NCBI RefSeq assembly: GCF_003719295.1
Contig: NZ_RFLW01000001.1
Coordinates: forward strand, 1,506,955 to 1,570,954
DNA from: Haliea alexandrii
GTDB taxonomy: Bacteria; Pseudomonadota; Gammaproteobacteria; Pseudomonadales; Halieaceae
Length of the DNA stretch: 64,000 bases
Direction: 5' to 3'
Made by a program: the position numbers and the translations under genes. Each line of letters begins with the position of its first letter. The first letter of the stretch is position 1. This document shows positions 1 to 64,000 of the stretch, in pieces. The notes beneath the pieces are model-generated. The model worked only from the letters and a program-made list of their open reading frames with translations, was not told where the DNA came from and did not search any database.

Positions 1-381
1 GTGGTGGAAGCCGACATCGCACGCGAAGTGCGCAAGGTGCTGCAGCGGGTGACCGAAGAGCACGGCACCGCACGGCGCGCCCAGGTGCCCGGTTACGCGG
101 TGGGCGGTAAAACCGGCACCGTGCGCAAGGTGGGCCCCGGCGGCTACCAGGACAACAAGCATATCGCTTTCTTTGCCGGCATCGCGCCGATTGCGGATCC
201 ACGTTTTGTCACCGTGGTGGTGATCAATGAACCCCAGGGTGAAGCGACCGGCGGTGGCGCAGTGGCCGCGCCGGTGTTCTCGCGCGTCGCGCAGGGTACA
301 TTGCGTTTGCTGAATTTGCCGCCGGACGAGCACGACGCCGCGCTGGCACTCGCGGCGCAGGGCGCGGGGGTGTCGGGATGA
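1..381 (+). CDS. ftsI: FtsI (PBP3) peptidoglycan transpeptidase, C-terminal fragment
   Basis: This is the last 126 residues of the septal DD-transpeptidase that cross-links peptidoglycan at the division site; the rest lies left of the window, so the GTG at base 1 is not a start. The KTGT box (GGKTGTVRKV, about residues 36-45 of the fragment) is the third active-site motif of penicillin-binding transpeptidases. Position directly before murE is the standard dcw order. The stop overlaps the murE start by four bases (ATGA). Family assignment is firm from the motif plus context. Confidence 0.9.
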   Translation: MVEADIAREVRKVLQRVTEEHGTARRAQVPGYAVGGKTGTVRKVGPGGYQDNKHIAFFAGIAPIADPRFVTVVVINEPQGEATGGGAVAAPVFSRVAQGTLRLLNLPPDEHDAALALAAQGAGVSG

Positions 382-1865
382 ACGCACTCGCAAGTTCCCG
401 GCCGCGCATGCCGCTGTCTGATCTGCTCGGTGCCCGGGCCGCGGCCTGGACAGATGTTCAGGTGACCGGCGTGCAGCTGGACAGCCGCCGCGTAGGTCCC
501 GGCGATCTGTTCCTGGCCTTGCCTGGCGCGTCACATGATGGACGCCAGTTTATCGAGCAGGCAGTGGCGCAGGGTGCTGTCGCCGTAGTGGCAGAGCCAC
601 CGGTAGCCGGCTTTGTCGATGCACTGCATGTGCCGTTGCTGGAGCAGGCAGAGCTGGCGCAGGCGGCAGGGGAAATCGCCGCTCGCCTGTATGGCGATCC
701 CAGCGCGGCGATGATCACGGTGGGGGTTACCGGCACTAACGGTAAAACCACCACCAGCCGGCTGCTGGCGCAGTTGCTGCGCGCCGCGGGCTACCGGTGT
801 GGCGTTATCGGTACGCTGGGCGCCGTGCTGGATGACAGCGCAACCGAAGCCCGCAACACCACGCCGGATGCTATCGCGCTGCAGCAGCAGCTCGCAGCCT
901 GGCGTGACGAGGGTGTGGATGCCGTATGTATGGAGGTGTCATCCCACGCGCTGGATCAGGGGCGCGTGCAGGGTATGCAGTTTGACGTTGCCGTGTTCAC
1001 CAATCTCTCGCACGACCATCTCGATTACCACGGCAACATGGCGGCTTACGCGCGCAGCAAGCAGCAGCTTTTTTCCCAGCGTGGCCTGCGCTTTGCGGTG
1101 GTCAATGCCGATGACCCCTACAGCGTGCAGATGCGGGCTGGCCTGCCGGCTGACGTCGAGTCGCTGACGTTTTCCAGTCGCGGTGAGCCGGCAGATGTGC
1201 GTGTTGTGGAAGCGGAGTTTTTCCCCGGTGGCGCCCGCGCCCAACTGCAAACCCCCTGGGGCGAGGCGACCCTGTCGCTGCCCCTGCCCGGTGACTTCAA
1301 CCTGTCCAACGCGCTGGCAGCGCTGAGCTGCGCGGTATTGCTCGGCGGCGATTTGCCGTCGGTGCTGGCAGCGGTAGCACGCTTGCAGCCCGTGCCGGGG
1401 CGCATGCAGAGCGTGGCGAATACCCTGGGTGTGCAGGTGGTTGTGGACTATGCCCATACGCCCGATGCGCTGGAGAAGGCGCTGCAGGCCCTGCGGCCGC
1501 AGGTTGCGGGTCGGTTGCTGGTAGTGTTCGGCTGTGGCGGCGACCGCGATCCCGCCAAGCGTGCGGTTATGGGGCGCGTGGCCTGTGCGGCGGCGGATGC
1601 CGTGATCCTGACTTCCGATAACCCGCGCAGCGAAGATCCGCAGGCGATCCTCGACGACATCCAGCGGGGCTGCCAGGGGGTGGCGCTGGTGGAAGCGGAT
1701 CGGGCAGCAGCCATCAACCTGGCCATCGATCAGGCGCAGCCGGGGGATTGCGTGCTGATCGCCGGCAAAGGGCACGAAACCTACCAGATCATCGGTGATC
1801 AGCGCTGTGCTTTCAGCGATGTGGACTGCGCGGCACGGGCCCTGCAGCGGAGGGCAGCGTCATGA
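378..1865 (+). CDS. murE: UDP-MurNAc-tripeptide synthetase MurE (meso-DAP adding)
   Basis: This cytoplasmic Mur ligase adds the third stem-peptide residue to UDP-MurNAc-L-Ala-D-Glu using ATP. The 495-residue protein has the N-terminal UDP-binding domain, the P-loop GTNGKTTTS near residue 118, and the DNPR motif near residue 414 (SDNPRSEDP). DNPR is known to mark meso-diaminopimelate specificity rather than lysine, as expected in a Gram-negative. Length matches the family (E. coli 495). The ATG overlaps the ftsI stop, and the gene ends four bases inside murF, so translational coupling is likely. Confidence 0.96.
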   Translation: MNALASSRPRMPLSDLLGARAAAWTDVQVTGVQLDSRRVGPGDLFLALPGASHDGRQFIEQAVAQGAVAVVAEPPVAGFVDALHVPLLEQAELAQAAGEIAARLYGDPSAAMITVGVTGTNGKTTTSRLLAQLLRAAGYRCGVIGTLGAVLDDSATEARNTTPDAIALQQQLAAWRDEGVDAVCMEVSSHALDQGRVQGMQFDVAVFTNLSHDHLDYHGNMAAYARSKQQLFSQRGLRFAVVNADDPYSVQMRAGLPADVESLTFSSRGEPADVRVVEAEFFPGGARAQLQTPWGEATLSLPLPGDFNLSNALAALSCAVLLGGDLPSVLAAVARLQPVPGRMQSVANTLGVQVVVDYAHTPDALEKALQALRPQVAGRLLVVFGCGGDRDPAKRAVMGRVACAAADAVILTSDNPRSEDPQAILDDIQRGCQGVALVEADRAAAINLAIDQAQPGDCVLIAGKGHETYQIIGDQRCAFSDVDCAARALQRRAAS

Positions 1866-3211
1866 TGCGCGACTTCCATCTCGGTGAGTTGTGCGAGCCC
1901 TTGCAGGCGCGTCTGCGCGGCGGCGACCTCACAGTAAGCGGTGTCACCACCGATAGCCGCAAGGTGGTAGCGGGCGATTTGTTCGTTGCGCTTCAGGGCG
2001 AGCACTTCGATGGCCACGACTTTCTGGCAAACGTTGCGAGTGCCGGCGCCGTCGCCGCAGTCGTCAATCGTGAGGTGGATACGCCGCTGGCGCTGTTGCG
2101 GGTGACCGACACGCAGCGCGCGCTGGGGCACCTGGGTGCTTTCAACCGCGGGTTGTTCAAGGCACCGGTAGTGGCGATTACCGGCAGTGCCGGTAAGACA
2201 ACCGCCAAGAACCTGATTGCAGCCGTGTTGTCGCGCCGCGGCCCGGTACTGGCAACCGAGGGCAACTTCAACAACGAAATTGGCGTGCCTTTGACGCTGT
2301 TGCGCCTGACGCCTGAGCACGCTTTTGCGGTGATTGAGATGGGCGCTTGTCGCGAGGGTGATGTGGCCTGGTTGTGCGAGCTGGCGCGCCCGAACATCGC
2401 CGTGCTGCTCAATGCCATGCCTGCGCACCTCGAGGGCTTCGGTAGCCTGGAGGGCGTCGCGTCCGCCAAGGGTGAAATCTACGCGGGCCTGGAGGGTGCG
2501 GGTGTCGCGGTTGTCAACGCGGATCAGCCCTGGGCGGCGCGCTGGCGCAGCCGCGCCGCAGGCGCCACGGTGCTCGACTATGGCCTGGAGCAGGCTGCGG
2601 CAATCAGCGCCCACAGCATACAGCCACGCGGTGCGGCGGGCATGACCTTTGTCGTCACAACGCCGTCTGGGGAAGCACCGGTGCGCCTGCAGCTGCCCGG
2701 TCGGCACAACGTGTCCAACGCGCTCGCTGCCGTTGCCGTGGGCCTGGCCTGTGAGCTCAGTCTCGCCGATATCACTGCGGCGCTCGCCAGTGTCGAACCC
2801 ACGGCGGGGCGCGGCACACGGGTCGCCGGTCTGGGTGGCTCGGTTTTGATCGACGATACCTACAACGCCAACCCGGGGTCCGTGCGTGTGGCTATCGATG
2901 TGCTTGCCGGTTGCCCCGGACGTCGCACGTTGGTGCTCGGTGCGATGCTGGAGCTGGGGGAAGGCAGCGAGCAGCTGCATCGAGACGTGTGGGCTTATGC
3001 CGGGGAGCGGGGTATCGAGCGCCGCTATGCCGTGGGGTCTGATCTGCGGGGTGCGGTGGAGAAGTTCGGTGGTGAATGGTTTGCCGATTGCGACGAGGTG
3101 GCTGCGGCGCTGCGCGCGGACCTCGGTGCCGAAGATACAGTACTGATCAAGGGTTCTCGCGGCGTTGCCATGGAGCACCTGCTGGCTACCTTGCGCGAGA
3201 CGGGGAACTGA
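1862..3211 (+). CDS. murF: UDP-MurNAc-tripeptide:D-Ala-D-Ala ligase MurF
   Basis: MurF completes the UDP-MurNAc-pentapeptide by adding D-Ala-D-Ala. The 449-residue protein begins with the short N-terminal Mur ligase domain ([16 protein letters not shown] near residue 28), carries the P-loop [10 protein letters not shown] near residue 108, and has the C-terminal [10 protein letters not shown] stretch typical of MurF. Length is close to E. coli MurF (452). ATG ATG at 1862/1865 gives two possible starts; the first keeps the four-base overlap with murE. The stop is followed after one base by the mraY start. Confidence 0.96.
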
Positions 3212-3212
3212 C

Positions 3213-4295
3213 ATGCTGTTATTTTTGGCCGAATACCTGACCCACTTTGCCGGCGGCTTCCAGGTCTTCCAGTACCTCACGCTGCGCAGCATCCTGGCGG
3301 CCGGCACAGCGCTGGCCATTTCCCTGTTGGTGGGCCCTGCCATGATCCGGCGGCTCAACTTCTATCAGGTCGGGCAGTCCGTGCGCAGTGACGGGCCGCA
3401 GTCACACCTCAGTAAATCCGGCACCCCGACCATGGGCGGTGCCCTCATTCTGGTCGCCATCGGTATCAGCAGCCTGCTGTGGGCGGATCTGCGCAATCCG
3501 TATATCTGGGTGGCGCTGGGCGTAACGGCGGTATTCGGTGCGGTCGGCTGGGTGGATGACTACCGCAAGGTGGTCGCGCGTGATTCGCGCGGCCTGCCCG
3601 CACGCTGGAAGTATTTCTGGCAATCGCTGGCCGGCCTTGCGGCGGCCCTGTATCTCTATCTTGCTTTCGATACACCGGTGACCACCGAGCTGTACATCCC
3701 CTTCTTCAAGGATTTCGCCTGGAGTATGGGCCCGCTGTTCATCCTGCTCACCTATTTCGTCATTGTGGGGGCGAGCAACGCGGTCAACCTGACCGACGGG
3801 CTGGATGGCCTGGCGATTCTGCCCACTGTGATGGTGGGGTCAGCGCTGGGGATCATTGCCTACCTCACCGGCAACGTGAACTTCGCCGACTACCTGCATA
3901 TTCCCTATGTCGCAGGCAGCGGTGAGCTGGCCGTATTCTGCGGTGCCATTGCCGGTTCAGGCCTCGGCTTTCTCTGGTTCAACACCTATCCCGCACAGGT
4001 GTTCATGGGCGATGTGGGTGCCCTGGCACTGGGTGCGGCGTTGGGTACCGTGGCTGTTATCACCCGCCACGAAATCGTGTTCTTCATCATGGGTGGCATC
4101 TTCGTGCTGGAGACCGTCTCCGTGATTCTGCAGGTGGCTTCGTTCAAGTTGACCGGTCGGCGGATTTTCCGCATGGCGCCCATACACCACCACTTTGAAC
4201 TCAAGGGCTGGCCTGAACCGCGCGTCATCGTTCGGTTCTGGATTATCACAGTCATGCTGGTCCTGTTCGGGCTGGCGACGTTGAAACTGCGCTAG
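3213..4295 (+). CDS. mraY: Phospho-MurNAc-pentapeptide translocase MraY
   Basis: MraY is the inner-membrane enzyme that moves phospho-MurNAc-pentapeptide to undecaprenyl phosphate, giving lipid I. From the ATG at 3213 the protein is 360 residues, the same length as E. coli MraY; an in-frame upstream ATG at 3165 lies inside murF and is not favoured. About ten hydrophobic segments are visible, with the family signatures WVDDYRKV near residue 111, [10 protein letters not shown] near residue 192 and [10 protein letters not shown] near residue 265. These acidic residues bind Mg and substrate. It sits between murF and murD as usual. Confidence 0.96.
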
Positions 4296-4314
4296 GCAAG
4301 GAGAGAGCGGAGCG

Positions 4315-5676
4315 ATGACACAGGGGCTTATAGCAAGCAGCGGCGACGAGGTGGTTTTCGGCCTCGGCGCGACAGGCTTGTCTTGTGCACGCTTCCTGTA
4401 CCGCAACGGTCGGCGATTCGTGGTGATTGATACTCGCGACAATCCGCCCGAGCTGGCTGTTTTGCAGCGTGAAATGCCCGAGGTGCCCGTGTTTGCCGGA
4501 GCGATCCCCGACGCGGTGATAGAGCAGGGTGGCGACTGGGTGGTCAGCCCCGGCATCGCTCTGGATCACCCGGTGGTAACGCGCGCGCTCGCGGCCGGCG
4601 CGCAGGTAAGTGGCGATATCGACCTGTTCATGCGCGCAGCCAGTGCGCCCGTGGTGGGCATTACCGGCTCTAACGCCAAATCCACCGTGACGGCACTGCT
4701 CGGTGCCATGGCTGCAGAGGCAGGCCTGAACGTCGGCGTGGGCGGGAATCTCGGTGTGCCGGCTCTGGATCTGCTGGCAGCGGAGTGCGAGCTCTACGTG
4801 CTCGAGCTGTCGAGCTTCCAGCTGGAGCGCGCGGGCAGCCTTGGGCTCGCCGTGGCCACGGTGCTCAATGTCTCGGCAGATCACCTGGATCGTCACGGCA
4901 GTTTGCAGCACTACCACCAGGCCAAGCATCGTATTTTCCGGGGTTGTGCACACGCCGTTGTCAATCGCGACGACCCGCTGACGCTGCCGCTGGTTGGCGC
5001 GGAGACGGCAGTCTCCAGCTGGCGCATGAAAGAGCCCGAGCTGCACGGTTTTGGTTTGCGCGTCATGGACGGGCAAGAGATGTTGTGCCTGGGCTTTGAT
5101 GCCCTGTTGGCGGTGAACGAGCTGGGTATGCCGGGACGCCACAACGTCGCCAACGTCCTCGCCGCGCTTGCGCTGGGCCACGCCGCCGGTTTACCCATGC
5201 CCGCGATGCTGTCGGCAGCGCGTTCCTTCGGGGGCCTGCCACATCGGTGCCAGTTGGTGGCAGAACACGCCGGGGTGCGCTTCGTGAATGACTCCAAGGG
5301 TACCAATGTGGGCGCGACCGCGGCGGCGCTGCGTGGCTTTGGCGAGGGCGCCCAGGTGGTGCTGATCGCAGGCGGTGTGGGCAAGGGCCAGGACTTCCGG
5401 CCCCTGCGACAGGCTCTGCAGTCAACCGCCAAGGCATTAATCCTGATCGGGGAGGCGGCCGATGAGATCGCGCGCGCCGTGGGTGATCTGCTGCCGGTGC
5501 AGCGAGCACAGGACATGGCAGGTGCCGTGCGCCTGGCCTCTGACTGCGCCGAGCCGGGTGATGTGGTATTGCTTTCACCCGCCTGTGCCAGCTTCGATAT
5601 GTTCAGCGGCTATCCGGCCCGCGGAGACGCGTTTGCGGCCGCAGTAAAAGGCCTGAACCGGGGAGGTGAGGCATGA
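4315..5676 (+). CDS. murD: UDP-MurNAc-L-Ala:D-Glu ligase MurD
   Basis: MurD adds D-glutamate to UDP-MurNAc-L-Ala. The 453-residue protein has the N-terminal Rossmann-like domain (GLGATGLSCARFL), the ATP loop GSNAKSTVT near residue 117 and the conserved NDSKGTN motif near residue 325 that marks MurD. The loop reads GSNAKST where E. coli has GSNGKST; I believe the Ala form also occurs in pseudomonads, so it is not read as a defect. A GGAGAG sequence about 12 bases upstream supports the start at 4315. The stop overlaps ftsW by four bases. Confidence 0.95.
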   Translation: MTQGLIASSGDEVVFGLGATGLSCARFLYRNGRRFVVIDTRDNPPELAVLQREMPEVPVFAGAIPDAVIEQGGDWVVSPGIALDHPVVTRALAAGAQVSGDIDLFMRAASAPVVGITGSNAKSTVTALLGAMAAEAGLNVGVGGNLGVPALDLLAAECELYVLELSSFQLERAGSLGLAVATVLNVSADHLDRHGSLQHYHQAKHRIFRGCAHAVVNRDDPLTLPLVGAETAVSSWRMKEPELHGFGLRVMDGQEMLCLGFDALLAVNELGMPGRHNVANVLAALALGHAAGLPMPAMLSAARSFGGLPHRCQLVAEHAGVRFVNDSKGTNVGATAAALRGFGEGAQVVLIAGGVGKGQDFRPLRQALQSTAKALILIGEAADEIARAVGDLLPVQRAQDMAGAVRLASDCAEPGDVVLLSPACASFDMFSGYPARGDAFAAAVKGLNRGGEA

Positions 5677-6827
5677 GGCTCACACAACCCGTGACCTTCG
5701 CGCTGGACCCGACCCTGTTTCTGCTCGCGCTGTCACTGTTGCTGGTTGGCCTTGTGGCGATTGGTTCGGCGTCGGTGGAATACGCGGACTGGCATTACCA
5801 GGACGCCTGGCAATTGACCCGACGCCACCTCGTTTACATTGTGCTTGCCGTGGTGGCCGCGGCCGTGGTCTACCGCTTTCCGTCCAGTTTCTGGCTGAGA
5901 ACAGGCTGGATGTGGTTGCTGGTCGGGCTGGCGTTTCTGGTGCTGGTACTGCTGCCCGGCATCGGCAAGGAAGTGAAGGGTGCACAGCGCTGGTTGCCGC
6001 TGGGCCCGTTTACCTTTCAGCCATCCGAGTTCGCCAAACTTACGGTCGTGATCTACATGGCGGGGTATCTGGTGCGCCAGGCGCGTGAGGTGCGCGAGCA
6101 GTGGAGTGGCTTCTTCAAGCCCATGGGGGTACTGGCGCTGGTGGCGTTGCTGCTGCTTGCCGAGCCGGATTTCGGCGCCACGGTGATTGTGGTGGCGACA
6201 TCGTTTGGCATGCTGTTCCTCGCCGGCATGAAAATCACGCATTTCCTGTCGATTGTGCTGCTGAGCCCGGTGGTGGTCGGTGCCCTGGTCTTTGCCGCGC
6301 CCTATCGCATGCAGCGGCTGACCTCGTTCACTGACCCGTGGGCGGACCCGTTTGGCAGCGGTTTTCAGCTCATTCAGTCCCTGATCGCTTTTGGGCGCGG
6401 TGAATGGCTGGGTGTCGGCCTCGGTAACAGTGTGCAGAAACTGTTTTATCTGCCGGAAGCGCACACGGACTTTGTGTTTTCCATCTGGGCCGAGGAAACC
6501 GGTTTCGTGGGAGCACTCGCCGTCATTCTGCTGTTTACGGCACTCATTGCCCGCATCCTTTGGATTGCGCGGCAGGCGGAGATCGCGGGCCAGTTGTTTG
6601 GCGCCTATGTGTGCTACGGCGTGGCGCTGGTGTTTTCCGGTCAGGCTTTCGTGAACATGGGCATGAGCGCCGGCTTGCTGCCCACCAAGGGGCTCACCCT
6701 GCCGTTTGTCAGTTATGGCGGCACCAGCCTCATTATCTGCTGCTGCATGCTGGCGCTGGTTCTGCGGGTCGGCAACGAGTTGCCCGCAGCCGCGCCCCGC
6801 GCCGCCGGCAAAGGAGGTCGCTCATGA
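5673..6827 (+). CDS. ftsW: Septal peptidoglycan polymerase FtsW (SEDS family)
   Basis: FtsW is the SEDS-family glycosyltransferase that polymerises lipid II at the septum with FtsI. The 384-residue protein has about ten transmembrane segments and the SEDS signatures AEPDFGATVIV near residue 167, FQLIQSLIAFGRGEWLGVGLG near residue 231 and the C-terminal FVSYGGTS. It overlaps murD by ATGA at its start and murG by ATGA at its end, which is normal dcw packing. The name FtsW rather than RodA rests on location in this cluster. Confidence 0.95.
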   Translation: MRLTQPVTFALDPTLFLLALSLLLVGLVAIGSASVEYADWHYQDAWQLTRRHLVYIVLAVVAAAVVYRFPSSFWLRTGWMWLLVGLAFLVLVLLPGIGKEVKGAQRWLPLGPFTFQPSEFAKLTVVIYMAGYLVRQAREVREQWSGFFKPMGVLALVALLLLAEPDFGATVIVVATSFGMLFLAGMKITHFLSIVLLSPVVVGALVFAAPYRMQRLTSFTDPWADPFGSGFQLIQSLIAFGRGEWLGVGLGNSVQKLFYLPEAHTDFVFSIWAEETGFVGALAVILLFTALIARILWIARQAEIAGQLFGAYVCYGVALVFSGQAFVNMGMSAGLLPTKGLTLPFVSYGGTSLIICCCMLALVLRVGNELPAAAPRAAGKGGRS

Positions 6828-7924
6828 GTGAGGCACCTCTTGTGTTGATTATGGCCGGTGGTACCGGAGGCCATGTGTATCCGGCACTCGCCGTTGCCGA
6901 CACCCTGCGCGAGCGCGGCTACCGGATCGCCTGGACGGGCACGGCGCGCGGACTTGAGGCGCGGGTTGTGCCCGCGGCGGGTTATCCGTTGCACCTGCTG
7001 CCCGTGCGCGGTGTGCGCGGCAAGAATGTCGCGGCAACGGCACTCGGCGTAATTCTGCTGCTTTGGTCCTGCCTGCGGGCGGTGTATCTGGTGTGGCGGC
7101 TTGCGCCGGCCTGTGTTGTGGGCCTGGGCGGCTATGTGGCGGGGCCCGCGGGGCTGGCGGCCTGGCTGTTGCGCAAACCCCTGCTGATCCACGAGCAGAA
7201 TGCGGTGGCCGGCACCACCAACCGCCTGCTGGCGCCCCTGGCCAGCCGGGTGGCTGCCGGTTTCCCCACGGCCTTCCCGCGTGAGCGGGCGGTGGCAGTG
7301 GTGGGTAACCCGGTGCGTGGGGCGCTGTTGCAAGCGGCAGACCAACAGTTGTGGGATTACCACGGGCAGCGTCCGCTGCAGGTGTTGGTGCTGGGTGGCA
7401 GTCTGGGTGCGCAGCCGCTGAACAACCTGATGCCCGAAGTGTTGCGACATGTGCGCAAGCGGCTGGGTGATGATGCCGTGCGAGTGTGGCACCAGTCCGG
7501 GCAGGCGCACGTGGAAACCCTGCGCGCCGAGTATGCTGTGCAACTCGACGAGCGCGTCGAAGTCAGCGCCTTTATTGAAGATATGGCGGCAGCTTATGCC
7601 TGGGCTGATGTGGTGATTTGCCGTGCCGGGGCACTGACCGTGGCCGAGCTCGCGATCATGGGGCGCCCCTCGCTGCTGATTCCACTGCCTCATGCCATCG
7701 ACGACCACCAGACTGCCAACGCGCGCGCGCTGTCCGATCGCGGCGCGGCGCTGATGCTGCGCCAGGCAGAGCTCTCCGCCAAAGATGTCGCCGCCACATT
7801 GGCTGGCTACATCACCAACCCCAAGCGTCTCGCGGCGATGGCGGCAGCAGCCTCGGCCGCCGCGCAGCCGCACGCGACGGCGCAAGTCGCCGACCTGTGT
7901 GAGGAGCTGATTCGCCATGACTGA
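6824..7924 (+). CDS. murG: Lipid II synthase MurG (GlcNAc transferase)
   Basis: MurG is a peripheral membrane GT-B enzyme that transfers GlcNAc from UDP-GlcNAc to lipid I. The ATG at 6824 is preceded by a strong AAGGAGG at 6811-6817 and overlaps the ftsW stop, so it is preferred over upstream in-frame starts inside ftsW. The 366-residue protein has the N-terminal loop [16 protein letters not shown], the [14 protein letters not shown] motif near residue 124 and [11 protein letters not shown] near residue 191, all diagnostic of MurG. It ends eight bases inside murC. Confidence 0.96.
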
Positions 7925-9353
7925 ACGCAGCGCCTATGCGGTGCCTGAAATGCGTCGTATCCGCAGGATCCACATGATCGGTGTCGGCGGTACGGGGATG
8001 AGCGGCATTGCCGAAGTGCTGGTTAACCTGGGGTATCAGGTGTCCGGCTCTGACCTGCGTCCCAGTTCGGTGACCGCGCGGTTGCAGCAGCTGGGTATCG
8101 AGGTGTTTATCGGACACGCGGCTGAGCACGTGCGCGATGCCGATGTGGTGGTCAGTTCCAGCGCCGTGCGTGCGGACAACCCGGAAGTGGTGGCCGCGCG
8201 CGGTGCACGCGTACCGGTGGTGCCGCGCGCCGAGATGCTCGCCGAGCTCATGCGTTACCGCCACGGTATCGCGGTGGCGGGCACGCACGGTAAAACCACC
8301 ACCACCAGCCTGATCGCAGCGGTGTTTGCCGAAGCGGGGCTGGATCCGACCTTCGTTATTGGCGGCCTGGTGAACTCCGCCGGTAGCAACGCCCAGTTGG
8401 GCGCCAGCCGTTTCCTGGTGGCAGAGGCCGACGAAAGCGATGCCTCGTTCCTGCACCTGCAGCCCATGGTCACCGTGGTCACAAATATTGAAGCCGACCA
8501 CATGGAAACCTATGGCGGTGATTTTGCGACCCTGCGCGGTACCTTCTTGGAGTTTCTGCACAACCTGCCTTTCTACGGCCTGGCAGTCATGTGCATCGAT
8601 GACCCCGTGGTCGCCGGGATGCTGCCGGATCTGTCGCGCCAGTTCCTGACTTATGGTTTTGACGACGCGGCGGACTACCGCATTACCAACGTGCGCAAGC
8701 TGGGCCTGACCACTGAATTTACCGTGTTGCGTCCCGGTGATTTGCCGCCGCTGCCAGTGCAGCTGAATATGCCCGGCGAGCACAATGTGCAGAACGCGAC
8801 CGCGGCGATCGCCGTGGCCTGCGATGAAGGCGTGGATGATGCGGCCATCCAGCGCGGGCTGGCAGGCTTCGCCGGCGTTGGGCGCCGCTTCAGCGTGCTC
8901 GGCGACCTGCAGATTGCGCAGGGCAGCGTGTTGCTGGTGGATGATTACGGTCATCACCCCACTGAAGTGCGCGCCACGCTGGAGTCCGCGCGCCAAGCCT
9001 GGCCAGAGCGTCGCGTGGTCATGGTTTACCAGCCACACCGCTATTCGCGTACGCGCGATCTGTATGAGGATTTTGTCGCGGTGCTCTCGCGCTGTGATGC
9101 GCTGCTGTTGCTGGATGTCTACCCGGCGGGCGAAGAGCCCATCTCCGGTGCGGACAGCCGCAGCCTGACCCGCAGTATCCGCCAGCGCGGGCAGGTAGAA
9201 CCCGTATTTGTGGAAAGTATCGAGGAAGTGGCGCACGTGCTTGGCGGTATTCTTCGCGACGGTGACGTCGTGCTCACCCAGGGCGCTGGCAACATCGCGC
9301 GGCTGGCTCAGGACCTGCTGGCCCTGGGTAACCTGGCGGAGGTGCGCGCATGA
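7917..9353 (+). CDS. murC: UDP-MurNAc:L-Ala ligase MurC
   Basis: MurC adds L-alanine to UDP-MurNAc, the first stem-peptide step. The 478-residue protein shows the N-terminal nucleotide-binding motif [17 protein letters not shown], the ATP loop [10 protein letters not shown] near residue 121, and the Mur ligase C-terminal domain including [10 protein letters not shown] and [12 protein letters not shown]. All are family hallmarks. It overlaps murG by eight bases and ddl by four (ATGA). The order murG-murC-ddl-ftsQ is conserved across gammaproteobacteria. Confidence 0.96.
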
Positions 9354-10279
9354 GCTGGCAGCAAGCAAGTGCGGGCACCGTGGCGGTTCTACTGGGTGGG
9401 CGCTCTGCCGAGCGCGATGTATCGCTGCAGAGCGGTGCGACGATTGTCACTGCCCTGCGTGCGCTGGGCTGTGAGGTACGCGAAGTAGACCCTGCAGTGC
9501 CCGGGTGGGTGACACAGCTGGATAACGTGACCTTTGCCTTCAATGCCCTGCACGGGCCGGGTGGTGAGGACGGGGTGATCCAGGGGGCCCTGGAAACCTT
9601 GCAGATTCCCTATTCTGGCTCCGGCGTGTTGGGCTCTGCGCTGGCCATGGACAAGCAGCGCAGCAAGCAGCTCTGGCAGGGTGTTGGCGTTAGCACTGGC
9701 GGCTTTGTGATGCTCGACGCACACAGCGATTGGGAGGCGGTGATAGCGCGCTTCGGCAAGGTATTTGTCAAGCCGGCCTGTGAAGGTTCCAGCGTTGGCA
9801 TGGCGCCGGCCGCTTCGGCTGAGGCGCTCGCCAGGGCATGGCAGAAGGCCTCCGCGTTTGGCGGCACCGTGCTGGCGGAGCAGTTTATCCAGGGCCCGGA
9901 ATACACCGTGGCGGTGCTCGGTGAGAGGACGCTGCCGTCGATCCGCATGGAAACCGATCGCGAGTTCTACGACTACGAGGCGAAGTATCTGTCGGACGAA
10001 ACGCGCTATCACTGTCCCAGTGGCCTGAACGCCGCGGATGAAGCAGAAGCGGGCGCTCTGGCGCTGGCGGCATTCCGCAGCCTCGGCTGCTCTGTGTGGG
10101 GCCGCGTGGACCTGATGCGCGACAGCGATGGACGGTTCTATGTGTTGGAAGTCAACACCATTCCCGGCATGACCTCGCACAGCCTGGTACCGATGGCCGC
10201 GCGCGCGGTGGGGATGTCCATTGAAGCGCTGGTGCAACGCATTGTCGAATTGAGCTGGGAGGGCCGCGCGCATGGTTGA
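9350..10279 (+). CDS. ddl: D-alanine-D-alanine ligase
   Basis: Ddl joins two D-alanines, supplying the dipeptide used by MurF. The 309-residue ATP-grasp protein has the N-terminal [17 protein letters not shown] motif, the [11 protein letters not shown] loop near residue 64, [11 protein letters not shown] near residue 141 and the C-terminal metal-binding [15 protein letters not shown]. The usual GEDGxxQG sequence is present. It is embedded in the dcw cluster, so it corresponds to ddlB-type genes. The stop overlaps ftsQ by eight bases. Confidence 0.95.
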
Positions 10280-11111
10280 GCCGCGCAAGGCAGCGACCAC
10301 ACGGCGCCGCAGTTCAGCGGGGGCGACACGCCGGCGGCCCGCGCGTGCGCCGCGTCCGGGCGTGCAGCCGGGCCTGCGGCTGCTCGACGGCTGGGTCAAC
10401 CGCCTGCTGGTGCTGCTCGCTACCGGTGTGGTGTGTGTGGTCGGCCTGCGTGGATGGATTGCCCTGCAGGAGATACCGGTGCAGCGCATCGCGGTGACCG
10501 GTTCGCTGCACCGCACCCAGACCGAGGTGGTGCAGGACATGGTCCAGCCCGCGCTGGTGGGCGGGTTCCTGAGCGCGAATCTGGACGAGGTGCGCGCCCG
10601 GCTGCAGGCCCTGCCCTGGATCTATCGGGTCAGCGTGCGCCGGCGCTGGCCCAGCACCCTGGAGATCAGCGTGCAGGAGCAGTTGCCCATCGCCCGTTGG
10701 GGGCAGGGGGGTTTTTTGAATCACGAGGGTGAGGTGTTCCAGTCTGCCCGCGTGACGGGTGAAGACGCGCTGCCGCGACTCGAGGGTCCGCCGGGCTCAG
10801 CGCGCGAGCTGATCGTCAACTACCAGCAGCTGGGTGACCTGCTGCAACCGATGGGGCTGGTGCTGCACGCCCTGTCACTCGATGATCGCGGGCACCTGAC
10901 GGCCGAGCTGGACAGTGGCACACGACTGGCTCTGGGTAACGTGGATTTTGGCGATCGTCTCGAGCGGTTTGCAACGGTTTACCACCGCGAGCTCGCCGCG
11001 CGCTGGAGCGAAGTGGAGCGGGTGGACCTGCGCTACGAGAGCGGACTGGCAGTGGCGTTTCGCGAGCCGGAAGCAGAAGCGGCGCAACTGGCCAGTGTGG
11101 TCGAACAATAA
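10272..11111 (+). CDS. ftsQ: Cell division protein FtsQ
   Basis: FtsQ is a bitopic inner-membrane divisome protein that links FtsA/FtsK with FtsB and FtsL. The 279-residue protein has a basic, proline- and arginine-rich cytoplasmic tail (about residues 1-35), one membrane segment near residues 44-65, then a periplasmic POTRA-like domain with WIYRVSVRRRWPSTLEI near residue 117. Sequence conservation in this family is low, so the call leans on topology, this motif and location between ddl and ftsA. Confidence 0.92.
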   Translation: MVEPRKAATTRRRSSAGATRRRPARAPRPGVQPGLRLLDGWVNRLLVLLATGVVCVVGLRGWIALQEIPVQRIAVTGSLHRTQTEVVQDMVQPALVGGFLSANLDEVRARLQALPWIYRVSVRRRWPSTLEISVQEQLPIARWGQGGFLNHEGEVFQSARVTGEDALPRLEGPPGSARELIVNYQQLGDLLQPMGLVLHALSLDDRGHLTAELDSGTRLALGNVDFGDRLERFATVYHRELAARWSEVERVDLRYESGLAVAFREPEAEAAQLASVVEQ

Positions 11112-11133
11112 TTCAGTGGGGAGTGTCACTGCC

Positions 11134-12372
11134 ATGGGCAGCGTTCAGGACAAAAGGATGATCGTAGGGCTGGATATCGGCACATCCAAGGTGGTGGCCC
11201 TGGTGGGGGAGATCGGCGCCGAAGGTGGGCTGGAGGTCGTGGGCATCGGCTCTCATCCGTCCAAGGGCATGAAGAAGGGCGTGATCGTCAATATCGAGTC
11301 AACCGTGCAGTCCATCCAGCGCGCCGTGGAAGAGGCGGAACTGATGGCGGGTTGCCAGATCCACTCGGTGTACGTGGGCATCGCCGGCAGTCATATCCGC
11401 AGCCTGAACTCGCACGGCATCGTGGCAATTCGTGATCGAGAGGTACAGCCGCCTGACCTCGAGCGGGTGCTGGACGCGGCGCAGGCGGTGGCTATTCCCG
11501 CCGACCAGAAAGTGCTGCACATATTGCCCCAGGAATATGTGATTGATAACCAGGAAGGCGTCAAGGAGCCCCTGGGCATGTCTGGCGTGCGTCTCGAGGC
11601 CAAGGTGCACCTTGTGACCTGTGCGGTGAATGCGGCACAGAACATCGAGAAATGCATTCGGCGCTGTGGCCTGGAAGTGGAAGAGGTCATTCTCGAGCAG
11701 CTGGCGTCCAGCTATTCCGTGCTGACGGAAGACGAGCGCGAGCTGGGCGTGTGCCTGGTGGACATAGGCGGGGGTACCACAGACATCGCCATCTTCACAG
11801 AAGGGTCCATCCGCCACACCGGCGTTATCCCGATTGCCGGTGACCAGGTCACCAACGATATTGCTACCGCGCTGCGCACGCCCACGCAGCACGCCGAAGA
11901 GATCAAGATCAAATATGCCTGCGCTCTCACGCAGCTCGCCGGCCCGGACGAAACTATCAAGGTGCCGAGTGTGGGCGACCGCCCGCCGCGGGATCTCTCC
12001 CGGCAGTCGCTGGCTGAGGTGGTGGAGCCACGTTACGACGAGCTGTTTACGCTGATCCAGGGCGAACTGCGCCGCAGTGGCTATGAAGAAGCCATTCGCG
12101 CCGGTGTCGTGCTCACCGGTGGCACCTCGAAGATGGAAGGTGTGGTGGAGCTGGCCGAGGAGATATTTCACATGCCGGTGCGGGTGGGTTACCCGCAGTC
12201 GGTGAAGGGTTTGAACGACATTGTGCGCAACCCGATCTACTCCACCGGGGTAGGCCTGTTGCAGTACGGGCAGAAGCAGGCGGGCGAGCGCGCCGGCAGT
12301 GCCCAGCGCAGCGCGGCCAACGGCGAGGGCCTGGTGGCCCGTCTGCGCAACTGGATCCAGAGCAATTTCTAG
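11134..12372 (+). CDS. ftsA: Cell division actin-like protein FtsA
   Basis: FtsA is the actin-family ATPase that tethers FtsZ to the inner membrane. The ATG at 11134 follows GGGGAG at 11117-11122 and gives 412 residues (E. coli 420); the open frame runs further upstream into ftsQ, and MIVGLDIGTSK at 11158 is a possible internal start. Visible motifs are the phosphate-1 loop GLDIGTSKV and the phosphate-2 loop DIGGGTTDIAIF near residue 210. The last residues (LVARLRNWIQSNF) look like the amphipathic membrane-targeting helix. Confidence 0.94.
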   Translation: MGSVQDKRMIVGLDIGTSKVVALVGEIGAEGGLEVVGIGSHPSKGMKKGVIVNIESTVQSIQRAVEEAELMAGCQIHSVYVGIAGSHIRSLNSHGIVAIRDREVQPPDLERVLDAAQAVAIPADQKVLHILPQEYVIDNQEGVKEPLGMSGVRLEAKVHLVTCAVNAAQNIEKCIRRCGLEVEEVILEQLASSYSVLTEDERELGVCLVDIGGGTTDIAIFTEGSIRHTGVIPIAGDQVTNDIATALRTPTQHAEEIKIKYACALTQLAGPDETIKVPSVGDRPPRDLSRQSLAEVVEPRYDELFTLIQGELRRSGYEEAIRAGVVLTGGTSKMEGVVELAEEIFHMPVRVGYPQSVKGLNDIVRNPIYSTGVGLLQYGQKQAGERAGSAQRSAANGEGLVARLRNWIQSNF

Positions 12373-12434
12373 AATTTTTTGCGGTAAACCGTCACGCCAC
12401 GGCGTGGCAACATAAAGGAAAGGGGAGAAACGCT

Positions 12435-13592
12435 ATGTTTGAACTTATCGACAACGTACCACAGAACGCGGTCATCAAGGTCATTGGTGTTGGCGGTGGC
12501 GGCGGCAACGCGGTCAAGCACATGATCGAGAACTCCGTGGAAGGTGTGGATTTCATCTGTGCCAATACCGACGCGCAGGCGCTCTCGGACATCCGTTCGA
12601 AGACCGTGCTGCAGTTGGGCGGCGCCATCACCAAGGGGCTCGGTGCCGGCGCAAACCCGGAAATCGGGCGCGCAGCAGCGCTTGAGGACCGCGAGCGCAT
12701 TGCCGATGCCCTGCGCGGAGCCGACATGGTGTTCATCACCGCCGGCATGGGCGGCGGTACGGGCACGGGCGGCGCACCGATTGTGGCCGAGGTGGCGCGT
12801 GAGATGGGTATCCTCACGGTTGCTGTAGTCACCCGTCCGTTCCCGTTCGAGGGCAAGAAGCGCCTGGCGATTGCACTCGACGGGGTGCAGGAACTGCAGC
12901 AACACGTTGATTCCTTGATCACCATTCCCAACGAAAAGTTGCTGGAAGTGCTCGGAAAAAGTACCAGTTTATTGGATGCCTTCAAAGAAGCGAATGATGT
13001 ATTGTTGGGCGCAGTTCAGGGTATCGCTGACCTGATTATCCGCCCCGGCATGATCAACGTGGATTTTGCCGATGTGCGCACAGTCATGTCCGAGATGGGT
13101 ATGGCGATGATGGGTACCGGCTCTGCCCGCGGTGAAAACCGGGCCAGAGAAGCAGCGGAACGCGCCATCAACAGCCCGCTGCTGGACGATATCGATCTGC
13201 GCGGGGCGCGCGGTATCCTGGTGAATATTACAGCAGGCCTGGATTTGTCGCTCGGTGAATTTTCCGAAGTTGGCGACACGATCGAGGAATTTGCGTCGGA
13301 TGACGCCACAGTAGTGGTCGGCACCGTGATTGATCCGAACATGACCGACGAGCTTAAAGTGACGGTTGTGGCGACGGGTCTGGGCAGCGAGGTGGCGCGA
13401 GCGGCACCGCTGCAGGTGGTGAATTCGGCTCCACGCGCGGCGGTTGCAGCGGCGGATGAAGAGCCCGATTACCGCGATCTGGAGCGGCCGACCAAGATGC
13501 GTCGCGCCATGTCTGCCGGTGGCGAGGCCGCGGCGATGGCGAGCGACGATTATTTTGACATCCCCGCATTTTTGCGGCGCCAGGCGGACTAG
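12435..13592 (+). CDS. ftsZ: Cell division tubulin-like GTPase FtsZ
   Basis: FtsZ polymerises into the cytokinetic ring. The 385-residue protein has the tubulin signature GGGTGTGGAP near residue 106, the N-terminal VGGGGGNAVKHM loop, the T7-loop region NVDFADVRTVM near residue 207, and a variable linker followed by the conserved C-terminal peptide DYFDIPAFLRRQAD. That peptide binds FtsA and ZipA. A GGAAAGGGGAG ribosome site precedes the ATG. There are 62 bases between ftsA and ftsZ, so a separate ftsZ promoter is possible but none stands out. Confidence 0.97.
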   Translation: MFELIDNVPQNAVIKVIGVGGGGGNAVKHMIENSVEGVDFICANTDAQALSDIRSKTVLQLGGAITKGLGAGANPEIGRAAALEDRERIADALRGADMVFITAGMGGGTGTGGAPIVAEVAREMGILTVAVVTRPFPFEGKKRLAIALDGVQELQQHVDSLITIPNEKLLEVLGKSTSLLDAFKEANDVLLGAVQGIADLIIRPGMINVDFADVRTVMSEMGMAMMGTGSARGENRAREAAERAINSPLLDDIDLRGARGILVNITAGLDLSLGEFSEVGDTIEEFASDDATVVVGTVIDPNMTDELKVTVVATGLGSEVARAAPLQVVNSAPRAAVAAADEEPDYRDLERPTKMRRAMSAGGEAAAMASDDYFDIPAFLRRQAD

Positions 13593-13658
13593 CGAGGCAG
13601 GATCTACACACCGATCGGCTGCCTCGGCGGGTTCGGGGCAGAGGAGATGGGTGAAGGC

Positions 13659-14570
13659 ATGATTCGACAGCGCACATTACGCAACGCCATCAAGGCAACA
13701 GGTGTTGGCTTGCACACGGGCGAAAAGGTGTATCTCACCCTCTCGCCCGCGCCAGTGGACGCCGGGATTGTATTCCGCCGGGTGGATCTCGACCCGGTGG
13801 TGGAAATTCCGGCCCGGGCGGAAAATGTGCGGGAAACCACGCTGTCAACGACGCTGATCGCCAATGGCGAGAAGGTATCGACGGTCGAGCACCTGATGTC
13901 AGCCATGGCGGGGTTGGGTATCGATAACGCCTTTGTCGATGTCAGTGCGTCGGAAGTGCCTATCATGGATGGCAGTGCGGGTCCGTTTGTATTCCTCATC
14001 CAGTCTGCGGGGATCGAGGAACAGCCGGCGGCGAAGAAATTCATCCGTATCAAGCGTCCGGTCACGGTGGAAGACGGGGACAAGACAGCCAGCTTTCTCC
14101 CCTTTGATGGCTTCAAGGTCTCGTTTTCCATCGAGTTCGATCACCCGGTGTTCCGCGAGCGCTCGCCGCATGCGGAAATCGATTTCTCCAGCACCTCCTT
14201 TGTCAAGGAAGTCAGCCGCGCGCGCACCTTCGGGTTCATGCACGAAATCGAGTACCTGCGCTCTCAGGGCCTGGCTCGTGGCGGCAGCGTGGACAACGCG
14301 ATCGTGGTGGATGAATACCGCATCCTGAATCAGGACGGCTTGCGCTACGATGATGAATTCGTGAAACACAAGATCCTCGACGCCATCGGCGACGTGTACC
14401 TGCTCGGCTACAGCGTCATCGGCGAGTATCGGGCGCACAAGTCCGGTCACGCACTCAATAATGCCTCCCTGCGCGCCCTGATCGCCCAGCCGGATGCCTG
14501 GGAGATGGTGACTTTCGACGATGAAGCGACGGCGCCGATTTCCTTCTCATTGAGTCCTGCGGCGGCCTGA
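13659..14570 (+). CDS. lpxC: UDP-3-O-acyl-GlcNAc deacetylase LpxC
   Basis: LpxC is the Zn-dependent enzyme catalysing the committed step of lipid A synthesis. I choose ATG 13659 because GAGGAG lies 12 bases upstream; the ATG at 13647 abuts that site and leaves no spacing. The resulting 303 residues match the family (E. coli 305). Zn ligands are visible as H in [11 protein letters not shown] near residue 77 and the H and D of HKILDAIGD near residue 236. It follows ftsZ, as in Pseudomonas and E. coli. Confidence 0.96.
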
Positions 14571-14705
14571 TAGCCGGCCCGCCAGCAGGGACATGGCAGC
14601 GGGGCACTGTGCGACGTCTGCCGGTGGCTCACGCGCAAATTGTCATTGGTAATATTCCCGTGACTATGGCACACTCGTGTGTCAGTTCATTGCAACCGGT
14701 TGCCA

Positions 14706-15638
14706 ATGAAAGTCATTCTGATAAGCCGCAAGCACGGCGGGTCCCGCTCTCTGGAGTTGGGTCGCTGGTCCCGTGCCCTGCTGTCCCTGTGCTGTTTGGG
14801 GCTGCCGCTGGGCATGGTTGCGCTCGGGTACTTTGTGGGCCAGGAGACGCAGGCGCGCGATGTACGCGACAACTCCCTGGACAGCCTGCAAGACGAACTT
14901 GCCACCCAATCCACTGAACTCGAAGGGCTTCGGTTAGAGGCCGAGCGCAAGCTGCAGGCCATGACCCTGAGCCTTGCCGAGCTGCAGGCGCGCATGACAC
15001 GCCTCGACGCGCTGGGCGAGCACCTCACCGTCATGGCCGACCTGCAGGACGGTGAGTTCGATTTCAGCCAGCCACCCGCTGTGGGTGGTCCTCTGGCCGC
15101 AGACTTCAGTGTGGAATATCTGGCGCCCGACCTGACCGGCGAGCTGCAACATTTTGCCGAGCGTCTCACTGAACGCGAACAACAGCTGGAGATACTCGAG
15201 TCGCTGCTGACCCACCGCAAGCTGGACGACGAAGCCTGGGTGTCTGGTCGGCCAGTGGAGAAAGGCTGGGTGTCTTCCGGCTTTGGCGTGCGCACCGACC
15301 CCTTTTCCGGCAAGCGCTCCGCGCATTACGGCATCGACTATGCGGGCAAGGCCGGCTCCAATGTGATCGCCGTAGCCGGTGGCGTCGTGACCTTTGCCGG
15401 CAACGACAGCAACGGCTACGGCATGATGGTCGAAGTCTCCCACGGCGATGGTCTGCTCACGCGCTACGCACACAATCAATCCAACCTGGTTGAGCCTGGC
15501 GATCTGGTGCGCAAAGGCCAGGCTGTCGCCCTCATGGGCTCCAGTGGCCGCGCTACGGGCCCGCACGTGCACTTCGAGGTCTACAAACACGGCCGCCCGG
15601 TCGACCCCTCCAGCTACGTGCATCGCACCCGACGCTGA
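14706..15638 (+). CDS. M23 (LytM-type) metallopeptidase, membrane-anchored
   Basis: This is a predicted periplasmic peptidoglycan endopeptidase or amidase activator. From ATG 14706 (310 residues; a GTG at 14679 is the alternative) the protein has a basic N-terminus, one membrane segment near residues 25-45, a heptad-rich probable coiled coil near residues 60-110, and a C-terminal M23 domain with HYGID near residue 207 and HVHFEV near residue 287. Both Zn-binding motifs are intact, so it may be active. A peptidase gene in this place between lpxC and secA is conserved in pseudomonads. Confidence 0.9.
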   Translation: MKVILISRKHGGSRSLELGRWSRALLSLCCLGLPLGMVALGYFVGQETQARDVRDNSLDSLQDELATQSTELEGLRLEAERKLQAMTLSLAELQARMTRLDALGEHLTVMADLQDGEFDFSQPPAVGGPLAADFSVEYLAPDLTGELQHFAERLTEREQQLEILESLLTHRKLDDEAWVSGRPVEKGWVSSGFGVRTDPFSGKRSAHYGIDYAGKAGSNVIAVAGGVVTFAGNDSNGYGMMVEVSHGDGLLTRYAHNQSNLVEPGDLVRKGQAVALMGSSGRATGPHVHFEVYKHGRPVDPSSYVHRTRR

Positions 15639-15721
15639 ATCTCCACCACCGCTGAATTTGTTTCCCGCCGGGTGCTGAGCCGGGTGGGTGATGCCCTGAT
15701 GTCTAACGCAGTGATTCCCTA

Positions 15722-18442
<2,721 letters not shown>

Positions 18443-18471
18443 CGCAGGCAGCGTAGCGGGAGAAAACGCCT

Positions 18472-19698
18472 ATGGCGGTGGGTGAAGCAAATCTCGGAGA
18501 GTTGCTGCCGGTAGCGGGCTTGCGCCTGGCCACGGTGTCGGCCGGCATCAAGAAGCCCGGGCGCAGGGATGTTGTGCTGATGGCGTTGACGCCTGGCAGT
18601 CATGTCGCCGGCGTGTTTACCCGCAACGCATTCTGTGCGGCACCGGTCGTGGTGGCCAGGTCACACCTCGCGGCCAGCTTGCAACAGCCCGCCTACCTGC
18701 TGGTGAATACCGGCAATGCCAATGCAGGCACTGGCGAGCCCGGCCTGGCGGACGCGCGACGCTGTGCCGGCGCCGTTGCCGAGCTCACCGGGGTGCCCAC
18801 GGAAGCGGTGCTGCCATTTTCCACCGGCGTGATCGGTGAGCCGCTGCCGGTGCAGAAAATTGTGGACGTGTTGCCACAGGCGCTGGCCGAACTGCGTGAA
18901 GGCGGCTGGCTTGATGCGGCGCACGGTATCATGACCACCGACACCCGGCCCAAGGCGTGCTCGGTGCGTTTCAGCTGTAACGGACACAGCCATGTGGTCA
19001 CGGGTATGGCCAAGGGCGCCGGCATGCTGCGGCCCAACATGGCCACCATGTTGGCCTACCTGGCCACCGATGTGGCGGTAAGTCCTGCATTGCTACAGAT
19101 CCTGCTGGCAGACGCGGTGGAGATGTCCTTCAACCGGATAACGGTAGACGGCGACACCTCCACCAATGATGCCTGCATGCTGGTGGCGACCGGTGCGGCT
19201 GGCAATACCCTGCTGGAGTCGACCGACGAGCCACTCTATGCAGCGCTGCGGGATGCCCTGCAGGACGCCTGCGTGACGCTCGCCCAGGGCCTGGTGCGCG
19301 ACGGCGAGGGCGCCAGCAAGTTTGTCACGGTGCAGGTTAACGGTGGTGGCGATGAGCAGGAGTGCCTTGATGTGGCCTTTACCATTGCCCACTCGCCGTT
19401 GGTGAAAACCGCCCTGTTCGCCTCCGACCCCAACTGGGGCCGCTTGCTGGCCGCTATTGGCCGCGCGGGGCTGGACGATCTTGATGTGACGCGTGTGGCT
19501 GTCTACCTGAATGATGTGCTGATCGCCGAGCAGGGCTGCCGGGCGGCGAGCTATACAGAGCAGCAGGGCGCCGCGGCCATGGCCGCAGAGGACATCACCA
19601 TCCGTATTGAACTGCAGCGCGGGCCTGCCTCCGCCACCGTCTGGACCAGCGACTTCTCCTACGACTACGTGCGCATCAATGCGGAGTACCGTACCTGA
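18472..19698 (+). CDS. argJ: Bifunctional ornithine acetyltransferase/N-acetylglutamate synthase ArgJ
   Basis: ArgJ recycles the acetyl group in arginine synthesis by moving it from N-acetylornithine to glutamate. The 408-residue precursor contains the self-cleavage region GMLRPNMATMLAYLATD near residue 185; in this family the chain is cut at the Ala-Thr bond and the exposed Thr is the nucleophile. The C-terminal half has DPNWGRLLAAIGRAG near residue 319. Whether the protein has both activities cannot be told from sequence. mutT follows with no gap. Confidence 0.95.
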   Translation: MAVGEANLGELLPVAGLRLATVSAGIKKPGRRDVVLMALTPGSHVAGVFTRNAFCAAPVVVARSHLAASLQQPAYLLVNTGNANAGTGEPGLADARRCAGAVAELTGVPTEAVLPFSTGVIGEPLPVQKIVDVLPQALAELREGGWLDAAHGIMTTDTRPKACSVRFSCNGHSHVVTGMAKGAGMLRPNMATMLAYLATDVAVSPALLQILLADAVEMSFNRITVDGDTSTNDACMLVATGAAGNTLLESTDEPLYAALRDALQDACVTLAQGLVRDGEGASKFVTVQVNGGGDEQECLDVAFTIAHSPLVKTALFASDPNWGRLLAAIGRAGLDDLDVTRVAVYLNDVLIAEQGCRAASYTEQQGAAAMAAEDITIRIELQRGPASATVWTSDFSYDYVRINAEYRT

Positions 19699-20112
19699 AT
19701 GGCGGTAGTGCATGTCGCCGTCGGTGTGCTGCTGGACGAGCGAGGTCATATTCTTATCAGCCGTCGCGCCAGTGCAGCGCACCAGGGCGGGCTGTGGGAG
19801 TTCCCGGGCGGCAAGGTAGAGCCCGGCGAATCGGTAGAGCGTGCTCTGGCGCGTGAGTTGCGCGAAGAGCTCGGCATTGGTTTTGCGGCATCCCGGCCGT
19901 TGCTGTTGGTACCGTTCAACTATGGTGACAAGGCCGTGTTGCTGGATGTACACCTGGTCACAGAGCTTGCGGGTGAGGCGCGCGGACTGGAGGGCCAACC
20001 GCTGCGTTGGGTCAGCGCTGATGAATTGTCGCGCTATGAGTTTCCTGCAGCCAATGCACCGATCGTGTCTGCCGTGCGCCAGCATCTGGCACACGCGTCC
20101 TTGAGCACATAA
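19699..20112 (+). CDS. mutT: MutT-type Nudix hydrolase
   Basis: This 137-residue protein probably hydrolyses oxidised nucleotides such as 8-oxo-dGTP. The Nudix box is complete: GGKVEPGESVERALARELRE followed by ELGI, spanning about residues 37-60 and matching Gx5Ex7REUxEExGU. Length is close to E. coli MutT (129). The ATG directly abuts the argJ stop, so translation is probably coupled. The argJ-mutT pairing is known from pseudomonads, which supports the symbol. Substrate specificity is inferred. Confidence 0.88.
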   Translation: MAVVHVAVGVLLDERGHILISRRASAAHQGGLWEFPGGKVEPGESVERALARELREELGIGFAASRPLLLVPFNYGDKAVLLDVHLVTELAGEARGLEGQPLRWVSADELSRYEFPAANAPIVSAVRQHLAHASLST

Positions 20113-20135
20113 ACTGACATATCAGGCGTGCAGCA

Positions 20136-20750
20136 TCAGGCCTGGCGCGCTTCCTCCGCGCGCTGCAGAAACTCCTTGTGAAGCTCAGCCACCACCCCAT
20201 CCAGCGCGTCCAGCGTGCCGCTGTTATCAATCACGATGTCGGCCAGCGCCAGCCGTTGTGCCCGGGGTAGCTGCGCCGCCATGATGCGCTTGACCTGATC
20301 CGCATCATTGCTGTCGCGCTGCACGGTGCGGGCGAGTTGTACCGCTTCAGGTACATCCACCACCACCACCAGCGATGTCAGTGCGCGCTGCGTGGCAGAC
20401 TCCAGCAGCAGGGGTGAACTGAGCAGGGTATAGGGGCTGCGTGAGGCGGCCAGCTGACGCTGGATTTCCTCACCGATGAGCGGGTGCGTCAGCTGCTCCA
20501 GCCATGCGCGCTGCGCGGGGTCAGCGAACACGATGCGGCGCAGGGCGGCGCGGTCCAGGCCGCCATCGGGCTGCAGCAGCCCGGCGCCGAAACGCTCGGC
20601 GATCGCCGCCAGTGCCGGCGTGCCCGGCTCCACCACGATGCGTGCCACGATATCAGCATCAACCACGGTAATGCCGTGGCGCGCGAAGCGGTCGGTCACC
20701 GCCGTTTTGCCGCTGCCGATACCGCCGGTAATCCCTACAATAAAGCGCAT
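20136..20750 (-). CDS. coaE: Dephospho-CoA kinase CoaE
   Basis: CoaE carries out the last step of coenzyme A synthesis, phosphorylating the 3' hydroxyl of dephospho-CoA. I choose the ATG at 20750 (preceded by AAAGAG) over an upstream in-frame start at 20825, because it places the P-loop GITGGIGSGKTAV at residues 6-18 and gives 204 residues (E. coli 206). The DADxxA-type motif appears as VVDADIVARI. It converges on mutT with a 23-base gap, and shares direction with pilD, as in Pseudomonas. Confidence 0.94.
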   Translation of the reverse strand: MRFIVGITGGIGSGKTAVTDRFARHGITVVDADIVARIVVEPGTPALAAIAERFGAGLLQPDGGLDRAALRRIVFADPAQRAWLEQLTHPLIGEEIQRQLAASRSPYTLLSSPLLLESATQRALTSLVVVVDVPEAVQLARTVQRDSNDADQVKRIMAAQLPRAQRLALADIVIDNSGTLDALDGVVAELHKEFLQRAEEARQA

Positions 20751-20775
20751 GGGCTCTTTCCTGGTCTGCATGCCG

Positions 20776-21642
20776 TTAGCCGGGCAGGCCGTTGGCGCCG
20801 AGCCAGGCATCGAGAATGGGTTCACCCCAGATTAGCGCCAGCCAGCCGGCCGCGGCCAGATAAGGGCCAAAAGGCATGGGGATGTCGCGCCCACGGCGCT
20901 GCACCACAATGAGCGCAATGCCAACCAGTGCGCCCACCAGCGACGAGAGCAGAACCACCAGCGGCATGGCCTGCCAGCCGAGCCAGGCGCCCAGCGCCGC
21001 GAGCAACTTGAAGTCGCCATAGCCCATGCCTTCCTTGCCCGTGGCCAGCTTGAACAGCCAGTACACGCTCCACAGAATGCCGTAGCCCGCCATGGCGCCG
21101 AGGACCGCGTCCGCGATGGGCACGAACGTGCCCGACAGGTTGAATGCGAGGCCCAGCCAGAGCAGCGGCAGGGTAATGTCATCAGGCAGGAGCTGGGTGT
21201 CGAAGTCGATCAGGGTGAGGCTGATCAGTGCCCAGGTCAGCAACACGGCGCCGGCCAGCTGCAACGTTGGGCCATAGTGCAGGCCCAGCCACAGCGTTGT
21301 CAGCCCGGTGACCGCTTCCACAATGGGGTAGCGCGGGGAAATCCGTACACGACACTGGGCGCAGCGGCCACCGAGCAAGAGGTAACTGGCTACGGGTATA
21401 TTCTGCCAGGGGCGCACGGGCGCCTTGCATTGCGGGCAATGGGAGTTGGGAACGGCCAGGCTGAGGGGCGGGACCTCGGGTGCAGGCTGCTCCAGGAGTT
21501 CGCAACAATCCCGGCGCCATTGCGCCTGCATCATCAGGGGCAGCCGGTACACCACCACATTGAGAAAGCTGCCGACCACCAGCCCGAACAGCAGCAGGCA
21601 GGTGGCGAGCCACCCGGGCTGCTCAAGAAAGACGTCAAGCAC
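20776..21642 (-). CDS. pilD: Prepilin peptidase/N-methyltransferase PilD
   Basis: PilD cleaves the leader from type IV prepilins and methylates the new N-terminus. The start is GTG at 21642, 12 bases past the pilC stop, with a TGAGGA ribosome site that contains that stop. The 288-residue membrane protein has the Zn-binding pairs CPQC near residue 71 and CAQC near residue 96, and catalytic aspartates in LIDFDTQLLPDD and GMGYGDFK, all conserved in this aspartic protease family. It is the third gene of the pilB-pilC-pilD set. Confidence 0.95.
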   Translation of the reverse strand: MLDVFLEQPGWLATCLLLFGLVVGSFLNVVVYRLPLMMQAQWRRDCCELLEQPAPEVPPLSLAVPNSHCPQCKAPVRPWQNIPVASYLLLGGRCAQCRVRISPRYPIVEAVTGLTTLWLGLHYGPTLQLAGAVLLTWALISLTLIDFDTQLLPDDITLPLLWLGLAFNLSGTFVPIADAVLGAMAGYGILWSVYWLFKLATGKEGMGYGDFKLLAALGAWLGWQAMPLVVLLSSLVGALVGIALIVVQRRGRDIPMPFGPYLAAAGWLALIWGEPILDAWLGANGLPG

Positions 21643-21654
21643 CTTGGGTTGTCC

Positions 21655-22872
21655 TCAGATGACCGAACCCAGCATAAAGATCGGCAGGTACATGGCGATC
21701 ATGAGCCCGCCCACCAGCACGCCGAGTACAGACATGATGATCGGTTCCATCAGGGAGCTCAGACTGTCTACCGCGTTATCTACCGCTTCCTCGTAGTGCT
21801 GTGCAACCTTGTCCAGCATGTCGTCCAGAGCGCCGGATTCCTCGCCAATCGAAACCATCTGCAGCAGCATGTTGGGGAACAGGCCGGTGGCGCGGATGGC
21901 CTGGTAGAGCGTGGTGCCGGTGGTGACATCATCGCGGATCTGCAAAATCGCCTTGCTGTACACCGAGTTGCCGGCGGCACCGGCTGTGGAGTTCAGGGCA
22001 TCCACCAGCGGCACGCCCGCGGCAAAGGTTGTGGCGAGGGTACGCGAGAAACGGGCGACGACCGCATCGTGCACGATGCCCCCGACGACAGGCAGCCGCA
22101 GTGCGACCCGGTCCAGCGCCTCGGAAAAAGCCACGGAGCGGTGTTTGGCTTCCTTGAAGCCGAATCCGGCGGCGACCATGCCGATAAGGATGATAAACCA
22201 CCACTCCTGCATGAAGTTCGACAGGCCCACAACCATCAGCGTGAAGGCTGGCAGATCCGAGCCGAAGCTGCGGAACGTGTCGGCAAACTGCGGCACCACC
22301 TTGATTAACAGAATCGCCGTCACCACAATGGCCACGATCACCACGGCGGTAGGGTAGGTCATGGCCTTCTTGATCTTGGCCTTGAGCTGCTCGGTTTTTT
22401 CCTTGTAGGTCGCCACCCGGCTCAGCATGACTTCCAGCGTACCGGAGGCTTCACCCGAGGCCACCAGGCTGCAAAAGAGATCGTCGAATTGCCGTGGGTA
22501 CTTGGCCAGGGAGGGGGCCAGGCCAGAGCCGGAGGCCACATCGTTCTTGATGCTGACCACCAGTTCGCGCATGCGCGGCTTGTCCAGGCCCTCCGCGACA
22601 ATATCGAAACTCTGCACGAGTGGCACACCCGCCTTCATCATGGTGGCGAGTTGCCGGGTGAAAATGGCAATGTCCGCCGCCTTGATCGGCTTGCCGCTGC
22701 CACCGAACAGGGGCTTGGCTTTTTTCTTCACCGTTTTCGGCTTGATGCCCTGGGTGCGCAACTGGGCGCGGGCTACCCCCGAACTCTGGGCGGTAATTTC
22801 ACCCTGCGTGGTGCGTCCATTGCGATCGACGCCGTTCCACACAAATACGTTTTTTGCCGCGTTGGTTGCCAT
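21655..22872 (-). CDS. pilC: Type IV pilus inner-membrane platform protein PilC
   Basis: PilC is the membrane platform that couples PilB rotation to pilin insertion. The 405-residue protein has two GspF-type cytoplasmic domains (FTRQLATMMKAGVPL near residue 71 and FSRTLATTFAAGVPLVDAL near residue 272) and three membrane segments, the last near the C-terminus (SVLGVLVGGLMIAMYLPIF). Length matches P. aeruginosa PilC (about 406). It lies 34 bases downstream of pilB. Confidence 0.95.
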   Translation of the reverse strand: MATNAAKNVFVWNGVDRNGRTTQGEITAQSSGVARAQLRTQGIKPKTVKKKAKPLFGGSGKPIKAADIAIFTRQLATMMKAGVPLVQSFDIVAEGLDKPRMRELVVSIKNDVASGSGLAPSLAKYPRQFDDLFCSLVASGEASGTLEVMLSRVATYKEKTEQLKAKIKKAMTYPTAVVIVAIVVTAILLIKVVPQFADTFRSFGSDLPAFTLMVVGLSNFMQEWWFIILIGMVAAGFGFKEAKHRSVAFSEALDRVALRLPVVGGIVHDAVVARFSRTLATTFAAGVPLVDALNSTAGAAGNSVYSKAILQIRDDVTTGTTLYQAIRATGLFPNMLLQMVSIGEESGALDDMLDKVAQHYEEAVDNAVDSLSSLMEPIIMSVLGVLVGGLMIAMYLPIFMLGSVI

Positions 22873-22906
22873 AGTCTCGTCCGTTCAGCACGTGGTTACG
22901 CAGTTT

Positions 22907-24625
22907 CTAATCGGTGGTCACCCGGTGTACTTCTTCCAGACTGGTCATGCCCTTGAGCACCTTGACCAGTGCCGCCTGGTGCAGGTCGTGGAAGCCTTCG
23001 GCCCTGGCCTGCTTGTGGATTTCCATGGCATTGCCCTGGGACAGGATCAGCTGGGCAATGGTCGGGGTGACGCGCACCACCTCGTAAATGCCCACGCGAC
23101 CCTTGTAGCCGTCCGTGCAGAGATCGCAGCCCACGGCGCGGCGGATATCAGCGTCTACCAACTGCTCTTCCGTGAAACCGGCTTTCAGCAGAACCTCGGT
23201 GGGCAGCTCGGCCGGCTCGCTGCATTCCTTGCACAGGCGGCGGGCAAGACGCTGGGCGATAATCAGGTTGACAGAGGTGGCCAGGTTGAACGAAGGCACG
23301 CCCATGTTGAGCAGGCGGGTTACCGTTTCCGCGGCGCTGTTGGTGTGCAGGGTGGATAGCACCAGGTGGCCCGTCTGTGCCGCCTTGATGGCGATTTCCG
23401 CGGTTTCCAGGTCGCGGATCTCACCCACCATGATCACGTCCGGGTCCTGGCGCAGGAAAGAGCGCAGGGCCTCGGCGAAGTTGAGCCCCACCTTGGGGTT
23501 CACGTGTACCTGATTGACGCCTTCCATATTGATTTCCACCGGGTCTTCCGCGGTGGAAATATTGCGCTCCGGCTGGTTCAGCAGATTAATGCCGGTGTAT
23601 AGCGACACCGTTTTACCCGAGCCGGTGGGGCCGGTGACCAGAATCATGCCCTGCGGTTTGCTCAATGCATCCAGGTACATTTGCTTCTGGTCTTCCTCGT
23701 AGCCGAGTGCATCGATACCCATTTGCGCACTGCTCGGATCCAGAATACGCAGCACCACCTTTTCGCCAAACAGGGTGGGCAGGGTGTTCACCCGGAAGTC
23801 GATGGCGCGGTTGCGTGACAGCTTCATCTGAATGCGCCCGTCCTGCGGTACGCGACGCTCGGAAATGTCCATCTGCGACATGATTTTCAGGCGCGCCGCC
23901 ATACGTGCGGACAGGTTCTTGGGTGGCTTCACCACCTCGCGCAGAATGCCATCGGTGCGGAAGCGGACCCGGTAGTTCTTCTCGTAGGGCTCGAAATGAA
24001 TATCCGAAGCGCCCTGTTTGATGGCGTCGACCAGTACTTTGTTGATAAAACGCACGATGGGGGTTTCATCCAGCGCCTCGGTCCCTGAATCCTCCTTGCT
24101 GCTGTCCTCGCCACCGGAGATATCGATGTTTTCGAAGTCTTCGGATTCCAGGTCACCCAGGCCTTCGGAGAGGTTGTCCTGCGATTCTGTCCACTCGGTG
24201 ATGACCGTGTTGAGGCTGCGCTCCTCCACCAGAATGGCATCGGTATTGACGCCGGTGTGGAACTTGATCTCGTCGAGCGCAGCCAGGTTGGTGGGGTCGG
24301 AGACGGCAATGAACAGGCGGTTGCCGCGGCGAAACAGTGGCAGGGCGTGGTGCTTGGTAACGAGGTTGATGTCTACCAGGCCGCTGGGCAGACTGGCCGT
24401 GTTGAAAGCGTGGATGTCGAACAGGGGTACGCCGAACTCATTGGACGCGATCTCGGCAATTTTGTGGCTGTCGAGGTCGAGCTTGTCAACGAGGTACTTG
24501 ACCAGCGGCACGCGCTGAAAGGTCGACTCGCGCTGCGCCTCCTTGGCTGCCTCCGCGCTCAGCAGCCCTTCAACGACAAGGCGCCCCGCCAGGCCACTTA
24601 GCTGCCCAATTGCTCTCTCATTCAT
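22907..24625 (-). CDS. pilB: Type IV pilus extension ATPase PilB
   Basis: PilB is the hexameric ATPase that powers pilus extension. The open frame begins at 24664, but the ATG at 24625 starts MNERAIGQLSGLAGRL, which lines up better with known PilB N-termini and gives 572 residues. Visible are the N-terminal MshEN/GspE_N-like region, Walker A GPTGSGKTVSLY near residue 331, Walker B PDVIMVGEIRD near residue 393, and Zn-type cysteines CKEC and CDLC near residues 463 and 500. The real start could be either ATG. Confidence 0.95.
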   Translation of the reverse strand: MNERAIGQLSGLAGRLVVEGLLSAEAAKEAQRESTFQRVPLVKYLVDKLDLDSHKIAEIASNEFGVPLFDIHAFNTASLPSGLVDINLVTKHHALPLFRRGNRLFIAVSDPTNLAALDEIKFHTGVNTDAILVEERSLNTVITEWTESQDNLSEGLGDLESEDFENIDISGGEDSSKEDSGTEALDETPIVRFINKVLVDAIKQGASDIHFEPYEKNYRVRFRTDGILREVVKPPKNLSARMAARLKIMSQMDISERRVPQDGRIQMKLSRNRAIDFRVNTLPTLFGEKVVLRILDPSSAQMGIDALGYEEDQKQMYLDALSKPQGMILVTGPTGSGKTVSLYTGINLLNQPERNISTAEDPVEINMEGVNQVHVNPKVGLNFAEALRSFLRQDPDVIMVGEIRDLETAEIAIKAAQTGHLVLSTLHTNSAAETVTRLLNMGVPSFNLATSVNLIIAQRLARRLCKECSEPAELPTEVLLKAGFTEEQLVDADIRRAVGCDLCTDGYKGRVGIYEVVRVTPTIAQLILSQGNAMEIHKQARAEGFHDLHQAALVKVLKGMTSLEEVHRVTTD

Positions 24626-24797
24626 CCTGCCTGCATCCCTGGGGGTCGCATTATTTTCGTCCATCTTGTTACAAGTATACCCACAGAAAGTTCATGCTAA
24701 TACCCTGAGTACGCTGTAAAAGCATGATTTTATGTGGATTTTTGCCGATTTCGGCGGGCAGCTTCCGGGGCTGGAGGCAAGCCGTGGCAATAAGGTG

Positions 24798-24814
24798 GTG
24801 ACAAAAATCGTCAC
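24798..24814. repeat. Inverted repeat GTGAC-N7-GTCAC upstream of pilA
   Basis: A perfect five-base dyad (arms 24798-24802 and 24810-24814) lies about 130 bases upstream of the sigma-54 element, a normal distance for an enhancer-binding activator such as PilR. The activator and the function are inferred. Confidence 0.4.
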
Positions 24815-24839
24815 ATCCGGTCGCTCTATGACCCAAAAT

Positions 24840-24880
24840 GGTCAGGTCGGCACTCGGATACCCACCGCTTTTGCCTGACC
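24840..24880. repeat. Inverted repeat GGTCAGG-N27-CCTGACC upstream of pilA
   Basis: Seven-base perfect arms lie at 24840-24846 and 24874-24880, about 60-100 bases before the sigma-54 promoter. The arm-to-arm spacing is close to three or four helical turns, as expected for two activator dimers on one DNA face. Function is inferred. Confidence 0.4.
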
Positions 24881-24892
24881 GTTGGTTTCAAC

Positions 24893-24910
24893 CTCCTGTT
24901 TTATCAGGAG
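24893..24910. repeat. Perfect hairpin CTCCTG-TTTTAT-CAGGAG before the pilA promoter
   Basis: Six-base arms at 24893-24898 and 24905-24910 flank a six-base AT-rich loop, 31 bases upstream of the -24 element. It has no U-tract and so is unlikely to be a terminator. A protein-binding dyad is more likely. Confidence 0.45.
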
Positions 24911-24941
24911 AAACTGTCATTTCGCCAAGCATATCCTCATG

Positions 24942-24956
24942 TGGCACGCTTTATGC
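24942..24956 (+). promoter_or_regulatory. Sigma-54 (-24/-12) promoter of pilA
   Basis: TGGCACGCTTTATGC matches the RpoN consensus TGGCACG-N4-TTGC at every fixed base except one (A for T at the first position of TTGC), with correct GG-to-GC spacing. Initiation about 12 bases downstream would leave a leader of roughly 60 bases before the pilA ATG at 25031. In P. aeruginosa pilA is RpoN- and PilR-dependent, so the same control is expected here. pilS/pilR are not in this window. Confidence 0.85.
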
Positions 24957-25030
24957 TTTCCTTGGAGTGCTACGCGCTCTCCGAGCACGCGTGCGGACCA
25001 AACACCCCGCAGGGGACAGGAGTAAGGAAC

Positions 25031-25486
25031 ATGAAAATGCAGAATGTACAAAAGGGTTTCACCCTGATCGAACTGATGATCGTTATCGCGATCGTGGGTA
25101 TTCTGGCTGCCATCGCGCTGCCGGCGTACCAGGACTACACAGTGCGTGCGAAGATGTCTGAGCCGCTGGCTGCGCTTGCAGAGGCGAAAACAACGATTGC
25201 GGAGTACTATTCAACAACTGGCAATCTGCCTACTGCAGCGGCAGCGGGTATTAATGACTTTCCTAACAAAGATATTGTGAAATCTGTGATTTATTCCAGC
25301 ACAGCCAATGTCGGTCCTTTGCTTACCGCAATTGTGCAGCCAGGGGTGATCCCAGGCACGGCTGGGGATGAATTTGTGCTCTCTGGCACTACTCGTGCTG
25401 ATCGCTCCATTGAGTGGAAATGTAAGCCGATTACTGGCGCCTCTGGCATCCCCGCTAAGTTCCTCCCGGCTAACTGCCGCGGCTAA
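25031..25486 (+). CDS. pilA: Type IV major pilin PilA
   Basis: PilA is the structural subunit of type IV pili. From ATG 25031 (AAGGAAC upstream) the 151-residue prepilin has a nine-residue leader ending in G9, cleavage before F10, and the hydrophobic N-terminal helix [20 protein letters not shown] with Glu at mature position 5. Two cysteines, C131 and C149, form the expected C-terminal disulfide loop. The longer open frame starting at 24941 overlaps the promoter and is rejected. Base composition is lower in GC than the neighbours, as is common for pilins. It is the likely substrate of PilD. Confidence 0.95.
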
Positions 25487-25503
25487 AACTTCGCTGAGTA
25501 CCG

Positions 25504-25531
25504 AAAAGCCCGGCACCGCCGGGCTTTTTTT
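25504..25531 (+). terminator. Rho-independent terminator of pilA
   Basis: AGCCCGGC at 25507-25514 and GCCGGGCT at 25518-25525 form a perfect eight-base stem with a three-base loop, followed by seven T residues and preceded by four A. This would end most pilA transcripts before the glycosyltransferase-like genes. Confidence 0.92.
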
Positions 25532-25600
25532 CGCCCACAGTTTTTGCCTGCAGCCTAAAGCGTTATACACTCCTTTCCCCCCGTGTTTAGAGAGTGTCAC

Positions 25601-27562
25601 GTGCCGCCCAGTCCCTTGGCCACCGTTGTGAAAAATCCCCAGCCCCGCTGGTTGGTGGTGTTCCTGCTGGGCATTGCGGCGATCGTTTACGCCTGTAACG
25701 CGGGTGATGACTTCCTCTTTGACGATACGCCGGCACTTAGCGGCAACGAACTGGTCCAGATATCCGGCGCGCGATTCGACGAGTGGCGCACGGCGGCACT
25801 CAGCTCTAACGCAGGCCCGCTCAGCCGCCCCTTGACCATGGTGACCTTTGCCCTGCAGCACGCGCTTGATGATGGTTTCAGCGCGCGCTCCCTGAAGCTG
25901 GGCAATATCGCGATTCACCTGACGATTGGCGTATTGCTGTTCTTTCTTTTTCGCACACTGCTCGCGGAATGGGTGTCGCAAGGCCGTTTACACACTCCCG
26001 TTGGGTGGGTCGCAGCCGTGGCAGCGGGGCTGTGGCTGCTGCACCCGCTGCATGTGTCCACTGTGCTCTACGCGGTGCAACGCATGGCGCAGTTGTCGAC
26101 GCTGTTTGTTGTGCTGGGCCTGTTCCTGTTTGTGCGCTGGCGTTCGCGCTGGGCCGTGCAGGGCGCGGGCGTCGATGAGGTGGTCGCCGCGGCGCTCTGG
26201 TTGTTCCTGGTGGTGATATTCGCCGTGCTGAGCAAGGAAAATGGTGCGCTGCTGTTGTGGCTGGTGCCGGCGGTGGAGGTTGCGGTATACCGCGGCCGTT
26301 GGGCGGGGCAACGGCTGCCGCTACTGGTGTTCGCGGGCTGGTTCCTGCTGTTGCTGCCGCTGGCGTTGATTGCGCTGATTTTCTGGCTTTCCCCCGAGAC
26401 GTTTCTGGGGGGGTATGCGCAGCGTAATTTCACGCTGGAGGAGCGTCTTCTTACACAGTCCCGTGTGCTGTGGCAGTACGCGGGTTGGATCGCGTGGCCC
26501 AATATTCTGAGCATGGGGTTTCAGCACGACGATATTGTGCTGTCGTCGGGCTGGCTCAATCCCGTGTCGACGCTGATTGCGCTGCTCGCCTGGCTGGCGC
26601 TGCTGGTGCTGGCCCTCTGGCAGCGCGCACGCTGGCCGCTGTTGCTGCTGGCGGTATTGATTTATCTCGTTGGTCACAGCATGGAGTCCAGCTTTCTTGC
26701 CCTGGAGATGGTTTATGAGCATCGCAACTATCTGCCGAGTATTGGCGTGTGCCTGCTGCTGGGTTTTGCGCTGGTTGAGCTGTTGCGCCGTTTATCGCCT
26801 GCCCGCGGTGCAGTAGCGTCAGTTGCGTTGGTAGCGGTGGTTGCCCTGCTGTTGGCTGTGCGCAGTCACACCTGGTCCGACGACCTCACCTTGTCGCGCA
26901 CGAACGTTGCCCGTCATCCCGCCTCCGTGCGCTCCAACTATTTTTATGGCAATGCTCTATTGCGCCAATATCGCTTGCGTGAGTCGCTGGGTCTTTCCGA
27001 CAAGGATGCAGAAGCAAGCCTGGCTGTTGGGCGCCACTATATGGAGCTGATGCACCAACGGGACCCGGCGGATATCGGTGCGCTGGTGATGCTGTATTAC
27101 CTGGATAGCCTGTTTTTCCCCGAGCTGGGTGCGCACACCGACTGGCTTTCAACGCTGCAGGCGGCATTGCCTGGCCGTGTACTCAAGGCATCGGACAGGA
27201 ATGCCCTGCAGGTGTTGGCCGAGTGCATGGGTGACGGCAAGTGCGCTACGGCGGAAGTCGAGGTAGAAAAGTTGTTTGCAGCGCTGGGGCGCCATTCTCT
27301 TACGCCGTCTGATCTCGATAGTCTCCGTTACTCGTACCTGCAAGCCAGTGGCGCACCGCCAGACGAGTTGCTTGCCGTCCTGGAGGATGCGCTCGCACGC
27401 GCGCCGGGTCAGCTGAGTTATTACCCCTATCTACTCGCCCAGTACGGTGAGCTCGGTGACGCCGAAGGACTCCTGCGTTCCGCCGGGCAATGGATGCAGT
27501 ACGACACTAATCGTCGGCAGCTACCACTGCAACGTCAGCTCTTCGCCGGGGCGAACCCCTGA
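25601..27562 (+). CDS. TMTC-like GT-C family membrane glycosyltransferase (first of two)
   Basis: A 653-residue protein, probably a polyprenyl-phosphate-sugar-dependent glycosyltransferase. Start GTG 25601 follows AGAGAG; GTG 25583 is the alternative. The N-terminal two-thirds has about ten membrane segments; the acidic pair in FLFDDTPALSGN (residues 41-42) sits in the first extracytoplasmic loop, as in GT-C enzymes. Further similarity to eukaryotic TMTC proteins is seen in GPLSRPLTMVTFALQHAL, LHPLHVSTVLYAVQRMAQ and AVLSKENGALLLWLVP. The C-terminal part is soluble, where TMTC proteins have TPR repeats. It follows pilA and overlaps its paralogue by one base. A role in pilin glycosylation is inference. 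Confidence 0.7.
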   Translation: MPPSPLATVVKNPQPRWLVVFLLGIAAIVYACNAGDDFLFDDTPALSGNELVQISGARFDEWRTAALSSNAGPLSRPLTMVTFALQHALDDGFSARSLKLGNIAIHLTIGVLLFFLFRTLLAEWVSQGRLHTPVGWVAAVAAGLWLLHPLHVSTVLYAVQRMAQLSTLFVVLGLFLFVRWRSRWAVQGAGVDEVVAAALWLFLVVIFAVLSKENGALLLWLVPAVEVAVYRGRWAGQRLPLLVFAGWFLLLLPLALIALIFWLSPETFLGGYAQRNFTLEERLLTQSRVLWQYAGWIAWPNILSMGFQHDDIVLSSGWLNPVSTLIALLAWLALLVLALWQRARWPLLLLAVLIYLVGHSMESSFLALEMVYEHRNYLPSIGVCLLLGFALVELLRRLSPARGAVASVALVAVVALLLAVRSHTWSDDLTLSRTNVARHPASVRSNYFYGNALLRQYRLRESLGLSDKDAEASLAVGRHYMELMHQRDPADIGALVMLYYLDSLFFPELGAHTDWLSTLQAALPGRVLKASDRNALQVLAECMGDGKCATAEVEVEKLFAALGRHSLTPSDLDSLRYSYLQASGAPPDELLAVLEDALARAPGQLSYYPYLLAQYGELGDAEGLLRSAGQWMQYDTNRRQLPLQRQLFAGANP

Positions 27563-29442
27563 TGTCAGTTCGTTTCAACAGGTTCTGGTTGATTGCAGCG
27601 TTCGGCTTGCTGCTCGCCGCGACGGCATGGCTTTACGCCCCCGGGATTCACGGCCCGGCATTGCTTGATGACCGGACCAGTGTCACCTTGCTGGAAACGG
27701 ACGTGGATTCACGGCAGCTCGTAGAGCAGGTGCTGGGTGACGGCTCAGGGCCGCTGGGTCGGCCCGTGACAATGGCCACTTTCGTCGCCGAGCGGGCGCT
27801 GTTGGGTGCGGATTTGCGCTGGAGCAAGGCGATCAACATTGCCCTGCATGTGGTCAATGGCGTGTTGCTTGCGTGGTTCATTCTTTTGCTGCTTCGCGGT
27901 TCCGGGTATTCGCGCAGTCTGGCGGTAGCACTGCTGGCTGCAGGTCTGTGGCTGGTGTCACCGCTGTGGGTGAGCACGGTGCTCTATGCCGTGCAGCGCA
28001 TGGCCATGCTGGCGTGCACCTTCATGCTGCTGACGCTGATCACCTACCTGCAGTGGCGAGCGGCTTACGTCCGCGGGCAGCTTGGCATCTGGCGTTTATT
28101 GGTTGTTGCCGGTTGTGCAGTGCTGGCGGTATTCGCCAAGGAAAACGGCATTGTGGTGCTTCCTGTGTTGCTGCTTCTCGAGCTGCTCTGGTTTGGTTGT
28201 CGGCGAGCGGGGGTTGTCGATCGCAGACTGCTTGCCGTCGTGCTTGGACTGCTGGTGCTGGGAGCGTTATCGGTGGTCTCTGTTTTCTTGCTGGTCCCGG
28301 AACGCTTTCTGGCGCACTACACCTTGCGAGAATTCACGCTTGAGGAGCGGTTGCTCACGCAGGGCAGAATTCTCTGGGATTACCTCGGGCAGTTGGTGTG
28401 GCCGCAGACAGCGCGCATGGGGCTTTATCACGACGATGTGCTGCTTTCTCATTCTTTGACGGACCCCGTTGCAACGCGCCATGCACTGCTTGCCTGGGGT
28501 GGGGTTCTGGTTGCAGCCGCAGTGTCGTCGGGCTTCGTGCTGGGGCGCCGGGTGACCTTCTGCCTTCTCTTTTATCTGGTGGGGCACAGCGTCGAGTCGA
28601 GCGTGCTGCCGCTGGAGCTGTATTTTGAACACCGCAACTATTTCCCGGGGATCGCGGTTTTCCTGTTGGCGGCACTTTTGCTCGCCGAGCTGCAGCAGCG
28701 GTGGCGCAGGGTGGCAGCGCCGGTCATGGCGTATCTTGCGCTCGCTCTGGTTGTGTTGAGTTTCAATACCAGCTCCCAGGTGGAGATCTGGTCAAACAGC
28801 TACCTGCTGCGTTTCAATCAGATCAATGCACACCCCGCGTCTTTTCGTGCCAATGCCGACATGGCCGTGATGTATGCGAGAGCGGGCAGCCTTGAGCGTG
28901 CGCTTGAATACTCCGCTCATGCACACGAGCACACACGAGAACGGGCCGGCGATCATTACATGCGCAATCTTGCGCTCAGTTGTATTGCCGACCAACCGCT
29001 GTTGGCAACGCAGGAGCCGAATCGGCACGCACTTGTGGCCGAGCGACCTCTGAGCTCCGTTCCCACGTTGCACACCCTGGTGAAGATGTTGCAAAACGAT
29101 GAGTGCCGGCACCTGGATCGTTCTGCGTTGGCAGACACATTTGCAGCGGTATATTTGCGGCCTCAGGCAGAAGCGACTGCTTCAGGCAATATCTACGCCT
29201 TGCTCGCGGTGCTGGAAAACGCGCTGGGCCGCTATGCCAATGCCTATGAATATACGGCACGATTTCTCGCCGAGTCGCCCCAGGCAACGAGAGGGCTCTT
29301 AATGCAGCTGCATTTCAGTACCGCATTGGGTAAAGTGGACGAGGCTGACGACCTCAAGCAGCGGTTGTTGACGCTGCAGGATGCTGGAGCGTTGTCTGTT
29401 GTAGACCAAGAGACACTCGCGCTTTACCTGGAGACTGACTAG
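27562..29442 (+). CDS. TMTC-like GT-C family membrane glycosyltransferase (second of two)
   Basis: A 626-residue paralogue of the preceding protein, with the same layout: DD at residues 36-37 (GPALLDDRTSVTL), GPLGRPVTMATFVAERAL, STVLYAVQRMAMLA, VFAKENGIVVLPVLLL and the FTLEERLLTQ loop that is identical in both. It then has a soluble C-terminal region. Its ATG overlaps the previous stop (TGATG), so translation is coupled. The two copies have diverged widely outside these motifs, suggesting an old duplication with distinct substrates or acceptors. The enzymatic role is inferred from fold-level motifs; no experimental homologue can be confirmed here. Confidence 0.68.
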   Translation: MSVRFNRFWLIAAFGLLLAATAWLYAPGIHGPALLDDRTSVTLLETDVDSRQLVEQVLGDGSGPLGRPVTMATFVAERALLGADLRWSKAINIALHVVNGVLLAWFILLLLRGSGYSRSLAVALLAAGLWLVSPLWVSTVLYAVQRMAMLACTFMLLTLITYLQWRAAYVRGQLGIWRLLVVAGCAVLAVFAKENGIVVLPVLLLLELLWFGCRRAGVVDRRLLAVVLGLLVLGALSVVSVFLLVPERFLAHYTLREFTLEERLLTQGRILWDYLGQLVWPQTARMGLYHDDVLLSHSLTDPVATRHALLAWGGVLVAAAVSSGFVLGRRVTFCLLFYLVGHSVESSVLPLELYFEHRNYFPGIAVFLLAALLLAELQQRWRRVAAPVMAYLALALVVLSFNTSSQVEIWSNSYLLRFNQINAHPASFRANADMAVMYARAGSLERALEYSAHAHEHTRERAGDHYMRNLALSCIADQPLLATQEPNRHALVAERPLSSVPTLHTLVKMLQNDECRHLDRSALADTFAAVYLRPQAEATASGNIYALLAVLENALGRYANAYEYTARFLAESPQATRGLLMQLHFSTALGKVDEADDLKQRLLTLQDAGALSVVDQETLALYLETD

Positions 29443-30315
29443 TTGCGAATTTCCATTGTAATACCCGCCAGGAATGAGCAACTCGGGCTCGCGCCGCTCC
29501 TGCCACGCCTTCGCACCCTCTACCCCGACGCCGAGCTGATTGTCGTCAACGACGGCTCCGAGGACGACACCGCAGCGGTGGCCCGCAGTGCCGGTGCAAC
29601 CGTGGTTTCGCACCCCTACCCCAAGGGTAACGGTGCTGCGATCAAATCCGGCGCGCGCGCGGCGAGGGGCGATGTGCTGGTGTTTATGGACGGTGATGGC
29701 CAGCACGACCCGGCAGACATCGCCAGCCTGCTTGCGCCCATGATGCAGGGCTACGACATGGTCGTGGGTGCGCGCTCGGGGCGGTCGTCCCAGGCGAGCA
29801 TTGCGCGCTGGAGCGCCAACACGCTGTATAATCGCCTGGCCAGCTGGATGGTAAACCGGCGTATTGACGACCTCACCTCGGGGTTTCGTGCGGTGAACCG
29901 GCGCAAGTTCCTGAGCTTCCTCTACCTGCTGCCGAACGGCTTCAGTTACCCCACCACGTCCACCATGGCCTTCTTCCGTGCCGGCTATTCGGTGGGCTTT
30001 GTCCCCATCGCGGTAGAGCAGCGGGTGGGCAAGAGCCACATCAGTCCCCTGCGTGACGGGGTGCGTTTTTTCCTGATCATCTTCAAGATCGGCACCTTGT
30101 ACTCCCCACTGAAGGTGTACTTTCCGCTGTCGGTGCTGCTGGCGGGGCTGGGGCTGGCGAATTATCTGCTGGGCGCCTTCGGCAGCGGGCTGCTGCGTTT
30201 CAGCAACATGAGCTCTCTGCTGCTGCTGGCGGGCCTGGTGGTGTTTTTCATCGGTTTGATCGCCGAGCAGCTCACCAACCTGCAGTACAAGGACATTGAT
30301 CACGACCTGGATTGA
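29443..30315 (+). CDS. GT2 glycosyltransferase, polyprenyl-phosphate sugar synthase type
   Basis: This 290-residue enzyme probably transfers a sugar from a nucleotide donor to polyprenyl phosphate at the cytoplasmic face. It starts with TTG directly after the previous stop. The GT-A motifs are clear: IVIPARNEQ at the N-terminus, VVNDGSEDDT near residue 35 and the DxD in FMDGDGQHDP (residues 81-90). A C-terminal pair of membrane helices (about 225-245 and 262-280) resembles DPM1/GtrB-like synthases. Such an enzyme supplies lipid-linked sugar to GT-C transferases, which fits the two genes before it. The exact sugar is unknown. Confidence 0.8.
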   Translation: MRISIVIPARNEQLGLAPLLPRLRTLYPDAELIVVNDGSEDDTAAVARSAGATVVSHPYPKGNGAAIKSGARAARGDVLVFMDGDGQHDPADIASLLAPMMQGYDMVVGARSGRSSQASIARWSANTLYNRLASWMVNRRIDDLTSGFRAVNRRKFLSFLYLLPNGFSYPTTSTMAFFRAGYSVGFVPIAVEQRVGKSHISPLRDGVRFFLIIFKIGTLYSPLKVYFPLSVLLAGLGLANYLLGAFGSGLLRFSNMSSLLLLAGLVVFFIGLIAEQLTNLQYKDIDHDLD

Positions 30316-30509
30316 GCGTCACTGCGCCTTCGGGTAGCCGCAGCGTCAAGGCGGCCTCGATCTGCTCCATTTTCAGCGCCGGAATCAGCAGGGCACTGGA
30401 GATATTCAGCAGGGGCACGTTGGCAAGAATGACCGCCGGCAAGGCCACGTTCAGCGCGTAGCCACTCAGGGCTACGGCGCTTGTGGCTGGCATGCCGGGC
30501 GCCCTGCGC
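30316..30509 (-). other. Gap holding an unassigned hydrophobic open frame
   Basis: Between the GT2 gene and the sulfatase gene an open minus-strand frame (about 30495 down to 30272) would encode a hydrophobic stretch including ALNVALPAVILANVPLLNIS. It has no good start site, overlaps the GT2 3' end and matches no family I recognise. It may be the tail of a decayed membrane protein gene, or chance. Confidence 0.25.
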
Positions 30510-32687
30510 TCAGGTGCCCCCGCTTCTGCAGTCCAGGCCCTGGTTCTGAACGATGATGGCTTCGTCCAGTGCATCGGTTCGACCGTCAAGATTCAGATCA
30601 TAAACGCTGGAAAGCCCGGTGGCGTTGGCATACTTCCCCCATTCCTGAAGGTCCGTGTCGTCAACCACACCGTCAATGTTGCCATCACCGGGGCAGTCAA
30701 CCACTGTGGCGCGCAGGGCCGCCAGCCGTTCGGTCAGCTCGGTGAGGGCGGCCTGCGCCGCATCATCCAGTGCATCCAGTGGTAGTTCGTCGCCCGCTCT
30801 GTCCAGCCACGGCGTGCTGATTGGCTGGTCGATGGCAAACAATTCCAGCTGTGTGTCATCCACACAGATGCCGGAGCTGCAATCCTTGAAGGTGTTTTCG
30901 ACCAGTTTATAGTTTTCGTTGCGCACCGCGATGGCCACCAGCGGCTGAATGTCAAAGGGCTCGCCGCCGTTGCTGGTGACGAAGTCCAGTACCTCTGAGC
31001 AGTAGGTGAAGCCCTCTGCGGGAGCAGGGACGCCGTTGAAGCTGGCTTCGTTGCCCTTGCCCCACCAGACACCGTTGTTGTCTTCGCAAATGCTGCGGAT
31101 ATTGGGAATCTGGGTGCAACTGCCCACCACGCAGGGGCCGTTCACTTCGCCATTGGCCTGCAGGCTCAAGCCCACCTCGGCATAGTTCCAGTCGCGCAGG
31201 GGCGGCTGCTCAGGGTTGGTGAGATACGGCAGCATGGAAACAGCGTCCAGCGTCAGCGGCACCTCGGCCTGAACATCTTCGATACCGGCAATTTCAGCAA
31301 ACAGGGCGAACAAATCCGCGACGTTCACCATGGACGTTACCTGCCGTCCGGGCGCGCTGACCTGCGGGCCACTGACGATCAGGGGCACCCAAACGCCTGA
31401 TTGATAGGCCGTACCCTTGGATCGGCTAACATCGAAGGGAAATTTGGCCGTGCTGCCGAGCGAGCCATTGTCGCCGAGGATCACCACCATGGTGTCGGTT
31501 GCTTCCGGGGTGTATACCAGCTCGCCATCGGCGTCACGGCTAGCAAGTCCCGTGGCCACCAGCAGCCGGCCGACTTCAAGATCCAGTGATTCCAACATCA
31601 GGTTGGACAGAATCCGTTGTACCACTATGTTGCCGCAATCAAGGTTGGTGGAGTCAACGTTGGCGGGAGACGCCGGGTCAACCGGTGGCTGCACCAGCGG
31701 GGTGTGAATGGATGCAAAGCTGACCGTCGCCATCCAGGGCTGGTCTGCTGCCCGGGAATTGATCCATTCTGCGGCTTCATCCACCGCGAAACGGGTACGA
31801 AATTGACGCGACCGGGGGTCAGTGAGTGCAAGCCTTTCCACCGAGCCGTCAGGAAAGTTATACACCATCGGCGACACCGAGTGGGCGTTCATGCGGTTGA
31901 AATCCAGGTGCTCGGGCAGCATGTTTTGGCAACTGGTGTTGGGGTCAAAGATGCCGCCCTCGTCGCGGCAGCTGCGCCCGGGCGCGATGATGCCGCCGCC
32001 GTGCTCAGTGCAGTTGCCGTCGGCCAGGTAGCAGGCGCCGCTGTCTGCCCCATTGGGCTGGGTGCCATCCGGCACAAAGCCGCAGCTGTAGGTGCCCTCG
32101 GGGGCTACACCGCCAGCAGTGGTATCAACAGAGGTTGGGTCGCCGGTCTCGTCCAGCCAGCCAGCGAAATAGTCCCAGCCCAAGTCATGCACCAAAGCAT
32201 CACCCGCAGGGTAGTTGCCCTGCAGAGCGATGTGGAACTTGCCGAACAGCGCACTCTCGTAGCCTCGCCCGGCGAGCAGTTTGGGAATGGTGGTGGTGTA
32301 GGGCGAGGTCATGGAGTTGGCGAGGTCGTTCGGGCCCAGCGCTGCTTTGACATTGGTGCGCAAGGGAAAGCGGCCTTCAAACATGACCGCGCGCGTGGTC
32401 GAGCAGGCGGGCATCGACCAGGTGTCGGTGAAGCTGACGCCGGTGCCGGCCAGTTTGTCGATGGTAGGCGTTGCCGGTGGCGTCTCGCCGCCGTAACCGA
32501 AGATCTCCATTTGGTCCATGCCCACATCGTCGAGGACGATGAACAGAATGTTGGTTGCTGCTGGCTCGGGCTCGGGGGGTAAGGTTATCTCCGGGCTGGA
32601 TGAGTTGTCGGAGCAGCCCGCGATGAGCAATGCAATGGCGCCAAGGCGCATTATTTGCCCCCGGCGGTTACTGAGTTTGGCCTGCAT
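30510..32687 (-). CDS. Sulfatase-family lipoprotein with C-terminal dockerin-like repeats
   Basis: A 725-residue exported hydrolase of the alkaline phosphatase superfamily. ATG 32687 has GGGA upstream and leads into a lipoprotein signal ending LIAGC (Cys25). Sulfatase features are LFIVLDDVGMDQ near residue 48 (metal aspartates), the active-site segment MPACSTTRAVMFEGR near residue 92 and VVILGDNGSLG with metal D/N. The formylglycine motif reads C-S-T-T-R, lacking the usual Pro/Ala at the third place. Many cysteines occur mid-protein. The last 55 residues hold two D-x-N/D-x-DG calcium-loop repeats resembling dockerin. It may act on sulfated polysaccharide or another ester; the substrate is unknown. 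Confidence 0.82.
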   Translation of the reverse strand: MQAKLSNRRGQIMRLGAIALLIAGCSDNSSSPEITLPPEPEPAATNILFIVLDDVGMDQMEIFGYGGETPPATPTIDKLAGTGVSFTDTWSMPACSTTRAVMFEGRFPLRTNVKAALGPNDLANSMTSPYTTTIPKLLAGRGYESALFGKFHIALQGNYPAGDALVHDLGWDYFAGWLDETGDPTSVDTTAGGVAPEGTYSCGFVPDGTQPNGADSGACYLADGNCTEHGGGIIAPGRSCRDEGGIFDPNTSCQNMLPEHLDFNRMNAHSVSPMVYNFPDGSVERLALTDPRSRQFRTRFAVDEAAEWINSRAADQPWMATVSFASIHTPLVQPPVDPASPANVDSTNLDCGNIVVQRILSNLMLESLDLEVGRLLVATGLASRDADGELVYTPEATDTMVVILGDNGSLGSTAKFPFDVSRSKGTAYQSGVWVPLIVSGPQVSAPGRQVTSMVNVADLFALFAEIAGIEDVQAEVPLTLDAVSMLPYLTNPEQPPLRDWNYAEVGLSLQANGEVNGPCVVGSCTQIPNIRSICEDNNGVWWGKGNEASFNGVPAPAEGFTYCSEVLDFVTSNGGEPFDIQPLVAIAVRNENYKLVENTFKDCSSGICVDDTQLELFAIDQPISTPWLDRAGDELPLDALDDAAQAALTELTERLAALRATVVDCPGDGNIDGVVDDTDLQEWGKYANATGLSSVYDLNLDGRTDALDEAIIVQNQGLDCRSGGT

Positions 32688-32890
32688 GGGATGTTCCCGG
32701 AATGAAGTGGGCGCAAGCTTAACATGAGTTATTGTCAAACTTGGTGTTTAGGGCCTGAATCAAGCGGCGGCCTGCTTTTTTTATTCTGTTACCTCGATTC
32801 CATCTTTGAATTGCACTCCGGCCCAGCTTGATCAGGTTCATTTCCCGCGCCAACAGCAGCACCTGCACAAACAAGACGTCGAGCTGGGGT
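32688..32890. other. Non-coding gap upstream of the sulfatase gene
   Basis: This stretch separates the sulfatase start from the GT2 relic. On the minus strand a TTGACA lies at about 32732-32737, but no good -10 follows at normal spacing. An open minus-strand frame (32719-32940) reads through it without a recognisable product. I see no firm feature in it. Confidence 0.3.
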
Positions 32891-32965
32891 GCGTTTTTCA
32901 TCGATTTGATCGCCAGGCAGCTGACTAACCTGCAGTACAAGGATATCGATCACGACCTCGATTGA
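32891..32965 (+). pseudogene. 3' relic of a second GT2 glycosyltransferase gene
   Basis: These 75 bases match the last 75 bases of the GT2 gene (30241-30315) at 66 positions, including the stop. The translated tail (IARQLTNLQYKDIDHDLD at its end) differs from the intact protein by only three residues in 24 coding positions; the other changes are synonymous. Upstream of 32891 the similarity fades and no GT2 catalytic domain is present. It is the remnant of a diverged paralogue or allele, left beside the sulfatase gene after a rearrangement or recombination. Confidence 0.8.
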
Positions 32966-32976
32966 GTGCACTCTGC

Positions 32977-33453
32977 TCAGGGTATGTTCAATGCCAGGGT
33001 TTCCTTGACCTGTTCCATCACCACGTAGCTGGTTGACTCCTGCACGCCCGGCAGGGTGAGCAATGTTTCCCCCAGAAAGGCGCGGTAGGCATTCATGTCT
33101 GCGACTCGTGCCTTGATCAGGTAGTCGAAGTTACCTGACACCAGATAGCACTCCTGCACTTCCGGCAGCTCGAATGCGCCGCGTTTGAATTCCTCGAAGA
33201 TATCCTGCGCGGTACGGTTGAGGCGGATCTGCACAAACACGACCAGCCCCGCATCGAGCTGCTCCGGATCCAGTATGGCCTGGTAGCCGCGAATAATGCC
33301 CTCGCGCTCCAGCCGTTTGATGCGTTCCTTGCAGGGCGTTGTGCTCAGGCCCACCTGTCGGGCCAGTTCGGCATAGCTGGTGCGCGCGTCCTGCTGCAGT
33401 AGCCGCAACAGGCGGCGGTCGGTCCGGTTCAGATTCTGTCGTGTGCCCTTCAT
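32977..33453 (-). CDS. Lrp/AsnC-family transcriptional regulator
   Basis: A 158-residue feast/famine regulator. The N-terminal winged helix-turn-helix (RTSYAELARQVGLSTTPCKERIKRL, shown in parts: LARQVGLSTTPCKERI near residue 31) matches Lrp closely; the C-terminal RAM domain for amino-acid sensing follows (VSGNFDYLIKARVADMNAYR). It is divergent from alanine dehydrogenase, so it probably senses alanine or leucine and controls that gene and itself. A TATAAC -10-like box lies at 33474-33479 on its strand. Whether it is the global Lrp or a local ald regulator is uncertain. Confidence 0.9.
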   Translation of the reverse strand: MKGTRQNLNRTDRRLLRLLQQDARTSYAELARQVGLSTTPCKERIKRLEREGIIRGYQAILDPEQLDAGLVVFVQIRLNRTAQDIFEEFKRGAFELPEVQECYLVSGNFDYLIKARVADMNAYRAFLGETLLTLPGVQESTSYVVMEQVKETLALNIP

Positions 33454-33646
33454 GCCTGCGGCTCCCGATTGCGGTTATATGGTGGCAACTATTAACGTGA
33501 TTGTGGTTCTATGGTAGTCGATATGGCTGTATTTTGTCGTATATATAGGGTGAAACAACTGCAAAGAAGGCGAAAATACACGAGAAAAGTCCAGTGTTCC
33601 CTACTAGCATGCGGAGTTCATGAACCGGTTGTTGGAGGCTGTCCCA

Positions 33647-34771
33647 GTGCTGATTGGCGTACCCAAGGAAATCAAGAATCACGAGTATCGCATTGGTCTC
33701 ACGCCGGCCGGCGTGGGAGAGCTGGTGCACGATGGTCACCGCGTACTGGTGCAGCGCGATGGCGGCGAGCCGATAGGCTTTGACGATGCCCAGTACCGGG
33801 ATGCGGGTGCGGACATCATTGCTGACGCCGAAGCGATATTCGCCGAGGCTGACATGATCATCAAGGTCAAGGAGCCGCAGCCGGTTGAATGTCGCATGCT
33901 GCGCCCCGGCCAGCTGTTGTTTACCTACCTGCATCTGGCGCCCGATCCGGCACAAGCAGCGGCGCTGCTGGCATCCGGCGCCACCTGCATCGCCTACGAG
34001 ACGGTCACCTCGGCGAACCGCGGCCTGCCCCTGCTGGCCCCCATGAGCGAAGTGGCGGGTCGTATGGCCATCCAGGCCGGTGCGCACAATCTGGAAAAGG
34101 CGCAGGGCGGCAATGGCGTATTGCTGGGCGGGGTGCCGGGGGTGGAGCCTGCGCAGGTCATGGTGATCGGTGGCGGCGTAGTAGGCATTAATGCCGCGCG
34201 CATGGCCATGGGCATGGGTGCGGATGTCACGCTGCTGGACCGCGACCTCAACCGCCTGAAGGAACTGGACATGCTGTTTGGCGGCCGTCTGAAAACGGTC
34301 TACTCCACCAAGGAGGCCCTGGAGCGCTATGCGCTGCAGGCGGATCTGGTGGTCGGTGCGGTGCTTATCCCCGGCGCTTCAGCGCCCAAGCTGATCAGTC
34401 GCGACCTGGTGGCGAGAATGAAGAAGGGCGCGGTGATGGTGGATGTGGCTATTGATCAGGGTGGCTGTTTCGAAACCAGCCGCGCGACCACGCATCAAGA
34501 CCCGACCTATGTCGTGGACGGCGTGGTCCACTACTGTGTGGCGAATATGCCAGGTGGAGTGGCGAGAACCGCCACCATGGCATTGACAAACGCCACGCTG
34601 CCCTATGCCGTCAAGCTGGCCCGGCACGGTGTACTCGCGGCCTTGGAGCAGGATGAGCACCTGCGCAACGGCCTCAACGTACATGCCGGGCAGGTGACCC
34701 ATGCGGCAGTGGCAGAAGCCCTGGGCTTACCGTTCATGGAGCCGATGCAGGCACTGCGCAGCCTGGCGTGA
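33647..34771 (+). CDS. ald: Alanine dehydrogenase
   Basis: Ald interconverts L-alanine with pyruvate and ammonia using NAD. The GTG at 33647 is chosen because GGAGG at 33634-33638 has ideal spacing and the protein then begins [20 protein letters not shown], the usual family start; the ATG at 33620 would add nine residues. The 374-residue length is typical. Visible are the NAD fold [21 protein letters not shown] near residue 170 (quoted in part: [12 protein letters not shown]), [11 protein letters not shown], and [19 protein letters not shown] near the end. Divergent Lrp-type control is likely. Confidence 0.95.
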
Positions 34772-34774
34772 TCT

Positions 34775-34794
34775 GGCCCCGTGTTAGCGGGGCC
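34775..34794. terminator. Candidate bidirectional terminator between ald and glcB
   Basis: GGCCCCG (34775-34781) and CGGGGCC (34788-34794) form a perfect seven-base stem with a six-base loop between the convergent ald and glcB genes. No clear T-run follows on either strand, so efficiency is uncertain. Confidence 0.5.
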
Positions 34795-34801
34795 GCGTCT
34801 C

Positions 34802-36979
34802 TCAGCCGCCGTGCTTGGCCTTGGCCTCGCGGCGCCGCGCGTGCAGCACGGGCTCGGTGTAGCCGCTGGGCTGCTCGCACCCCTGTAACACCAGCTCCAG
34901 TGCGGCCTGGAAGGCAATGCTGTCGTCGAAACCCGGTGCCATATTGCGGTAGGCCGGGTCGCCCGCGTTTTGCTGGTCAACCACAGCCGCCATACGCTGC
35001 AGGGTTTCCAGTACCTGCGCCTCACTGCAAACGTCATGGCGCAGCCAGTTGGCAATGTGCTGACTGGAGATGCGCAGGGTGGCGCGGTCTTCCATCAGCC
35101 CCACGTCGTGGATGTCCGGCACCTTGGAGCAACCCACCCCCTGGTCGATCCAGCGCACCACGTAACCGAGAATGCCTTGGGCGTTGTTGTCCAGTTCGCG
35201 CTGGATGTCGTCAGTGCTCAGGCCGGCAGCGCCTTTCAGCGGAATGGTCAGGATATCGTCCAGCGAGGCGCGTGGCCGCGCCTGGAGTTCTTCCTGACGC
35301 GCGGCCACGTTGACATCGTGGTAGTGCGTGGCGTGCAGGGTGGCGGCGGTGGGTGAAGGCACCCAGGCCGTGCTGGCACCGGCCTTGGGGTGCGCCACTT
35401 TTGCCTGCAGCATGTCCGCCATGAGGTCCGGCATGGCCCACATGCCCTTGCCGATCTGCGCTTTGCCGAGTAGCCCGCAGGCCAGACCCGTATCCACGTT
35501 CCAGTCTTCGTAGGCGTTGATCCAGGGTTCCTGTTTCATGGCGCCCTTGGGCGTCATGGCGCCGGCTTCCATGCTGGTGTGGATTTCGTCCCCGGTGCGG
35601 TCCAGAAAGCCGGTGTTGATGAATACCAGGCGTTCTTTGGCGCGCTCAATGCAGGCTTTCAGGTTGACGGTGGTGCGGCGTTCTTCATCCATAATGCCGA
35701 GTTTGATCGTGTGCCGCGGCAGGCCCAGCGCATCCTCGATGCGGTCGAACAGTGCGCAGGTAAAATCGACTTCATCCGGGCCGTGCATTTTTGGTTTGAC
35801 GATGTAAATGCTGCCTTTACGGGAGTTATGCAGGGGACCCTCACCGCGCAGGTCGTGCAGGGCGATCATGGCGGTGAACATGCCGTCCATGATGCCTTCG
35901 GGGATTTCGCGCCCATCGTCGTCGGTGATCGCATCGTTGGTCATCAGGTGGCCGACGTTGCGCACAAACATCAGGCTGCGGCCGGGCAGTACCAGCTCGT
36001 TGCCATCCACCGCCGTGAATACACGGTCCGGGTTCAGGCGACGGGTCAAAGTCTCCTCGCCCTTGCGGAAGGAATCTTCCAGGTCGCCCCGCATCAGCCC
36101 CAGCCAATTCCGGTAAACCACCACCTTGTCGGCGGCATCCACTGCGGCGATCGAGTCTTCGCAGTCCTGGATGGTGGTCAGCGCCGCCTCCAGCACCAGG
36201 TCCTTGACGCCGGCCGGGTCGGTAGCACCGATATCACTGAGGGGGTCGATCCGGATCTCGATGTGCAGGCCATTGTGCTGCAGCAGCACGCTGGTCGGTG
36301 CGTTGCCTTCGCCGCGGTAGCCGCGAAACTGTGCCGGCGTGGCCAGCGAACTGATCTGGCCGCCGCTCAGCACCACCTGTAGGGCGCCGTTGACCACGGT
36401 GTAGGCAGTGGCCTGGCTGTGGTCGCCGGTTGACAGCGGACAGTGGGCGTTGAGGAATTGCCGCGCCCAGGCAATGACGCGCTCGCCGCGTACGGGGTTA
36501 TAGCCGCCGGCGCGCTCGGCTCCGCCGGTCTCGGGGATCACATCGGTGCCGTAGAGGGCATCGTAAAGGCTGCCCCAGCGAGCATTGGCCGCATTCAGTG
36601 CATAGCGTGCATTCATGACCGGCACCACCAGCTGCGGCCCGGCGAGTGTGGCGACCTCGGGGTCGACATTTTCGGTGGTGATCGTAAAGTCCGCGGGTTC
36701 GGGCAGCAGGTAGCCAATGTCTTCGAGAAATGCCTTGTACTGGGCCCGGTCGTAGTCGGCACCGGGATGGGCGCGGTGCCAGTTGTCGATCTCCTCCTGC
36801 ATGGCGGCGCGGGTGGCCAGCAGTGACCGGTTGCGGGGCGCGAAGTCGCGCACGATCGCATCCAGCCCTTGCCAGAACTGTGCGGGGCTCACCCCGGTGC
36901 CGGGTGCAATGTCCTGTTCCAGGAGGGTGTGCAAGGCCGTTGCAACATGCAGGCCGCCTTCGATGATGCGCTCGCTCAT
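34802..36979 (-). CDS. glcB: Malate synthase G
   Basis: GlcB condenses glyoxylate with acetyl-CoA to malate, serving the glyoxylate and glycolate routes. ATG 36979 is preferred because AGAGGA lies nine bases upstream, whereas it abuts the first ATG at 36988. The 725-residue single-polypeptide form matches E. coli GlcB (723). Conserved segments include [20 protein letters not shown] near residue 119, [12 protein letters not shown] near residue 322 and [17 protein letters not shown] near residue 436. No isocitrate lyase or glycolate oxidase gene is adjacent. Confidence 0.95.
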
Positions 36980-37054
36980 GGGGTTCATTCCTCTGGCTGT
37001 GGGGCGCGCTCTGCGCCCACCGGAAAAGGGTCAGTCTACGGCCTGAGGGCTTAA

Positions 37055-37078
37055 TTTATCCAATTTATCGTTTTTATC
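37055..37078. repeat. Three TTTATC repeats with exact nine-base period upstream of glcB
   Basis: TTTATC occurs at 37055, 37064 and 37073 (GATAAA on the glcB strand), 75-100 bases upstream of the glcB start in the AT-rich gap after the LysR gene. The strict phasing suggests a promoter or regulator-binding element. No known factor is assigned. Confidence 0.45.
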
Positions 37079-37113
37079 ACGGCCATTCGTGCATTGAATA
37101 AAGGTGCCCGCGC

Positions 37114-38076
37114 TCACGGCAGCGGTGGCTGGTTGTCCATTTCGCGCGCCGTGTCGGCAATGAGCTTACGCAGCCAGCGGTTGGCGGGATTGTGCTGCAA
37201 CAGTGGGCTCCAGGCCATCTTCAACTCCAGCGGCGGGATGTCCAGTGGCGGGTCGCGCAGTACGACGCGCGGGTTGTTGCGTTTCAGGCGTGCGGCGCGC
37301 GTGGGCAGGGTCACGATCAGGTCGTTCTGCTCCGCCAGCGTCATGGCGGCCTGGTAGTGGCGGGTAAAGACCCGTATCTGGCGCTTCTTGCCCAGCCGTG
37401 CCAGGGCACTGTCTACCCAGCCGAGGCGCTGTACATCGTCGGGATCCACGCCCACCCCGACGCCCATGCCGGTTTTGCTGACCCAGATGTGCTTCGCCTG
37501 CAGGTAGTTTTCCAGGGTGAAGTCCTCCAGCACCGGGTTTTCCGGGCTTAGCAGGCAGGAAAAGCTGTCGTTCCACAGGTGAATCTGGTGGAAGGACTGG
37601 GGCATGGAATCGAAGCGGTTGATCACCATGTCCACCTTGCCCCGTTCGACGTCGAGAAAGCTCACGTCGGACGGGGTCATGATATCCAGCGTCAGGCCTG
37701 GCGCCTGCAGCCGCAGTTTGCCCAGTACCGCCGGCAGCAGGGTGGACTCCGCGTAGTCACTGGCCATGATGCGGAAAACACGTTGCGCCTGTTCGGGTGC
37801 GAACGCCGAGCGCGGTTGCACGGCCTGTTCAATGTTCATTAACACTTCGCGGACCTGGGGCTCCAGTTCAAGCGCACGCTCGGTGGGCGTCATGCCGTCG
37901 GAGGTGCGTACCAGCAACGGGTCGTCAAACAGGTCCCGCAGCCGGCGCAGGCCGTTACTCATGGCGGGTTGCGACAGATTCAGCTGGTGTGCGGCCTGGG
38001 TCACGTTGCGCTCACGCAGCAGGGCATCCAGATAGACGAGCAGGTTGAGATCGATGCGGTTCAGCTTGGTGGACAT
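37114..38076 (-). CDS. LysR-family transcriptional regulator (NodD/NahR-like)
   Basis: A 320-residue LTTR beginning MSTKLNRIDLNLLVYLDALL, with the typical N-terminal helix-turn-helix (RNVTQAAHQLNLSQPAMSNG near residue 23) and a C-terminal co-inducer domain. The DLNLL...QPAMS pattern belongs to the NodD/NahR/LeuO-like branch. The ATG at 38076 is preferred to an upstream frame that starts at 38160. It is divergent from the acyl-CoA dehydrogenase gene and probably controls it; the inducer is unknown. Confidence 0.92.
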   Translation of the reverse strand: MSTKLNRIDLNLLVYLDALLRERNVTQAAHQLNLSQPAMSNGLRRLRDLFDDPLLVRTSDGMTPTERALELEPQVREVLMNIEQAVQPRSAFAPEQAQRVFRIMASDYAESTLLPAVLGKLRLQAPGLTLDIMTPSDVSFLDVERGKVDMVINRFDSMPQSFHQIHLWNDSFSCLLSPENPVLEDFTLENYLQAKHIWVSKTGMGVGVGVDPDDVQRLGWVDSALARLGKKRQIRVFTRHYQAAMTLAEQNDLIVTLPTRAARLKRNNPRVVLRDPPLDIPPLELKMAWSPLLQHNPANRWLRKLIADTAREMDNQPPLP

Positions 38077-38194
38077 AGTATATTCATCTTGAGAATGGCG
38101 GGGATGCAGACGATAGATTGTGAAAATTATAGGCCCTTCGCTAGAATTGCCAAGAGGCATTGTTGCGCTGTCCGTGACCCGGGCACACAGGCGC

Positions 38195-38200
38195 TATACT
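38195..38200 (+). promoter_or_regulatory. Candidate -10 box for the acyl-CoA dehydrogenase gene
   Basis: TATACT at 38195-38200 is a good sigma-70 -10 element about 40 bases before the ATG at 38240. No convincing -35 is present at 16-18 bases, as is common for promoters that need a LysR-type activator. Confidence 0.4.
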
Positions 38201-38239
38201 TTGCCATCCCCTTACCTCATCTATAAGGAATGCATTGCC

Positions 38240-40009
38240 ATGAGCAGCTACCGCGCCCCGATTGAGGACATGACGTTTTTGATCGATGAGTTACTGGATG
38301 TCGGGCAAGTCCTCGGTGCATTGCCCGCCTTCGAAGACCTTGGGGTAGGGGCGGAGCTGAGTACGGCACTGCTCGATGAAGGGGCGCGGCTGGCGGGCGA
38401 TGTGCTGGCACCGCTGCGTCGGGTGGGGGATGAGCACCCGGCAACCTGCGCCGATGGCGCGATTACCCTGAGCCCCGGATACGGTGAGGCATTGCAACAG
38501 CTGGGCGCTGGCGGCTGGATGGGCATTTCTTCCGATCCCGCCTACGGTGGTCAGGGTTTACCGGAGCTTTATGCCACAGCCGCCTGCGAGATGTGGAACA
38601 GTGCCAACCTCGCCTTCGGCCTGGCACCCATGCTGAGCTCGGGTGCGGCGCTGGCGATTCACGCCCATGCCAGCGAGACGTTGAAGCAGCGCTACCTGCC
38701 GAAGATGCACTCCGGGGAATGGGCCGGCACCATGAACCTCACGGAATCCGGCGCCGGCTCGGATCTCGGGGTGATGAAAACCCGTGCGCTACCCGAAGGA
38801 GACCACTACCGCATCCACGGCCAAAAGATCTACATCACCTGGGGCGACCACGACGCGACCGATAACATCATCCACCTGGTGCTGGCGAAATTGCCCGATG
38901 CGCCCGAAGGCAGCCGCGGTATCTCCCTGTTTCTGGTGCCGAAGTTTCTTGTCAATGACGATGGCAGCCTGGGTGAGCGCAACGACGTGTACCCGGTGTC
39001 CACGGAACACAAACTGGGCATTCATGGCAGTCCCACCTGTGTGATGGCATTTGGCGACAATGAAGGCGCCCTGGGCTACCTGGTGGGTGAAGAGAATCGC
39101 GGCCTTGCCTGCATGTTCACCATGATGAACGAAGCACGCCTCAAGGTGGGCGTGCAGGGGCTGGGGGCCGCGGAGGGCGCCTACCAGAAGGCGGTGGCCT
39201 ATGCGCGTGAGCGCGTGCAGGGCGGCGTGCCGATCATTGAGCACCCGGATGTGCGGCGCATGTTGCTCACGATGCGCGCGCTGATCGAGGCCATGCGTGC
39301 GCTGGTCTACACAGAAGCGGTCACCATGGACCTGGCGCACCGCGGCGCGGAAACCGAACGCGCCCGGCACCAGTTCCGCATCGATCTGATGATTCCGGTC
39401 ATCAAGGGGTGGATGACCGAGGTCGGCCAGGAGCTGACATCACTCGGCGTGCAGGTGCACGGTGGCATGGGCTATATAGAAGAAACGGGCGCGGCGCAGT
39501 TCCTGCGTGACGTGCGCATCACCTCGATCTACGAGGGCACCAACGGTATCCAGGCGGCGGACCTGGTGTCCCGTAAGCTGGGACGCGATCAGGGCGGTGC
39601 CATGCGCGATGCACTGGCCGATGTTGCGGCGACGGTGGAGGCCTTGCGTGCGACGGAACAACCGGCTTTGGTGGCTATTGCACAGGCACTGGCCGCAGCC
39701 CTCGCGGGCGCGGAGGAGACAACGGGGCAGCTTGTTGCTGCACTGGATGCGGCACCGGAGCAGGCGCTGGGCGCATCTTTCGATTACCTGATGCAGTGCG
39801 GCTACCTATTTGGCGGTTGGCATTTGGCGCGCTCCGCCCTGGTGGCGCAGGAGCGACTGGCCGATGGTTCGGATAACCCCTTCTACACGCGCAAGATCGC
39901 TACTGCACGCTTCTACGCTGACCAGGTGTTACCCCGTTGTCGGGCGCACGCCAGCGCCATCGCAGCGGGCCCCGACGCGCTGGCCAGCTATCCTGTCGAC
40001 TGGCTCTAG
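38240..40009 (+). CDS. Acyl-CoA dehydrogenase (about 590-residue FadE-like type)
   Basis: An FAD-dependent dehydrogenase that introduces the alpha-beta double bond into an acyl-CoA. The ATG at 38240 has AAGGA upstream and begins MSSYRAPIEDMTFLIDELLD, typical of the roughly 590-residue group with extra N- and C-terminal domains; the upstream ATG at 38120 lies in the promoter. Motifs: GTMNLTESGAGSDLG near residue 164 (flavin-binding), the central beta domain, VHGGMGYIEETGAAQFLRD near residue 408 and ITSIYEGTNGIQAADL near residue 426. Chain-length specificity cannot be read from the sequence. Confidence 0.93.
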   Translation: MSSYRAPIEDMTFLIDELLDVGQVLGALPAFEDLGVGAELSTALLDEGARLAGDVLAPLRRVGDEHPATCADGAITLSPGYGEALQQLGAGGWMGISSDPAYGGQGLPELYATAACEMWNSANLAFGLAPMLSSGAALAIHAHASETLKQRYLPKMHSGEWAGTMNLTESGAGSDLGVMKTRALPEGDHYRIHGQKIYITWGDHDATDNIIHLVLAKLPDAPEGSRGISLFLVPKFLVNDDGSLGERNDVYPVSTEHKLGIHGSPTCVMAFGDNEGALGYLVGEENRGLACMFTMMNEARLKVGVQGLGAAEGAYQKAVAYARERVQGGVPIIEHPDVRRMLLTMRALIEAMRALVYTEAVTMDLAHRGAETERARHQFRIDLMIPVIKGWMTEVGQELTSLGVQVHGGMGYIEETGAAQFLRDVRITSIYEGTNGIQAADLVSRKLGRDQGGAMRDALADVAATVEALRATEQPALVAIAQALAAALAGAEETTGQLVAALDAAPEQALGASFDYLMQCGYLFGGWHLARSALVAQERLADGSDNPFYTRKIATARFYADQVLPRCRAHASAIAAGPDALASYPVDWL

Positions 40010-40017
40010 GAGGCAAT

Positions 40018-40497
40018 ATGGCGCTTTTTTCCACGCCGGATCTGACTGATGCCGCCCCCGAGGCGTTGGTGATTGAATTGCAGTTCCGCGATTTTGGCGC
40101 TCATCCATGCTTTGCCGGACGGGCGGTCACGATCAAGTGCCACGAGGACAATTCGCTGGTGAAACAGGCCGTTGCCGAGCCCGGTGAGGCGCGGGTGCTG
40201 GTGGTGGACGGCGGCGGCTCACTGCGTCGCGCGCTGTTGGGCGACATGCTGGCGGAAGAGGCGGCGCGCAACGGCTGGAGCGGCCTGGTGATCAACGGCG
40301 CCGTGCGCGATGTGGACGAGATTGCCGCTACCCCGCTAGGCGTCAAGGCCCTCGGCGCGACGCCGTTGAAAACCGAGAAACGGGGAGAAGGGCAACGCGA
40401 TATCGCGCTGCATTTCGGCGGTGCACGTATCTCGCCCGGGGACTATGTCTACGCCGACAACAATGGCATCGTGATCAGCGCTGCACCACTCATCTAG
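40018..40497 (+). CDS. rraA: RraA-family protein (RNase E regulator or HMG/CHA aldolase-like)
   Basis: A 159-residue protein of the RraA fold. The ATG at 40018 has a perfect AGGAGG at 40008-40013 overlapping the preceding stop. Family segments are RALLGDMLAEEAARNGW near residue 67 and VINGAVRDVDEI near residue 91, with the Gly-rich VVDGGGS. In E. coli RraA inhibits RNase E; related proteins are metal-dependent aldolases. Length (E. coli 161) favours RraA itself, but coupling to an acyl-CoA dehydrogenase is unusual for it. Confidence 0.85.
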   Translation: MALFSTPDLTDAAPEALVIELQFRDFGAHPCFAGRAVTIKCHEDNSLVKQAVAEPGEARVLVVDGGGSLRRALLGDMLAEEAARNGWSGLVINGAVRDVDEIAATPLGVKALGATPLKTEKRGEGQRDIALHFGGARISPGDYVYADNNGIVISAAPLI

Positions 40498-40514
40498 GCG
40501 GTAAAACGCTCACT

Positions 40515-41366
40515 TCAGTCCAGCAGGCGCATGGAGAGGTCCAGGGCCCGGGTGTCCTTGGTGAGTGCCCCAATGGAGATAAAGTCGACACCGGTTTCCG
40601 CGACACTGCGCAATGTGGTTTCCGTGATGTTGCCAGACGCCTCCAGTTCCAGGCTTTTGGCCACCAGCGCCACCGCATCGCGCATGGCCTGCAGCGTGAA
40701 ATTATCGAGCATGACCCGGTCTGCGCCCGCCCCGATGGCCTGCTCCAATTCGGCCATGGTCTCCACTTCCACTTCCACTGGCTTGCCCGGAGCGACCTGG
40801 TGCGCTTCGCGCACGGCAGCGGCGATACCCCCGCAGGCGTTGATGTGGTTTTCCTTGATCAGAAAGGCGTCGTACAGGCCGATGCGGTGATTGTGGCAAC
40901 CGCCGCAGCGCACGGCGTACTTCTGTGCCTTGCGCAGTCCGGGAATGGTTTTGCGGGTATCCAGCAGGCGTACACCGGTGCCGGAGACCAGCGTGGCGTA
41001 GTGGTGGCAGCGGGTCGCGGTCCCGGATAACAGCTGCAGGAAATTCAGTGCGCTGCGCTCCGCGGTGAGCAGGGCGCGTGCGGGCCCGCGCACCGTGAAA
41101 AGGGTACTGCCAGCGGTAATCAGTTCCCCGTCTGTGCTGGACCACTCCGGTTGCAGGCCGGGGTCCACGGCGGCGAACACGGCGTCGACCCAGGCGCGCC
41201 CACAGAGTACGCCGTCCTCACGCGTGATGACGCGCGCCGTCGCTACCGCCGCGGCGGGAATCAGTGCCGCCGTGATATCGCCACCGCCCACGTCTTCCGC
41301 CAGCGCGGCGCGCACGTTGTCTTGTATATCGTTGTCAGTAAGCGCGGGCATAGGCTGTGCGTCCAT
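40515..41366 (-). CDS. nadC: Nicotinate-nucleotide pyrophosphorylase (quinolinate phosphoribosyltransferase)
   Basis: NadC converts quinolinate and PRPP to nicotinate mononucleotide in de novo NAD synthesis. The 283-residue protein from ATG 41366 has [14 protein letters not shown] near residue 27, [17 protein letters not shown] near residue 106, [19 protein letters not shown] near residue 134, KENHI near residue 169 and the phosphate-binding [12 protein letters not shown] near the C-terminus. These are all NadC signatures. The open frame extends upstream to 41543 but that part overlaps ampD. It is divergent from ampD, the arrangement seen in Pseudomonas and E. coli. Confidence 0.95.
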
Positions 41367-41473
41367 AATGATTGAGCGGGAGAGAGCAGCGCGCAATTGT
41401 AGCAGCCCGCCGGCGGTGCGTTGAGCCCCCGCGGGGGCTGCATTATGATGGGCGCTCACGCAGTGGGGTTCGC

Positions 41474-42040
41474 ATGCGCTATACGCTCGATAGGGGTTGG
41501 GTCCAACAGGCGCGCGCAGTGCCCTCGCCGAACTGCGGACCACGCCCGCCTGGCACGGTTGTCGACCTGCTGGTGATCCACAATATTTCGTTGCCGCCGG
41601 GCTGCTTCGGTGGCGATGCGATTGAGCAGCTGTTTACCAACTGCCTGGACTGGACGGCGCACCCTTTCTACGCCGAGATCTGTGGGCTTGAGGTTTCCGC
41701 GCACTTCCTGATTCGCCGCTGTGGCGAGCTGGTGCAATTTGTCGCCACCGATTTGCGCGCCTGGCACGCCGGCCTGTCCTGCTGGCGTGATCGCGAGAAC
41801 TGCAATGACTTCAGCATCGGCGTCGAGCTGGAAGGGGCCGACGAGGTGCCCTATACCGACGCGCAATATGCAACGCTCGCGTCCCTCACCGATGCACTGA
41901 TCGCCTATTATCCCGGCTTGTGTCACGATCATCTCGCCGGCCACGCCGACATTGCGCCGGGGCGGAAAACGGACCCCGGCCCCGCTTTCGACTGGTCGCG
42001 CTATCGCGCCAGTCTGGCATCCGCAGGAGATACCGCATGA
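41474..42040 (+). CDS. ampD: 1,6-anhydro-N-acetylmuramyl-L-alanine amidase AmpD
   Basis: AmpD is a cytoplasmic Zn amidase that recycles peptidoglycan fragments and so keeps AmpR-dependent beta-lactamase induction low. From ATG 41474 it has 188 residues (E. coli 183). Zn ligands are visible in [10 protein letters not shown] near residue 35 and in [14 protein letters not shown] near residue 157 (His and Asp). [16 protein letters not shown] and FSIGVELEG are also typical. It overlaps ampE by ATGA. Confidence 0.95.
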
Positions 42041-42876
42041 CCTTTCTCGCCCTGATCCTTGCGCTGGCGCTGCGACAATTGGGCGGCGCCGAGCCCTGGC
42101 TGCATCGCGACCACTGGTGGCAACAGTACCGCGAGCGAATTGCAGCGCATGGGCTGTTGGATGCGGTACAGCTGGTGTTGGTGGTGCTGCTGCCCGCGCT
42201 GCTGCTGAGCCTGTTACTGGCCGCCCTGGCACCACTGCTGTTCGGCTTGCCCTGGATAGTGCTCGCGGCCCTGGTGTTGCTGTTCAGCTTTGGTCGCGGT
42301 GACTTTCAGGCGCTGGTGGCACAGTACGGTGGCCACTGTGAACGCGGAAACGTGGAAACGGGTTGGCTCTATCTCTGTGATGCACTGGGGGCAGATGACC
42401 TGGCACTGGCTTCCGGCCCAGGCGAAATCGATGATGCCTATGCGCAGCTGCAGGGCCGACTGTTGTACGAAGGTTACCAGCGTTGGTTTGCCGTGGTGCT
42501 GCTGTTTACCGTGCTGGGGCCGGCCTGGGCCTTTGCCTACCGCCTGCTGCAATTGTATGCGCAGCAAGCCACCGGGCCGGGCGCCGCGCGCGTGCTGTTC
42601 GTAGTCGACTGGGTGCCTGCGCGACTGCTGGGGTTGACCTTCGCATTGGTCGGCAACTTTATGCATAGCCGTGACGCGATGCGCGATGCGTTAATGGATT
42701 CCTCGCGTGGCGCCAGCGCAATGCTGGGCGCTGTCGGCGCGGCAGCGGCGCAGACGGCGGCTGACGGGTTTGATGCGGTAACGGCGGCCGGTGAAGCGCG
42801 GGCACTGGGTGCACTGCTTGCGCGCAGCGCTGTGGTTTGGGTGCTGGTTATCGCACTGGTGGCCATTGCCGGCTGA
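42037..42876 (+). CDS. ampE: Inner-membrane regulatory protein AmpE
   Basis: A 279-residue polytopic protein with membrane segments near the N-terminus, at about residues 45-85, 150-170, 190-210 and at the C-terminus. Characteristic stretches are the N-terminal [24 protein letters not shown] near residue 83, and RVLFVVDWVPARLLGLTFAL near residue 187 (quoted in part: VDWVPARLLG). AmpE belongs to the CobD/CbiB-related family and always follows ampD; its molecular role is not settled. It starts inside the ampD stop (ATGA). Confidence 0.92.
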   Translation: MTFLALILALALRQLGGAEPWLHRDHWWQQYRERIAAHGLLDAVQLVLVVLLPALLLSLLLAALAPLLFGLPWIVLAALVLLFSFGRGDFQALVAQYGGHCERGNVETGWLYLCDALGADDLALASGPGEIDDAYAQLQGRLLYEGYQRWFAVVLLFTVLGPAWAFAYRLLQLYAQQATGPGAARVLFVVDWVPARLLGLTFALVGNFMHSRDAMRDALMDSSRGASAMLGAVGAAAAQTAADGFDAVTAAGEARALGALLARSAVVWVLVIALVAIAG

Positions 42877-42993
42877 TATCTGCCAGTCGGCTGGCGCGAT
42901 GCATCAGATGTGACCGCACAGGCGCAAACAGGCGCAGCAGCTGCTAGACTTCCGGTTAAACCCAGCGGAGTGCACTGAACGCCAGGTCTGCCT

Positions 42994-44574
42994 ATGCCGG
43001 AAGATATTCGCGCGGATACCACGCTACCCTCGGTATTTGCGCAGCTTACAGCCAGTCCGGCGCGTCGGGTGCGTGCGTTGACGCTGGTATTCCATCCCGA
43101 CGTTGCGCGCATAGGCGAGCGCGTACTGTTTCCGGGGGTGAGCCGCAAGGCGGCGGTCCTGGGGCGGCAGTCTCCCGCGTTTACCCGCGCAGGCAGCGCC
43201 AGTGGCGACCCCCTCGCTGACCCCTATATCAGCCGACAGGCGCTGCGCATCCAGTTTCACAAAGCGGGTGTCACCCTCACGCCCCTGCCCGGTGCCTGCC
43301 GCTGCCGCTTCAACGGGGAGTGGGCACAGGAGGCACGTGAGTTTTCCGCCGCGGACCTGCGCCGGGGCATCGTGCTGCAACTTGCTCACAGCGTCGTCCT
43401 GCTACTGCGCGAGCTGCCGGTTGCCGCTGGCGCATCATCATCGCGCGCGGCGTCGGCTGCCAACACAGACGACGAGCTGTGTGGCAGCAGCGATTATATG
43501 CAGGGCTTGCGTCGCGACATCGCACGGGTTGCCACTTGCGGCCTGGACGTGCTTATCCGCGGTGAAACCGGCAGCGGCAAGGAGCTGGTAGCGCGCGCCC
43601 TGCACGCGCAGAGTGAGCGAGCAGTCGGTCCGTTGGTGCCGGTGAACATGGCGGCGATTCCTGCGGGTGTAGCGGCTGCTGTGCTCTTTGGTAGCGCCCG
43701 TGGGGCGTTCACCGGTGCAGAGCGTAACAGTGTGGGTTATTTTCAGCAGGCGGAGGGTGGCAGCCTGTTTCTGGATGAAGTGGGAGATACACCGGAAGAG
43801 GTGCAACCACAGCTCTTGCGCGCCCTGCAGGAACGCGAGGTACAACCCGTGGGCGGGCCGCTGTGCACAGTGGACGTGCGGGTCATCTCGGCGACAGATG
43901 CGGCCCTGGACGGGCCCGATAGCCGCTTTCGCAGCGCCCTGCGACACCGGCTGGGTAGTGCGGAAATCCGCGTTGCTCCGCTGCGCGAACACCCTGAAGA
44001 CATCGGTGAATTGCTCTGCCTTTTCCTGCAGCGGGCCTGTGCGGAAACCGGCTCAATATCTGTATTGCCCACATCCTCGGAGGAACCGCTACGCATTGCC
44101 CGCTGGGCCGAGCTGTTTTACCACTGCCAGCGCCACGCCTGGCCCGGCAACGTGCGCGAGTTGAGCAATTGCGCACGTCAGCTTGTTCTGCATGCAGAGG
44201 ACGGCTTGCCCCCAGCGCTGGTGTGGCAGGAGGTGGCGGAGGGCGTGGCTGATACGCCGGTGGAGGAGCCAGCCTCAGCCCCGCTAGAACTCGGTGACGA
44301 CGCCCTGCGCGCCCTGCTCAAACAGGAGCGTTATGAGGTGAGCGCCGCAGCGCGGCGCGCGGGTATGAGTCGGCAGGCCCTGTATCGGCGACTGCCTTCG
44401 CTGGGCTTGCGGTTGGCCGCACAGGTGCCCGACGTGGAACTGGACGAAGCGCTTGCGCGCGCCGGGCAGGATATCACCGATGCTGCACGGGCCTTGCGTG
44501 TGTCGGCGATCGCGCTGCGCAGTCGACTGGCGCACCGTAGCGTTGCGCGGGCCGGGATGGATAGCGCCGATTGA
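42994..44574 (+). CDS. Sigma-54-dependent activator with FHA-like N-terminal domain
   Basis: A 526-residue bacterial enhancer-binding protein. The N-terminal 140 residues look like a forkhead-associated fold (AVLGRQSP, then DPYISRQALRIQF and CRFNGEW), though the usual SxxH histidine is absent. The AAA+ domain has Walker A GETGSGKE near residue 190, an intact GAFTGA loop near residue 238 that contacts sigma-54, and Walker B GGSLFLDEVGD near residue 253. NVRELSNCARQL and a Fis-type helix-turn-helix (VSAAARRAGMSRQALYRRL) follow, and a second HTH-like stretch ends the protein. It overlaps the kinase gene by four bases. Targets are unknown. Confidence 0.88.
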   Translation: MPEDIRADTTLPSVFAQLTASPARRVRALTLVFHPDVARIGERVLFPGVSRKAAVLGRQSPAFTRAGSASGDPLADPYISRQALRIQFHKAGVTLTPLPGACRCRFNGEWAQEAREFSAADLRRGIVLQLAHSVVLLLRELPVAAGASSSRAASAANTDDELCGSSDYMQGLRRDIARVATCGLDVLIRGETGSGKELVARALHAQSERAVGPLVPVNMAAIPAGVAAAVLFGSARGAFTGAERNSVGYFQQAEGGSLFLDEVGDTPEEVQPQLLRALQEREVQPVGGPLCTVDVRVISATDAALDGPDSRFRSALRHRLGSAEIRVAPLREHPEDIGELLCLFLQRACAETGSISVLPTSSEEPLRIARWAELFYHCQRHAWPGNVRELSNCARQLVLHAEDGLPPALVWQEVAEGVADTPVEEPASAPLELGDDALRALLKQERYEVSAAARRAGMSRQALYRRLPSLGLRLAAQVPDVELDEALARAGQDITDAARALRVSAIALRSRLAHRSVARAGMDSAD

Positions 44575-45992
44575 GGGGCGCCGATCGCATCGGGCCTTAC
44601 CGCATCCTCCGGCTTATCCGGCGCGGCGGTCAGGGTTCGGTATTTCTGGGTGTTGATGAACGCCTGGGTCGACGTATCGTCGCCAAGATACACGCGCTGC
44701 CAGCAGAGCCGGCGCGCAGCCGCAAAGTCCTGCGCGAGGCTCAGGCCGTCGCCGCTTTGGACAGCTCGCGTGTGGTCAAAATGCACGATGTAATCGTTGG
44801 CGATACGCATCTTGCCATGATCATGGAATACGTGCCCGGGTGCGACCTGGAGGAGCTGCTCGCTGAGCGGGAACTCTCCCTTGCCAGTATTCTGATTGTG
44901 GCCAGTGACGTGGCAGCGGCGATCGCTGCGGGTCGCCAGCGCGGTATCGTGCACGGGGACATCAAACCCGGGAATGTGCTGGTCACGGCGGAAGGGCGTG
45001 TCAAGCTGACCGACTTTGGTCTCGCAGCGGAACAGGGCTCTGTCGCGACGGCACGTGGCAGCCTCTCCTGTATTTCGCCCGAGCAGTTGTTGGGCAAGCC
45101 GCAGGATGTTCGCTCGGATCTGTTTGCCCTGGGTTGCCTGCTCTATCGCCTGGTAGCGGGTCGCCATCCCTTTCAGGGGCGTCACGGTCTGGATGCGGAT
45201 GCCCTGTTGCACGGAGCTGCGCCGCCTTTGCCGGCGGCGCTGCCGGATGGCGCCTCGGTGCCCAGTGGCATGGTGCCGCTGGTCGCAAGCCTGTTGGCGG
45301 AGAATCCTGAAGACAGGCCCTCGAATACGCACGCGGTGCGACGTCAACTACAGGCGATGGCGGCGGCACAACCACGGCAGTTGCGCTCGCCGTTGCGCGA
45401 TGAAGCCGAGCTGTATTTCCGTCAGGAGGTCAGTGACGATCTGCCCCTGCAGATTCCCCGCAGCCTCAGCCGGCAGGCGCGCTCCCGCATGCCGCCGCGG
45501 CCGGGTGAATGGGCGGTATTCGGTTTTGGCCGGTATTGGCGGCGGCGGCACTGGCTCACGGCGGCTGCTTCACTGGCCTGCGCGCTAGCGGTTGTGCTGT
45601 TTGCGCTCTGGCCCCGTGACCAGCGGCTTGCGGTGCCGCGGCCGCTGGTTGTGCTAGAGCCCGCGCACGCCGCACTGCCGGGGACTGATGGTGTTGAGGG
45701 CCTGCTGGTGACCTTGCGCGAACAAATGCTGGCCGTGCGGCCGGGGCTGCTGTTCCAGGGAGAATCGGCGCCGTTCTACCCCAGCACGCTTGACCCTACC
45801 CGGCGACCGCCGGAGGAAACGCTGCAGATCACGCTGCACTGTTCTCCGGCGCTGTGCGTCCTGGGCCTTGAGCGGGAACGTGGCGGGGCGTACCGCTACC
45901 GGCAGGCGCTGGTGCCGCAGGGATCGCCCGCACATCGTTGGCAGGAGCTGACTGGCAGGGCCGTAGCGGAGTTGTTCGCTGCCGACCCCTGA
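44571..45992 (+). CDS. Membrane Ser/Thr protein kinase (Hanks type, non-RD)
   Basis: A 473-residue eukaryote-like kinase. Translation starts at TTG within TTGA, overlapping the activator stop, so the two are coupled. Kinase elements: glycine loop IRRGGQGSVFLG near residue 16, ATP lysine in RRIVAKI (K39), catalytic HGDIKPGN near residue 127 (HGD where most have HRD) and DFG in LTDFGLA near residue 145. One membrane helix (about 327-347) leads to a roughly 125-residue periplasmic domain without recognised repeats. It probably phosphorylates the FHA-like activator or a partner in response to an envelope signal; this is inference. Confidence 0.9.
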   Translation: MRGADRIGPYRILRLIRRGGQGSVFLGVDERLGRRIVAKIHALPAEPARSRKVLREAQAVAALDSSRVVKMHDVIVGDTHLAMIMEYVPGCDLEELLAERELSLASILIVASDVAAAIAAGRQRGIVHGDIKPGNVLVTAEGRVKLTDFGLAAEQGSVATARGSLSCISPEQLLGKPQDVRSDLFALGCLLYRLVAGRHPFQGRHGLDADALLHGAAPPLPAALPDGASVPSGMVPLVASLLAENPEDRPSNTHAVRRQLQAMAAAQPRQLRSPLRDEAELYFRQEVSDDLPLQIPRSLSRQARSRMPPRPGEWAVFGFGRYWRRRHWLTAAASLACALAVVLFALWPRDQRLAVPRPLVVLEPAHAALPGTDGVEGLLVTLREQMLAVRPGLLFQGESAPFYPSTLDPTRRPPEETLQITLHCSPALCVLGLERERGGAYRYRQALVPQGSPAHRWQELTGRAVAELFAADP

Positions 45993-45993
45993 T

Positions 45994-46917
45994 TCAGTCG
46001 GGTTGCGGCATAGCTGTCTTCGCTGTGCGCAGGGCGGCGAGCATGGCGCTGTTATGCGGTACGGCAAGGCCCAGCCTGTCTGCTGTTGCGACGAGGAAGG
46101 CGGTGAGGTAGTCGATCTCTGTGCGGCGCCCGGCGAGGACATCCTGAAGCATGGAGGAGCGGTTGTGTGCGGTGGCGGCAACCACCTCCATCACCGACGG
46201 ATACAGGTTGGACACCGCTTCGTGCTGACCCGCCGCCTCGCCAACGGCGGCAATTTCCAGGCACAGGTCCTGCACCTGATCGGTGAGCGCGCTGTCGTCC
46301 GCGAGCAGCCCGTTGCGGCAGCGATATAGTGCTGTGAGCGGGTTGATTGCGCAGTTGATGGCAAACTTGCGCCACAGGATGGTGTCGATATTCGCTGCCC
46401 AGCGGCAATCTGCATCCAGTGCCTGCCAGTCTCTGAACCACGTGGGTGGGCGCGTCAGGCCTCCGCTGCCGAGCCAGGTGGTTCCCCGTCCGGCGCGACG
46501 TACGCAGTCGCCGCCTTCGCGGAACGCTCCCTCGGTGGTGCTGCCGCTGAATACGGTAAGCTGCGGCCACTGCGCGCTGATGCGCTGCTGGTATCCGAGG
46601 CCGTTGGCGAGCAGCAGAACAACGGCGCCCTTGGCCAGGCGCGGCTGCACGCTGGTGAGCGCTGCAAGCAGGTCGTAGGCCTTGGTGCACACCAGCAGAT
46701 AATGAATGGGTTCGGGGCCTGCGGCAGGGCCTGCCTCGAATGTGTGCGCGCGACTGTGCTCGCCTTCCTGCAGGCGTATGTGCCGGGTGCCGTTATCCGG
46801 CGCCGCATGCCCCTCTCGCAGCAGCAGGGAACAGCGAATGCCGGCCTCCTGAAACAGGCAGGCGAACAGGCTGCCGATGGCGCCGGCGCCAAGGATATGC
46901 CAGTGGCGCTCGCGCAT
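45994..46917 (-). CDS. Ketopantoate reductase-like protein (ApbA/PanE family)
   Basis: A 307-residue NADPH-dependent oxidoreductase that may reduce 2-dehydropantoate to pantoate for CoA synthesis. The ATG at 46917 is preferred over a TTG at 46941. The dinucleotide motif HILGAGAIGSLFACLFQEAG starts at residue 7, and the C-terminal domain has WRKFAINCAINPLTALY near residue 182 with the catalytic Lys and Asn, and GRRTEIDYL near residue 270. It converges on the kinase gene. panE-like genes have many paralogues, so pantoate synthesis is likely but not certain. Confidence 0.85.
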   Translation of the reverse strand: MRERHWHILGAGAIGSLFACLFQEAGIRCSLLLREGHAAPDNGTRHIRLQEGEHSRAHTFEAGPAAGPEPIHYLLVCTKAYDLLAALTSVQPRLAKGAVVLLLANGLGYQQRISAQWPQLTVFSGSTTEGAFREGGDCVRRAGRGTTWLGSGGLTRPPTWFRDWQALDADCRWAANIDTILWRKFAINCAINPLTALYRCRNGLLADDSALTDQVQDLCLEIAAVGEAAGQHEAVSNLYPSVMEVVAATAHNRSSMLQDVLAGRRTEIDYLTAFLVATADRLGLAVPHNSAMLAALRTAKTAMPQPD

Positions 46918-47002
46918 ATTAGCGGTGTGCGGGGATTGCAATGCGGTGCCGGCCGATTACCATGTTGGTCCTGTCTTATCGCCTGAATTGGGGAAATGCA
47001 CT

Positions 47003-47485
47003 ATGCCATCTTTCGACGTTGTATCGGAAGTCGACCTGCACCAGTTGACCAACGCCGTGGATCAAGCCTCGCGCGTTGTTGCCAACCGCTTCGACTTCAA
47101 GGGTATCGATGCCGGTTTCGAACGCGACGGGCACACTGTCGCGCTGCATGCGGAGGTGGAATTCCAGCTGGCGCAGATGGAGGACATGTTGCGCAGTGCG
47201 TTGATCAAGTGCGACATCGACCCGCAAGCCATGGATGTGGGTGACGCGGTTGCCAGTGGCAAGGCGGTGCGACAGACCGTGACCTTGCGCAACGGGCTTG
47301 ACAGCCAGCAGTGCAAATCCATCGTCAAGCAGCTGAAGGAAGCAAAGCTCAAGGTACAGGCACAAGTGCAGGGCGATCAGGTGCGGGTTACAGGCAAGAA
47401 ACGTGACGACCTGCAGCAGGCCATTGCGCTGCTGCGTGAATGCGACATCGACCTCCCGCTGCAGTTCACCAACTTCCGCGATTGA
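47003..47485 (+). CDS. yajQ: YajQ family nucleotide-binding protein
   Basis: A 160-residue cytoplasmic protein of the DUF520/YajQ family. The start MPSFDVVSEVDLHQLTNAVD and the segment ASRVVANRFDFKGID are nearly invariant in the family, as is the C-terminal LPLQFTNFRD. Homologues have been reported to bind cyclic di-GMP (in Xanthomonas) or RNA/nucleotides; function here is open. GGGGA lies upstream of the ATG. It is divergent from the panE-like gene and convergent with the thiamine operon. Confidence 0.93.
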   Translation: MPSFDVVSEVDLHQLTNAVDQASRVVANRFDFKGIDAGFERDGHTVALHAEVEFQLAQMEDMLRSALIKCDIDPQAMDVGDAVASGKAVRQTVTLRNGLDSQQCKSIVKQLKEAKLKVQAQVQGDQVRVTGKKRDDLQQAIALLRECDIDLPLQFTNFRD

Positions 47486-47526
47486 TGCGAGGCTGCTTCT
47501 GGCGCTGAATCGTCCGGCGCTGCCGC

Positions 47527-48387
47527 TCAGTGGGCCTCGGTAGCGTCGATGCACTGCGCAAGACGAGACTGTTTTTCCACCAGTGACGCGGCAGCAGGGT
47601 CGGTCGCAGTTTCGATGTGCCAGAGTAATTCCAGATAGCGGTAGCCGCACTCAAACAGATTCAGGCGTTGCCAGTCCGGCGCCGCAGGCGCGGTGTGCAG
47701 GTAGCCTGTCAGCAGCGCGTGGCGTGCCGGACCGTCGAGCTCATCGCCCGCGCACACCGCGGCGAGGTCGAACCATACGGGGCCGGTGGCGGCATATTCC
47801 CAGTCGATTGCCCACAGCTCACCGCCACTGATAACGCGGTTGGCGCGTAACAGGTCGTTGTGACAAAGCCCTTGCGGGCCCGTGTTTTCGAGCCGGTTGA
47901 GCAGCGGTCCTACGCGTGCCGCCAGTGCTTGCAGCTGCTGCCAGGTGCCGGGCTGTACAGAGCGCACGGCGCTGGCAGCAGCCTCGCAGCGCGCGGCCAG
48001 TGTCGGCCCTGGTGCGAGTTGCGGCAATGCGTGGATGCGACGCAGCAGGGCGCCCACTGTCGTCAGGTTCTCCGCAACGTTCGTATCAGGGCACAGGTAG
48101 TCGCACACGAGCACGCCGGCTTTGGTGTCGAGATGGCGCGGTGCGGGCGCGAGACCGGCACTGTGGGCCAGGGCCAGCGCCTGCCATTCGGTGCGCTGCC
48201 ATGCGGGGTTTGCGGCCAGTTTTTTGCCCGCGAGCCGCAACGCAAACCGCCGGCTATCGCTGGCTATGAGATAGCTGTGATTGTTCAGGCCACAACCCAG
48301 TTGTCGCAGCGGGCGTGGCGCGGTGTGCAGATCCTCGACCCGCCATTCACGCCAGGTCTGCAGAGCCCGGTTCAGCCGCTCGTACAT
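47527..48387 (-). CDS. Thiamine kinase-like aminoglycoside/choline phosphotransferase
   Basis: A 286-residue kinase of the APH/choline kinase fold, the last gene of the thiamine operon. Motifs are GLNNHSYLIASDSRRFALRL near residue 30 (nucleotide loop and Lys region), the catalytic LCHNDLLRANRVI near residue 174 and metal-binding WAIDWEYAATGP near residue 192. E. coli ThiK shares this fold and phosphorylates salvaged thiamine. The ATG at 48387 overlaps the transporter gene by 16 bases; the frame is open far upstream, to 49122, through two other genes, which is ignored. Thiamine as substrate is inferred from the riboswitch and neighbours. Confidence 0.8.
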   Translation of the reverse strand: MYERLNRALQTWREWRVEDLHTAPRPLRQLGCGLNNHSYLIASDSRRFALRLAGKKLAANPAWQRTEWQALALAHSAGLAPAPRHLDTKAGVLVCDYLCPDTNVAENLTTVGALLRRIHALPQLAPGPTLAARCEAAASAVRSVQPGTWQQLQALAARVGPLLNRLENTGPQGLCHNDLLRANRVISGGELWAIDWEYAATGPVWFDLAAVCAGDELDGPARHALLTGYLHTAPAAPDWQRLNLFECGYRYLELLWHIETATDPAAASLVEKQSRLAQCIDATEAH

Positions 48388-49007
48388 TGCAGTAGGTATT
48401 GCTTGCGCCACTGTCGGTAGCCGAAAACGACGATAACCAGATACACAGCGAACAGTGCGGCGGTGAGAAACAGCCCGCGCTCGAGATAGAGGTAAATGGA
48501 AACGCTGTCTATCACCAGCCAGTACAGCCAGTTCTCCAGCAGTTTTCTCGCCACCATCCACGTGGTGAGAATGCTGCCCCAGGTGGTAAATGAATCCACA
48601 TAGGGCAACATCGCATCCGTGTGGCGTTCCAGAAGAAAGCCGCTGGTCGCGCTGGCAACCAGGATTGCGGCAACAGCCAGCAGGTGATGGCGCAGGGGCC
48701 ATGTGCCGATGGGCAGTGGCTGCAGGGACGCCGCCGCTGGTGCGCTGGCGCCGCCACGCCACTGATACCAGCCGTAGAGTGCCATCGCCAGATAGTACAC
48801 CTGCAACGCGGACTCCATCAGCAGCCCGACCTGCCAGAACAGCCACAGGAAAATGGCTGTGCTGGCGAAGGCTGCATACCAGCACCACAGGCTCTCGCGG
48901 ACGGCCAGCAGCAGGTAGGCAATGCCCAGCGCCACAGCGGCTAGCTCCCACCCCGAAAGGTTGGCGGCAGCGGCGGTCAGCTGTGCGAGCCAGGCGTCGG
49001 TTGTCAT
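48372..49007 (-). CDS. pnuT: PnuC-family transporter, probably thiamine-specific (PnuT)
   Basis: A 211-residue inner-membrane facilitator with seven likely helices. The WELAAVALGIAYLLLAVRES start, LFWQVGLLMESALQVYYLAM near residue 54 with YGWYQWRGG after it, and the C-terminal YLVIVVFGYRQW fit the PnuC family, which trap vitamins after phosphorylation. The family includes PnuC (nicotinamide riboside), PnuX (riboflavin) and PnuT (thiamine). Membership in a TPP-riboswitch operon next to a kinase points to thiamine. Its ATG overlaps the YkoF gene stop (ATGA). Confidence 0.85.
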   Translation of the reverse strand: MTTDAWLAQLTAAAANLSGWELAAVALGIAYLLLAVRESLWCWYAAFASTAIFLWLFWQVGLLMESALQVYYLAMALYGWYQWRGGASAPAAASLQPLPIGTWPLRHHLLAVAAILVASATSGFLLERHTDAMLPYVDSFTTWGSILTTWMVARKLLENWLYWLVIDSVSIYLYLERGLFLTAALFAVYLVIVVFGYRQWRKQYLLQCTSG

Positions 49008-49261
49008 GGCGACTGAATGGGTAGCAATCCGGGGATGAACTTGCAGACCAGGACCTGCTTGCCGAAGTCGCGATAACTCGTCTCCAGCGCCGCCTGCACA
49101 ATACCGAAAACGTCACTGGCATCGCCGCTGATTTGCGTACTCATCGTGTTGGTCACGACGGCGGTATTGCCCGCCGCGGCCAGTTGCTGAATAAAGCGCT
49201 GGATGACGGGAATGTAGTCCTCCTGCAGCGGGTAGAGGCTGAGTTCTGCGGTAACGTCCAT
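49004..49261 (-). CDS. YkoF/MTH1187-like thiamine-binding protein
   Basis: An 85-residue single-domain protein. MDVTAELSLYPLQEDYIPVI and TNTMSTQISGDASDVFGIV match the YkoF/thiamine-binding fold, which in Bacillus YkoF binds thiamine or its pyrimidine. It has no signal peptide, so it is cytoplasmic. AGAGAGGA precedes the ATG at 49261. It lies between the TonB receptor and the PnuT gene. A role as a cytoplasmic thiamine carrier or sensor is inference. Confidence 0.82.
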   Translation of the reverse strand: MDVTAELSLYPLQEDYIPVIQRFIQQLAAAGNTAVVTNTMSTQISGDASDVFGIVQAALETSYRDFGKQVLVCKFIPGLLPIQSP

Positions 49262-49281
49262 GGTGGGAATCCTCTCTGTTA

Positions 49282-51390
49282 TCAGAACTGGTAGCTCGCG
49301 CTCACACCAACGCGACGTGGTTCACCGAACTGGTAGTAGGGTTCAACCGCATAGCCATTGCGGGGGTCGTTGCCGAAGGCGCCGAAGCCTCGCGTGGCGT
49401 AGTCCCGGTCGGCGAGGTTGCGGGCCCACAGCGCTACGTCCCAGTTGCCGGCGGCCCAGCCCAGGCGCAGGTGCACCAGCTCGTAGGCCGCTGAGCGCAC
49501 GTCGTGACGGTCAGAGAAGTAGAAACTGTCGCGAGCCTCCACATCGATGCGCGCATAAGTGTGTTCCGTCAGCGCGAGGCGGCCTCCCAGCGCCGCCTGA
49601 TAGCTCGGCGCATGGGCCTGCTCGCGACCCGCCAGGTTGGTGCCGTCGGCGTTGATATAGCGATCGAAGCTGGCGTCCAGGAGACCGAGGTTGGCGTAGA
49701 GCTCCAGCGACGCGTTTACCAACCAGTCGAGTTCGAGCTCCAGCCCATAGTTGTGCCCCCGGGCGGCGTTGTTGGTGTAGTCGAGAAACGCGGTGCTGCC
49801 GTCCTCTCGCGGCAAAGGCACGGAGCCTTTTACCTGCTGGTCGTTGCGGTCCATGTAGAACAGGGCCAATCGACTCCGCAAGTTGCCGTCGAGTACCTCG
49901 GCCTTATACCCGAGTTCGTAGTTGAGCAGTGTCTCTTCGTCAAAACGGCCGAGGCCGGCCAGCAGGGCCTCCTGTTCGGGGCTGGCTGTTGTGCCTGCGC
50001 TGGCGAGAACGACGGCATTTACGCCGTTGCCGCGGTAACCGCGCGAAATGCTGGCATACCACAGCGCGCCGTCAGCGGGCTGGTATTCGAGGGCCAGACG
50101 CGCGCCCCACAGGTTCTTTTCAACCTGTTCGTCAACGCCATTGCTATCGATGTAGTCCGTGCGGCGCTGCTCCAGGCGCAGGCCGCTGGACAGTGTCAGG
50201 CTGTCGCTGAGTCGGGTATCCAGCTGCCCGAACACGGCCGCTGTGTCGGTGTCGTAACGGCTGTTGAACGGCGCGTCGAGGTAGGTGTACTGGCGATCCA
50301 GGTCCTCGCGATCGCCCAGGTAATAGAGGCCGGCGACCCAGTCCGAACGGCCGTTAAACAGGCGTGACTGGTCGTTGGACAGTAACCTCAGTTGGCCGCT
50401 GACGCTGTCGCGCTCGCGCAGATAGCGGTCAAAAGAGCTGTACTCCAGTTCCGGCGCGATGCCCACAAAACTCCAGTCCTCGTCGAAGCTGTACTCGGTG
50501 TCGGTTGTGGCGACTGTCAGCTGCGCCTCGATATCCAGCGACGAGCGCGCGGCTTTCCAGTTGAGGCTGCCAGCGCTGGTCTCCTGCCGGTCGCGACCGG
50601 GCTCATCGGACAGCGTGCGACGCGTGTTATCCAGCGAGAACGCATCGTAGCCGTTGTCGATGTCGGCCAGCACAAGGCTCAGGTCGAGTGTGTCCGAATC
50701 CGAGGCCAGCCAGCGCAGGCGCGCACGCACGGTCGTCTCGTCGCGCTCATTGGTGTCGTCGCGTTGCAGGAAATCATTGCTGTAGTAGCCGTCGCTGCGG
50801 TATTGCTGCACAGCCACGCGGTACAGCAGCTGTTCACCCGCCAGCGGGCCGGTGCCGACAACACCCAGTGCCTGGGTATTGTAGTCGGCGACGGTGGCTT
50901 CCAGGCGCAACCCCGGGGTGGCCTCGGGCGCTGCGCTGCGAATATTCACCAGGCCGGCGAGGGCGTTGGCGCCATGCAACGTGCCCTGGGGGCCGCGCAA
51001 TACCTCGACCTGGGCGATATCGAACAAAGTGCCGATGCCACCTAGCCCACTGACATCAATGCCGTCGATCAGCAATCCCACAGAGGGGTTTAGGGGTTCC
51101 TGAAACTGACTGCGCTCACCAATGCCGCGGATCTGGAAGTAGCGTGCGCGCGCGGCGCCGCTCGCATAGTTGAGGTTCGGAATGACATTGAGCACCTCCT
51201 CGAGATGCTGTGCAGCGCGCTCGCGCAAGCCGTCGCTGGTGAGCACGCTGGTCGACGTGGACTGGCTCAAAAGCGGTGTGTCGCGCCACTCAGCCGTGAC
51301 CAAAACCTCGCTCAGTTCTTGCGACGTGGCCGTGGTAGCGGCGAGCAGGGTAGTGAGGAGCGTGGTGCCAAATGTGTAGGATGTCTTCAT
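49282..51390 (-). CDS. TonB-dependent outer-membrane receptor, probably for thiamine
   Basis: A 702-residue receptor. ATG 51390 has GGAGAA seven bases upstream and starts a signal peptide (MKTSYTFGTTLLTTLLAATT); the first mature residues carry a TonB-box-like SEVLVTAEWRD. The plug follows (LNYASGAARARYFQIRGIG, VLRGPQGTLHGANALAGLVN in parts) and then a 22-strand-type barrel ending in GVSASYQF with terminal Phe. A TPP riboswitch in its leader, and YkoF/PnuT/kinase genes downstream, indicate thiamine or a precursor as ligand rather than iron. The ligand is inferred. Confidence 0.88.
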   Translation of the reverse strand: MKTSYTFGTTLLTTLLAATTATSQELSEVLVTAEWRDTPLLSQSTSTSVLTSDGLRERAAQHLEEVLNVIPNLNYASGAARARYFQIRGIGERSQFQEPLNPSVGLLIDGIDVSGLGGIGTLFDIAQVEVLRGPQGTLHGANALAGLVNIRSAAPEATPGLRLEATVADYNTQALGVVGTGPLAGEQLLYRVAVQQYRSDGYYSNDFLQRDDTNERDETTVRARLRWLASDSDTLDLSLVLADIDNGYDAFSLDNTRRTLSDEPGRDRQETSAGSLNWKAARSSLDIEAQLTVATTDTEYSFDEDWSFVGIAPELEYSSFDRYLRERDSVSGQLRLLSNDQSRLFNGRSDWVAGLYYLGDREDLDRQYTYLDAPFNSRYDTDTAAVFGQLDTRLSDSLTLSSGLRLEQRRTDYIDSNGVDEQVEKNLWGARLALEYQPADGALWYASISRGYRGNGVNAVVLASAGTTASPEQEALLAGLGRFDEETLLNYELGYKAEVLDGNLRSRLALFYMDRNDQQVKGSVPLPREDGSTAFLDYTNNAARGHNYGLELELDWLVNASLELYANLGLLDASFDRYINADGTNLAGREQAHAPSYQAALGGRLALTEHTYARIDVEARDSFYFSDRHDVRSAAYELVHLRLGWAAGNWDVALWARNLADRDYATRGFGAFGNDPRNGYAVEPYYQFGEPRRVGVSASYQF

Positions 51391-51392
51391 CG

Positions 51393-51421
51393 GGTTCTCC
51401 ATTAAGAACAGCAAGAGAACC
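51393..51421 (-). promoter_or_regulatory. Hairpin sequestering the receptor ribosome-binding site
   Basis: Perfect seven-base arms at 51393-51399 and 51415-51421 (GAGAACC and GGTTCTC on the transcript) enclose the loop; the downstream arm contains the GGAGAA ribosome site of the receptor gene. This is the expected form of a translation-controlling riboswitch platform. No U-tract follows, arguing against a terminator. Confidence 0.65.
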
Positions 51422-51453
51422 GGTTGGATATGCGGAATGAACAGGAGACGTGC

Positions 51454-51537
51454 ACCTATCCCTACGCCGGTCCTAACCGGGTCAGGTTCAAAGGGTTTAC
51501 CGCAAGCGGTATCTCAGGCCGAAGCCACCCCCAGGTT
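51454..51537 (-). promoter_or_regulatory. TPP (thiamine pyrophosphate) riboswitch
   Basis: Read on the minus strand, the leader contains the conserved THI-box elements in order: GGGGGTGGC near its start, GCCTGAGATACC, ACCCTTTGAACCTGA, CCGGTTAGGACCGGCGTAGGGA, closed by an ACCT/AGGT P1 pairing. These are the pyrimidine- and pyrophosphate-sensing helices of the aptamer. It lies about 60 bases upstream of the TonB receptor start and so represses the salvage operon when TPP is abundant. Confidence 0.96.
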
Positions 51538-51546
51538 TGCAAGCAT

Positions 51547-51590
51547 GCCCGCCGAATATTGGTAACAGATTGTTACATTGCAAGGCGGGC
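51547..51590. promoter_or_regulatory. Promoter of the thiamine operon with nested palindrome
   Basis: On the minus strand TTGCAA (51578-51583) and AATATT (51555-51560) are spaced by exactly 17 bases and would start transcription just before the riboswitch. The spacer holds a perfect dyad GTAACA-N3-TGTTAC (51562-51576), and outer arms GCCCGCC/GGCGGGC (51547-51553 and 51584-51590) enclose the whole unit. This looks like an operator overlapping a promoter. The factor is unknown. Confidence 0.5.
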
Positions 51591-51685
51591 TGTGTTTGCA
51601 ACGCGAGTATAGGCCGCTTACACTGATAAGCCAATAACTGTGTCCATTGCAGGCGTATTTTGCCCTGCTAACGGCGGGATCCCGA

Positions 51686-52828
51686 ATGTCGGATGACTCT
51701 GTGTACGATGTGTTCCCTGGCGAAGAAATTGAAGCGGCACCAGCACCTGCCAGCCCTGCGGAAGTGCGCGAACAGCGCCGCTCCGAAACCATCCAGCTGA
51801 ACCGCTGGCTGGTCGACCAGGCGAGGCAGATGCAACGCATGATGCTCGACGCGCCTGATCTCGGCGCACTGCTTGAAGTGCTGCTGGTCAGCATGCCCCG
51901 GCATTTCGGGTTCCGTATTGCGGAGCTCTGGCTCTATGACCCCGAGAGTGTGCTGGCGGGCCTTATGGTATCGGGTCATCGCTACGGTCATTACTTGCAG
52001 CTGCATCACGATGTGTTTGAAATGCAGGAGCTCTACGACATGGAGCCCGAGGTGATGCTGCTGGACGCCACCGATTCCCGCATGTTTGAGGTGTTGAAAA
52101 CGGATCAGGGTATTCAGCATGCGCTGCTGGTGCCGCTGATGGATTCGGGCCGACTTCTGGGAAGTTATCACTGCGGTTTTGTCGATCACCCCATGGAAAC
52201 TACGCCGGCGGATGGCGAGGTGGTAACCCATCTGGCCTCGGTGGTATCCCAGAGCTTCAAGAATGCAGTGAGTCGGCAGCAGATTTCCCGCCTGACCATG
52301 CTGGACCCGCTCACCCAGATCAGCAACCTGCGCGGCTTCGAGAAAGATATTGCACGCGAGATCGCCCGCGCCAGACGCGGCAACGAGGCCTTGTCCGTAC
52401 TGATGCTGGAGGTCGATGAGTTTGAAGAGCTGTATCGGCACTACGGTGAGATCACGGGCCGTTTCGTGTTGAAAAAGGTCACCGAGCGCGTCTCATCAGG
52501 CCTGCGCGCCACCGACTACCTCGCCCGCCTGTCGGACTCTCGCCTGGCGGTGCTTCTGCCCGGTACCAGTGAGTCATCCTCCATCGATGTGGCAGAACGT
52601 ATTCGCCGGGACATCGAAAATTTCCTGATAGATGATGGCCGTGGCGCGGTGCTTCAGGTTACGCTTAGCCTCGGTCTTGTCACGTGGGAGCCAGAGCAGT
52701 ACCCCGCGGTTGACATGGCGCAGCTGGCGCGGCAAATGCAGAGTGCCAGCTCGAAAGCTGTGCAGAGCGCGGTCGCGGGTAATGGTAATCAACTCAAACT
52801 CGGCCGTCTCTCCACCCTGATGATTTGA
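51686..52828 (+). CDS. GAF-type sensor protein with degenerate GGDEF domain
   Basis: A 380-residue cytoplasmic protein. The N-terminal two-thirds resembles a DUF484/GAF-like sensory domain (about residues 30-200). The C-terminal domain aligns with GGDEF cyclases from LTMLDPLTQISNLRGFEKDI near residue 210, but the signature is RLSDSRLAVLLPG where active enzymes have RxGGDEFxxLLP. It therefore probably lacks diguanylate cyclase activity and may bind nucleotide or act as a scaffold. The ATG at 51686 is chosen over TTG 51647. It is divergent from the thiamine operon. Confidence 0.82.
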   Translation: MSDDSVYDVFPGEEIEAAPAPASPAEVREQRRSETIQLNRWLVDQARQMQRMMLDAPDLGALLEVLLVSMPRHFGFRIAELWLYDPESVLAGLMVSGHRYGHYLQLHHDVFEMQELYDMEPEVMLLDATDSRMFEVLKTDQGIQHALLVPLMDSGRLLGSYHCGFVDHPMETTPADGEVVTHLASVVSQSFKNAVSRQQISRLTMLDPLTQISNLRGFEKDIAREIARARRGNEALSVLMLEVDEFEELYRHYGEITGRFVLKKVTERVSSGLRATDYLARLSDSRLAVLLPGTSESSSIDVAERIRRDIENFLIDDGRGAVLQVTLSLGLVTWEPEQYPAVDMAQLARQMQSASSKAVQSAVAGNGNQLKLGRLSTLMI

Positions 52829-52843
52829 TCTTGGAGACCGGCT

Positions 52844-53497
52844 GTGCCCTTGAGGAGTATCGACGACCTTTTTGACAACAACCGTGCCTGGGCGCAGTCC
52901 GTAAAAACCTCTGATCCCGATTTTTTCGAGAAACTGGCGAACCAGCAAAGCCCGGAGTATCTGTGGATTGGCTGCTCGGACAGCCGCGTTCCGGCCAACC
53001 AGATTGTCGGCCTCCTGCCGGGCGAGGTGTTTGTTCATCGTAACGTCGCCAACATGGTGGTGCATACTGACTTCAATTGCCTCACCGTGTTGCAGTACGC
53101 CGTGGATGTGTTGCGGGTAAAACACGTTCTGGTGGTGGGGCACTACAATTGCGGCGGCGTGCGCGCCGCGTTCGAGAATCGCGACAACGGGCTTATCGAC
53201 AACTGGCTGCGCAACATCAAGGACGTTCAGCAACGCCACCGTCGACGTATTGCGGCACTCGAGAGCGACGAAGAGCGGGTGAACCTTCTCTGCGAGCTCA
53301 ACGTCATCAGCCAGGTTTCGAATGTGTGCCATACCACCATTGTGCAGAATGCCTGGGCGCGCAATCAGGCGCTGTCGGTGCACGGTTGGGTGTACAGCCT
53401 CAAGGACGGTCTCATCCAGGATCTACAATGTACGGTGACCGGCCCTGAACAGATATCCGAAGTGTACCGTGTACTGCCGGATCGCGAGGACTTTTGA
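52844..53497 (+). CDS. can: Beta-class carbonic anhydrase
   Basis: A 217-residue Zn enzyme interconverting CO2 and bicarbonate. The start is GTG 52844 with TTGGAG upstream. Catalytic residues are visible: C44, D46 and R48 in WIGCSDSRVP, and H100 and C103 in VVGHYNCGGV. Length and the N-terminal SIDDLFDNNRAWAQS match E. coli Can (220). It lies 15 bases after the degenerate GGDEF gene and may share its transcript. Confidence 0.95.
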   Translation: MPLRSIDDLFDNNRAWAQSVKTSDPDFFEKLANQQSPEYLWIGCSDSRVPANQIVGLLPGEVFVHRNVANMVVHTDFNCLTVLQYAVDVLRVKHVLVVGHYNCGGVRAAFENRDNGLIDNWLRNIKDVQQRHRRRIAALESDEERVNLLCELNVISQVSNVCHTTIVQNAWARNQALSVHGWVYSLKDGLIQDLQCTVTGPEQISEVYRVLPDREDF

Positions 53498-53571
53498 TCC
53501 CCCGAACGGGTGAGCCGTAGGGGGGCTCCGGCAGGCTAGACTGCCCCCTGAGCATCCACAGGAGGTAAGCC

Positions 53572-54504
53572 ATGACAGCCCAGCCAGTAAATATTGCCGG
53601 CAGTAAAATCCTTATCACGGGCCCTACCGGGCAGGTGGCGGCACCGGTCATTGACGCCTGGGCCGGGCAAGCGGAACTGACCGCGCTGGCACGCTTCAGT
53701 GATCCCGCGCAACGCAGCGCGTTGGAGGAAAAGGGGGTTCGCTGCGTGGCGGCCGACCTCGCAGACCCCACGGCGCTGAAGGGCCTGGCCGACGACTTCG
53801 ATTACGTTTTGAACTTTGCCGTGGTGAAAACCGACAGCTTTGATTACGACCTGGCCGCGAATGCGGAGGGCTTGGGGCGGTTGATGCTGCACTGCCGCAG
53901 CGTCAAGGCCTTCCTGCACCTGTCGTCAACTGCCGTGTACGAGTACGCCGGCCATGCACCGCGGGCCGAGGACGCGCCGCTGGGTGACAACCACCGCTCC
54001 ATGTTCCCGACTTACAGCATCAGCAAGATCGCTGCGGAAACCGTGTGCCGTTTCGTGGCGCACCAGTTCGGCATTCCGGCAACGATCGCCCGGCTCAGCG
54101 TGCCCTACGGCAACAATGGCGGCTGGCCCTGGTACCACCTGCTGATGATGGAGCAGGGCGTTCCCATTGACGTGCATCCCGAGCGCCCAAATCTGTACAA
54201 CCTCCTGCATACGGATGATTACATCGAAAAACTGCCGCTACTGCTCGGTGCTGCGAGCAACGAGGTGACCACCGTGAACTTTGGTGGCTCGCAGGCCGTC
54301 AGCATCGAGGACTGGTGTGCCTGGCTGACCGAGCTGACCGGGCTGGAGCCCGAGTTTCGCGACAGCCCCACCGCCTTCGGCAGCCTGGCGATCGACACCA
54401 GCCGTATGCATGACTTGATCGGTCCGACCCGCGTGGACTGGCGCGAAGGGGTGCGCAACATGGTCGCAACACTCTCGCCACACTTACTCAAGTCCGGCGC
54501 CTGA
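53572..54504 (+). CDS. NAD-dependent epimerase/dehydratase (extended SDR)
   Basis: A 310-residue short-chain dehydrogenase of the extended type. The Rossmann motif is ILITGPTGQVAAPVI near residue 12, the catalytic YxxxK is YSISK near residue 151 with an upstream LSSTAVYEYAG serine region. AGGAGG sits just upstream of the ATG. The substrate is not evident; the family covers sugar nucleotide epimerases and steroid or terpenoid dehydrogenases. It is the first gene of the group leading to the sulfotransferase, but co-function is only inferred. Confidence 0.83.
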   Translation: MTAQPVNIAGSKILITGPTGQVAAPVIDAWAGQAELTALARFSDPAQRSALEEKGVRCVAADLADPTALKGLADDFDYVLNFAVVKTDSFDYDLAANAEGLGRLMLHCRSVKAFLHLSSTAVYEYAGHAPRAEDAPLGDNHRSMFPTYSISKIAAETVCRFVAHQFGIPATIARLSVPYGNNGGWPWYHLLMMEQGVPIDVHPERPNLYNLLHTDDYIEKLPLLLGAASNEVTTVNFGGSQAVSIEDWCAWLTELTGLEPEFRDSPTAFGSLAIDTSRMHDLIGPTRVDWREGVRNMVATLSPHLLKSGA

Positions 54505-54529
54505 AGGCTGGCGGGGCAGGGGGCGGCGG

Positions 54530-54706
54530 GTGACGCAATTGTTGCTGCTGTTGGTGCTGGTGTTCAGCGCCGTCGCCCTTATGGTGGTGCTGGGTGAACG
54601 TTTTGCCCGGCCCATGCCGGCGGAGCGGGTGCGGCGCCTGCAGCGCTGGCTCTTGCCGTTGGTGGGGTTGATGTTACTGCTGTCTCTCGCCAGCCAGTAC
54701 TGGTAG
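54530..54706 (+). CDS. Small two-helix membrane protein (58 residues)
   Basis: A short open frame from GTG 54530 to TAG 54706 encodes 58 residues: an N-terminal hydrophobic helix (LLLLLVLVFSAVALMVVL), a basic loop (ARPMPAERVRRLQRW) and a second helix (LLPLVGLMLLLSLA). The pattern and absence of stops support a real protein, with a purine-rich GGCAGGGGGCGG before the start. It lies 25 bases after the epimerase gene. I do not recognise its family. Confidence 0.5.
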   Translation: MTQLLLLLVLVFSAVALMVVLGERFARPMPAERVRRLQRWLLPLVGLMLLLSLASQYW

Positions 54707-54803
54707 ACGGGTCACCCTTCAGGGTGATGCGCGCGGGCGTAAAAAACTGCACACTGCCGCGTTCCGATAATAAGTCTGATGGTTGCCCCCGGGGAGGCTG
54801 ATT

Positions 54804-55928
54804 ATGTCGACGTCCGAACTCGAAGCATTGCGCAGTGGCCAGTTGTGGGAAGAATTCTGCGAAGGGCTGAAAAGTGCCGGCAAGGAGATTCTCGCCGCCG
54901 GTGTACCCGAGGATGACCTCAGTCGGGCGGAGGGTTACCGCTATCTCACGCGCCTGCTGCGCCTGAGCCTGGAGAAACATCTGGAGTTCAACGATCCAGC
55001 CTGCCCCCAGTTCTATTCCCTGTCCCACGAAACCGCCAAGATCGGCAATGACAATCCCGACAACTTCTACCAGAACTGTGCGGTGGATGGGCAGCGCAGC
55101 TATCGTATTACCGGTAACGCGGGCCAGGTGGAATACCTGAGCATGGAAACCAAGGCCGGCTCCTTCGCCGGTCAGGGTGATATGGCGCCCACCGGGCATG
55201 TCACTCTGGATGATCTGGAACTGGGCCCCAACGGCGAGTTCGAGCTGCTGGTCAGCGCCACGCCGCAAGCGGGAAACTGGTTGCCCATGACCGAGGCCTC
55301 AGACAATATCCTGGTGCGTCAGACCTTTCGCGACCGCGCGCGGGAGCCGAAGCTCGAGTTGCGTATTGAATGCCTGGATCAGCAGGATGCGCCGGTACTT
55401 GACCCCGTAGAGTTCGTCAGCCAGCTGCAGCGTGTGGTGCCCTTCGTCAACGGCACGGCCGGGCTGTTCCGCAACTGGATGCTGGGCTTCGCCGAGCACA
55501 TCAACGCACTGCCGCCCAACGACCAGCAGATGTGCCTGCGTGCCGGGGGCGACCCTGCAATTTTCTATCACAACAGTTACTGGCAGCTGGCACCGGACGA
55601 GGCCTTGGTGATCGAGTTCATGCCACCCAGTGACTGTCGCACGTGGAACTTTCAGTTATCCAATTTCTGGATGGAGTCGCTGGATTACCGCTTCCAGCGC
55701 ATCCACATCAACCGCAGCGGGGCGCGCTACGAGGCGGATGGCAGTGTGCGCATCGTGGTGGCGGCAGAAAACCCCGGCAGCGCCTTCCCCAACTGGCTGA
55801 GTACGGCTGGCCACCGTTGCGGCAGCATGCTGCTGCGCTATGTGGAAGCTTCCGATCATCCCCCGGTGCGCACACGCCTGGTTACGCTGGATACACTCAA
55901 GGCAGGAGAATTCAATGACCACACCTGA
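54804..55928 (+). CDS. DUF1214 domain protein
   Basis: A 374-residue protein without signal peptide. The C-terminal half has the DUF1214-like elements YWQLAPDEALVIEFMPPSD near residue 266, CRTWNFQLSNFWMESLDYR near residue 287 and HINRSGARYEADGSVRIVV after that. The N-terminal part, with LTRLLRLSLEKHLEFNDP, is typical of longer members found near steroid- or lipid-related genes. No catalytic function is established for the family. GGGGAGG precedes ATG 54804. The 3' end overlaps the sulfotransferase start by 14 bases, so the two are coupled. Confidence 0.8.
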   Translation: MSTSELEALRSGQLWEEFCEGLKSAGKEILAAGVPEDDLSRAEGYRYLTRLLRLSLEKHLEFNDPACPQFYSLSHETAKIGNDNPDNFYQNCAVDGQRSYRITGNAGQVEYLSMETKAGSFAGQGDMAPTGHVTLDDLELGPNGEFELLVSATPQAGNWLPMTEASDNILVRQTFRDRAREPKLELRIECLDQQDAPVLDPVEFVSQLQRVVPFVNGTAGLFRNWMLGFAEHINALPPNDQQMCLRAGGDPAIFYHNSYWQLAPDEALVIEFMPPSDCRTWNFQLSNFWMESLDYRFQRIHINRSGARYEADGSVRIVVAAENPGSAFPNWLSTAGHRCGSMLLRYVEASDHPPVRTRLVTLDTLKAGEFNDHT

Positions 55929-57090
55929 GCTGGCGCTGGATGCCGATGCACTGGTCGCCGCCGCGAAAGCGGTAGACGGGCTCGAGGATTTCGGGGACGA
56001 CAGTTATCGCGAACCGCTGGAAAGGCTGTTGTGGTCGCTGGTGCACGAGGCGGACCTGAATCCGATCGGGCGCCCGGCAATGGCACAACGGATGCTCGAT
56101 ATTCTGTCTACCCGGCTGCGGGTACAGGAATGGCTGCGGCGACACCCGGAAATCCTCGATGAAGAGATCGTTGCGCCCCTGGTGATTGTCGGCTTGCCGC
56201 GTACTGGCACGACCATGCTGCACCGCACGATTGCGGCGGATAATCGTATGTATGCCCCCCTGTGGTACGAAACACGCTTTCCCTGTCCGGACCTCGACTG
56301 GGACTTCACCGCCGCCGGCGATCGCCGCATACGCGATGCCAAGGCCGAAGTAAAAATGATGGTCGACAGCAACCCGGACCTGCTCGCCGTGCACCCGCTG
56401 GATGCGATGGAGCCGGACGAAGACATCATGTTGCTGGAGCAGTCCTTCTACAGTTTCAATATTCAGGCGCTGGCACATGTGCCGAGTTTCGACGCCTGGA
56501 TAGAAGCTCAGGACCACACCATCGGCTATGAATACCTGAAGCTCCTGCTGCAGTTCCTGCAGTGGCAGAAGAAACGCAGTGGTCAAAGTGGCGAGCGCTG
56601 GGCGCTGAAAGCACCGCATCACCTGCATTACATGGACCTGGTGTTTCGCATTTTCCCGGACGCCCGCGTGGTACAATCGCACCGCGATCCGGTCGAGACA
56701 ATTCCCTCGCTGGCCAGCATGATCGCCAACGTGTGGAAGGTCTATTCCGACTCCGCGGACCCGGTGGAAGTGGGTCGGCAGTGGGCGCGCAAGTTTGCCA
56801 AGGGCATGCAGCATACGATCGACGTGCGCCGCGAGCTGGGCCCCGAACGCTTCCTCGACCTCTGGTTCAAGGACACGGTAAGCCAGCCGCTGGTGGAGAT
56901 TGGTCGCGTGTATGATTTTCTCGGTATGGACCTGACGCCCCAGGCGAGTGTGGAAATGGCGCGCTGGCAGGATTCCAATCGACGTGAATTGCGCCCGGCC
57001 CACGCCTATACCCTGGACCAGTTCGGCCTCACCGAGGAAGGGCTCAAGGAACAATTCAAGGGCTATCGCGAAGCCTTTATCCTGAAGTAA
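55915..57090 (+). CDS. Sulfotransferase family protein
   Basis: A 391-residue cytoplasmic enzyme expected to move sulfate from PAPS to an acceptor. The ATG at 55915 has AGGAGA upstream and overlaps the DUF1214 gene. The 5'-phosphosulfate loop is VIVGLPRTGTTMLHRTIA near residue 92, and the 3'-phosphate motif is RVVQSHRDPVETIPSLASM near residue 250; KAPHHL between them is also conserved in the family. The N-terminal helical domain resembles Sulfotransfer_3 enzymes of marine bacteria. PAPS-making genes follow at once, so activity is probable; the acceptor is unknown. Confidence 0.9.
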   Translation: MTTPELALDADALVAAAKAVDGLEDFGDDSYREPLERLLWSLVHEADLNPIGRPAMAQRMLDILSTRLRVQEWLRRHPEILDEEIVAPLVIVGLPRTGTTMLHRTIAADNRMYAPLWYETRFPCPDLDWDFTAAGDRRIRDAKAEVKMMVDSNPDLLAVHPLDAMEPDEDIMLLEQSFYSFNIQALAHVPSFDAWIEAQDHTIGYEYLKLLLQFLQWQKKRSGQSGERWALKAPHHLHYMDLVFRIFPDARVVQSHRDPVETIPSLASMIANVWKVYSDSADPVEVGRQWARKFAKGMQHTIDVRRELGPERFLDLWFKDTVSQPLVEIGRVYDFLGMDLTPQASVEMARWQDSNRRELRPAHAYTLDQFGLTEEGLKEQFKGYREAFILK

Positions 57091-57147
57091 TACCACTTTC
57101 GCCGGGCGAGCGGCGAACAACACGCATCACTGCACGAGAGAGAACAC

Positions 57148-57765
57148 ATGGCAGAGCAAAAAGCGACAAACGTTCACTGGCACGAGGGTGACATCACCCG
57201 TGAGCACCGGGAAAAGCTGTTGGGCCACAAGGGGGCGACCCTCTGGTTTACCGGCCTGTCCGGCAGTGGCAAAAGCACGGTGGCGGTCGAGCTGGAAGGG
57301 CGCCTGAACGAGATGGGCGTACTCGCCTATCGTCTGGACGGTGATAACGTGCGCCTGGGTATCAACCGCAATCTCGGGTTCAGCGCTGACGACCGCACGG
57401 AAAACATCCGTCGCATCGGGGAAATTTCCAAGCTGTTTGTGGACTGCGGTATCGTCACACTGAGCAGCTTTATCAGCCCCTATGCCAGCGATCGCAATCA
57501 GGTGCGTGAACTGCACGAGGCGGCGGGCATGGATTTCATTGAAATCCACGTTGACTGTTCCCTGGAAGCGGCTGAAGCCCGCGATCCCAAGGGCCTGTAC
57601 AAGAAAGCGCGCGCCGGTGAAATCAAGAACTTCACAGGCATTGATGACCCCTACGAGGCCCCGTTCAAGCCAGAGGTGCACCTGCACTCGGACCAGCAGA
57701 CGCTGGCTGAAGAGGTGGATGCCATCATTGCCCTGCTGCGCGAGCGCGGCATCATCAAGTCCTGA
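57148..57765 (+). CDS. cysC: Adenylylsulfate (APS) kinase
   Basis: CysC phosphorylates APS to PAPS. The 205-residue protein has the P-loop WFTGLSGSGKSTVAVELE near residue 32, YRLDGDNVRLGINRNLGFS near residue 63, RTENIRRIGE and the lid region DPKGLYKKARAGEIKNFTGI near residue 150. All are APS kinase signatures. It lies between the sulfotransferase and ATP sulfurylase genes. In an assimilatory role it would normally sit with cysDN; here a single-chain sulfurylase follows instead. Confidence 0.95.
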   Translation: MAEQKATNVHWHEGDITREHREKLLGHKGATLWFTGLSGSGKSTVAVELEGRLNEMGVLAYRLDGDNVRLGINRNLGFSADDRTENIRRIGEISKLFVDCGIVTLSSFISPYASDRNQVRELHEAAGMDFIEIHVDCSLEAAEARDPKGLYKKARAGEIKNFTGIDDPYEAPFKPEVHLHSDQQTLAEEVDAIIALLRERGIIKS

Positions 57766-57789
57766 CCCTTACCCCGAACGGAGACAATC

Positions 57790-58971
57790 ATGATCAAGCC
57801 ACACGGCTCAGACGAGCTGCATGCCTTATACGTTGCCGATGACGCCCGTCGCGAGGCGCTGCTCAAGGAGGCCGAGCAACTGCCGTCGTTGCTGCTGAAC
57901 TCCGCCGCCGCCGCTAACGCGGTCATGCTCGGCGCCGGCTATTTCAACCCGTTGAAGGGATACATGAACCTGACCGATAGCCTGAGCGTAGCGGAGAAGC
58001 TACAGACGTCTGAGGGTCTGTTCTGGCCTGTACCGATCGTCAACCTGACAGAGGCTACCGATATTCAGCCCGGCAGCCGCATCGCCCTGCGCGACCCCAA
58101 CGTGGATGGCCACCCGGTGCTGGCGGTGATGCAGGTGGAGGCGGCTGAGCATGTCGCCGATGAGCAGATCGATTTTATCGCCGAGAAGGTGTTCCGCACG
58201 CTGGATCCCTCACACCCGGGCGTCGCCACCTTCAAGTCCCTGGGGCGCACGCTGCTTTCTGGGCCGATTGAGGTGCTCAACTTCTCCTACTTCCCCGGCG
58301 AGTTTCCTGACACGTTCCGCACCGCCGTCGAGATTCGTGCGGAAATTGCCTCGCGCGGTTGGAACAAGGTGGTGGCCTTCCAGACCCGCAATCCCATGCA
58401 CCGTGCTCACGAAGAGCTTTGTCGCATGGCCATGGAAGACCTGGACGCGGACGGCATCCTCATTCACATGCTGTTGGGCAAGCTGAAGCCGGGCGATATT
58501 CCTGCGGATGTTCGCGACGCCTCCATTCGCAAAATGGTCGATGTGTATTTCCCCCCCAATACGGTGATGGTGACAGGCTACGGCTTTGACATGCTCTACG
58601 CGGGGCCACGCGAGGCAGTTTTGCATGCAGTCTTCCGCCAGAACTGCGGCTGCACGCACCTGATCGTCGGCCGTGACCACGCCGGGGTGGGTGACTATTA
58701 CGGTGGTTTTGACGCGCAGACCATTTTTGATGAAGAGGTGCCTGCCGGCGCGCTGCAGCTGGAGATCTACAACGCGGATCACACGGCCTACAGCAAGAAG
58801 CTGGACCGGGTGGTGATGATGCGTGATGCGCCCGACCACAGTCCGGAGGACTTCGTGCTGCTGTCAGGCACCAAGGTACGTGAAATGCTCGGTAACGGCA
58901 TTGCGCCACCGCCCGAGTTCTCACGTCCGGAAGTGGCGAAAATCCTTATGGACTACTACCAGAGCCTGTAA
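57790..58971 (+). CDS. sat: ATP sulfurylase (Sat, single-subunit type)
   Basis: Sat makes APS from sulfate and ATP. The 393-residue protein belongs to the homooligomeric Sat type, not CysDN. Active-site motifs are VVAFQTRNPMHRAHEELCRM near residue 196 (QxRNPxHxxH), MLLGKLKPGDIP near residue 228, HLIVGRDHAGVGDYYG near residue 291 and VLLSGTKVREML near the C-terminus. It ends the sulfation group and a hairpin follows at 58980-59005. Together with CysC it would supply PAPS to the sulfotransferase. Confidence 0.95.
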   Translation: MIKPHGSDELHALYVADDARREALLKEAEQLPSLLLNSAAAANAVMLGAGYFNPLKGYMNLTDSLSVAEKLQTSEGLFWPVPIVNLTEATDIQPGSRIALRDPNVDGHPVLAVMQVEAAEHVADEQIDFIAEKVFRTLDPSHPGVATFKSLGRTLLSGPIEVLNFSYFPGEFPDTFRTAVEIRAEIASRGWNKVVAFQTRNPMHRAHEELCRMAMEDLDADGILIHMLLGKLKPGDIPADVRDASIRKMVDVYFPPNTVMVTGYGFDMLYAGPREAVLHAVFRQNCGCTHLIVGRDHAGVGDYYGGFDAQTIFDEEVPAGALQLEIYNADHTAYSKKLDRVVMMRDAPDHSPEDFVLLSGTKVREMLGNGIAPPPEFSRPEVAKILMDYYQSL

Positions 58972-58979
58972 GCCTTGCC

Positions 58980-59005
58980 GGGTCGGCGCGCCGCAGTGCC
59001 GACCC
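58980..59005. terminator. Candidate hairpin terminator between sat and tlpA-like gene
   Basis: GGGTCGGC (58980-58987) and GCCGACCC (58998-59005) pair perfectly over eight bases with a ten-base loop, between convergent genes. There is no clear T-run, so it could be a weak or bidirectional terminator. Confidence 0.5.
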
Positions 59006-59024
59006 GCCTTCCCGCTGGAGTCGC

Positions 59025-59465
59025 TCAGTCTGCTCCGTCTGCATGCACCGTCGCCGCAAGCAGGGACTCCAGCGTTTGTGGCCCGATCAGGGTATCCAGC
59101 AGTTCCCCCTCGGGATTGATGATCAGCGTGGTGGGCAGTACTGAGGGCCGATTCAGGCCGAGCAGTGCCGCCGGGTCCTCTGCCAGTGTTCTGAAACCGA
59201 CCTGCAGTGTGTCCAGTTGTGTTTGCAGGTCTTCGCCGGTGGCGCCATCATAATTTACGCCCAGCACGGTGATTGCATCGTAGTCACTGTCCAGCGCGTT
59301 CAGTTCCGGTATCTCCTTGATGCAGGGTTTGCACCACTCGGCCCAGTAGTTGATCACAACCCACTGGCCGTGCAGGTCGCGCAGGAGGTCGGCATTGCTC
59401 TGGGGTGCGGATGGCTGGCACGCCGCCAGCGTCAGCAGTAGCAGGGTCAGGCAGGCGGTTCTCAC
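59025..59465 (-). CDS. TlpA-like thiol:disulfide lipoprotein
   Basis: A 146-residue exported thioredoxin-fold protein. The N-terminal MRTACLTLLLLTLAAC ends in a lipobox with Cys16. The active site is WAEWCKPCIKEIPEL (C45 and C48), followed by the cis-proline loop VLPTTLIINPEGELL. Similar genes near arsC and wrbA are known in pseudomonads. It likely reduces disulfides in periplasmic partners. It is divergent from the arsC operon. Confidence 0.9.
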   Translation of the reverse strand: MRTACLTLLLLTLAACQPSAPQSNADLLRDLHGQWVVINYWAEWCKPCIKEIPELNALDSDYDAITVLGVNYDGATGEDLQTQLDTLQVGFRTLAEDPAALLGLNRPSVLPTTLIINPEGELLDTLIGPQTLESLLAATVHADGAD

Positions 59466-59559
59466 GGGTGTTGCACTCCTCTCGTCGTTGATGGCGCGGG
59501 TTCATACCGGCGGACGCAGTATGCCATGATTGGATGGCGGCGCCGCGCCCATTCCTTTT

Positions 59560-59567
59560 GCTATAAT
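59560..59567 (+). promoter_or_regulatory. Extended -10 promoter of the arsC-wrbA operon
   Basis: TGCTATAAT at 59559-59567 is an extended -10 (TGN plus perfect TATAAT) about 30 bases upstream of the GTG start at 59597. No -35 at standard spacing is clear, which extended -10 promoters can tolerate. Confidence 0.65.
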
Positions 59568-59596
59568 GTACGCCGTTTTTCTCTGGGGAGTTTTCC

Positions 59597-60949
<1,353 letters not shown>

Positions 60950-60953
<4 letters not shown>

Positions 60954-62794
60954 GCCGCCCTTCGCCAATACGCCGGTTTTTCTCCGCCCTCTGGCGTGGG
61001 TTGACCTGGTTTCGTCTGGCCCTCTCCAACCTGCTGTTTCTCGCTTTTCTTGTGCTCATTTACGTGCTGTATTTCAGCGGCGGGCCACCGCCCCAGCCGG
61101 AAAAAGCCGCTCTGCTGCTGAACCTGAGCGGCACGCTGGTGGAAGAGAAATCCGAGGTGAATCCGCTGCAGGCACTTGCTGGCGAGCCTTCCCCGGCGGA
61201 TCGCGAGATCGCGCTGCGCGATGTGCTGGATGCGGTACACGAGGCGGCACAGGACCCAGCCATCACTGCGCTCGTCATGGAGCTCGACTTTCTGGTTTCG
61301 GCAGGTATCAGCAAGAGTATGGAGATTGCGGCAGCGATTGACGCGTTCAAGGCCAGCGGCAAGCCGGTGATCGCCCTCGGCGATTATTTCACGCAAGACC
61401 AGTATCTGCTGGCCAGCCAGGCAGATGAGGTGATTCTCCACCCCATGGGCGCGGTGCCGCTGGAGGGGTTCGCCAGCTACCGCAATCACTTCCGTGAGGC
61501 ACTGGATAAAGCCCTGGTCTCCATGCATGTGTTTCATGCCGGCGAGCACAAGTCGATGGCCGAGCCCTTTCTGCGCGACGACATGTCACCGGCGGAGAAA
61601 GTCATCACGTCGGCCTGGTTGCAGGACCTGTGGGGGGAATATATCGGCGTAGTGGAGTCCCGGCGCAACCTCCCGGCTGGGAGTATTGACCGTTACATCA
61701 ACCGCTACGCCGAGCGTATGGCGGCGGCCGGCGGTGATGCGGCACGTGTGGCCCAGGAGCAGGGCCTGGTTGACACCTTGCTGTCGCGGCCAGACGCCAA
61801 CGATTACCTGGTGGAGCAGGTGGGTGCGGCGAATGAAGAAGGCTTTTACGAGGCCGTATTTTTCGAAGCCTATATTAATAGCAAGCGCCCCATGGGGCTG
61901 ACGCCCATGATGGAAGACCGCGTAGCCGTGGTGACTGCCGAGGGCAATATCATGACCGGTGAGCAGCCCCCTGGCACCATCGGTGGCGACTCCCTGGCGC
62001 GCTTGCTGCGCCAGACTGCCGAACAGCCGGGGGTGAAGGCCCTGGTGATCCGGGTGAATACCGGCGGCGGCAGCGTGCTGGCGGCCGAGCGTATCCGGCA
62101 GGCCATTGGGCGCATTCGCGAAGCCGGCATGCCGGTGGTGATCTCCATGGGCGCCATTGCGGCATCGGGGGGCTACTATATTGCGGCGGAGGCGGATGAG
62201 ATCTGGGCGACGCCCACCACTATCACCGGCAGCATCGGTGTCTTTGCCGCTTTTCCGACCTTCGAGCGTCTGCTGGATCGCCTGGGGGTGAATACCGACG
62301 GTGTCGGTACTACTGAGCTTGCGGGGTCGCTGCGCCTGGATCGACCACTGGACCCGCAGGTGGCGGCAACGCTGGCGACGGGGGTGAATTTCACCTACCG
62401 GGAGTTCCTCGACATCGTGGCCACTGGCCGTGGTTTGGCCGAGGAGGCCGTACAGGCTGCCGCCGGTGGCCGGGTGTGGAGTGCACCTGATGCACAGGCG
62501 TTGGGCCTGATCGATGAACTGGGTTCACTGCGCGAGGCGGTCGCGGCAGCGGCGGAGCTCGGCGGCCTGGACCGCAACAACCACGCGGTAGAGTACGTGC
62601 AACAACCCCTGTCACCCCGCGACATGCTGCTGCGACAGCTCGCCTCTCGGGTCGGTATGTCGGGCAGTTTGCCCTTCATGGATACGGGGTTACAGCAGTT
62701 GTTGCAGCCCGTGGCAACGGCGGCGCGTACACTCACTGAACTCAATGACCCCACGCATCGGTACATGCGCTGCCTGGGTTGTGCGGCGCCCTGA
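60950..62794 (+). CDS. sppA: Signal peptide peptidase SppA, 67-kDa type
   Basis: SppA is an inner-membrane serine protease that degrades cleaved signal peptides. From ATG 60950 the 614-residue protein has one N-terminal membrane helix and two tandem S49 domains. The general-base lysine is in HAGEHKSMAEPFLRDDMSP (near residue 203) and the nucleophile serine in MGAIAASGGYYIAAEADEI (near residue 404), matching K209 and S409 of E. coli (618 residues). VNTGGGSVLAAERIR is the oxyanion region. Confidence 0.94.
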
Positions 62795-62800
62795 TCGGAT

Positions 62801-64000
62801 TTACTGCGCGGGCAGGGGGTCGTTTCCGGTGTCGGGCCTGCGCCAGTGCTTCAAGTCCAGCAGGATCATGTAAAGCGCGGGGACCAGCAACAGCGTAATC
62901 ACCGTGGCAAACACGATGCCGAAGGCCAGTGACACCGCCATCGGCACGATTTCCTGTGCCTGGGCACTGCGCTCCAGCAGCATCGGTGCGAGGCCGAAAA
63001 ACGTGGTCAGGGAGGTGAGCAGAATGGCGCGGAAGCGCTGCGAGCCCGACTCCACCACGGCGCGCAGAGGTTCCACGCCGCTCTTGATCGCATTGTTGAT
63101 GTGGTCGACCAGAATCAGGCTGTCATTCACCACCACGCCGCTCAGGGCAATCACGCCCATCAGTGACATCATGCTCAGGGGGTAGCCCGTGAGCCAGTGT
63201 CCGACCACCGCGCCGATCACGCCAAACGGTATCACCCCCATGATGATCAATGGCTGCAGGTATGATCGCGTGGGAATAGCCAGCAAGGCATAGATGCCAA
63301 ACAGGGCGAGACCAAAGCCGATCAGCATGCTGTTTACCATCTTGCTTTCCTCGTCAGCCATGCCGGCAACGGCATAGCTGAGTCCGGGGTACGTCTGCAG
63401 CAGGGTGGGCAATACGGACTTTTTGAGGTCGGCGACAATGCGCGCCGGCTCCACCAGGTCCTTGTTGGCCTCAGCAGTCACCTCGGCGGCACGCTGGTAA
63501 TTGATGTGCGTGACCTTGCGCAGGCCCTGCTTGACCTCCATTGTGGCGACGGTCTGGAAGGGGATTGCCTGGCCATCCGGTGTGCGGATATACATTCCCT
63601 GCAGTGTGTCTACGGTTTCGCGGTCGGCCCGCGGGTAGCGCACCATCACCTTGACTTCGTCGAGGCCACGTTGCATACGCTGGGCCTCGGCGCCGTAGAA
63701 CGCACTGCGCACCTGGTTCGCCACGGCGTAGCGCGACAGCCCCAGGGCCTCGCCTTCGGGCAGCAGTTCAATGTGGAACTCATCTGCCGTATCGCTGGCG
63801 CCATTGCGTACGTCATACACCCCGTCGTAGCGGTGGATAGCCGTTTCCAACTCTGCCGCCGCCGCGCGCAATGTGGTGAAATCCCGGTGCATGAGGTCAA
63901 AGGCGATGGCGGGCCCGAAGCCCGGACCATCGGCACTGCTGATGGACAGTACCTTGGTGCCGTGGAGCACGCCCACCGCCTCGCGCCAGCGCCGCTCCAC
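62801..64000 (-). CDS. RND-family efflux permease, C-terminal part
   Basis: The last 399 residues of an inner-membrane RND transporter; the N-terminal part lies beyond the right edge. Periplasmic docking-domain sequence is followed by membrane segments, with SYLQPLIIMGVIPFGVIGAV, VNDSLILVDHIN and TTFFGLAPMLLERSAQAQ typical of AcrB-like HAE families. The family branch is nearer to uncharacterised multidrug-type permeases than to metal CzcA. It converges on sppA with a six-base gap. Partner genes would be to the right. Confidence 0.92.
   Translation of the reverse strand: MERRWREAVGVLHGTKVLSISSADGPGFGPAIAFDLMHRDFTTLRAAAAELETAIHRYDGVYDVRNGASDTADEFHIELLPEGEALGLSRYAVANQVRSAFYGAEAQRMQRGLDEVKVMVRYPRADRETVDTLQGMYIRTPDGQAIPFQTVATMEVKQGLRKVTHINYQRAAEVTAEANKDLVEPARIVADLKKSVLPTLLQTYPGLSYAVAGMADEESKMVNSMLIGFGLALFGIYALLAIPTRSYLQPLIIMGVIPFGVIGAVVGHWLTGYPLSMMSLMGVIALSGVVVNDSLILVDHINNAIKSGVEPLRAVVESGSQRFRAILLTSLTTFFGLAPMLLERSAQAQEIVPMAVSLAFGIVFATVITLLLVPALYMILLDLKHWRRPDTGNDPLPAQ

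Follow-up and report, generated by a model that had tools for sequence, protein, structure and literature searches.

A probable sulfation cassette with a DUF1214 protein at the only PAPS-making genes found in Haliea alexandrii

Results and Discussion

In the genome of the marine bacterium Haliea alexandrii, a sulfation cassette is probably lodged in what would be its single PAPS-making operon: on the reading that we favor, an SDR oxidoreductase and a DUF1214 protein prepare the acceptor, a small and hydrophobic phenol or ring alcohol, for sulfation by a sulfotransferase (ST). The genes were found in a stretch of 64,000 nucleotides (contig NZ_RFLW01000001.1, positions 1,506,955 to 1,570,954), further referred to as the window. 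ATP sulfurylase Sat and APS kinase CysC would convert sulfate and ATP to PAPS for the whole cell, including cysteine synthesis via a CysH of the PAPS-reductase type and some 15 sulfotransferases. The TerB-type SDR together with DUF1214 may produce or bind a small, hydrophobic ring compound with a hydroxyl group, onto which the ST would move sulfate from PAPS, while the location of the ST in one run with Sat-CysC would match donor supply to demand.

Gene content of the run

The scans against Pfam and NCBIfam confirmed the gene content, coordinates and single strand given in an earlier note on this DNA. All six genes are on the plus strand with intergenic gaps of at most 97 bases and probably constitute one operon. 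The first, previously called an epimerase (EPI, 53572..54504), encodes a TerB-type extended SDR oxidoreductase (PF01370, 76 bits) and belongs to the variable cassette. It is followed by a gene for a 58-aa membrane protein (TM58, 54530..54706) that had no Pfam or NCBIfam match, yet is conserved in relatives. The DUF1214 gene (54804..55928) starts with ATG at 54804, preceded by GGGGAGG; PF06742 scored 33.2 bits in the protein scan (cut-off 25) and only 22.2 bits, under the cut-off, at the same site in the genome scan. Its last 14 bases (55915–55928) overlap, as noted before, with the gene of the PAPS-dependent ST of the Sulfotransfer_3 family (55915..57090; PF13469, 138 bits, 7e-40, cut-off 27). 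The run is completed by CysC (57148..57765; PF01583, TIGR00455 over cut-off) and single-chain Sat (57790..58971; PF01747, PF14306, TIGR00339 with 395.8 bits at a cut-off of 322.95). Upstream of it lies a beta-carbonic anhydrase gene (CA, 52844..53497, plus strand; PF00484, 185 bits), which, according to synteny in relatives, is a member of the same conserved block. The promoter and terminator scan found 1 and 6 candidates, respectively, against 2.3 and 5.8 expected.

Role of the PAPS-making genes

Both Sat and CysC were found in the H. alexandrii genome in single copies, and the search of this genome for CysD was negative. Its sole CysH has 2 cysteines and PAPS reductases as best matches, but scored below the NCBIfam cut-offs. 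The single copies and the type of CysH argue that the window's Sat and CysC, as judged from their sequences, are the general sulfate assimilation set, the only one of this genome and needed for PAPS-dependent reduction. The earlier proposal of a PAPS set dedicated to sulfation, for which cysDN was to be sought elsewhere in the genome, is thus rejected for H. alexandrii because of the single copies; a sole sat/cysC set serving general assimilation was the outcome that the earlier note had named as refuting it. Nor is the ST an orphan in the sense of being unique, since the genome contains 16 Sulfotransfer_3 stretches, corresponding to approximately 15 genes.

Variation around CysC-Sat in Halieaceae

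Sat was present in 118 of the 140 family genomes (76 of the 78 good ones), nearly always as a single copy. Altogether 65 Sat loci were tabulated, 20 chosen by the best DUF1214 match and the rest spread over genera; three (L092, L101, and L136) were dropped because CysC was missing or the upstream DNA was too short, while L138 was scored as DUF1214-bearing despite its broken copy. In this and the other locus tables, related genomes are treated as independent. CysC-Sat was the constant part, while ST, DUF1214 and SDR came and went around it: the order EPI-TM58-DUF1214-ST-CysC-Sat, whose conservation was to be checked, was recovered in 16 of the 65 loci, but 35 had CysC-Sat without ST. EPI and TM58 were parted by 0.7–1.3 kb in 5 of these 16, with extra genes in the spacer in all three loci viewed. 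TM58 persisted upstream of CysC-Sat also in loci without ST, DUF1214 and SDR and was, therefore, rejected as a sulfation gene and assigned to the housekeeping block.

The presence of ST and DUF1214 was strongly linked (24/4/0/33 for both, ST only, DUF1214 only and neither; p=3e-13), with no DUF1214 at the CysC-Sat site in any of the 33 loci that lacked ST and had sufficient upstream sequence. The SDR, likewise, was seen only where ST was present (0/35 loci lacking ST); in the subset of 24 loci that have CA and TM58, p was 0.003. Of the 30 loci with ST, five had the ST adjoining CysC but lacked DUF1214, and in one more the DUF1214 gene was broken, so that DUF1214 is not indispensable. In two genomes (G032 and G119), a DUF1214-ST pair was on a different contig from Sat. 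Halieaceae genomes also contain many further DUF1214 paralogues.

A near-universal, mostly single Sat and the many loci with CysC-Sat but no ST would also fit neutral synteny, in which ST, DUF1214 and SDR landed by housekeeping CysC-Sat genes and are functionally unrelated. Moreover, a large part of the family has the same block order. Order alone therefore proves little, and conserved order in the family was rejected as a proof by itself because TonB-GGDEF-CA is kept as well. What counts against neutral synteny comes from other lineages, where CysD-CysN lie beside DUF1214-ST in varied orders in Burkholderiales and Pseudomonas genomes with a second CysD. Chance does not readily explain this, and we consider neutral synteny unlikely.

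Pairing of DUF1214 with sulfotransferases beyond the window

In the best 80 named DUF1214 loci of at least 570 confirmed, an ST directly adjoined DUF1214 in 69, in both gene orders (ST downstream of DUF1214 in L191 and L193, for example; the fragmented STs of L163 and L174 were counted as ST). Judged by record titles, the pairs span at least six phyla and include Gamma- and Betaproteobacteria, Myxococcota, Gemmatimonadota, Acidobacteria, Acidimicrobiia and Dadabacteria. The adjacent ST was missing in the remaining 11, ten of which were titled Myxococcota or Deltaproteobacteria, while in the last, L160, the 2.7 kb after the DUF1214 gene contained no ST. In H. alexandrii itself, 5 of the 7 DUF1214-like genes are within two genes of an ST (binomial probability approximately 2e-8 if the genome has 3600 genes, 14 of them STs). 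Distances among DUF1214 proteins and among their STs were correlated (r=0.89, 63 pairs; none of 2000 permutations reached this value), to which shared ancestry contributes.

In a class-wide sample of 369 genomes, not picked for close similarity and with 1.5 kb flanks viewed, six had members of the DUF1214 family at E up to 1e-20, H. alexandrii included. At the 11 places in the five other genomes, the ST was next on the same strand in three and on the other strand within about 1.5 kb in three, while none was seen in five; among the weaker matches (E above 1e-50), 5 of 6 were without ST. More distant DUF1214 proteins pair with ST less often. DUF1214 matches were present in 27 plasmid records, of which six were viewed. 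On the five sphingomonad plasmids viewed, DUF1214 lay in catabolic clusters; two of these had an ST at a distance of 4–6 kb, and in the other three no ST was seen.

PAPS-making genes beside the pair in other lineages

PAPS-making genes were located within 4 kb in 43 of the same 80 loci and were absent from this distance in 37. Four arrangements were distinguished among the 43, i.e., divergent CysD/N (24), downstream CysC-Sat (14), colinear upstream CysD-N (4) and upstream CysC (1), while a fifth, DUF1214-ST-VOC-CysQ-CysD-CysN, was present on a P. sprentiae plasmid. All 26 searched Burkholderiales and Pseudomonas genomes with CysD at the locus had two CysD (28 of the 30 searched in total), and in the one locus tested (L203 from Pseudomonas) CysN was fused to APS kinase. 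The coupling of donor-making genes to DUF1214-ST is supported by these unrelated arrangements. It is this part of the earlier interpretation that stood, while the dedicated donor set, the orphan ST and the 58-aa protein as a sulfation gene did not.

A DHH-type protein, whose model matched best to the PAP phosphatase 8a8k (TM 0.73), was encoded within 4 kb in 26 of the 80 loci. This bears on the alternative that DUF1214 works on the donor side, in PAPS/PAP handling or as a scaffold between APS kinase and ST, rather than on the acceptor. Such a role would agree with several arrangements in which DUF1214 separates ST from the PAPS genes or adjoins them; nevertheless, it is very doubtful, given that those 26 loci already have a protein resembling PAP phosphatase, that many DUF1214-ST pairs have no PAPS genes nearby and that the sphingomonad DUF1214 has no adjacent ST.

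Because the partnership of DUF1214, ST and donor genes recurs, differently built, in distant bacteria, DUF1214 is likely part of a sulfation pathway, in which it would act on the acceptor. More tentatively, with somewhat less than an even chance of being right, this DUF1214 subfamily may be a general partner of Sulfotransfer_3 enzymes that handles the acceptor, as an enzyme or a carrier; the two would form a two-protein sulfation unit, often accompanied by an SDR, that joined PAPS genes independently several times and occurs in at least six phyla.

Proteins of the cassette and the possible acceptor

The best PDB matches of the ST were 2zq5 (2.6e-47) and 2z6v (3.5e-41), over nearly the whole length. 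The motifs RTGTT, which we take to be the PAPS-binding loop, and HRxP were invariant among six aligned STs. The DUF1214 protein belongs to the same family as 6ans (E 6e-115), with a model TM of 0.93. The SDR matched TerB (6nd7/6d2v) over residues 7–307 (E 1e-58), while its similarity to the SDR of Pseudomonas L203 was not beyond chance, making the two at best analogues. Genes for SDR, SRPBCC or SnoaL proteins were near 50 of the 69 DUF1214-ST pairs versus 4 of the 11 ST-less loci. These neighbors may point to a small cyclic hydrophobic acceptor rather than to the surface or lipid-like metabolite suggested earlier, and no PKS or other scaffold-making enzyme was found among the scanned genes of the run.

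That a cell-surface polysaccharide or a membrane lipid is sulfated has its own precedent, since bacterial PAPS genes are reported to adjoin sulfotransferases in some sulfated-capsule clusters (PMC11641403, PMC11766843), and in L252 the pair adjoins a gene judged GalE-like by its sequence. It is, however, improbable here: neither the eight scanned window proteins nor the six annotated plasmid regions viewed included a glycosyltransferase, flippase or polymerase, and the neighbors are often SDR, SnoaL and SRPBCC proteins.

Another possibility is that sulfate serves as a chemical handle, with the ST making a leaving group that DUF1214 or SnoaL/SDR proteins eliminate or hydrolyze in a degradation or tailoring route. 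In CurM and polyketide synthase sulfotransferase domains sulfation is followed by elimination, and the ST had weak similarity to these domains (4gbm 0.049, 4gox 0.011); the catabolic surroundings of the sphingomonad DUF1214 and, beside the SDR in L064, a SnoaL protein similar to the dehydratase BaiE point the same way. Nevertheless, among the 50 matches listed for the DUF1214 model there was no convincing enzyme (TM ≤0.22 beyond 6ans and VPA0106/VPA0735) and no thioesterase or PKS was noted by the viewed pairs, which leaves the handle route rather unlikely.

Comparison with known systems

Sulfation of a ring compound by a cassette at the shared donor genes, the reading preferred here, can be compared with several characterized or solved systems. 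The closest solved relatives of the window ST, 2zq5 and 2z6v, presumably mycobacterial, are deposited as putative uncharacterized proteins, and we know of no established function for either. The 6ans protein from Burkholderia cenocepacia, of the same family as the window DUF1214, is deposited as uncharacterized. TerB, a full-length relative of the SDR by sequence likeness, is presumably an oxidoreductase of the terfestatin pathway, in which, to our knowledge, no sulfotransferase participates. Sulfotransferases located by PAPS genes are of a known kind, while our search of the open-licence literature found neither an assigned role for DUF1214, despite its solved structure, nor any link of DUF1214 or DUF1254 to sulfotransferases. 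The pairing with ST and donor genes provides a concrete hypothesis for such a role and a means of discovering a class of sulfated metabolites in bacteria, with a shared housekeeping donor operon as the anchor for a repeatedly gained or lost cassette.

In the adp sulfation cassette of Streptomyces davaonensis, AdpST is encoded with adpP1-P3 and the PAPS genes raise the sulfation of a small phenolic product (PMC12135136). The window ST similarly adjoins APS kinase and ATP sulfurylase genes; however, the adp PAPS genes are extra copies while those of the window are the only ones, and the adp acceptor originates from a type III PKS while in the window run DUF1214 and a TerB-type SDR are present and no PKS was found. 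The Bt_0411-0416 genes of Bacteroides thetaiotaomicron, for which the available description mentions neither DUF1214 nor SDR in contrast to the window, are responsible for cholesterol sulfate and have PAPS genes by an ST acting on a hydrophobic ring alcohol (PMC9417993); the adjacency of PAPS genes and sulfotransferase is shared with the window, the likeness being one of gene layout.

Gene arrangement in the window

The six genes listed in the earlier note proved real and correctly placed. They occupy positions 53572-58971 of the forward strand in the order extended SDR ("epimerase", 53572-54504), 58-residue membrane protein (54530-54706), DUF1214, Sulfotransfer_3 sulfotransferase (ST), APS kinase (CysC) and single-chain ATP sulfurylase (Sat). 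The DUF1214 gene starts with the ATG at 54804, preceded by GGGGAGG, and is overlapped by the ST gene by 14 bases, while the largest intergenic gap in the run is 97 bases. Upstream on the same strand are genes for a carbonic anhydrase and a GGDEF protein. A scan of little power revealed no outstanding promoter or terminator within the run, and the six genes likely form one operon. A TonB-dependent receptor gene (49282-51414, reverse strand) is divergent from this block; most of the relatives viewed that carry the SDR, and several that have no SDR-DUF1214-ST cassette, keep it in this position.

Role of the PAPS-forming genes

The earlier note suggested a dedicated sulfation pathway. Sat and APS kinase are each present in a single copy in the window's genome, and the possibility of CysDN elsewhere in it did not hold, the only PF01507 protein being CysH and not CysD. 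All seven solved relatives found for this CysH carry the name PAPS reductase, and its score was 119 bits for the PAPS-reductase model TIGR02057 and 69 for the APS-reductase model TIGR02055, each under its cut-off. It has two cysteines; the iron-sulfur cluster of APS reductases needs more. The sequence evidence for the PAPS-reductase type is strong, but not final because cluster-free enzymes using APS exist in moss. The genome also encodes one protein of the nitrite/sulfite reductase family and, judging by 16 matched stretches, about 15 sulfotransferases. With Sat and CysC single and CysH of the PAPS-reductase type, the donor is therefore shared between cysteine synthesis and the sulfotransferases, and the set is not a dedicated one; this is the situation that the earlier note itself had named as counting against its proposal.

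Several sulfotransferase genes lie close together at two places in this genome (C1:52955-58326 and C5:507979-511413). At L121 and L124 ST genes, with and without DUF1214, have neighbours named from sequence as SDR, zinc alcohol dehydrogenase and class III aminotransferase, which suggests a second kind of sulfotransferase cluster in the genome.

Distribution of the cassette in the Halieaceae

Of 140 family genomes, 118 contain Sat, nearly always as one copy; it is present in 76 of the 78 good genomes and in all 28 genera. DUF1214-like proteins occur in 95 of the 140. The ST adjoins CysC in 30 of 65 tabulated Sat loci and is absent there in 35. Where a locus had 3.3 kb or more of upstream DNA, ST and DUF1214 occurred together in 24 (including a broken copy, L138), ST alone in 4, DUF1214 alone in 0 and neither in 33 (p=3e-13, with related genomes taken as independent). 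An SDR could be seen at 18 of the 30 loci with ST and at none of the 35 lacking it; for the 24 loci showing both carbonic anhydrase and the 58-residue gene, the SDR by ST counts were 15/4/0/5 (p=0.003, related genomes again as independent).

On the CysC+Sat tree the state without ST, DUF1214 and SDR needed 11 changes, at least 4 of them forced by well-supported branches, which shows repeated loss or gain of the cassette in the family. The clearest contrast is between G053 and G054, two genomes of one genus: G053 keeps the order TonB receptor, GGDEF, carbonic anhydrase, 58-residue gene, CysC, Sat and the genes beyond, and lacks SDR, DUF1214 and ST, which in relatives occupy two separate places. 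The 58-residue gene, present in cassette-less G053 and missing from G054, is part of the housekeeping block. In G053, the closest cassette-less genome, the TonB receptor and CysC genes are each in two overlapping pieces, reflecting a frameshift, either real or a sequencing fault.

Five family loci contain ST without DUF1214; in the two that were viewed, both of genus g12 (L095, L135), an EamA-like permease, named from sequence, stands in the place of DUF1214 between the 58-residue gene and ST. At the CysC-Sat site ST can therefore do without DUF1214 more readily than DUF1214 without ST. Between SDR and the 58-residue gene, L064, L066 and L067 carry a TrmH/SpoU-like methyltransferase gene (named from sequence), L064 a SnoaL gene as well, and L068 and L069 a similar-sized gap.

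DUF1214-sulfotransferase partnership

The chief interest of the system lies in the partnership of DUF1214 with sulfotransferases, of which no mention was found in the open-licence library searched. A genome-contig scan with the DUF1214 alignment gave 570 confirmed places, and in 69 of the best 80 a same-strand ST directly follows DUF1214, with record titles from Gamma- and Betaproteobacteria, Myxococcota, Gemmatimonadota, Acidobacteria, Acidimicrobiia and Dadabacteria. The 11 unpaired loci among these 80 were L160 and ten titled Myxococcota or Deltaproteobacteria, three of which have an ST on the opposite strand at a distance of 4-5 kb. Of the seven DUF1214-like genes in the window's genome, five are at most two genes from an ST, and both orders occur; simple assumptions put the chance of this at about 2e-8. 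Besides the window's own, four DUF1214/ST neighbourhoods were seen there (L050 5417-7707, L121 4617-7207, L125 5082-7689, L249 4258-7641), three arranged ST-DUF1214 and one DUF1214-SDR-ST; SDR genes adjoin the pair in L121, L125 and L249. Distances of DUF1214 and ST correlated with r=0.89 over 63 pairs, shared ancestry contributing in part.

The link loosens with distance. DUF1214 occurred in 6 of 369 genomes of a class-wide sample, the window's genome included; at the 11 DUF1214 places of the other five, an adjoining same-strand ST was present at three, an opposite-strand ST within about 1.5 kb at three (SDR adjoining DUF1214 in all of these), and no ST was in view at five. Among 27 plasmid records with a DUF1214 match, six were viewed; five sphingomonad plasmids (L226-L229, L231) carry DUF1214 within degradation-type clusters with no adjacent ST, an ST lying 4-6 kb off in two and none being seen in three.

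PAPS genes beside the pair in other lineages

Of the best 80 of 570 loci, 43 have a gene for PAPS synthesis no more than 4 kb away. In 24 of them, from Burkholderia, Cupriavidus, Ralstonia, Paraburkholderia and Pseudomonas, CysN-CysD and DUF1214-ST diverge; the Halieaceae contribute 14 with CysC-Sat downstream, Comamonas 4 with a colinear CysD-CysN upstream, and L202 is the one locus with CysC upstream. A Paraburkholderia sprentiae plasmid has the order DUF1214 (27% identity)-ST-VOC-CysQ-CysD-CysN. Because both donor genes and layouts differ, these loci argue for selection rather than an inherited order. Two CysD were present in 28 of 30 of these genomes that were searched, including each of the 26 that carry CysD beside DUF1214-ST; the remaining two, without CysD there, had one CysD and one weak match. 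In G150, G157 and G169 one CysD copy is, by coordinates, the locus copy. In the Pseudomonas locus L203, CysN, the one CysN examined for fusion, is fused to APS kinase.

A DHH-type protein is encoded within 4 kb in 26 of the best 80 of 570 loci (10323-11300 in L203). Its Pfam match is weak and its sole PDB sequence match is NrnA (E 0.35), while its model (pLDDT 92) is closest to 8a8k, the PAP phosphatase of the archaeon Methanothermococcus (E 4e-13, TM 0.73), with RecJ, NrnA and other DHH enzymes close behind. It is likely a PAP phosphatase, possibly a bacterial one accompanying sulfotransferases. Certain loci thus look complete in PAPS production, use and by-product clearance and, with these covered by other genes, handling of the acceptor would fall to DUF1214 and SDR.

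Possible acceptor

TerB, an enzyme acting on a terphenylquinone-type ring compound, is a full-length match to the window's SDR (E 1e-58). A SnoaL protein encoded next to the SDR of L064 is similar to the bile-acid dehydratase BaiE (E 3e-14). Among the best 80 of 570 loci, 50 of the 69 DUF1214-ST pairs have an SDR, SRPBCC or SnoaL gene no farther than 4.5 kb away, against 4 of the 11 ST-less loci, counts that rest on similarity to a few chosen queries without genome-wide background, SDRs being common. The L203 SDR has no sequence similarity to the window's, so the two would be analogues rather than the same gene. The DUF1214 model (pLDDT 86.5) shares its fold with 6ans, and VPA0106 and VPA0735 are much more distant matches; the fold points to no function, because the others among 50 listed matches (seed storage proteins, SIDT proteins and others) reach TM of at most 0.22 by query length. 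Our best guess for the acceptor is a small cyclic hydrophobic alcohol or phenol. A surface glycan, to which a GalE-like gene (named from sequence) adjoining the pair in L252 might point, is less likely since no glycan genes were seen in the window's run.

Comparison with known systems

The observation in the earlier note is confirmed, and its interpretation stands only in part: the dedicated set falls, while PAPS genes do recur beside DUF1214-ST. Coupling of sulfotransferase and PAPS genes is already known. It occurs in the adp "sulfation cassette", whose authors set dedicated against communal PAPS genes (PMC12135136), and in Bt_0411-0416 for cholesterol sulfate (PMC9417993). The arrangement in the Halieaceae is a different one, in that the communal PAPS set itself bears the cassette.
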